From assembly GCA_027490265.1 (NCBI GenBank), contig JAIXYL010000015.1, positions 1 through 32,342 of the forward strand: DNA of 32,342 nucleotides, read 5' to 3'. The DNA is from Sediminibacterium sp. GTDB lineage: Bacteria > Bacteroidota > Bacteroidia > Chitinophagales > Chitinophagaceae. Position numbers and translations under genes: made by a program. The first letter of the stretch is position 1; each line of letters begins with the position of its first letter. Shown in pieces: positions 1-32,342 of the stretch. The notes under the pieces were generated by a model. That model did no database searches and was not told the DNA's origin. It saw nothing but the letters and a program-made list of their open reading frames with translations.

Positions 1-1091
1 AATCCATTGTTTTGCAACAACTGTTCCTTTTTAAATACAATTATATCTGCAGCCACCATTTCCTTAACCATTTCGGCTAAAGTGTATTTCGGCACCCAGT
101 TCAATTTGGTTTTTGCCTTGGTAGCATCCCCAATTAATAAGTCAACTTCGGTGGGTCGATAATAGCGTGGATCTACTTTAACCACTGTTTGTCCAATCAC
201 CATTTGATGATCCCCAGCCCGATCAATTTGACTGATAACACCCACTTCATTAACGCCTTCACCTGAAAATTGCAAGGTTACCCCTACTTCTGCAAATGCC
301 ATTCTTACAAAGTCGCGGATATACGTGGTAATCCCTGTAGCCAATACATAATCTTCAGGCTTGTCTTGTTGCATCATCAGCCACATGCCTTCTACATAGT
401 CTTTGGCATGGCCCCAATCTCTTTGTGCATCTAAGTTTCCCAGATATAAAGTCTCTTGCAATCCCATGGAAATTCTGGCAACTGCGCGAGTAATTTTTCT
501 GGTAACAAAGGTTTCACCACGCAGTGGACTTTCATGGTTAAATAAAATTCCATTGCAAGCAAACATGCCGTATGCTTCGCGATAGTTTACGGTAATCCAG
601 TATGCATACAGCTTAGCAACTGCATAAGGACTTCTGGGATAAAATGGCGTGGTTTCACTTTGAGGAACCGCCTGTACCAATCCGTATAACTCTGAGGTAG
701 ATGCTTGATAAAACTTGGTTTTTTGTGTTAACCCCAATAAACGAATGGCTTCTAATATTCTTAAGGCGCCTACACCATCCGCATTGGCCGTATATTCTGG
801 CGTTTCAAAACTCACGTGCACATGGCTCATCGCGGCCAAATTGTAAATTTCATCTGGCTGCACTTCTTGAATGATTCTAATTAAATTAGTGCTATCGGTT
901 AAATCGCCATAATGCAACACCATATGGCGATCTGGAATATGCGGGTCTTCATAAAAATGATCAATCCTTTGCGTATTAAATAACGAACTTCTGCGTTTGA
1001 TGCCATGCACTTCATAGCCTTTCTTGAGCAGTAGTTCTGCTAAATACGCACCGTCTTGTCCGGTGATTCCCGTTATTAATGCTTTTTTCAT
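1..1091 (-). CDS. gmd: GDP-mannose 4,6-dehydratase (3' end cut by window)
   Basis: Converts GDP-D-mannose to GDP-4-keto-6-deoxymannose, the first step to GDP-fucose or GDP-rhamnose for surface glycans (cytoplasmic, NADP-dependent, extended SDR family). Reading the minus strand from the ATG at 1091 gives about 363 residues with no stop before the window edge. Visible motifs are the Rossmann start [13 protein letters not shown], the NADP-binding RRSSLFNT segment, the catalytic STSELYG, the YAVAK Tyr/Lys pair, and [16 protein letters not shown]. The family is usually about 370 residues, so only the last few codons are probably missing. The ORF track omits it because it is open-ended. No fucose synthase gene is visible here and may lie further left. 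Confident. Confidence 0.96.
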
Positions 1092-1187
1092 GCGAATAGA
1101 TTGATGCAAATATGCAACCTTATCAGCATATCTCTATAAATTGGCTCACTAAACCATTTGGATTAACTTAGTGGCAACAGTTTAATT

Positions 1188-2339
1188 ATGGGCAACAGAT
1201 ACTATTCCTTAGATGTTTTTAGAGGGGCTACCGTGGCACTCATGATTCTGGTAAATAATCCAGGCAGTTGGAGCCATATTTTTGGCCCTTTGAAGCATGC
1301 CCCCTGGCATGGCGTAACCCCTACGGATCTGGTATTTCCTTTTTTCTTATTTGCCGTAGGCAATGCCATGGCTTTTGTAATGCCCCGCTTTGAAGCAGCT
1401 GGTGCTGGTGAATTCTGGAAAAAAGTGATCAAACGTACTTTGTTAATCTTTGGCATTGGTGTGCTGTTGCATTGGAGTCCATTTGTGAAATGGGATGGTG
1501 ATAGTTTGGTTGGCAAAACCTGGGAAAACGTTCGCATTTTGGGTGTTTTACAAAGGATTGCACTTTGTTATTTTTTTGCATCGGTGATTGTTTTCTATGG
1601 CAAAACCAAGGGCGCCTATATCATTGGAATGACCATTTTATTATTGTATTGGTTTGCCTGTTATGCATTTGGGGCTACTGATGACCCTTATAGTTTACAA
1701 GGCTGGTTTGGTAACCCAATTGATATCAATATTTTAGGAGAGTCACATATTTACAAAGGCGAAGGGGTACCCTTTGACCCCGAGGGCTTCATGAGTACAC
1801 CAGCTGCCATTGTACAAGTTATTTTTGGATTTTTAGTGGGGCAGTATATTCAACTCAAGGGCAAGAATACCGATATGCTCAGTGGTTTATTAGTAGCAGG
1901 TCTAGTGCTAACGGCTACCGGATATTGTTGGGATCTGGTATTCCCCATCAATAAAAAAATATGGACCAGTAGTTATACCATTTATACAACAGGGTTAGCG
2001 ATGTTAACCATCGGTGTGATGATTTATGCCATTGAATTCAGAGGCGCCAAAGGTGCCTGGAGCAAGTTCTTTGACGTGTTTGGTAAAAATCCTTTGTTCA
2101 TTTTTGTACTCAGTGGATTCTTGCCAAGAATTGCCAGCCTTTTACGTTGGGTATCAGAAACAGATGCAGATGGCACCAAACATTATACCTCATTTTTGTC
2201 TTGGTTTTACAAACATCTCTGCGAACCAATTGCCGAAGATCCAAGAGTTGGCTCTTTGGTTTATGCATTAACAATGATTGCCTTCTATTGGCTGATCGTT
2301 TATATTTTAGACAAGAAAAAAATCTATATCAAAGTTTAA
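1188..2339 (+). CDS. Membrane acyltransferase, heparan-alpha-glucosaminide N-acetyltransferase-like (DUF5009/NagX type)
   Basis: A 383-residue polytopic membrane protein with roughly 10 hydrophobic segments. It begins YYSLDVFRGATVALMILVNN, typical of bacterial relatives of human lysosomal HGSNAT. His37 in LKHAPWHG, followed by TPTDLVFPFFLF, lines up with the HGSNAT loop carrying its acetyl-accepting His. By family, such proteins move acetyl groups across the membrane onto amino sugars (glucosamine). The bacterial substrate is not proven. It is convergent with the sugar-modification operon to its right (5 bp from the next gene end) and divergent from gmd, so a role in glycan acetylation or amino-sugar use fits the context. 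The exact reaction is inference. Confidence 0.85.
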   Translation: MGNRYYSLDVFRGATVALMILVNNPGSWSHIFGPLKHAPWHGVTPTDLVFPFFLFAVGNAMAFVMPRFEAAGAGEFWKKVIKRTLLIFGIGVLLHWSPFVKWDGDSLVGKTWENVRILGVLQRIALCYFFASVIVFYGKTKGAYIIGMTILLLYWFACYAFGATDDPYSLQGWFGNPIDINILGESHIYKGEGVPFDPEGFMSTPAAIVQVIFGFLVGQYIQLKGKNTDMLSGLLVAGLVLTATGYCWDLVFPINKKIWTSSYTIYTTGLAMLTIGVMIYAIEFRGAKGAWSKFFDVFGKNPLFIFVLSGFLPRIASLLRWVSETDADGTKHYTSFLSWFYKHLCEPIAEDPRVGSLVYALTMIAFYWLIVYILDKKKIYIKV

Positions 2340-2344
2340 ATAGC

Positions 2345-2803
2345 CTAGCGAATTTTTCTTGCTGGATTACCTGCATATACACCAGGTTCTGTAATGTCTT
2401 TTGTAACAACAGCGCCCGCACCAATCACTACATGGTCGCATATTTGCACAGGTAATATGGTGGCATTACTGCCAATAGATACATGATTACCAATATGAGT
2501 GGGTTGCCATTTGGCCTGATCACCAGCGGGTTTGCCTTCAGCAAATAAATCATTGATAAACATCACGCCATGTCCAATAAAACAATCGTTCCCTATTTCT
2601 ACCAGACTACAAATAAAGCTATGGGATTGTATTCTACAACGTTCCCCAATTTGCACATTGCTCTGTATCTCGGTAAACGGTCCAACCATTGAATCATGTC
2701 CAATGCTGCATCCATAAATATTGACTGGCCCAACAATGGTTACATTTTTTCCAAACTTTACATCCCGAACCGATGCGTCAATTAAATTAAAAGTAGGTAG
2801 CAT
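2345..2803 (-). CDS. Left-handed beta-helix (hexapeptide) N-acetyltransferase, WbpD/WlbB-like
   Basis: 152 residues made almost entirely of hexapeptide repeats (I/V-G-x-x-x-x periodicity, e.g. VKFGKNVTIVGPVNIYGC, VQIGERCRI, VEIGNDCFIGH, VVIGAGAVVTKDI) with the usual C-terminal AGNPARKI. The fold trimerises and uses acetyl-CoA. The FIGHGVMFINDLFAEG region resembles the FxND-containing segment of WbpD/WlbB enzymes, which acetylate the 3-amino group of UDP-GlcNAc3N uronate. It lies 19 bp after a WbpB/WlbA-like dehydrogenase gene, the usual partner. The matching aminotransferase (WbpE type) is not in the window, so the actual substrate is open. It is the last gene of the minus-strand operon. Confidence 0.85.
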   Translation of the reverse strand: MLPTFNLIDASVRDVKFGKNVTIVGPVNIYGCSIGHDSMVGPFTEIQSNVQIGERCRIQSHSFICSLVEIGNDCFIGHGVMFINDLFAEGKPAGDQAKWQPTHIGNHVSIGSNATILPVQICDHVVIGAGAVVTKDITEPGVYAGNPARKIR

Positions 2804-2822
2804 ATGATTCCATTTAAAAAAA

Positions 2823-3860
2823 TTATTTCAATAATCGTGCCTGATAGATTCGATTGATTAGCCCAACTGTATTTTTGCCTTCTTCAATAGTAGTATAATA
2901 AGTTTGTTGATGCAAAAGTGTAGCTACCAAAGCATCATACACTTTGTAGTGGTTGCGCATGCTTCCTTGATAATGGCCATAATCATTCGCGGTTTTCACT
3001 TCTTTTTTTACCCTATCATATGCTTGATGAATGGAAAGCGTCAATGCATCATCATCCATGTTCACCTCCAACTCATTCAAATAAGCGCCGCCTGCTTTTA
3101 CAGTACCTTTTTCTGCAATGATGGTTAATGATCCTTCACGATTGGCAATTGGCTCATTCACAGAATAGGCCATCTGCGCATGAATACCTGATTCAAATAT
3201 GATTTGCAAATCGCCTTCATCTTCAAATTGCATTAAGCCTTGATGCAGTCGATTGCGCAACTGAGCCGTAACGGTTGATACAGGTCCAAATAACCAACAC
3301 AATAAATCAATGAAATGACTGAACTGCGTGAATAATGTACCGCCATCTAAATCTAAAGTGCCATGCCAACTATTGATATAGTAAGCCGCAGGTCGATGCC
3401 AAAAACAATTGACTTGAACTTCTTGAATTTTTCCCAATGCTTGTTTTTGCAATAAGTCGTACAGCATTTGTACTGGTGGATTAAAGCGGTTTTGCATTAC
3501 CAAGAACACTTGTTTACCCGTAGCTAAAGAAACGCTATGCATGGCTTCTGCAGCATCCACTGTAAGCGCCATAGGCTTCTCCACCAATACATGGTAACCA
3601 GCTTGCATGGCTTCTATAGCCTGCGTTGCGTGTAATCCATTGGGTGTTGCTATCACCACAACATCAATGGGTAAATGAGCCGCAAATAGGTCGGCGGCAC
3701 TGTCAAAAAAAGGTGCTTGATACAGATCAGCCATTCGCTTGGCTTTTGCTACATCAATGTCTACTACAGCGCTTAAAACCCCAACACGATTGATTTGCGC
3801 AAGATGCTCTGCGGCAATATTGCCACAGCCAATTAAGGCAAAATGAATGGATGTAGGCAT
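2823..3860 (-). CDS. Gfo/Idh/MocA-family sugar dehydrogenase, WlbA/WbpB-like
   Basis: 345 residues. An N-terminal Rossmann domain begins FALIGCGNIAAEHL (residues 7-20), with VVIATPNGLHATQA and the family hallmark EKP at residues 94-96. The C-terminal half has the substrate-binding sheet with QNRFNPPVQ, the SWHGTLDLDGGTLFTQFSHFIDLLCWLFG-type stretch and downstream strands. These features resemble UDP-N-acetylglucosaminuronate 3-dehydrogenases (WbpB/WlbA) more than inositol or glucose oxidoreductases. Its start overlaps the upstream murU-like stop by one base (TAATG), which implies translational coupling. Pairing with the WbpD-like acetyltransferase supports nucleotide-sugar modification, but the substrate is inferred. 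Confidence 0.86.
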   Translation of the reverse strand: MPTSIHFALIGCGNIAAEHLAQINRVGVLSAVVDIDVAKAKRMADLYQAPFFDSAADLFAAHLPIDVVVIATPNGLHATQAIEAMQAGYHVLVEKPMALTVDAAEAMHSVSLATGKQVFLVMQNRFNPPVQMLYDLLQKQALGKIQEVQVNCFWHRPAAYYINSWHGTLDLDGGTLFTQFSHFIDLLCWLFGPVSTVTAQLRNRLHQGLMQFEDEGDLQIIFESGIHAQMAYSVNEPIANREGSLTIIAEKGTVKAGGAYLNELEVNMDDDALTLSIHQAYDRVKKEVKTANDYGHYQGSMRNHYKVYDALVATLLHQQTYYTTIEEGKNTVGLINRIYQARLLK

Positions 3861-4579
3861 TAAGGAAATAAGTTGGCGGCTTTGGTTAAACTCTCAGGCT
3901 TTCCTACATCTAATAACAAAGCACCGGTATGATCAAAGCCATAAATATGTTCTGTATCGCATAAAGCTAAATACACATCTACCATTGAAAATTTACCGGT
4001 CTGATTTATTTTGCTGAACAATGCTTGTTGAATCACGTGTATGCCACTGAATGCGCGCTTATGCAATCCAGTGGTATCAAGGCCTGCAGGTTTTACTTCA
4101 CCAGTTCCTTCGTGCTTCCAACCTTTTAATTGGCTGTCTTCACCAAATAAAAAATAACGGCTGCTGGTTCTTTGTGAAACAGCCAATGTAGCCAAAGCCC
4201 CTGTTTCTTTATGTTGTTGAATCATTTGATCCAATTGCATATTGGTGAGTATATCGGCATTCATTAATACCATATGCGCGTCCCCATTAAAATAAGGCGC
4301 TGCTTTTTTTAATCCGCCACCTGTTTCTAATACCACATCTGTTTCATCGGAAATAATGATTTTAGATCCCCAGCCATGATTGGCTTCAACTGCCTCAATA
4401 ATTTGATCAGCAAAATGATGCACATTAACCACCACTTCTTTAATACCATATTGTTGTAAATACAAAATATTTCGCTGCAACAAAGACTTCCCATTTACTG
4501 GCGCCAATGCTTTGGGATGTTCATCCGTCCAAGGTTTTAATCTTGTTCCCAATCCGGCTGCTAAAATCATTGCTTTCAT
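3860..4579 (-). CDS. murU: NDP-sugar nucleotidyltransferase, MurU-like (MurNAc-1-P uridylyltransferase family)
   Basis: 239 residues of a nucleotidyltransferase GT-A-like fold. The signature GLGTRLKPWTDEHPK sits at residues 9-23, followed by PVNGKSLLQRNI, LETGGGLKKA and the metal-binding NADIL (usually GDxL). Length and the LETGGG motif match MurU, which makes UDP-MurNAc from MurNAc-1-phosphate in the cell-wall recycling bypass of de novo synthesis. It is encoded 8 bp after an AmgK-like kinase, the enzyme that would supply the sugar-1-phosphate, which is the usual amgK-murU pair. A hexose-1-phosphate guanylyl- or uridylyltransferase of other specificity cannot be excluded from sequence alone. 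Confidence 0.82.
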   Translation of the reverse strand: MKAMILAAGLGTRLKPWTDEHPKALAPVNGKSLLQRNILYLQQYGIKEVVVNVHHFADQIIEAVEANHGWGSKIIISDETDVVLETGGGLKKAAPYFNGDAHMVLMNADILTNMQLDQMIQQHKETGALATLAVSQRTSSRYFLFGEDSQLKGWKHEGTGEVKPAGLDTTGLHKRAFSGIHVIQQALFSKINQTGKFSMVDVYLALCDTEHIYGFDHTGALLLDVGKPESLTKAANLFP

Positions 4580-4587
4580 ATCATGCG

Positions 4588-6027
4588 CTATTTAACCCAG
4601 TTGGCACTATTGGTGTGCGTTAAATTGACTTTTACTTTGTATTTGTTTCTAAGATGTCTGGCTGTTTGTTCTGCTGCATATACACTGCGGTGCTGCCCAC
4701 CCGTGCAACCAAAATTAATCATCAAATGCGCAAACCCTCTGTTTAAATAATCTTCAACGGTAATGTCTATCAAATCCCAAACACTATTTAAGTATTTGTC
4801 CATCTTGGTTCTTTGTTCTAAGAAATCTTGAACTGGCTTGTCTTTTCCGGTTTGTTTTTTATACTCATCAAATCTTCCCGGATTTAAAATGCCACGCATA
4901 TCAAACATGAATCCACCCCCATTTTCTGTGTCGTCTAATGGAATGCCACGCTTATAACTAAAGCTATTGACTTCTATTACCAACGGCGTTTGTTCATTGG
5001 CTTGTGGTGCAATAAATTTGTTGATCATTTGATCATCCACTACCAATTTAAGTACGCGATCAAATTCAGGTGTTACAATGCCTACACGTTTATGCGTGAT
5101 AAAAAATTGCAGATTCTGTAACGCCAACGGAATACTGGCTAAGAAATGTGCTTTTCTCTCAAACAGCCCCCTAAATCCATAAGCACCCAATACTTGCAAC
5201 AATCGAATTAAAACATACCCATTGTATTGGCTCACAAACGTAATGCGATCAACTGGTTCGGGTAACAAAGGATCCACTTGATCCATATAATATTCTAACA
5301 ATCGGTCTTTCCATTCCTCACTCAATTCTGCTTTTGCTTGCCATAATAAAGAAGCCACATCGTATTGCAATGCGCCCTGCATACCCCCTTGGTAATCTAT
5401 AAAATGGACCTGATCATTTTGCACGATAATATTTCTACTTTGAAAATCACGGAACATAAAAAACTTGTTCTGCGTTCTGGTTAAATAAGTACTCAGTGCA
5501 TCAAAATCATCCAGCATGGCTTGCTTATCGTATGGCAATTGCAGGGTGTCTAAAAAATAATATTTAAAGTACAACAGATCACTCATGATGGCCTGCTTAC
5601 CAAATTCTTTCGCTGTTAAACACCAAGCATAATCTAAACCTTGATGGCCCAAAACTTGCATTCTGGCCAGTTGCGCCAAACTCTGTTGAAACAATTGGTA
5701 CAGATAATCACCATGTCCATGCGTTTCCAGTTTATTCAACAAGGATGCCGTTCCCAGGTCTTCTTGCAAATAAATGGTACTCTCTGCATTAACGCCTACG
5801 ATGGCTGGCACCGGTAAATTGGCTTGCTTAAAATGCTGGCTAAAATGTACAAATGTGGCGGTTTCCTTGGTATTGATATTGTAAGTGGCAATCCAAGTTT
5901 GGGTGCCGGCATATACCCTGAAATACACTCGGTCACTGCCACTCTGGGGCAGTTTTTCAATTCTATCTGGTGTTAACTTGAGTATTTGTTGACACAATGC
6001 TTCAATTGCTGCGATAACTGATTCCAT
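4588..6027 (-). CDS. AmgK-like sugar 1-kinase fused to a RapZ C-terminal domain
   Basis: 479 residues with two parts. Residues about 1-320 form an aminoglycoside-phosphotransferase-type kinase: catalytic loop RDFQSRN at 193-199 (HRD-like, with Arg in place of His as part of FRD) and metal-binding IDYQGG at 210-215. This matches the anomeric MurNAc/GlcNAc kinase AmgK. Residues about 348-470 match the C-terminal domain of RapZ, including FDMRGILNPG and the signature GCTGGQHRSV (440-449). The RapZ N-terminal P-loop domain is absent. In E. coli this RapZ domain is known to bind the GlmY/GlmZ small RNAs and to sense amino-sugar status. Here it may sense the kinase's own pathway. First gene of the four-gene operon, 8 bp before the MurU-like gene. 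Confidence 0.85.
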   Translation of the reverse strand: MESVIAAIEALCQQILKLTPDRIEKLPQSGSDRVYFRVYAGTQTWIATYNINTKETATFVHFSQHFKQANLPVPAIVGVNAESTIYLQEDLGTASLLNKLETHGHGDYLYQLFQQSLAQLARMQVLGHQGLDYAWCLTAKEFGKQAIMSDLLYFKYYFLDTLQLPYDKQAMLDDFDALSTYLTRTQNKFFMFRDFQSRNIIVQNDQVHFIDYQGGMQGALQYDVASLLWQAKAELSEEWKDRLLEYYMDQVDPLLPEPVDRITFVSQYNGYVLIRLLQVLGAYGFRGLFERKAHFLASIPLALQNLQFFITHKRVGIVTPEFDRVLKLVVDDQMINKFIAPQANEQTPLVIEVNSFSYKRGIPLDDTENGGGFMFDMRGILNPGRFDEYKKQTGKDKPVQDFLEQRTKMDKYLNSVWDLIDITVEDYLNRGFAHLMINFGCTGGQHRSVYAAEQTARHLRNKYKVKVNLTHTNSANWVK

Positions 6028-6083
6028 TAAACGTTACTAGTTTTAACGAAAATAAAGCTAACTCTTCAAAGCACCTGCATCAA

Positions 6084-6617
6084 TCAAGGTTTCAGGCCAA
6101 ATACATTTACTTGGCGATAATCGGCGGCTTCGTATCGCTTGCGCATTAACACCAATTCGGTAATGGTGAGTTCGGCATCAAAGCTTGGCTGGCTGGGCCT
6201 TAAATACGGACGCATACTGAAATACATATCCGGACAATGGTAACTGCTGATGTACTGACTCACCACCCCAAGTTGACTGGCCAATTGTTGAAAAGGGGTT
6301 GTGTCGGCAATGCGCAGCATTAATTTGCCCGTTGCGTCTATTTGTTGGTTGACCTGTATGGTAAATGCCGCTCTATTACTGATGATGCGGTGCATCCAGC
6401 GGATAATGGTATCCTCCATTTGTTGGGTGGCTTCAAAGACCGCTATTTCAATTGGCAGCGTATGAAACGCGGTTTCTGTGGTCTGTAACAGCGGGCGCCC
6501 AAGATGGGTTACCTGAGCCGTAGCTGCAAAACGAGGATAAGCCATGAGCAAGTATTGCTCTCTTTCACCACCAATCCGAGGCTGTTTAGCACTGTTCAAA
6601 ACAAATCCTGTCTGCAT
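6084..6617 (-). CDS. 2H-phosphoesterase (LigT/2'-5' RNA ligase)-like protein lacking catalytic motifs
   Basis: 177 residues from ATG 6617. The ORF track extends two codons to a TTG, which is less likely. The segments MEDTIIRWMHRII, PFQQLASQLGVVSQYI and ITELVLMRKRYEA...VNVFGL look like the 2'-5' RNA ligase-like proteins I recall from Chitinophagaceae. In those, the two active sites read roughly LPHITV and HPHMTIAR. Here the corresponding stretches are LPIEIAVF (about 54-61) and RPYLRPSQ (136-143), so neither H-x-T motif is present. If the assignment is right, it has lost phosphodiesterase/ligase activity and may only bind RNA or protein. It is transcribed divergently from umuDC across a 71-bp region with a 19-bp palindrome. 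The comparison sequence is from memory; the gene itself is clearly coding. Confidence 0.6.
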   Translation of the reverse strand: MQTGFVLNSAKQPRIGGEREQYLLMAYPRFAATAQVTHLGRPLLQTTETAFHTLPIEIAVFEATQQMEDTIIRWMHRIISNRAAFTIQVNQQIDATGKLMLRIADTTPFQQLASQLGVVSQYISSYHCPDMYFSMRPYLRPSQPSFDAELTITELVLMRKRYEAADYRQVNVFGLKP

Positions 6618-6642
6618 AAACAAAAATTTAATTGATAATTAT

Positions 6643-6673
6643 TTTAGTATAAATTTACTAAATTATTTAGTAA
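6643..6673. promoter_or_regulatory. Candidate operator: 19-bp perfect palindrome plus extra half-site between divergent genes
   Basis: Bases 6655-6673 read TTACTAAATTATTTAGTAA: two 9-base arms, perfectly complementary around a single T. A further TTTAGTA half-site lies at 6643-6649, giving three related half-sites in 31 bp. They occupy the middle of the only intergenic space between the 2H-like gene and umuD (starts 6617 and 6689). The position and symmetry suggest a dimeric repressor controlling both directions, possibly a damage-response (SOS-type) regulator. No known box was matched. Confidence 0.5.
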
Positions 6674-6688
6674 GTAAAAATTTATTTT

Positions 6689-7123
6689 ATGGATGGGGAA
6701 ATCGGGTACGGAGCCGCCTATAAGGGCTCTAAGCAATACACACAGTGGGAAGTACCTACTGCCAATGCCACAGGGTTTGGGGCGGCTGCCGACGATTATA
6801 TGGAACGAGGCATCGACTTAAACGAACAATTGGTGCACAACAAGCCAGCTACTTTTTTCTTTCGCATGAACAGCGACGCCATGATTGGAGCGGGCATTTT
6901 TAGCGGCGACACTTTAGTGGTAGACCGAAGCATTAAACCCGTCAGTGGCAAAATCATTATTGCCATTTTAGATGGCGAATTGTTGGTGCGGCGGTTGCAC
7001 AAAAATTTTAACCAATTAACCTTAGTGGCCGAGAACAAAAAATTTTCGGATATACCACTCAGCGGTTTCGACGAACGTGCCCAGGTATGGGGCGTTGTAA
7101 CGTATTCAATCCACGCAGTGTAA
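6689..7123 (+). CDS. umuD: UmuD-like S24/LexA-family protein with lost cleavage dyad
   Basis: 144 residues aligning along their length with E. coli UmuD (139 aa): GFGAAADDYMERGIDLNEQL matches the UmuD post-cleavage segment GFPSPAADYVEQRIDLNQLL, and DGELLVRRL matches DGEFTVKKL. UmuD normally cuts its own N-terminus upon RecA activation, and UmuD' then forms Pol V with UmuC. Here the catalytic Ser60 position is Ala64 (NSDAMIGAG versus GDSMIDGG), the Lys97 position is Arg101, and the cleavage site Cys24-Gly25 is Thr28-Gly29. An in-frame stop at 6671-6673 rules out a longer N-terminus or DNA-binding domain. The fold and dimer core appear kept, autoproteolysis is very unlikely. The umuC gene follows after 31 bp. 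Standard tools would label it an autoproteolytic subunit, which the sequence contradicts. Confidence 0.9.
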   Translation: MDGEIGYGAAYKGSKQYTQWEVPTANATGFGAAADDYMERGIDLNEQLVHNKPATFFFRMNSDAMIGAGIFSGDTLVVDRSIKPVSGKIIIAILDGELLVRRLHKNFNQLTLVAENKKFSDIPLSGFDERAQVWGVVTYSIHAV

Positions 7124-7154
7124 TGATGCACCAGCGTTATCATGATCAAAGAAT

Positions 7155-8435
7155 ATGATTGGCATTATTGATTGTAATAGTTTTTATTGTTCCTGCGAAA
7201 GGCTGTTCTTACCTGCGCTGCAGCATGCACCCGTTGTGGTACTCAGCAACAACGACGGTTGCATTGTGTCGCGCAGCGATGAAGCCAAACAAGTAGGCGT
7301 GGCCATGGGCGTGCCCTATTTTCAGGCCAAGCAACTGATTGAACAAAAAGGCGTGCATACATTTTCTTCCAACTATAATTTATATGGGGATCTAAGCTGG
7401 CGCGTTATGGAAACCCTGCGGCAACTTTTACCCGCCGGGGCTGTAGAAGTGTATTCGGTGGATGAATGCTTTGTAACGCTCGATCATATTGCAACAGACC
7501 AATTAACGGCGTTTTCAATCCACCTAAAAGATACAGTGGAACAATGGACAGGTATTAAAGTATCAATTGGTGTTGCAACCACCAAAGTTTTGAGTAAAGT
7601 GGCCAATCGATTGGCCAAAAAAAATAAGGCAGCCACCAATTGCATCATGGTACTTGATTCGCCAGAAAGTATTGCAGAGGCTTTGCAGCGAACGGCTGTT
7701 GAAGACATTTGGGGAATCGGCAGGCAGTATGCGGAAAAATTGCGCAAATACAATATTAATACGGCTTTTGATTTACGCAGTATGCCAGCTGCATGGGTAC
7801 AAAAAAACTTAGGCGGCATTGTTGGTCAACGATTGCTCAGAGAATTGAACGGTATCCCCAGTATAGAAATGAAAGACCCCTTGATCAATAAAAAAATGAT
7901 TGCCACTACGCGTATGTTTGGTAAAAATGTTACCAGCAAAGAACAGATTAAAGAAGCCATTGCCACTTATATTACGCGAGCTGCAGAAAAATTAAGAAGG
8001 CAACAATCTGCCGCTTCAGTAATTTATGTTTTTGTGATACCCAAACAAGAACACCAGGGCGGCAAATTCAGACATGGCAACAGCGTGGGCGGATACGTGC
8101 ATTTACCGCATGCCACAGCATCTACCCATCAACTCATCAAGCCAGCAGTAGCACTGGCTGCACAATTGTATCAAGAAGGCTGTGTGTATAAAAAAGCAGG
8201 TGTCATCTTAAGCAATATTGTACCAGATGAATCGGTACAGGGGAATTTGTTTGCAGACAAGATACCACAACAAAACAGGTTGCTCATGCATACCATTGAC
8301 AATATCAACTTTGCCATGCGCAACGACATCATCCAATTTGCAACGGCAGGCACAAAACGCAATTGGAAAATGCGCCAAGAACTCCGCAGTCCGCGCTACA
8401 CATCGCGATGGGAAGAATTGCGTGAAGTGCAATAA
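7155..8435 (+). CDS. umuC: Y-family translesion DNA polymerase V catalytic subunit UmuC
   Basis: 426 residues, the usual UmuC length (E. coli 422). The palm motifs are intact: IIDCNSFYCSCERLF at the N-terminus holds the first catalytic Asp, LSNNDGCIVSRSDEAK follows, and VYSVDECF supplies the second Asp and Glu. A helix-hairpin-helix region (VEDIWGIGRQYAEKLRKYNI) and little-finger domain are present. QGNLF at residues 362-366 matches the beta-clamp-binding QxxLF of UmuC, so the enzyme should still dock on the sliding clamp. It therefore looks fully functional although its UmuD partner has lost the self-cleavage residues. Convergent with the next gene, leaving 18 bp. Confidence 0.96.
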   Translation: MIGIIDCNSFYCSCERLFLPALQHAPVVVLSNNDGCIVSRSDEAKQVGVAMGVPYFQAKQLIEQKGVHTFSSNYNLYGDLSWRVMETLRQLLPAGAVEVYSVDECFVTLDHIATDQLTAFSIHLKDTVEQWTGIKVSIGVATTKVLSKVANRLAKKNKAATNCIMVLDSPESIAEALQRTAVEDIWGIGRQYAEKLRKYNINTAFDLRSMPAAWVQKNLGGIVGQRLLRELNGIPSIEMKDPLINKKMIATTRMFGKNVTSKEQIKEAIATYITRAAEKLRRQQSAASVIYVFVIPKQEHQGGKFRHGNSVGGYVHLPHATASTHQLIKPAVALAAQLYQEGCVYKKAGVILSNIVPDESVQGNLFADKIPQQNRLLMHTIDNINFAMRNDIIQFATAGTKRNWKMRQELRSPRYTSRWEELREVQ

Positions 8436-8453
8436 ACTGATGGCTCAAATCAT

Positions 8454-9011
8454 CTACTGTTGTTGAGCAATAGGAACAGGAAACTGTTTAAACAACGTAT
8501 TGATGCCTTTTGCTGCCGCAGATACAACTTTAGTGGAATCATCTGGTAACGCACCTTTAAGCGTTGCTGTCCACAACATATGATTCTTGGCAGCATCTAC
8601 GATATGCAGGGTGATGGCGCCCTTACGGTAACGACCAGTTTCAATTTCTTCGGACTGCCATTTGTAATTGCGTTGTCCCATATAACGCATCATGCCATCT
8701 TGGGCCCAACTGGTTTGTCTGGTTAATACTTCTAACTTAATGGCAATGCCTATATTAATTAAGAGGTCTGCCTGTTGTGACACTTGTTTAAATTGGCGTT
8801 GCGTCATTTCAGATGCAATGGCTTTTTTAAGATAACCAACGCGTTCATTAAACCCTTCCGTAATGGTGTCACCCATGGCAGTTAATTCATAAAAAGCAAA
8901 AGTTTTATACTGACTAAAATTGGCATCAGGTGCAGTAGACACGTCTAAGACTTTTGGGCTAGCACAAGCCATACAACTGCACACAAATAAGACAAGTACA
9001 AGCTGTTTCAT
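8454..9011 (-). CDS. DUF4136 lipoprotein
   Basis: 185 residues with a lipoprotein signal (MKQLVLVLFVCSCMAC, lipobox CMAC), so it is probably anchored in an envelope membrane facing the periplasm. The mature part begins DVSTAPDANFSQYKTFAFYE, characteristic of DUF4136 proteins (FxxYKTFxF), and ends in strands containing GAITLHIVDAAKNHMLWTATLKG. Function of the family is unknown. Divergent from the secreted-protein gene at 9114, with a 16-bp palindrome between them. Confidence 0.88.
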   Translation of the reverse strand: MKQLVLVLFVCSCMACASPKVLDVSTAPDANFSQYKTFAFYELTAMGDTITEGFNERVGYLKKAIASEMTQRQFKQVSQQADLLINIGIAIKLEVLTRQTSWAQDGMMRYMGQRNYKWQSEEIETGRYRKGAITLHIVDAAKNHMLWTATLKGALPDDSTKVVSAAAKGINTLFKQFPVPIAQQQ

Positions 9012-9045
9012 GCCGATAATTTATCATTAAATATAAGACTAAATT

Positions 9046-9061
9046 GTACATTTATATGTAC
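9046..9061. promoter_or_regulatory. 16-bp palindrome in divergent intergenic region
   Basis: GTACAT-TTAT-ATGTAC forms a perfect 6-bp inverted repeat around a 4-base centre, 34 bp before the DUF4136 start and 52 bp before the 9114 gene. It could be an operator for one or both envelope genes. With 6-bp arms in AT-rich DNA it may also be chance. Confidence 0.3.
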
Positions 9062-9113
9062 CCAAATTAATCTAAATCTTGGTGCATCTTGCATGAATAA
9101 AATAATTTAAATT

Positions 9114-9926
9114 ATGAAAAGGCTTTTCTCATTTCTTTTTTTGGCAATAACAATGGCTGCCCAGGCACAAGAAAAGTTTGATGAGATTTTACTGACCAAT
9201 GGCGTTGAATACGTTGGTAAAGTCAGAGAGATTACCGAAAAAGAAGTCAAGTTTTCACATAAAGGTGAAACGCTTGTATACACGATTGCCAAGAGTCAAA
9301 TTTTCCGAATTGCATTTGCCAGTGGTAGAACAGAAATTTTTTCTACAACAGCCAATAGCACAGAACCTACAGCAGTGGCGGATAAGGTAGTGTACAATAA
9401 AAACATGATTGCTGTATTGCCATTCAGATACGTGTCAAATAAGGCTTTTGCAGGCTGGGATGAAATGGCTTACAAAATTCAGGAAGAAGCCTATGTGCAA
9501 TCTTTAATCAATTTGCCTAGGTATAGTTTTCAGTCCCCAGCAGTTACCAATGCCATTCTATTGAAAAAAGGAATTAATCCGCAACAGCTACGCGCATACA
9601 CAATGGATGAAATTGCCAATCTATTAGGCGTTGGTATGGTGATGGTTGGAGAAGTGAATCTGCGCTCTACTGGCTTTTCACAAGTAAGTGCACAAACTGT
9701 TTTTCAAAACAATAATAAACCAGTTTGGCCAGGAGGCTTCTTTAATTCGAATACAACGATTGTCAACAACAGAAGAGTGGTTGAAAATTTTGCTACCAAT
9801 GTAATACTGAGAATTTACAATGAGTCGGGTGCAACACTATTTGTAAGAAGCAAAGAATCTTTTTGGAGTACCCCTGATGCATATAAAATCACCCTGAATT
9901 ATCTTTTAAAACGGACTGGGCTATAA
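9114..9926 (+). CDS. Secreted protein, possible LpoB/CsgG-like fold; function unknown
   Basis: 270 residues with a Sec signal peptide (MKRLFSFLFLAITMAAQAQ, cut after AQA). The N-terminal 60 mature residues (DEILLTNGVEYVGKVREITEKE...) form the small beta-barrel pattern common in Bacteroidota envelope proteins. From about residue 98 the string MIAVLPFRYVSN, then EEAYVQSLINLPRYSFQSP and LLGVGMVMVGEVNL, resembles the nucleotide-like fold of CsgG/LpoB/GNA1162 lipoproteins (IAVLPF start, later GA/V-D-x-V-x-G). No lipobox is present. It sits 19 bp before a sensor kinase and probably shares its mRNA, so it may act in the same envelope-signalling pathway. The fold call is tentative. Confidence 0.7.
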   Translation: MKRLFSFLFLAITMAAQAQEKFDEILLTNGVEYVGKVREITEKEVKFSHKGETLVYTIAKSQIFRIAFASGRTEIFSTTANSTEPTAVADKVVYNKNMIAVLPFRYVSNKAFAGWDEMAYKIQEEAYVQSLINLPRYSFQSPAVTNAILLKKGINPQQLRAYTMDEIANLLGVGMVMVGEVNLRSTGFSQVSAQTVFQNNNKPVWPGGFFNSNTTIVNNRRVVENFATNVILRIYNESGATLFVRSKESFWSTPDAYKITLNYLLKRTGL

Positions 9927-9945
9927 TCACCCTAATGATTGAAAA

Positions 9946-12900
9946 GTGCAACAAGCCTTGAAAAAAAAACCTAATTATAGTCAGTTTCCCTTTCAGGCTT
10001 ATTGCCATTCTAAACTTGTTGTTGCGCTTTTTTTGAGTGTAGTATTGTTGCAAGCATTAACGATTCAACTGCATGCGCAATCAAAAGGCTTTCTGTATGA
10101 AACAAAACATTATTTAGTAGATCCTACTTTAAGTGATAATCAAATCAACTCATTGGTGCAAGATCAACAAGGGTTTATTTGGGTGGCTACTAAAAAAGGC
10201 ATTGCACGATTCAATGGATACCAATTTGATGTATTCAATGGGGGAGATTCAATCATCAATTTGCCCTCAGGCAATATTCCAAAGCTTGAAATTGTAGGAG
10301 ATGAATTATACGTAGCCACTGCTAAAGGATTGATACTGGTCAATACAATCAGCTTTAAAACAAAGCAACTAAAGCAAGACCCTTCAGCCGGATTTGCGGT
10401 TCTAGATATTGTACAACATCAAAATGGGGCCATTTATTGGTACAGCAATGATGGGTTTCTTAATAAAAAAGACGGGAATAAAATACGTCGATATCAACTG
10501 CCATTTTCATATAAATCAGTTAATCTTTCCTTACAATTACATGGGTCTACTATTTATATGTTCGATTTAAGTCAAGGCATTCTTTGCATTGATGCTAAAA
10601 CATTGCAACTAAAACATATTTTTCGGATTCCTTCTGAAGCAACAGATAACAAAATATGTATTGATGGCCTAGGAAGGCTTTTGTTTATGACAGGTACACT
10701 GGTGTATACAATCGATTCAACTCAAAATAAACTGAAAGTATTTACCGAAGCAGGTAATCATATCAGTGATGTATTGACGGTTAATAAGGACCAATTTGTC
10801 ATCAAAAATTATAATCAAATCTGGCACCACCGAAAAGATACTGCATACAATTACATGCAACTACTCAATACAAATATTTTTAGGCCAGTAAGAATCTTTA
10901 AATTATATCAAATCAATCAGCAGATTTTAGCCACTAGCACAGAGGGGTTGATTGTCGTACAGTATAAACCAAAAAGATTTTCTACAGTATATCAAACTTA
11001 TAACAAACGCAATAACAGTTTCGATGTGCCAAGAGGCATGGTGGAAGACAGCGCGCATATTTATTTTGGCACCTATTATTCGCTAGGAATTTATAATAAA
11101 CAAACACAAATTCTTCAAAATGCCATAAAAGAGCCACTTAGCATCCACTGGGCACTAAAAGAGGCTGATACAATATGGCTGGCAACTGAAGGCAATGGTT
11201 TAGTAAAATACTTAACCAAAACCAAAGCATCAATTCGATTTCAACCAAACTATGATGGTAAGAAGGTCTACCTCAAGTGTTTGGCAAAATGGGGGAAGGA
11301 CAGTTTCTTATTGGGTGGATATGAGTATCTGTTTTTGTATGATCGATCAACGCAAAAGTTTACAAAACAAGATTTGGTTTTCAATGGTAAGAAACTGAAA
11401 GATTTAGAAGTCAATCAAATTATCAGTTTGCCCAATAAATCATTTTTAATTGCCACAAATAAAGGCGTATATCGAGTTAACCAATTTTGGCAGATTACGC
11501 AACAATATCGTGCAAGTAAAGACACAGCGTACAAGGATATTGATTATGTTAATGCCATTTATTTAAGTAAGCAACAAAGTCTTTGGGTGGGTACATCTAA
11601 TGGTGTATTACTATTTGATTCAACTGGTAAACGCTTAAAACATTTTACAAGAAGTGAAGGGCTGGCAGGTAATAAAATAGCCTCATTGGTAGCAGATAGA
11701 AACCAACACTTATGGGTATCTACATTTACTGGGTTATCGGTTATCTATAAAGACAGCCATCAAATTGCAAACTACTTTATTGAAGATGGTTTACCAGATA
11801 ATGAGTTCAACCGAAGTTCATTTTTGCTGGCGTCTAACGGTGATATATTCTTAGGTACCGTAATGGGATTTATTCAGTTTTCGCCTTCCCAATTTGAATC
11901 ATTACCTTACAAAAAACGACCATTAAGCATCAGTAAAATCATTTATGGTACTGAAGGAAAAGAATTTGCTGATTATAGCCCAGCCAAACTCGGGTCAGGA
12001 AGCATCCGATTAGGAAAAGAAATTCGCTATGTCAAGATTTCATTTTTTTCCAATGCCGTTGAGTTACAGAAAAACCCATTATATGAGTACAAAGTAGAAG
12101 GCATACATGCCAATTGGGTCAGCATGGGCAGTACCCCAGTTTTACATTTAGATAATGTAAAAACTGGCGAGTATATTTTAAGAGTGAGGATGATCAGCGG
12201 CTATGGCAGTGAAGGTATAGTAGAAGCATCTTTTCCATTGGTTGTTCAACAATATTTTTATACCACGCCATGGTTTTATATCATCATGATTGGTGCATTG
12301 TTTGCATTAATTATCGGCTATATCAGACTATTATTAGCAAGAGAGAAAAGAATGCGTGACATTCGTCGAGACATTTCACAGGATTTGCATGACGAAATTG
12401 GCAGCTATTTAACGGGCATTTCTATGAATATAGATTTGTTGCAAAAAAATAAAGACAAATCAAATCAATACATTCAAACCATTCGGTTATTGGGTAAAAA
12501 ATCCTTACTCTCGTTAAAAGATGGGCTTTGGAGTCTTGACCCCAATTCTGATACAGCGGAACAACTCTGGGATCGCATTAAATCAATTACAAAAGAAACC
12601 CTTGAGCCCTTAGACATTGGCTATCAATTTGGTGAAGCACCAGGTTTAAAGTCAGTAAGACTAACCATGCTCGAAAAAAGAAATATACTATTCGCCATAA
12701 AAGAATGCATCACCAACAGTATTAAATATGGAGACGGAGGCATAATTTATTTTAATTGGCAAACCGAAAAAGGCGAGCATTTTATTAGCATTCATAACAA
12801 AATAGGTGCCCCAAAAGAAAAAATAGCTGGTGGACAAGGATTAATGCATATCAAAAATAGAATGAAACGAATTCAAGGAGACGCTTCGTTTAATTCAGAC

Positions 12901-12972
12901 GCCACTGATTTTACTGTAACCTTAAAATTACTATTCCTACATGATACAATTAGGCATTATAGAAGACAATGA
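9946..12972 (+). CDS. Reg_prop/Y_Y_Y sensor histidine kinase (NarL-type partner)
   Basis: 1008 residues starting at a GTG; no in-frame ATG lies near. A signal peptide (LFLSVVLLQALTIQLHAQS) precedes a periplasmic two-component-regulator propeller built from repeats such as LVQDQQGFIWVATKKGIARFNGY and LWVGTSNGVLLFDSTGKRLKHF. It is followed by a Y_Y_Y domain (YEYKVEGIHANWVSM), one membrane helix at about 776-798, and a HisKA_3/HATPase kinase. The phospho-acceptor is His815 in QDLHDEIG; the N-box is ECITNSIKYG and the G-box GGQGLMHIKNRM. It lacks the receiver and AraC domains of the hybrid version, handing phosphate to the response regulator whose gene overlaps its end by 32 bp. The ligand cannot be read from the sequence; no SusC/SusD genes are adjacent. 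Confidence 0.93.
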   Translation: MQQALKKKPNYSQFPFQAYCHSKLVVALFLSVVLLQALTIQLHAQSKGFLYETKHYLVDPTLSDNQINSLVQDQQGFIWVATKKGIARFNGYQFDVFNGGDSIINLPSGNIPKLEIVGDELYVATAKGLILVNTISFKTKQLKQDPSAGFAVLDIVQHQNGAIYWYSNDGFLNKKDGNKIRRYQLPFSYKSVNLSLQLHGSTIYMFDLSQGILCIDAKTLQLKHIFRIPSEATDNKICIDGLGRLLFMTGTLVYTIDSTQNKLKVFTEAGNHISDVLTVNKDQFVIKNYNQIWHHRKDTAYNYMQLLNTNIFRPVRIFKLYQINQQILATSTEGLIVVQYKPKRFSTVYQTYNKRNNSFDVPRGMVEDSAHIYFGTYYSLGIYNKQTQILQNAIKEPLSIHWALKEADTIWLATEGNGLVKYLTKTKASIRFQPNYDGKKVYLKCLAKWGKDSFLLGGYEYLFLYDRSTQKFTKQDLVFNGKKLKDLEVNQIISLPNKSFLIATNKGVYRVNQFWQITQQYRASKDTAYKDIDYVNAIYLSKQQSLWVGTSNGVLLFDSTGKRLKHFTRSEGLAGNKIASLVADRNQHLWVSTFTGLSVIYKDSHQIANYFIEDGLPDNEFNRSSFLLASNGDIFLGTVMGFIQFSPSQFESLPYKKRPLSISKIIYGTEGKEFADYSPAKLGSGSIRLGKEIRYVKISFFSNAVELQKNPLYEYKVEGIHANWVSMGSTPVLHLDNVKTGEYILRVRMISGYGSEGIVEASFPLVVQQYFYTTPWFYIIMIGALFALIIGYIRLLLAREKRMRDIRRDISQDLHDEIGSYLTGISMNIDLLQKNKDKSNQYIQTIRLLGKKSLLSLKDGLWSLDPNSDTAEQLWDRIKSITKETLEPLDIGYQFGEAPGLKSVRLTMLEKRNILFAIKECITNSIKYGDGGIIYFNWQTEKGEHFISIHNKIGAPKEKIAGGQGLMHIKNRMKRIQGDASFNSDATDFTVTLKLLFLHDTIRHYRRQ

Positions 12973-13567
12973 AGTGATTCGTCAATCCTTGATTGATTAT
13001 TTTGCGAATGACGAGGATATTTGCATTAGTGCCACTGCACCACATGTTGATGCATTTTATGCAACAGCCGATATTTCGCCCGAAGTACTTTTACTTGACC
13101 TTTATTTGCCTCACAAAAATGGAAAAGAATCTATTAGAGAATTATGTGAGCGATACAAAGGCGTTTCAATCATTATCCACTCTGTTGCAGATGATTATGA
13201 TACCATTTTTTACTGTTTATGCAATGGGGCGCATAGCTATTTAACCAAAGGTGAGTCTTTGGATAAAGTAAAAGAAACCATACTGACCACATTTCAAGGA
13301 GGATCGCAGATGAGTGTAGAAATTGCGCGGAAAGTTGTAGAGTATTTTAGCAACAACAAACAAACACAGTCTATTAAAAACGACAATGGTCTCAATGACA
13401 GAGAAAAAGACGTTGTTCAACTAATTGTTGAAGGCAAGAGTTATAAAATGGTGGCAGGCGAACTAAATATTTCTATCAATACAGTACGAAAGTATATTAA
13501 GTCGATCTATAGAAAACTAAACATCAATACCAGTATTGAACTTGCCAATATTTATCTAAGAAAATAA
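12941..13567 (+). CDS. NarL/FixJ-family response regulator
   Basis: 208 residues. The receiver domain (1-120) has acidic residues in IIEDNE, phospho-acceptor Asp53 in LLLDLYLP and conserved Lys103 in SYLTKGES. The C-terminal LuxR-type helix-turn-helix reads LNDREKDVVQLIVEGKSYK...NISINTVRKYIKSIYRKLNI. It should be phosphorylated by the kinase encoded immediately upstream, whose last 32 bp it overlaps, and then bind DNA. Targets are unknown. Transcription ends at the hairpin just downstream. Confidence 0.96.
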   Translation: MIQLGIIEDNEVIRQSLIDYFANDEDICISATAPHVDAFYATADISPEVLLLDLYLPHKNGKESIRELCERYKGVSIIIHSVADDYDTIFYCLCNGAHSYLTKGESLDKVKETILTTFQGGSQMSVEIARKVVEYFSNNKQTQSIKNDNGLNDREKDVVQLIVEGKSYKMVAGELNISINTVRKYIKSIYRKLNINTSIELANIYLRK

Positions 13568-13570
13568 AAT

Positions 13571-13610
13571 AACCGTTGAATAATTTAATCGTATTAAATG
13601 TTCAACGGTT
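13571..13610 (+). terminator. Two-tier hairpin terminator after the response regulator
   Basis: Outer arms AACCGTTGAA (13571-13580) and TTCAACGGTT (13601-13610) pair perfectly. Inner arms ATTTAAT and ATTAAAT also pair, around a CGT loop. It begins 3 bp after the stop codon. It has no long U-tract on the plus strand (TTTATGATG), but also lies at the end of the convergent DUF4397 gene. Confidence 0.65.
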
Positions 13611-13620
13611 TATGATGAGC

Positions 13621-14319
13621 CTAGGGGGTATCGTCAATTGGACTTAAAAATAAAACCTGAGCAGACAAAGGTGTAGCATTTTTAAAGCCTCTCAATACAA
13701 GTGTATAACTTTTCCCAGCAGTTGCATTAAAAGAAGGCAATTGCGTAACCAATGTATTTACCGAACCAGCAACAATAGCTGACACACTAAATGGCCCAGG
13801 ATCTATAGCCGTATAAGCTGTAAGTGCAGCATTGGTGCTATGATCATTAAAGCTTCTATTGGTAAACAATCTAACCGGCCCACCTGCTTTGATGATATCT
13901 ACTGGACCTTGGCCGGTACCTAAATGTAAAAAACGGACAAAGCTTTTACCAGCTGGTGGCACTGATTTATCGTCCTCCATCACTGAAAACTTAAGATTAG
14001 CAAGAGAATCGAATACGTAAATTGAATAAAATTTATTAGCCGAAAAGCTACCATTGATATTAACAGTTGCAGTAGTAGTGCCGGTGGGCCCAATCTTTAA
14101 GGCGATATTGCCTGCATCAGTACTTCTGTAAGAAGTAGAAGAAGGGTAGCTGATATTCCCAATAAAAAGGGCATTATTGATACTTAAATCAACGGTTGGA
14201 GCATTGGCAGACATATGCACCAACTTGATATTCGTTTGTGGTGTGGCATTGTCTTTTTTACATGCATTGGTAAATATGGTTACCAAAACACCAAGCATCA
14301 AAACGGATCGCTTCTTCAT
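13621..14319 (-). CDS. DUF4397 lipoprotein
   Basis: 232 residues from ATG 14319, chosen because MKKRSVLMLGVLVTIFTNACKKDN is a proper lipoprotein signal with lipobox TNAC. The longer track ORF adds an unlikely 18-residue extension. The mature part, from IKLVHMSANAPTVDLSINN through FVRFLHLGTGQGPVDI and AGKSYTLVLRG, follows the DUF4397 pattern of paired Ig-like strands (VRxxHxSpdAP...vDv). It is probably an outer-membrane or surface lipoprotein; a biochemical role is not known. Convergent with the response regulator. Confidence 0.88.
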   Translation of the reverse strand: MKKRSVLMLGVLVTIFTNACKKDNATPQTNIKLVHMSANAPTVDLSINNALFIGNISYPSSTSYRSTDAGNIALKIGPTGTTTATVNINGSFSANKFYSIYVFDSLANLKFSVMEDDKSVPPAGKSFVRFLHLGTGQGPVDIIKAGGPVRLFTNRSFNDHSTNAALTAYTAIDPGPFSVSAIVAGSVNTLVTQLPSFNATAGKSYTLVLRGFKNATPLSAQVLFLSPIDDTP

Positions 14320-14395
14320 ATACACTTTTTTATCCTTGTAAAAATAGTCTATCAAGATGCGCAAGATTGGCACATTATCATGTACCTCAGATGAT

Positions 14396-16630
14396 TTATT
14401 CGTTGGATGCTACATTAATTACATACTTGGGAGGTGCGCTTTTTTGTAATTGATTTAATTCTTTGGTGTTTGAAATGGCAATATTGGTTGCGGGCACTTT
14501 TTTCTGATTCACCAAATACTGCATAACAGCAGTATTGCGCTTGTCCATTAATGCATGCACTTCTGGGGTGATTTTATCTCTGCCAATCAATTGCACACAT
14601 TTTTCTTCGGTTGATTGCAACCCTTGTGCGTTGGGCAATTTTGATGCAAGGTATTTTACAAATAATGAATCGTTGTTGGTAATACTATCGGTTCGGTGTT
14701 TCAATACTTGTGCAGGTAAAGAATTTGTAAGACCTAAATATTGTTGTTTCATTTTGAATACTGCAATGGCTTCAGTTTCATCTAAAATATTGGTCACCTG
14801 CGTCAACTCAATTTTGATGTCTGGTTTGTCTATGGCAATTTTAGCCAATCGATCTAACACCGTTTGTTGATTCGGCATTATATCGGTTTGCGCATATTCA
14901 AATTGCATTTCTTTAAAATCTTCTTCTTTACCGCCAAATAAATTCGCCAATAATCTAAATGGTGCAGTAGCGGCTTTAATAACCAAATTTTTAAGTACCC
15001 CCCAAATGACTCTACCCCATTTAAACTTGGGGTCATTTAAACTGCCTTTAACCGGAATGTCTAAATGAATATTGCCCTTAACATCTTTCAAGAGTGATAC
15101 GGCCAAACCAACAGGCAAATTCATAGCAGTGCTGTTCTTTACTTTTTTACCTGTTTTAATTTGACGAACGTCTAAAATATTTTTACTGTCTAATTTGCCA
15201 CCCAATACAGTGGTTTGGTTTTCATAAGAAATAGTGCCATTTAAAAATGGAGTGGCAACATAATATTTTGAGTATGGATTAAAATCGGTAATCAGTAATT
15301 CTTTAATAGATGCATCAATGATGATGTCTTGATAATGCTTAGGATCAACTTTTAAAGTGCCGCGCATTTTTCCTGAAGTATTCAATCTTGATTTTACACT
15401 GAATAATAAAAAAGGATTGGCACTACTTAATCGATCACTGCTTAAGGTCATAGAATCTAAGACATACCTAAATTTATCACCGTGGGTAAAATCAGTAAAA
15501 ATACACTGACCTCTGGTGACCCTGAATTGATTGATCTGATAATTATTGACATCGTATTCTCTTACAATCTCTTGTATATAGCCAGACATCATTAAAAACA
15601 CATTGGAGTATACGGTGGATGAGGTATCACCAGACATGGCCAATGGAGTGGTCATGATCCGTTCGTAATTAAAGCCCTTATCGTACATACTCAATCTAAA
15701 AAACGGATGATCCATACTGATGGATCTAAAGTTGTACCTGTTTTTGGCTGTATTAATGGTATCAATCAGCACATTGGTTTCGTCAATGGCTGTCAACAAT
15801 TCATTGGTAGCATCAACAATAGCAAAATCATTGGCTTTAATTGATCCAGATAAAGCGATGGCAGTCGGTTGATTGGCGTTACCTGATAACCACAGATTGG
15901 TATTGATAGCACCTTTCAATGATTGCACTTTCATGTAATCCTTTAAATAAGGATATAAAAAATCAATACGCAATTGGTCAACATCAATTTTGGCTTTATA
16001 GTCGAATGTGTTGGTATTAAAATGCAATAAAGCTTTACTGCGACCTCCAGTTGACAAATCAAAAGCCGTTTGTATTTTATATACAGGATCATCCCAAGCA
16101 ATTAAGGGAATTGTCACCACTCCTTTGATGATTTTAATATTGGTTAATGGCTTGGTATTGGTATAAAGAATGGTTGCATTGTTTACTTGAATATTTCTGG
16201 CCCAATATTTAATGGGTTGCGCATCAACTTTTGTAGCGGTATCATCAGCAAAAAATCGACTCATCAAATCGTCATAGTTAAACTTGTCGCCTTTTTGAAT
16301 GACTTGCAAATACGGATTAGATAATTCAACCGAAGTGATATCGTATTGACCAGCCCACAATTTATAGACGGCCATATTGATGTCTAAAACATCTGTTTTA
16401 AAAAAAGGCTTTGTAGACTTTGCTTCAAATACAGTGAAACCTTTGGCTGTAATACTTCCATTAAAAATATTCATACGCAAGCCTTCCATCGTTATTTTAC
16501 GACCAGTGTATGCCTCGCTGTATTTTTCAATTAAATATTTCGTGATTGGCGAAATAAATAAAACGATTAAAACAACCAAGCCAACCAAGCTGCTTGCCAC
16601 AATAATGGTACCCCTGCGAAAATGCTTCAT
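14396..16630 (-). CDS. DUF748 / AsmA-like envelope protein
   Basis: 744 residues with one N-terminal membrane helix (IIVASSLVGLVVLIVLFISPI), then a long periplasmic region. ITMEGLRMNIFNGSITAKGFTVFE and VDINMAVYKLW-type strands match DUF748, an AsmA-superfamily module of the repeating beta-groove proteins. The C-terminal part has the NLFGGKEEDFKEMQFEYAQTDIMPNQQTVLDRLAKI stretch seen in DUF748 proteins, resembling an OmpA-like end. By family such proteins work in outer-membrane lipid homeostasis, but this member's role is inferred. It is divergent from the carB half gene and 76 bp from DUF4397. Confidence 0.85.
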   Translation of the reverse strand: MKHFRRGTIIVASSLVGLVVLIVLFISPITKYLIEKYSEAYTGRKITMEGLRMNIFNGSITAKGFTVFEAKSTKPFFKTDVLDINMAVYKLWAGQYDITSVELSNPYLQVIQKGDKFNYDDLMSRFFADDTATKVDAQPIKYWARNIQVNNATILYTNTKPLTNIKIIKGVVTIPLIAWDDPVYKIQTAFDLSTGGRSKALLHFNTNTFDYKAKIDVDQLRIDFLYPYLKDYMKVQSLKGAINTNLWLSGNANQPTAIALSGSIKANDFAIVDATNELLTAIDETNVLIDTINTAKNRYNFRSISMDHPFFRLSMYDKGFNYERIMTTPLAMSGDTSSTVYSNVFLMMSGYIQEIVREYDVNNYQINQFRVTRGQCIFTDFTHGDKFRYVLDSMTLSSDRLSSANPFLLFSVKSRLNTSGKMRGTLKVDPKHYQDIIIDASIKELLITDFNPYSKYYVATPFLNGTISYENQTTVLGGKLDSKNILDVRQIKTGKKVKNSTAMNLPVGLAVSLLKDVKGNIHLDIPVKGSLNDPKFKWGRVIWGVLKNLVIKAATAPFRLLANLFGGKEEDFKEMQFEYAQTDIMPNQQTVLDRLAKIAIDKPDIKIELTQVTNILDETEAIAVFKMKQQYLGLTNSLPAQVLKHRTDSITNNDSLFVKYLASKLPNAQGLQSTEEKCVQLIGRDKITPEVHALMDKRNTAVMQYLVNQKKVPATNIAISNTKELNQLQKSAPPKYVINVASNE

Positions 16631-16741
16631 ACTTTATAGCTTACTAAATATTTCAAATTTAATTAATTTGGGTAAAATATCTTGATTCTGCTGATTCTGC
16701 AGGGCTTCAAAAAAATTAAGTGAATAATACTGCCTTAACCT

Positions 16742-16749
16742 TAATTTTG
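16742..16749 (+). promoter_or_regulatory. Candidate Bacteroidota -7 element for carB half gene
   Basis: TAATTTTG matches the Bacteroidota -7 consensus TAnnTTTG exactly and ends 17 bp before the ATG at 16767. No clear TTTG -33 box is seen at the expected distance, so the call rests on the -7 box alone. It would give a very short leader. Confidence 0.35.
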
Positions 16750-16766
16750 CAGAATTCTTATAAAAA

Positions 16767-17960
16767 ATGAACCCTACGCTCAACTCCAACGAATCTGTTC
16801 CTTCGAAAAAGAAAAAAATCATTGTTTTAGGCAGCGGCCCCAACCGGATTGGTCAGGGAATTGAATTTGATTATTGTTGTGTCCATGGACTCTTGGCCAT
16901 CAAAGAATGTGGGTACGAAGCCATTATGGTGAATTGTAACCCAGAAACGGTGTCTACTGATTTTGACATGGCAGACAAATTGTATTTCGAGCCAGTTTTT
17001 TGGGAGCACTTATGGGAAATCATTGAATTGGAGCAGCCAGATGGCATCATTGTTCAGTTGGGTGGGCAAACTGCTTTAAAATTAGCCAAACGCTTACACC
17101 AAAAAGGCATCCCAATCGTGGGTACCTCTTTTGAGAATATGGATATTGCCGAAGACAGGGGTCGATTTAGCGATTTGCTTAAAGAACTCAATATCCCTTA
17201 TCCTGAATACGGTACCGCATACAATGCAGAAGAAGCCATTGAAGTGGCCAACAAAGTGGGTTATCCTGTTTTGGTAAGACCGAGTTATGTGATTGGTGGC
17301 CAAAGAATGCGCATTGTAATCAACGATGAAGAAGTAGAGAAAGCGGTGATCAGTCTATTGAAACATATTCCTGGTAATAAAATCTTAATTGACCATTTCT
17401 TAGACAGATGTCAAGAAGCTGAAGTGGATGCCATATTTGATGGGGATGAGTTCCACATCATGGGGGTGATGGAACATATTGAACCTGCAGGTATTCACAG
17501 TGGAGACAGCAATGCCGTTTTACCTGCATTTAATTTGACCCCATTGGTGATTGAAACCATGGAGTTTTATGCAGAAAAAATTGCACGTGCATTGAATATT
17601 AAGGGCTTGATCAATATTCAGTTTGCCATCAAAGATGGTAAGGTTTATGTGATTGAAGCCAATCCTAGAGCATCTAGAACTACTCCATTTATTGCCAAAG
17701 CCTATCAAATCCCTTATTTAAACATTGCAACAAAAGTGATGTTGGGTGCGGCTAAATTGTCTGAATTTACCATGGAGAAAAAACTAGAAGGCTATGCTAT
17801 TAAAGAGCCAGTCTTCAGTTTCGATAAATTTCCTGGAGTGAACAAGGAACTCGGACCTGAAATGAAAAGTACAGGTGAAGCCATTCGCTTTATTAAAGAC
17901 TTGAGAGACCCTTATTTCAGAACGCTGTATAAAGAGCGTAGTATGAACCTAAGTAGATAA
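16767..17960 (+). CDS. carB: Carbamoyl-phosphate synthase large subunit, C-terminal half only (split CarB)
   Basis: 397 residues covering only the second synthetase unit of CarB, which phosphorylates carbamate: IIVLGSGPNRIGQGIEFDY (pre-ATP-grasp domain), NCNPETVSTDFD, QLGGQTALKLAK, the ATP-grasp YPVLVRPSYVIGGQRMRIV and VIEANPRASRTTPF. The first half (carboxyphosphate unit) is missing, as is the MGS allosteric domain. The first residues NESVPSKKKK look like the linker that joins the halves in full-length CarB, so the gene begins at the natural domain boundary. The 136 bp upstream are non-coding. Split carB genes are known in Aquifex and Methanocaldococcus. The N-terminal partner and CarA must be elsewhere. 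A strong terminator follows. Confidence 0.92.
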   Translation: MNPTLNSNESVPSKKKKIIVLGSGPNRIGQGIEFDYCCVHGLLAIKECGYEAIMVNCNPETVSTDFDMADKLYFEPVFWEHLWEIIELEQPDGIIVQLGGQTALKLAKRLHQKGIPIVGTSFENMDIAEDRGRFSDLLKELNIPYPEYGTAYNAEEAIEVANKVGYPVLVRPSYVIGGQRMRIVINDEEVEKAVISLLKHIPGNKILIDHFLDRCQEAEVDAIFDGDEFHIMGVMEHIEPAGIHSGDSNAVLPAFNLTPLVIETMEFYAEKIARALNIKGLINIQFAIKDGKVYVIEANPRASRTTPFIAKAYQIPYLNIATKVMLGAAKLSEFTMEKKLEGYAIKEPVFSFDKFPGVNKELGPEMKSTGEAIRFIKDLRDPYFRTLYKERSMNLSR

Positions 17961-17980
17961 AGTATTAATACCTGATTTTG

Positions 17981-18010
17981 AGGCTGCAGCAAAAAACTGC
18001 AGCCTTTTTA
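17981..18010 (+). terminator. Rho-independent terminator after carB half
   Basis: AGGCTGCAG (17981-17989) pairs perfectly with CTGCAGCCT (17997-18005) around a 7-base loop of C and As, followed by TTTTA. It lies 20 bp after the carB stop and separates that gene from comEC. Confidence 0.9.
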
Positions 18011-18023
18011 TTTAGGTTTAATC

Positions 18024-20048
18024 ATGGCACAGGTTTATAAAGCAACAGCTTGGTGGCAATATACCATGATTCGCATCACATTGGCGCTGGTACTAGGATT
18101 GCTGATGGGCCGATACATTCCAATACCACAATGGTGTTTATGGCTTTGTTTCATACCAGTTTTTCTTGTTTGGTTGTTTATTGACCAACGCAATACCCAA
18201 GATTTGTTTCATATGAGATGGATCAGTGGGGGAGCTATTCAAGTCATATTTATATTGATTGGTTATGTATTGTTGTACCGACAACCGATTCCGAGAATAC
18301 AATCGACCATTACACTGATAGAACGCCCCATTCAAAAAGCGAATCACTATGAAGCAAAGGCAATGATGGGCGAAACTATTTTACTCATTTACTTTCAAGC
18401 AAATCATCAAATCAAGGATTTAACAATCGGGGCAAGGCTGCGACTTTATAAACAACCTTCTGCTATTTTGAATAACAGCAATCCAGGTGGGTTTAATTAC
18501 CAAGCATATGCGGCTTCACAAAACATCTATCACCAGGTTTATCTTAAAGCAACTGATTTCGCGCTTCTATCCACCAGTAAGCCGCCCATATTTCAATCAT
18601 ACCTTACTCAAACAAGTGCCTATGTATTAAGTGTTTTAACGCAATATATCCACCAACCAAAAGAACGGAGTGTAGCAGAAGCATTATTGATTGGCTATAA
18701 GAAAAATCTGGATAAAGTACTGATGAACGCTTACAGCAATACAGGTGTGATTCATATTATTGCCATCAGTGGTTTACACTTAGGCATGATTTACACTTTA
18801 TTATTGTGGATGTTCAGCCCACTGAATCAATTTAAAAAAATCCAATGGTTGAAAAGAGGCCTTATCTTACTATTACTATGGGGTTTCACTTTGTTGACAG
18901 GTGCTGGCGCGTCTGTATTAAGGGCTGCGGTTATGTTTAGTTTTCTCATTTTAGGTGAGCAACAACAACGCCCCATTCAAGTGATGAATACCCTTGCTGC
19001 ATCAGCATTTTGCTTGTTGATTTACCATCCACTGTTTTTATGGGATATTGGATTTCAGCTATCCTATGCAGCTGTTTTTGGCATCGTATTATTTGCAAAG
19101 CCGATTGAAAAAACCATATTTATCAAGAATAAATTATTGCAATATTGTTGGCAGTTAACCAGTGTAACCATTGCAGCCCAACTACTCACTTTGCCATTGT
19201 TGTTGTACTATTTCAACAGCTTTCCCAATTTATTTTTACTCACCAATTTCATTGCAGTACCACTATCGGGCATCATTCTTTATTTATGCATTGCTTTATT
19301 GGTTTTTTCGCCAATCAGGTTCATGGGTGATGCCATTGGAAAAATAACAACATGGCTACTAACACAACTGAACCAATTCATTGAACAATCGGCCAGTATT
19401 CCCTTTGCCATTACCAATCATATTCAAATATCCTTGACTCAAACCATTGTCATTTATATAAGTGTAATAGCTTATGCCATCTGGATTGCCAAAAAGAAAA
19501 TGCCCCTATTTTGGATAGGCAATCTTGCGCTATTGTTATATGTTGGCCTTCGTTGCGTCGATATTATCAAAAGGCAACAACAGCAAAAAATAGTGGTGTA
19601 TCATGTTCCCAAATATGCTGCTATAGATTTAATTGAAGGGTTATCACATCGGTATATCGGTCATCCAATCATCAATCAAAACCATTTGCGCCAATTACAA
19701 TTTTTAACGCCAACCAGAACTTTATACAGAGCCAGCAAACAAGCCAATCGGCTTCAAATGCATAGTAGCCTACCATTTATCATCAGTGCCAATAAGCTGA
19801 TACTATGGATATACCCACAAAGTAGGATTCCATCCTTTCATCGGGTTCCCAAAATTGATATTTTATTGGTTTCTGGGGGAGTAAAGCCGCCGTTTAATGC
19901 CCTGGCCCTCCATTCACCAAATATTGTCATGGTCTTTGACAGCAGCAACCCCTTGTGGAAAATACAGCTATGGAAAAAAGAAGCAGAGCGCTTACATTTG
20001 CGCCATCATTCAGTACCTGAACAGGGTGCTTTTGAATACAATCTCTAA
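18024..20048 (+). CDS. comEC: ComEC/Rec2-family DNA uptake channel, short form
   Basis: 674 residues. The N-terminal part has two or three membrane helices, a DUF4131-like beta domain (QPSAILNNSNPGGFNYQAYAAS matches the conserved NPGGFDY...), then the competence domain with about eight helices. It carries the diagnostic HIIAISGLHLGMIYTLL and LTGAGASVLRAAVMFSF. By family it forms the inner-membrane channel for single-stranded DNA in natural transformation. After residue 520 there is about 150 residues of soluble tail with no H-x-H-x-D-H motif, so the metallo-beta-lactamase domain of longer ComECs is missing or degenerate. Begins 19 bp after the terminator; purH follows after 42 bp. Confidence 0.9.
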   Translation: MAQVYKATAWWQYTMIRITLALVLGLLMGRYIPIPQWCLWLCFIPVFLVWLFIDQRNTQDLFHMRWISGGAIQVIFILIGYVLLYRQPIPRIQSTITLIERPIQKANHYEAKAMMGETILLIYFQANHQIKDLTIGARLRLYKQPSAILNNSNPGGFNYQAYAASQNIYHQVYLKATDFALLSTSKPPIFQSYLTQTSAYVLSVLTQYIHQPKERSVAEALLIGYKKNLDKVLMNAYSNTGVIHIIAISGLHLGMIYTLLLWMFSPLNQFKKIQWLKRGLILLLLWGFTLLTGAGASVLRAAVMFSFLILGEQQQRPIQVMNTLAASAFCLLIYHPLFLWDIGFQLSYAAVFGIVLFAKPIEKTIFIKNKLLQYCWQLTSVTIAAQLLTLPLLLYYFNSFPNLFLLTNFIAVPLSGIILYLCIALLVFSPIRFMGDAIGKITTWLLTQLNQFIEQSASIPFAITNHIQISLTQTIVIYISVIAYAIWIAKKKMPLFWIGNLALLLYVGLRCVDIIKRQQQQKIVVYHVPKYAAIDLIEGLSHRYIGHPIINQNHLRQLQFLTPTRTLYRASKQANRLQMHSSLPFIISANKLILWIYPQSRIPSFHRVPKIDILLVSGGVKPPFNALALHSPNIVMVFDSSNPLWKIQLWKKEAERLHLRHHSVPEQGAFEYNL

Positions 20049-20090
20049 CGTACGCCCCATTTAACTGCCTGCGGGCTGAAAGCAAAACTT

Positions 20091-21584
20091 ATGCAAAAAA
20101 AAATTAATTCTGCGCTGATTTCTGTTTTTTACAAAGATGGTTTAGAGCCAATTGCCCGTCAATTACAAGCATTAGGCATCACTATTTATTCTACGGGTGG
20201 CACCCAAACTTTTCTAGAAAATTTAGGCATCAACTGTGTGCCAGTGGAAAGTTTAACCACTTACCCTTCTATTTTAGGAGGTCGCGTAAAAACATTGCAT
20301 CCAGTTGTTTTTGGCGGCATTTTAGGCAGAAGATATGAAGCACAGGATTTGCAAGAAATGCAAGCATACAAAATACCGGAAATTGATTTGGTCATTGTAG
20401 ACTTGTATCCTTTTGAAGAAACATTAAAGAGTACCAATGAAGAAAAACTCATCATTGAGAAAATAGATATTGGTGGCCCTTCCATGATTCGCGCGGCTGC
20501 CAAGAATTTTAGGGATGTAACGGTGATTGCTGCGAAAGACAGTTATGCAGACCTAGAAGCTTTACTAGTAAACCAAAAAGGCGAAACAACGATTGAACAA
20601 AGAAAAGCATTTGCTGCAAAAGCTTTTGAAGTAGTGATGCATTATGATATTGCTATTAGTAATTATTTCAATCCTGGATTTGAACAAGTATTGCGTTATG
20701 GCGAAAATCCACACCAAAAAGCCAGCTTTAAAGGGGATCTTACAAAAGTATTCACGCAGTTGAATGGTAAAGAATTATCGTATAACAATTTAGTTGATGT
20801 TGATGCCGCGATACAATTGATTACCGATTTTAGCCATTACAATGAAGCAGTGTTTGCTATTATTAAACATACCAATGTTTGTGGTGTTGCTGCTAGAGCT
20901 ACTGTTAAACAAGCATGGGATGCAGCATTAGCTGGGGATCCGGAAAGTGCTTTCGGGGGTGTATTGGTTTGTAATCAACCCATAGATGCAGCAACCGCTG
21001 AAGCCATTAATGAAATATTCTTTGAAGTATTAGTTGCACCTGCATTTGATGATGCAGCGCTTACTATTTTAAAAAGCAAAAAGAATAGAATATTACTTCA
21101 GCTTAATCAAAAAGATTTTAAGACTGCCACCATGCAGAAATCCATTTTGAATGGTACACTTTTACAAGATACCGATCAAGGCAATTTTGAAAAATGGGAA
21201 GAAGTAGGCGGAAGAGTTTGTACTCCATCAGAAAAAGACAATCTTGTTTTTGCGAATATTATTTGTAAACATTTAAAAAGCAATGCCATTGCCTTGGTTA
21301 ACAATTTACAATTGGTAGGCAAGGGTTGTGGTCAAACCAGCAGAATTGATGCTTTGCGACAGTCTATAGAAAAAGCGAAGCAATTTAATTTTGATTTAAC
21401 GGGTGCTGTATTAGCATCGGATGCATTTTTTCCATTTGATGATTGCGTTCAAATAGCCCACAGCGCTGGTATTGAATCATTTATTCAGCCAGGTGGATCC
21501 GTTAGAGACAAAGACAGTATTGCGTATTGTGTAACACATCAATTGGCCATGGTGATGACTGGCACAAGACACTTTAAACATTAA
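20091..21584 (+). CDS. purH: Bifunctional AICAR formyltransferase / IMP cyclohydrolase
   Basis: 497 residues performing the last two steps of purine synthesis: AICAR formylation with 10-formyl-THF, then ring closure to IMP. The N-terminal MGS-like IMP cyclohydrolase domain shows STGGTQTFLENLG, GGRVKTLHPVVFGGIL and DLYPFEETL. The formyltransferase part shows RYGENPHQKASF, ELSYNNLVDVDAA, IKHTNVCGVA, DAFFPFDD and GGSVRDKDSIAY. It is close to the family length (about 505-530). Its stop overlaps the next gene's start (TAATG). Confidence 0.97.
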   Translation: MQKKINSALISVFYKDGLEPIARQLQALGITIYSTGGTQTFLENLGINCVPVESLTTYPSILGGRVKTLHPVVFGGILGRRYEAQDLQEMQAYKIPEIDLVIVDLYPFEETLKSTNEEKLIIEKIDIGGPSMIRAAAKNFRDVTVIAAKDSYADLEALLVNQKGETTIEQRKAFAAKAFEVVMHYDIAISNYFNPGFEQVLRYGENPHQKASFKGDLTKVFTQLNGKELSYNNLVDVDAAIQLITDFSHYNEAVFAIIKHTNVCGVAARATVKQAWDAALAGDPESAFGGVLVCNQPIDAATAEAINEIFFEVLVAPAFDDAALTILKSKKNRILLQLNQKDFKTATMQKSILNGTLLQDTDQGNFEKWEEVGGRVCTPSEKDNLVFANIICKHLKSNAIALVNNLQLVGKGCGQTSRIDALRQSIEKAKQFNFDLTGAVLASDAFFPFDDCVQIAHSAGIESFIQPGGSVRDKDSIAYCVTHQLAMVMTGTRHFKH

Positions 21585-22507
21585 TGGTATTGACTACCAA
21601 ACAGAAAGCATATTTAGCCTTATCCGTTACCAGCATAGTCTGGGGTACCAGTTGGGTAGCCAGTAGGTATGCTGTGCAAAATGCACCTGCTTTACAAGTG
21701 TCTGCCACCAGACAATTGATTGCAGGTACTTTATTTGCAGGTTTCTTTTTATTGAAAGGAGAAAAATTGCCTAGTATCAAACAAATGGTTTGGTTGGCAG
21801 GTATGTCGGTGCTTTTATTTGTTTTTGCCAATGGATTAGCTACCGTAGGAGTAAAATATATTTCCAGTGGATTAGCTGCTTTAATTGCTGCGCTTTACCC
21901 ACTCAGTGTGGTGATCATAGAGAAAATATTTTTCAAAAATACCCGAATCGGATTATTCACTTTTATTGGTATTCTTTTAGGCATTAGTGGTATTGCCATC
22001 GTTTTCTACGACAATGCGTTTCATAATCAAAGTCCTAATTATTGGATAGGCATTGTAGTGTCTGTGATTGCCATGCTAAGTTGGAGCGTTGGGACCATTA
22101 TCATCGCCCGCAAACCAATCAATTTAAACCCTTATTATGCGATTGGGTGGGAAATGCTTTTTTCATCCATCATTTTATTTGCAACAGCAGGCCTTACAGA
22201 CAGCTTAGTACCCTTTTCAAACTTCCCTGCACAAACCTGGTATGCCATATCATACTTAGTGGTCATGGGGTCCTTAATTGCCGTTGTAGCGTTCCTCTAT
22301 ACCATGAAACACTTAGAAGCTTCAGTAGCTGCTTTGTATGCCTATGTTAACCCAATTGTTGCAATTGTGATTGGTTCTTATTTGGTACATGAACCATTAA
22401 CCAAAGAAATCATTATTGGATCTGTGATTACCATCGTTGGCGTTTACATGGTGAATCAAAGTTTAAAGAAACAAAAAAACAAAGCGGTTGAACTTGATCA
22501 GGCATAA
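21584..22507 (+). CDS. DMT-family (EamA) transporter
   Basis: 307 residues with ten predicted membrane helices arranged as two EamA repeats. The first starts LALSVTSIVWGTSWVASRYAV with ATRQLIAGTLFAGFFLL; the second begins GIVVSVIAMLSWSVGTIIIARK and ends VAALYAYVNPIVAIVIGSYLVHEPLTKEIIIGSVITIVGVY. Members export or import amino acids, nucleosides or metabolites across the inner membrane; the substrate is not readable here. One-base overlap with purH suggests coupling, so a purine-related solute is possible but speculative. Convergent with the deacetylase gene. Confidence 0.9.
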   Translation: MVLTTKQKAYLALSVTSIVWGTSWVASRYAVQNAPALQVSATRQLIAGTLFAGFFLLKGEKLPSIKQMVWLAGMSVLLFVFANGLATVGVKYISSGLAALIAALYPLSVVIIEKIFFKNTRIGLFTFIGILLGISGIAIVFYDNAFHNQSPNYWIGIVVSVIAMLSWSVGTIIIARKPINLNPYYAIGWEMLFSSIILFATAGLTDSLVPFSNFPAQTWYAISYLVVMGSLIAVVAFLYTMKHLEASVAALYAYVNPIVAIVIGSYLVHEPLTKEIIIGSVITIVGVYMVNQSLKKQKNKAVELDQA

Positions 22508-22533
22508 ACGCATTCACTTTGCATTGCAGATAA

Positions 22534-23850
22534 TTACAAATTAAAAAAACAAGGTTGATACTTAGTACAGTGTTTAATTAAGAAGTCAGCATACATATGT
22601 CTCCAAGGCTGAAATTCAGGTTGATCGGTCAAAAAGTTATTGTGAAAGATGGGTATAAACTTACCGCCACAAAGTTGATACAGTTCAAAAAATTCATCTA
22701 ATTGTTTTGTTGCAGCTTCTACAGTCAATTTTTCATTGAAAATAGCCGTTGCATCCATATAACAAAATGGATAGACTTTTAACTGCGTAATTGTATTGGT
22801 ACTTAAATTAAACCAATTAAAAACATCTGTGTAAGATGCCCTAAAGCCATTGATTTGGGGATAGCCCATTGAATAATCCTCTTGAATACCCATCTCAATT
22901 AAGGTCGAATAGGTTTCGGGAAAACTCAAAAAAATATAATGCTGTCTTGATTTGGTTACAGACGATTGCAGTATGGCTTCAAGCGTTTGTTGTTCAATTT
23001 TCCAAACTGCTTGCACATTTGTTTTTGTAGCAGATGGATGTAATCCAATTGTGTACTGCTGCGCATGTTGTTTGATTAAATCTTGAAATCCTTTCGCATG
23101 AAGCTGCACTTGCTTATGCAATTGATTGTTTTTAGCTGAAGCTAAAAAAAAATAAATAGGCTTTAATTGCAAACTATCGTGCAGTAATAATAACCAATTA
23201 TACACATCATAAGGGTCGGCTTGTATGCCTCCTAATACTTGCAATCGTTCGGTGAGTTTACCAAATTGTTGATTCAACAAGTCTTTAAAGTAACCAAGTG
23301 TATTTTTGAGTATTGGATGATGCAAATAGCTATATGCAATATCAATATCATAACTGGGCTGTATTGAAACAGATTGGGGGATATCTATTGGAACTATGCA
23401 GGTTAACAATCTAATCCAAAAATTGACCAATGGTTTTTGCAGAAAACCTGCTTGATAAGCCAATGATTGCGTTGGCAAATAACGACCAAGATGATCTGTT
23501 TGGTGTGGCAAGTACTCCTCGTATCGTGTCATTAAATAAAAAGCGGCTGCAAATAGATCAAAAGGTATATCGCCTGGTGTAGCAAAGAAAGCAGGCTGAC
23601 CGTTCCATTCAATGAGTTCAATGGTTTGTGATGCTATATGCTGTTGTTCCAATAAACCATGCGGATAAATATGGAGCTGGGCGTGTTCAATAGAATGAAT
23701 AGAATAATTAATCTTAAGGCCATCAAATGCTGCAAAAGCAACCAGATCAGTTGTTAAATTGGCTTTCCCTTTAAACAGTGTCTGTATAATATATGCCAGC
23801 CGATTGCTAATGGTTTCAGAATACACCAATACTTGTTGATATTCCAACAT
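22534..23850 (-). CDS. Polysaccharide deacetylase-like protein (DUF7033 N-terminal domain type)
   Basis: 438 residues from ATG 23850, which leaves a 4-bp gap after lutB. The track start at 23886 would overlap lutB by 32 bp and add 12 atypical residues. MLEYQQVLVYSETISNRLAYIIQTLF, VAFDG-like KINYSIHS and PFDLFAAAFYLMTRYEEYLP match the DUF7033 domain that precedes a deacetylase-like barrel in Bacteroidota. The barrel segment has QPSYDIDIAYSYL (the metal-binding DxDxxY-like strand), IGLHPSATKT and IPIFHNNFL. By relation it may act on a surface or wall glycan, but substrate is unknown and no signal peptide is seen. Last gene of the mutY-led run. Confidence 0.8.
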   Translation of the reverse strand: MLEYQQVLVYSETISNRLAYIIQTLFKGKANLTTDLVAFAAFDGLKINYSIHSIEHAQLHIYPHGLLEQQHIASQTIELIEWNGQPAFFATPGDIPFDLFAAAFYLMTRYEEYLPHQTDHLGRYLPTQSLAYQAGFLQKPLVNFWIRLLTCIVPIDIPQSVSIQPSYDIDIAYSYLHHPILKNTLGYFKDLLNQQFGKLTERLQVLGGIQADPYDVYNWLLLLHDSLQLKPIYFFLASAKNNQLHKQVQLHAKGFQDLIKQHAQQYTIGLHPSATKTNVQAVWKIEQQTLEAILQSSVTKSRQHYIFLSFPETYSTLIEMGIQEDYSMGYPQINGFRASYTDVFNWFNLSTNTITQLKVYPFCYMDATAIFNEKLTVEAATKQLDEFFELYQLCGGKFIPIFHNNFLTDQPEFQPWRHMYADFLIKHCTKYQPCFFNL

Positions 23851-23854
23851 AGGC

Positions 23855-25231
23855 TTATGTATTTTTAGATTCCTTCCACAACTCATTGAATGTTTTTGGG
23901 CTAAAATCCAATTCTGCTCTATGTGCAGTCCAACCCTGAAAAACTTTATTGACCACCCAATTTTTCATTTTACCATTGCCCGCATTCATTAGGCCCCTAT
24001 TCAAACTCGCCGTTTTCCAAACCTTCCAAGCTAGTCTTTCAGCCAAACTGCTATTTCCTTGTATCACCGACTCGTGTCGATTATCCAATAATAACTCATG
24101 TAAATTGATTCTTACCGGACATACTTCTGTACAATTACCACATAACGAAGAAGCATAACTTAAGTGTTTGTATTCATCCAATCCTTTTAAATAAGGCGTA
24201 ATGACTTTTCCAATTGGACCACTATAGGTTGTATCATAAGCATGGCCACCAATATTTTTATATACCGGGCAGGCATTCAAACAAGCACCGCATCTGATAC
24301 AATACAAAGCTTCTCTGCCTGCTTTGCTGGCCAGTAAATTGGTTCTGCCATTATTCAACAAAATGACAATCATTTCTTCAGGCCCATCGGCTTCTTGGGC
24401 TTGTTTAGGTCCGGTAATAATGGTATTATAAACCGTCACCCTTTGGCCTGTTCCATAGGTTGACAAGAGTGGCCAGAATAATGCCAGATCATGTACAGAT
24501 GGAATAACTTTTTCAATACCCACTACCACTATATGCGTTTTGGGCCAAGCACAACTTAACCGTCCATTGCCCTCATTTTCTGTGATGGCTATACCGCCAA
24601 TATCTGGTAAAATAAAATTGGCACCTGTAACCCCTACCTCAGCTTGAACGTATTTTTCTCTTAACTTCTGTCTAGCCACCAACGTCAATTCTTCTGGACT
24701 TAACCCACCAGGTACACCCAATTTATCTGCAAACAAACGGGCTACATCTTCCTTGCTTTTGTGCATGGCTGGCGTTACAATATGATAAGGTGCTTCCCCA
24801 TCCAATTGTTGTATGTATTCTCCCAAATCAGTTTCTACACTTTCAATACCATTGTTCTCTAAATATTGATTGAGGTGAATCTCTTCAGTAACCATACTTT
24901 TACTTTTCACCAATGTTTTGCATTGCTTTGCTTTACAAATTGCGCCAATTTGAGACAATGCTTCTTCTGCGGTATCCGCCCATAATACTTTTGCGCCTCT
25001 TGCTGTTATATTTTGCTCAAACTGCTCTAGGTATTGGTCTAGATGTTCAATCGCTTCCCATTTTTTATTTTTGGCCTGTTCCCTTGCCAACATTACATCC
25101 GTAAACTGCTGCTTACCAATGGGTACTACAGCATTGTACTTGCCAATATTAAAATTGATTTTTCTCCTATGTTCTAAATCGGCAGCTTTTATCGTGCTCT
25201 TTGCAATAAATGTAGCAGCTGTATTACTCAT
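23855..25231 (-). CDS. lutB: Lactate utilization iron-sulfur protein LutB
   Basis: 458 residues. The N-terminal LUD domain (about 60-290, e.g. KSMVTEEIHLNQYLE and GANFILPDIGGIAITENEGNGR) is followed by two 4Fe-4S motifs, CIRCGACLNACPVY and CGNCTEVCPVRI, and a C-terminal DUF3390-like tail. LutB is the electron-transfer part of the LutABC L-lactate oxidation complex. Here lutA and lutC are not adjacent; they may be elsewhere in the genome, or this may be a stand-alone redox protein. It overlaps the DUF3109 gene by 8 bp and is followed 4 bp later by the deacetylase-like gene. Confidence 0.93.
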   Translation of the reverse strand: MSNTAATFIAKSTIKAADLEHRRKINFNIGKYNAVVPIGKQQFTDVMLAREQAKNKKWEAIEHLDQYLEQFEQNITARGAKVLWADTAEEALSQIGAICKAKQCKTLVKSKSMVTEEIHLNQYLENNGIESVETDLGEYIQQLDGEAPYHIVTPAMHKSKEDVARLFADKLGVPGGLSPEELTLVARQKLREKYVQAEVGVTGANFILPDIGGIAITENEGNGRLSCAWPKTHIVVVGIEKVIPSVHDLALFWPLLSTYGTGQRVTVYNTIITGPKQAQEADGPEEMIVILLNNGRTNLLASKAGREALYCIRCGACLNACPVYKNIGGHAYDTTYSGPIGKVITPYLKGLDEYKHLSYASSLCGNCTEVCPVRINLHELLLDNRHESVIQGNSSLAERLAWKVWKTASLNRGLMNAGNGKMKNWVVNKVFQGWTAHRAELDFSPKTFNELWKESKNT

Positions 25232-25817
25232 GCGCTCTTTTTTTCATTTCATTGGCTGTAGCAACCAATGTTTCATAAAAAGTTTCACCATACTTTCTAA
25301 TCAATGCGTCTTTTAAAAAAACATAAACAGGCACTTTTAGTTTATTGCCCAGTTTGCATCCAGGTTTGCACAAGTCTTCTCTTGGATGATAGTTTACATA
25401 CTCTACATCTGGATCTCTTTTGCTCTTTCGAATAAGTATTGGAAACAAATGACAACTCAAGGGTTTTTTCCAATCAAGTTTTCCATCATTATATGCTTGT
25501 TCAATCCCACAAATAATGGTTCCAGTTGCATCTTTTTTTCCATACGCACAAATACCACCATTGATGGTTGGGGTCACCCAGCCAAATTCTTGATCATACG
25601 TGTATTTGCCAACTCGCTTCACTTCTGCTTTACCTTCCTCGGTCATATATGGTTCAACCATACTATAAAACTGATCTAATTTTTCAAGCTCCCACTTTTC
25701 CATTGGCGCACCTGCATCCCCATCTTCGCAACAGCCCCCCTTACACTTGGTTAAGTCACAAACAAAATGTTCTTCTACCACTTCGTCGCTTATTAGGATA
25801 TGGTCTATTGCTATCAT
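25224..25817 (-). CDS. DUF3109 Cys-rich family protein
   Basis: 197 residues. The N-terminal FVCDLTKCKGGCCEDGDAGAP and later Cys at GGICAYG, IICGIEQ, LSCHLFPI, DLCKPGCKLG are the conserved cysteines of DUF3109, suggesting an iron-sulfur or zinc site (family function unknown; the fold is related to YkgJ-type CxxxCxxCC proteins). It overlaps lutB by 8 bp, so both are made together; a role in metal or redox handling with LutB is inference. Confidence 0.92.
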   Translation of the reverse strand: MIAIDHILISDEVVEEHFVCDLTKCKGGCCEDGDAGAPMEKWELEKLDQFYSMVEPYMTEEGKAEVKRVGKYTYDQEFGWVTPTINGGICAYGKKDATGTIICGIEQAYNDGKLDWKKPLSCHLFPILIRKSKRDPDVEYVNYHPREDLCKPGCKLGNKLKVPVYVFLKDALIRKYGETFYETLVATANEMKKRAHE

Positions 25818-25850
25818 GAAACTGGTTTGTTTAAAGGTACCTTGTTTATG

Positions 25851-26450
25851 TTAAGGCTGCTTACGCCAAGTAAAACTATTAATTAAGTGTTTAACGTCTT
25901 CAATTAAAAACTGATTGACAATATTCAACGAATCTTCATTAGGCGTAGCATCAAAATACAAAGCGCCTCTTAAAAAATGCCTGGTTGAATCTGTCAGGAA
26001 GAACTGATTAGCGGTGGCTACATTCCCCCCAACTCTAAAAAATACCCCCTCTACTTTATTCGGATTAACCAACAATGAATCATCAATTGAATACGCTTTA
26101 GAAGTGTGTTTACCTGTTAACGTAAACGCATGTCTGATTAAGGTATCAAAATTATTCTTTGCGCCAATCTGTTTATAACTGATATAAATTCTGCCGCTGA
26201 ATTGCGGAAAGTCAATATTGATCCACCAAGGATTTTCAGTGGTCTCCCCAAAAAATGTACTATCCTTTGTAATCCTTGCATAAGAAGGATATTCAAAACT
26301 GTAAGGGTAGCCTGGTTCATTGAAAACCGTGTATTGTTTTTTGGGGAAATCAATTTTAAAATAACCCGTTGGTTTTGGCGTAAACGGACTATTACATGCA
26401 TAAATAAAACCAATCATGGTCAAAAGAATGCCACAGAACCCTCTATTCAT
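25851..26450 (-). CDS. gldD: Gliding motility lipoprotein GldD
   Basis: 199 residues with a lipoprotein signal ending IGFIYAC (Cys19 or nearby), then NSPFTPKPTGYFKIDFPKKQY and EPGYPYSFEYPSYARI, the typical GldD start (P-K-P-x-G-Y-F-R-I). GldD is one of the lipoproteins required for gliding and type IX secretion in Flavobacterium johnsoniae and is found as a partner of gldE, as here, where the genes overlap by 8 bp. Cell location is expected to be the envelope. Presence does not prove the strain glides, as other gld genes lie outside the window. Confidence 0.94.
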   Translation of the reverse strand: MNRGFCGILLTMIGFIYACNSPFTPKPTGYFKIDFPKKQYTVFNEPGYPYSFEYPSYARITKDSTFFGETTENPWWINIDFPQFSGRIYISYKQIGAKNNFDTLIRHAFTLTGKHTSKAYSIDDSLLVNPNKVEGVFFRVGGNVATANQFFLTDSTRHFLRGALYFDATPNEDSLNIVNQFLIEDVKHLINSFTWRKQP

Positions 26451-27792
26451 CGTTTCTTTCTTTTATGGTCAGTTTTACTTTCATGATTCTATTTTTAGCC
26501 ACTTCTAAAACAGTAAAATCAAATTCTTCTGTCGGCACAACTTGATCGACTTCAGGAATTTCTCCTGCAATTTCTAAAACCAATCCAGCTAATGAATCAC
26601 TTTCACCTCTTTGTTCATCAAAGGTATTGGCATCAATATTCATGATCTTACAAACATCATTGATCATGATTTTCCCTTCAAAAATATAATTATGGTCATC
26701 TAATTTTTTATAACTGGTATCTTCTTCATCAAACTCATCTTTGATTTCTCCAATCACTTCCTCTAAAATATCTTCTAAAGTAATGATACCACTGGTGCCC
26801 CCAAATTCATCCACCACAATGGCAAAATGTATTCGTTTGTTTTGAAACTCTTGTAACAAATCTTCAATCATTTTTTGTTCATGCACAAAAAATGGTGGTC
26901 GCATCAATGTTTTCCAATCAAATGTTGCAGGCTGATCTAAATAGGGCAAAAGGTCTTTGGTGTGAATCATACCAGTGATATGATCAAGCCCTTCTTTATA
27001 TACCGGAAGTCTGCTATAGTTCAATTCTGGTACAATTTTGAGCAATGCTTCAAAGGACATTTCCTCGTCAACACCATGCACATCCACCCTGGTTTTCATC
27101 ACCTGTTTCACAGAAATATTACCAAACTTGACAATGCCTTTTAAAATATTTTTTTCGTTTTCTGAAGCGGTATTATCCGTTGTAATATCAATGGCATGAT
27201 CTAATTCTTCTAAACTGTATGCATTGCCATTTTTATTATTTAATACGCGTTCAAGTTTATCTGAGTAGCTCACTAAATATTTGCCCAAACCATTACACAA
27301 ATAAGTGAGCGCCTGAACAATGCCGCCAAAATCTTTGGCAAATCGGATATTGTTTTGTGTTGCCAAAACCTTGGGCATGACTTCCCCAAACAACACCAAC
27401 ATGAATGACACTGCTATCACTTTAATGATAAACTCAATCCAAGCTGCGCCATATTGTTCAAAATCAAACAGATCATCAATCAATAAATTGGAGAGAATAA
27501 TGATGGTGATATTTACAAAACTGTTGGCAATCAACAGTGAAGCCAAAAAAGTTTTGGGCTCTTCTAAAAGGTCTACTACGCGTTGATATTGGGGCAATTG
27601 TTTAGACCGCAATAAATTAATGTCTTTATGGGTCAACGAAAAGAAAGCCACTTCTGCGCCTGATAATACAAAGGAGAGAAAAAATAAAAAAGCCAACACC
27701 ATTATTAAAATAGTAGTGCCCTGTGCCTGCAATGCTGCCAATAAGTGTTGTGAATATAGCAACTGGGTTATAGGATAATCATCCAAAGCCAA
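26443..27792 (-). CDS. gldE: Gliding motility-associated protein GldE (CNNM/CorC type)
   Basis: 449 residues, 450 codons with stop. The N-terminal DUF21 membrane domain has about four helices (IMVLAFLFFLSFVLSGAEVAFFSL, TFLASLLIANSFVNITIIILSNLL). Two CBS domains (MKTRVDVHGVDEEMS; RPPFFVHEQKMIEDLLQEF) and a CorC_HlyC transporter-associated domain (FEGKIMINDVCKIM) follow. GldE assists GldD in gliding/type IX secretion; its relatives handle Mg2+. No in-frame ATG is available before residue 32, and a TAA lies four codons upstream of the first TTG. The start must be TTG at 27792 or 27786 (giving MDDYPITQLL, closer to relatives). Confidence 0.93.
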   Translation of the reverse strand: MALDDYPITQLLYSQHLLAALQAQGTTILIMVLAFLFFLSFVLSGAEVAFFSLTHKDINLLRSKQLPQYQRVVDLLEEPKTFLASLLIANSFVNITIIILSNLLIDDLFDFEQYGAAWIEFIIKVIAVSFMLVLFGEVMPKVLATQNNIRFAKDFGGIVQALTYLCNGLGKYLVSYSDKLERVLNNKNGNAYSLEELDHAIDITTDNTASENEKNILKGIVKFGNISVKQVMKTRVDVHGVDEEMSFEALLKIVPELNYSRLPVYKEGLDHITGMIHTKDLLPYLDQPATFDWKTLMRPPFFVHEQKMIEDLLQEFQNKRIHFAIVVDEFGGTSGIITLEDILEEVIGEIKDEFDEEDTSYKKLDDHNYIFEGKIMINDVCKIMNIDANTFDEQRGESDSLAGLVLEIAGEIPEVDQVVPTEEFDFTVLEVAKNRIMKVKLTIKERNDE

Positions 27793-27832
27793 GAAATTTG
27801 TTTAGACAACAAAAATATCGTTTCTATTACAA

Positions 27833-28222
27833 TTAAAATGGAAGAGATTCATAATCTGGTTCACCTGAGCCAGGACCAGCGGTTCCATCGGCACGCTTAT
27901 CAAGCATGATGAGATTATCTGCAACCACTTCGGTGGCAAACTTCTTATGGCCCTCTTTGTCTTCCCAACTTCTCGTGCGCAGTCTTCCTTCTATATAAAT
28001 CAAGCTGCCTTTGTGCAAATATTTTTCGGCTAAATCAGCCAATCCACGCCATAGTACCACTGTATGCCATTCCGTTTGAGAAACCAGTTTGCCCGTTTTG
28101 TCTTTGTAGGTTTCTGTGGTAGCCAATGGAAATTTGGCAACGCCAATATTGCCTTCAAGTTGTTGAATATCAGGGTCTTTCCCCAAATTGCCGATTAGCA
28201 TCACTTTATTTACGCCGCGCAT
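27833..28222 (-). CDS. ssb: Single-stranded DNA-binding protein
   Basis: 129 residues from ATG 28222 (MRGVNKVMLIGNLGKDPDI is the standard SSB start; the track ORF adds 19 codons without homology). The OB fold shows FPLATTETYKDKTGKLVSQTEWHTVVLWRGLADLAEKYLHKG and YIEGRLRTRSWED. The short tail ends ESLPF, the acidic-hydrophobic tip that recruits repair and replication proteins. It sits between mutY and gldE, a gene order common in Bacteroidota. Confidence 0.97.
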   Translation of the reverse strand: MRGVNKVMLIGNLGKDPDIQQLEGNIGVAKFPLATTETYKDKTGKLVSQTEWHTVVLWRGLADLAEKYLHKGSLIYIEGRLRTRSWEDKEGHKKFATEVVADNLIMLDKRADGTAGPGSGEPDYESLPF

Positions 28223-28289
28223 ATACTTTAGATTTGGTAAAGTGCTTCTTAAAATTACCCTTTTTTTATTTACGGACAATCATCCACCT

Positions 28290-29381
28290 TTATTTACTAT
28301 TGAATGTATCCATATAGGCAGTAATCATTCTTGGGAAGGCCAATGTGTTCATTTGAGCAGCGGTTACCCAGGATAAGCCTTTTAATTGGGCAGGTATTTG
28401 GTTTAATTGAATATGTATGAATTGCCCGCTTAGTTGTTGATGGGTTAAATTTTGGGTTTGAATTGAAGAGCAATATGATACTTGGGCATTATTGATGCCC
28501 ATTTGATTGGTCAGCCAAGATTGGATAGCAGGTTCATCCCATTGTTTTGCCGCTGTTGATTCAATCAAATAGAATTCATGCAAGCCATGCCAAATATCTT
28601 TTTGTTGGCGTTGCTGAATACCAATTGTTCCTTTATGCTGAAAAATAAAATAATAGAACCATCTTTTCTTACGCAAAATGGTTTTGGTTTTTATAGGCAA
28701 TACATTCACCTGACTATTCTGAAAAGCAACACATTGATTAGACAATACACAATGATTACAATTGGGTAATGCCGGTTTACAAACAGTGGCGCCAAAATCC
28801 ATTATGGCTTGATTGTACTTTGCTGGATCTTGTTGATACAATAATTCTTGAGCCAAAGCTGCAAATAATTTTTTACCGGCTGTTGAATCAGTAGGTATAT
28901 CAATTCCAAAAAAACGAGCCAATACTCTAAATACATTGCCATCCACCACTGCATATGGTAAATTAAATGCAAATGAAGCAATTGCGGCGGCTGTATAGGG
29001 TCCAACACCTTTTAAGCCAAGAATATCATCATAATTTGTTGGAAAATGCCCTCCTAATTCAAAAGCAATGTATCGAGCAGTATATATTAAATTTCTACAT
29101 CTACTATAATAACCCAATCCTTCCCATAATTTAAATACTGCTTCATCTTTGGCATTGGCCAATGCTACAATGGTAGGAAAAGCTTGAATAAATCGATTGT
29201 AGTAGTCTAGTCCTTGCGCAACCTGTGTTTGTTGCAGCATCACTTCGCTCAACCATATTTTATATGGATCTTTCTCTCCTTTCCATGGCATTTGTCGTTG
29301 ATTGATCGTTCCATTCCAATCCATTAATGCCTGTGTAAAAAATGATTCTTTTGTGTGCTTTAGATTTTTTTTTGAGGCCAT
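28290..29381 (-). CDS. mutY: Adenine DNA glycosylase MutY
   Basis: 363 residues. Removes adenine mispaired with 8-oxoguanine. Catalytic Glu lies in LSEVMLQQTQV, the helix-hairpin-helix is GLKGVGPYTAAAIASFAF, catalytic Asp is in AVVDGNVFRVLARFFG, and the [4Fe-4S] loop is C-x6-C-x2-C-x5-C (CKPALPNCNHCVLSNQC). A C-terminal NUDIX-like domain for 8-oxoG recognition follows (KRWFYYFIFQHKGTIGIQQR). It heads the run mutY-ssb-gldE-gldD-DUF3109-lutB-deacetylase and is divergent from HU, separated by 162 bp. Confidence 0.97.
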   Translation of the reverse strand: MASKKNLKHTKESFFTQALMDWNGTINQRQMPWKGEKDPYKIWLSEVMLQQTQVAQGLDYYNRFIQAFPTIVALANAKDEAVFKLWEGLGYYSRCRNLIYTARYIAFELGGHFPTNYDDILGLKGVGPYTAAAIASFAFNLPYAVVDGNVFRVLARFFGIDIPTDSTAGKKLFAALAQELLYQQDPAKYNQAIMDFGATVCKPALPNCNHCVLSNQCVAFQNSQVNVLPIKTKTILRKKRWFYYFIFQHKGTIGIQQRQQKDIWHGLHEFYLIESTAAKQWDEPAIQSWLTNQMGINNAQVSYCSSIQTQNLTHQQLSGQFIHIQLNQIPAQLKGLSWVTAAQMNTLAFPRMITAYMDTFNSK

Positions 29382-29480
29382 TTTGATGGTTTAAAACACC
29401 TACAATGTTAATATATAATCAAATTTATAATCGTAAGTAATTGAATTATTTGATAATGCCTTAAGAAATCCCCTGTTTTT

Positions 29481-29512
29481 TTTGGGAAATTCACCTTTTT
29501 TTAGTTACTTTA
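29481..29512 (+). promoter_or_regulatory. Candidate Bacteroidota promoter for HU
   Basis: TTTG at 29481-29484 and TACTTTA at 29506-29512 are spaced 21 bp, matching the -33 TTTG / -7 TAnnTTTG layout of Bacteroidota sigma-A promoters except the last base of the -7 box. It is 31 bp before the HU ATG at 29544 and lies in the 162-bp gap with mutY. Confidence 0.45.
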
Positions 29513-29543
29513 ATCTAATAACTTATTACAAAAACAATTAATA

Positions 29544-29828
29544 ATGAGAAAATCAGATCTCATCAATAACATTTCGGAAAAAACAGGCATTCCAAAAGTA
29601 GATGTTTTGGTGACGCTTGAGACGATGTTTAAAGAAGTGAAAGAAAATTTGTCGCAGGGCCAAAACATTTATATACGCGGGTTTGGGAGCTTTATCACCA
29701 AGAAGAGAGCTGCCAAAATTGGCCGAAATATTAAAAAAAATGTAGCTGTTGAAATTCCCGAACATTTTATTCCTGCATTTAAACCTGCTAAAGAATTTGT
29801 AAGTGAAGTGAAAAGCAAGCGTAAGTAG
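29544..29828 (+). CDS. HU/IHF-family DNA-binding protein
   Basis: 94 residues, typical length. MRKSDLINNISEKTGIPKVDVLVTLETMF forms the dimerising helices, and IYIRGFGSFITKKRAAKIGRNIKKN is the diagnostic HU/IHF arm (GFGxF...RxGRN). The Pro-containing arm tip is IPEHFIPAFKPAKEF. It bends DNA as a nucleoid protein and is probably highly expressed. HU upstream of a TPR gene and rng is a familiar Bacteroidota arrangement. Confidence 0.95.
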   Translation: MRKSDLINNISEKTGIPKVDVLVTLETMFKEVKENLSQGQNIYIRGFGSFITKKRAAKIGRNIKKNVAVEIPEHFIPAFKPAKEFVSEVKSKRK

Positions 29829-29854
29829 TTACCTTTGCCGAAACTGATCTTGAC

Positions 29855-30715
29855 GTGAAAAAGCAACAATACCTTCTCTCAGCCATTGCCCTCCTATTAT
29901 GTTTTGCGCTTTATTTTGGCGGTAAAACAGTTCCAGATAAAACTGCAACCACTCATTCTGAAGGAGACGGACACGACCATTCTGCGGAAGCACCCCAAAA
30001 AATAGAGTTTAAAGCCCTTTTAACGGCTGCTAAAGCCAGTATTACACCCAATCAAGCCCAAAGGCTTACTGCATTGGAAAATTCGGTTACCCGAGGTGAT
30101 GTAAAAGACCAGCAAATTCATGCTTACCATGAAATGGCAAGGTTCTGGTTAGACTCTGCCAGAAAGTTTGAATTATACGCATATTATACTTCTGAAGCTG
30201 CGAAGTTGGAAAATTCTGAAAAAAGCCTCACCTTTGCCGCCCGCTTGTTTTTAGACCGCCTGATGATGTCGGGTGATCCAGCCATGCAAACATGGTTAGC
30301 AAGCAACGCGAAAGTTCTTTTAGAAAATGCTCTGAAACTCAATCCTGCAAATGATTCAAGCAGAATTGGACTAGGTTCTTGTTACCTATTTGGCAACATC
30401 AGTTCTAACCCTATGGAGGGTATAACTATGATTCGTCAGGTGGTTGAAAAGAACCCTGGAAATATATATGGGCAAATGATCCTGGCACTTGGCGGTAAAA
30501 AAAGTGGTCAATACGATAAAGCCATTGAACGCTTTTTACTAATTGTGCAAAAGGAACCGAATAATATTGAAGCTGTATTTCATATAGCAGAATGTTACGA
30601 CCTCAAAGGAGATAAAACCAATGCCATTGTTTATTACGAAAAAGCAAAGCAGTTGGTACAAATTCCACAGGCTAAAGAAGAACTGAACAAACGAATCATG
30701 GAATTGAAAAAATAA
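29855..30715 (+). CDS. Tetratricopeptide repeat protein with N-terminal membrane anchor
   Basis: 286 residues starting at GTG (29855). A hydrophobic segment YLLSAIALLLCFALYFGGKT is a signal anchor. The following HSEGDGHDHSAEAP is His/Asp-rich and could bind metal. The rest, with repeats like LENALKLNPANDSSRIGLGSCYLFG, IRQVVEKNPGNIYGQMILALGGKKSGQYDKAIERFLLIVQKEPNN and AVFHIAECYDLKGDKTNAIVYYEKA, is TPR and offers a protein-binding surface in the periplasm. It starts 26 bp after HU. Its specific function is unknown. Confidence 0.9.
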   Translation: MKKQQYLLSAIALLLCFALYFGGKTVPDKTATTHSEGDGHDHSAEAPQKIEFKALLTAAKASITPNQAQRLTALENSVTRGDVKDQQIHAYHEMARFWLDSARKFELYAYYTSEAAKLENSEKSLTFAARLFLDRLMMSGDPAMQTWLASNAKVLLENALKLNPANDSSRIGLGSCYLFGNISSNPMEGITMIRQVVEKNPGNIYGQMILALGGKKSGQYDKAIERFLLIVQKEPNNIEAVFHIAECYDLKGDKTNAIVYYEKAKQLVQIPQAKEELNKRIMELKK

Positions 30716-30745
30716 ATTATTGTTTAACTATTTAAATCTCTTTGT

Positions 30746-30841
30746 ATGCCTTGTGGTAAGAAAAGAAAGCGTCATAAAATTGCGACGCACAAAAGAAAAA
30801 AACGTCTAAGAAAGAACCGTCATAAGAAGAAGAATAAATAA
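30746..30841 (+). CDS. 31-residue Lys/Arg-rich ribosomal-type small protein
   Basis: An ATG-to-TAA ORF (31 codons plus stop) absent from the ORF track. It encodes MPCGKKRKRHKIATHKRKK followed by RLRKNRHKKKNK: 20 of 31 residues are Lys, Arg or His, and only one is acidic-free (no Asp/Glu at all). The pattern resembles the AURKAIP1/COX24-type mini-proteins (mitochondrial mS38, actinobacterial bS22), which sit in the small ribosomal subunit. I recall near-identical peptides upstream of rng in many Bacteroidota, which supports it being a real, conserved gene. A hairpin terminator follows 20 bp later. Exact position in the ribosome is inference. Confidence 0.82.
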   Translation: MPCGKKRKRHKIATHKRKKRLRKNRHKKKNK

Positions 30842-30861
30842 TTCTCCTTTTGCACATATTT

Positions 30862-30893
30862 AAAAGCATTGTATCGGAAGGTACAATGCTTTT
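30862..30893 (+). terminator. Hairpin terminator after the small basic protein gene
   Basis: AAAAGCATTGTA (30862-30873) pairs perfectly with TACAATGCTTTT (30882-30893) around TCGGAAGG, giving a 12-bp stem ending in a U-tract. It lies 20 bp after the stop codon and would end the HU-TPR-mini-protein transcript before rng. Confidence 0.85.
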
Positions 30894-30989
30894 AGTACTT
30901 ATCTAATTATTGCTGTTGCTTTCAAAATCTCTGCAACTTTACTCCTCCTCTTCCTTTTACAGCAGCAATGTATATAGTGTAAGTAAATG

Positions 30990-31020
30990 ATAGGACCTGC
31001 AATTAGGTGCCTATTCTTTT
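30990..31020 (+). promoter_or_regulatory. Imperfect hairpin with T-rich tail in the rng leader
   Basis: ATAGGACCT (30990-30998) pairs with AGGTGCCTAT (31005-31014) apart from one bulged G, with loop GCAATT. It is followed by TCTTTTATTTT. It sits 20-50 bp upstream of the rng GTG. It could be an attenuator or a self-cleavage element for RNase G/E autoregulation (as known for rne leaders), or a second terminator. The remaining leader (30894-30989) shows no other recognisable element. Confidence 0.35.
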
Positions 31021-31039
31021 ATTTTAAAGTTGCAAGCCC

Positions 31040-32342
31040 GTGAACAAAGAATTAATCATCAATGCCGGTGCCACCGGTGTAGAAATAGCCTTATTAGAAG
31101 ATAAGAAACTGGTAGAGTTGCATAGCGAAAGCACCGATATGAACTTTGCAGTTGGCGATCTTTATTTGGGCAAAGTAAAAAAACTCATACCTGGTCTAAA
31201 TGCTGCATTCGTAGATGTTGGATTTGAAAAAGATGCTTTTTTACATTATACCGATTTAAGTCCATACGCTCGGTCTATTATTAAGTATACCCAATTGGCG
31301 ATGCATGATAAAGACCCCAATGGATTTGATTTTTCTAAATTTCAAACAGAACCAGAAATTTTAAAAACAGGTAAAATCAATGAAGTCTTAAACGGCAAGC
31401 CTAATGTATTGGTTCAAATTTTAAAAGAACCTATTGCTGCAAAAGGTCCCAGATTAAGTTGTGAAATTTCATTACCTGGTCGTTTTGTAGTGGTAACGCC
31501 ATTCAATGAAATCGTAGCTGTTTCAAAAAAGATTCATTCAGGGGATGAAAGAAAAAGATTGCACAAGATTGTTGAAGCCATTCGCCCTAAAAATTTTGGC
31601 ATCATTGTAAGAACTGCTGCTGAAGGAAAAAGTACTGCTGAATTGCATCAAGATTTACTGAGTATAATAGAGAACTGGAACAGCATTCAAAAAAAGTTGA
31701 AAGGTGCAGTAGCCCCAGTTAGAATTTTGAGTGAAGAAACAAAAACCACCAGCATTCTAAGAGACTTACTCAGTGCTGATTTCAATAAAGTGGTGGTGAA
31801 TGATCAAACCATTTTTAACGATACACAGGCTTATATTCAACGCATTGCGCCAGATAAAAAAGATATTGTCAGTCTTTTCCAAGGTAATGGCTTGCCCATA
31901 TTTGACCATTATGGTATCACCAAACAGGTTAAAAGTTCATTTGGCAAAACCGTGAATTTACCAAGTGGTGCCTATCTAATTATTGAGCATACCGAAGCAC
32001 TACATGTAGTTGACGTTAACAGTGGCTATAAAAGTGTTAGCAATAATCAAGAGGAAAATGCCTTACAGACCAATCTGGAAGCGGCAGAAGAAATGGCCAG
32101 ACAATTAAGGCTAAGAGATATTGGTGGCATTATTGTGGTTGACTTTATTGATATGAAGCTGCCTGATAATAAGCGAAAGCTGCAGGAAGCCATGGAAGGA
32201 TTTATGAAATCTGATAGAGCCAAGCACTCTGTATTACCGATTTCAAAGTTTGGATTAATGCAAATTACCCGTCAGCGGATGCGACCTGAGGTCAATATAA
32301 ATACCGCTGAGGTTTGCCCTGTTTGTAAAGGATCTGGAAAAA
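31040..32342 (+). CDS. rng: Ribonuclease G/E family endoribonuclease (3' end cut by window)
   Basis: Reading from GTG 31040 gives 434 residues with no stop before the window edge. An S1 RNA-binding domain (VGDLYLGKVKKLIPGLNAAFVDVGFEKDAFLH) with the longer insert common in Bacteroidota leads into RNase E/G core motifs. The two metal-binding Asp are in VVDVNSG and IVVDFIDM, and the Zn-link CPVCKGSG sits at the edge. It matures 16S rRNA and degrades mRNA. The usual Bacteroidota length is about 510-520, so roughly 80 residues are missing. GTG start and the small ribosomal-type gene upstream fit a translation/RNA-metabolism cluster. Omitted from the track because it is open-ended. Confidence 0.94.
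   Translation, partial: MNKELIINAGATGVEIALLEDKKLVELHSESTDMNFAVGDLYLGKVKKLIPGLNAAFVDVGFEKDAFLHYTDLSPYARSIIKYTQLAMHDKDPNGFDFSKFQTEPEILKTGKINEVLNGKPNVLVQILKEPIAAKGPRLSCEISLPGRFVVVTPFNEIVAVSKKIHSGDERKRLHKIVEAIRPKNFGIIVRTAAEGKSTAELHQDLLSIIENWNSIQKKLKGAVAPVRILSEETKTTSILRDLLSADFNKVVVNDQTIFNDTQAYIQRIAPDKKDIVSLFQGNGLPIFDHYGITKQVKSSFGKTVNLPSGAYLIIEHTEALHVVDVNSGYKSVSNNQEENALQTNLEAAEEMARQLRLRDIGGIIVVDFIDMKLPDNKRKLQEAMEGFMKSDRAKHSVLPISKFGLMQITRQRMRPEVNINTAEVCPVCKGSGK

Follow-up and report, generated by a model that had tools for sequence, protein, structure and literature searches.

UmuD of Chitinophagaceae lacks the self-cleavage dyad and probably serves Pol V in its uncleaved form

In the textbook view, Pol V, an error-prone DNA polymerase, stays inactive until damage becomes severe, and the post-translational switch that ensures this is the self-cleavage of UmuD. 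In Escherichia coli, UmuD with the Ser60Ala exchange stays full-length and suppresses mutagenesis (PMC3901139), and published models of E. coli Pol V, AlphaFold models among them, place the arm of UmuD near the UmuC active site, in the UmuC cleft (PMC11791011; PMC12926913). UmuD homologues that work without self-cleavage are represented by HumD of the phages P1, N15 and HK140. P1 HumD is annotated in databases as complementing UmuD', and, in our reading of the alignment, the nucleophile motif is eroded in the N15 and HK140 proteins as well. HumD starts at the cleavage site (MGFPSPA), so that it has no arm, and it keeps the lysine (IKR). In a lineage that lacks LexA, UmuDAb of Acinetobacter is a UmuD that has taken on a non-standard role; according to the consulted sections of a 2021 publication, it has a DNA-binding domain and still cleaves itself (PMC8565304). 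The same sections describe CTAA-N5-TTAG as the SOS regulon motif of a non-canonical LexA in Bacteroidetes and cover the control of umuDC, and they carry no remark on the catalytic residues of UmuD (PMC8565304).

Here we analyzed a stretch of 32,342 nucleotides from Sediminibacterium sp. (contig JAIXYL010000015.1), hereafter the window, which carries the umuD gene listed in Table 1. The encoded protein is a UmuD in sequence, fold and linkage to umuC. It scored 128.8 bits against the NCBIfam model of the Pol V autoproteolytic subunit (NF007621, curated cut-off 110) and 79.5 bits against PF00717 of Pfam, and its top match among PDB sequences was E. coli UmuD' (E 6e-19). In the AlphaFold2 monomer the core was mostly modeled with pLDDT >90, and the top Foldseek match of the model was 1umu, with a TM score of 0.88 by target. 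The window UmuD thus has in common with E. coli UmuD and UmuD' the fold, the umuD-umuC operon order and SOS-type control, whereas it lacks both the Ser/Lys dyad and the Cys-Gly bond. The alignment to the PDB sequence places Ala64 (GCC) at Ser60, Arg101 (CGG) at Lys97 and Thr28-Gly29 at Cys24-Gly25, each residue just as the original prediction had read it. Neither the serine nucleophile and lysine general base of S24 autoproteolysis nor an Ala-Gly or Cys-Gly scissile bond is therefore present. Unlike UmuDAb, the window UmuD has neither the dyad nor, in a Pfam profile search, a DNA-binding domain. It also differs from HumD, because 28 residues precede Gly29 and the arm is full-length and conserved throughout its clade.

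Table 1. Features of the umuDC locus in the window
Feature	Position	Strand	Basis
SOS operator, three half-sites TTTAGTATAAATTTACTAAATTATTTAGTA; CTAA-N5-TTAG at 6658-6670	6643-6672	.	palindrome and family conservation
umuD, 144 aa, dyad replaced (Ala64, Arg101)	6689-7123	+	ORF, family models, PDB alignment, 147 loci
umuD N-terminal arm, residues 1-23; near-invariant Y11, G13, K15, Q19	6689-6757	+	family alignment; dN/dS 0.216
umuD residues 24-46, TANATGFGAAADDYMERGIDLNE; ex-cleavage site Thr28-Gly29 and arm	6758-6826	+	dN/dS 0.021; identity 0.93 vs 0.65
Codon GCC, Ala64, facing catalytic Ser60	6878-6880	+	DNA; E. coli alignment; family loci
Codon CGG, Arg101, facing catalytic Lys97	6989-6991	+	DNA; E. 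coli alignment; family loci
umuC, 426 aa, intact Y-family polymerase; clamp-like motif QGNLF; C-terminal tail aligns with that of E. coli UmuC	7155-8435	+	

A homologue was present in 185 of the 299 Chitinophagaceae genomes, and the named genomes nearest to the window UmuD, at 99% identity, are those of Sediminibacterium, a member of this family. For residue counts we used 147 Chitinophagaceae loci with at least 50% identity. When these were aligned, as the original prediction had proposed, the replaced pair proved to be conserved: all 147 loci carry Arg at position 101, and at position 64 there are 137 with Ala, eight with Ser, one with Thr and one with Cys. Residue 28 is Thr in 130 loci, Asn in 11 and Ser in five. 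Among 80 named genomes, 77 have Ala/Arg and three Ser/Arg. Since the family loci and the named genomes agree, Ala64 and Arg101 are neither a private mutation nor chance, and an error of sequencing or assembly was rejected because many independent genomes share both residues. In contrast, the canonical Ser/Lys pair was found in 25 of the 25 homologues read from outside Chitinophagaceae in a class-wide sample; some of the more distant homologues within the family are canonical, too.

In a tree computed without the two diagnostic columns (positions 64 and 101), the window UmuD fell into a clade of 59 rows with an SH-aLRT support of 100, and separate losses of the dyad appeared in another part of Chitinophagaceae. 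In a wider FastTree reconstruction, all 234 rows have Arg and the root is reconstructed with Ala, followed by about nine later changes at position 64 and none at position 101, albeit with a low support of 0.42 for the 234-row node itself; the next node outward has a support of 0.998. A single ancestral loss of the dyad accompanied by rarer parallel losses fits the tree. At the level of sequence, the loss of the dyad in a functional UmuD is thus shown family-wide, and the Ala/Arg pair is now fixed in the main lineage, where Arg never reverts and position 64 shifts between Ala, Ser, Thr and Cys.

The substituted residues leave little room for a residual self-cleavage in which Ser62 or another nucleophile would act with Arg101 as the base. 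Arg is a poor general base. Ser62, which the original prediction had named as a weak alternative nucleophile, occurs in the window and others, in 32 of the 147 loci in total, and eight loci have Ser64. However, 112 of the 147 loci have Gly at position 62, on which ground we rejected Ser62 as the nucleophile, and the Ser64 loci never regained Lys. Serine that returns several times at position 64 without Lys is what would be expected of a site no longer doing chemistry. We consider residual self-cleavage highly improbable.

Purifying selection on the gene is strong. In 53 non-overlapping close pairs, Nei-Gojobori-style estimates of dN/dS, which are rough values given the high synonymous divergence, amounted to 0.107 for the whole gene, 0.216 for residues 1-23, 0.021 for residues 24-46 and 0.105 for residues 47-144. 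With this constraint and no internal stops, a pseudogene was rejected. The slowest-evolving part, with dN/dS of about 0.02, is the former cleavage site and its flank at residues 24-46, and Y11, G13, K15 and Q19 of the arm hardly vary among the family loci. The region around the old site is much better preserved than its counterpart in cleavable relatives: at matched core divergence, the pairwise identity was 0.93 against 0.65 for residues 24-46 and 0.55 against 0.27 for residues 1-23. The constraint and the excess of identity over cleavable UmuDs indicate that the former cleavage site is not a relic and serves a purpose different from self-cleavage.

One could read the almost invariant segment, Gly29 included, as the substrate of another protease that cuts UmuD at or near Thr28-Gly29, by which a UmuD' form would still arise. 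Residue 28 itself varies among Thr, Asn and Ser, however, and the residues flanking it are at least as constrained, for which a contact with UmuC is the alternative role we propose. No candidate protease was found. A search of the window's genome for S24 proteins yielded no second UmuD, the sole other member being a helix-turn-helix (HTH) regulator (L002), for which reason a cleavable second UmuD elsewhere in the genome was rejected as well. Such cleavage in trans is accordingly unlikely in our estimation.

The data point to UmuC as the probable partner of residues 24-46. When segments with at least 17 of the 23 consensus residues were scored as intact and those with at most nine as collapsed, 230 rows had an intact segment, and only four dyad-less homologues had a collapsed one. 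None of the four genomes concerned (G111, G107, G232 and G179) has a UmuC above 42% identity to that of the window, whereas each of the nine intact-segment genomes checked has one at 57-61% identity; the correlation comprises few cases, four loci and perhaps two events. In the window UmuD, the counterpart of the E. coli segment that enters the cleft is residues 29-46. The low confidence that AlphaFold2 mostly gave to residues 1-38, by which the model does not place the arm, fits a segment that might fold only on its partner.

As the original prediction had stated, umuD is intact, in frame and adjacent to an intact umuC, which starts 32 bp downstream. The umuC start lies at most 400 bp downstream of umuD in 120 of the first 167 loci; in the remaining ones a gene is inserted or umuC is found elsewhere, often divergent and near. 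The residues D6 and Y11 and the DE pair 103-104 are present in the window UmuC and in 102 of the 102 UmuCs linked to a dyad-less UmuD. Fifteen UmuC sites distinguish these from canonical UmuCs, some of them adjoining catalytic residues (4, 102); being scattered over all domains, they were set aside as proof of coevolution.

The strongest rival to an uncut UmuD serving as Pol V subunit is a permanent brake, in which uncleaved UmuD would keep UmuC in a non-mutagenic, checkpoint-like complex, so that UmuDC delays replication and performs no lesion bypass. The suppression of mutagenesis by Ser60Ala in E. coli implies that uncleaved UmuD could be an inhibitor in Chitinophagaceae, too; a brake agrees with the phenotype of non-cleavable E. 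coli UmuD (PMC3901139; PMC5342242), and the arm is indeed kept and constrained in the main clade. Yet a pure brake would need none of the UmuC residues D6, Y11, D103 and E104 that all 102 linked copies have kept. Furthermore, other dyad-less UmuDs of the family have dispensed with the arm, which argues that the UmuD' form is useful there. Three Ala/Arg proteins (L114, L120 and L122) begin at what was the cleavage site and have their SOS box upstream, with a umuC-like sequence coming next in L120 and L122, and L109 combines Ser/Arg with a nine-residue arm. L114, L120 and L122 thus resemble HumD, whose start is likewise MGFPSPA, as an armless solution inside Chitinophagaceae, whereas the main clade kept the arm, and by analogy they support a cleavage-free Pol V that may have been reached by a different route. 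Although it is the most serious competitor, we regard the brake as rather unlikely, somewhat less so than cleavage by another protease.

Transcriptional control appears to have been retained. The predicted umuD operator contains a perfect palindrome of 17 bp at 6656-6672, and a CTAA-N5-TTAG box lies no more than 250 bp upstream of umuD in 141 of the 147 Chitinophagaceae loci, while permuted palindromes with an equal 5-base spacer occurred in 0-3 of 150. Operator half-sites also precede recA and the gene of the HTH-S24 regulator. In the latter protein the motifs GDSM, YKR and AAAG show the dyad and the Ala-Gly site to be intact. A match to the regulator (E<=0.001) was found in 113 of 120 Chitinophagaceae genomes, not all of them being orthologues. 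The window's genome therefore holds both elements of the Bacteroidetes non-canonical LexA regulon, the upstream motif and a Ser/Lys HTH-S24 regulator, and the motif in the consulted sections matches the umuD operator as well as the recA and regulator promoters here (PMC8565304). The link between operator and regulator is, as far as these sections go, already known since 2021 (PMC8565304). Canonical LexA is unneeded as the umuDC regulator, as the published non-canonical LexA explains the operator. The HTH-S24 protein is the presumed repressor at the umuDC promoter. As it keeps the dyad that UmuD lacks, the repressor would have retained the protease switch that UmuD has given up. A box resembling CTAA-N5-TTAG was also seen upstream of a canonical umuD from outside Chitinophagaceae (L052).

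Our best inference is that full-length, uncleaved UmuD probably works as a Pol V subunit in Chitinophagaceae. UmuD of this family would no longer be a protease, after a single loss of the dyad in the main lineage. Pol V would still be controlled by damage at the level of transcription, but no longer at that of UmuD. The SOS box before umuDC would be read by the CI-like S24 repressor with its intact dyad and Ala-Gly site, and full-length UmuD, once made, would act as a structural subunit without self-cleavage. The segment that forms the free N-terminus of UmuD' in E. coli may still fit the cleft between Palm and Little-finger of UmuC, which would then accommodate the extra 28 residues of the uncut protein. 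More tentatively, the arm could be a built-in part of the polymerase, threaded through the UmuC cleft by the active site, with UmuD2C active without UmuD'; we consider this possible, at slightly less than even chances. That the uncut site is constrained, and that it has decayed in genomes lacking a matching UmuC, indirectly supports the uncut form as the working subunit. The family-wide fixation of the dyad loss, the purifying selection and the lack of another UmuD in the window's genome likewise favor the original suggestion that Pol V here either dispenses with UmuD autoproteolysis or employs the uncleaved form.

In the literature searched, which covered few subscription journals, we found no earlier report of a dyad-less UmuD in Chitinophagaceae. 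If our reading is true, this would be a natural, family-wide loss of the UmuD switch in which SOS transcription, UmuC and the uncut site are kept, and it would show that the switch is dispensable. Structural studies would gain a Pol V that is uncuttable by nature, and the role of the arm would become testable once the arm is no longer a substrate. The label "autoproteolytic subunit" and similar database names are probably misnomers for the dyad-less UmuDs of Chitinophagaceae.

Several loci deviate in gene content. At L098, L100, L107 and L115, the arm of the dyad-less UmuD has decayed and the genome lacks a matching UmuC; these proteins are possibly solo UmuDs with another role. At L010, L011, L013, L014, L021, L030, L033, L154, L195 and L200, umuC does not come after the dyad-less umuD, and several loci of this group have a C-terminal UmuD extension. 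The next gene in L010, L011, L030, L033, L154, L195 and L200 resembles, by eye, a gene for a radical-SAM, SplB-like protein, of which a piece of 110 residues had no Pfam match; in L011 and L033 a divergent umuC lies about 1.6 kb off. Genes are inserted between umuD and umuC in L005, L135, L146 and others, some of the DUF559 type (by Pfam match for L005) and others small transposase-like ORFs. Elsewhere in the window, the minus-strand gene at 4588-6027 combines an APH-type phosphotransferase domain and a RapZ C-terminal domain in one protein, and a nucleotidyltransferase gene (3860-4579) adjoins this fusion gene.
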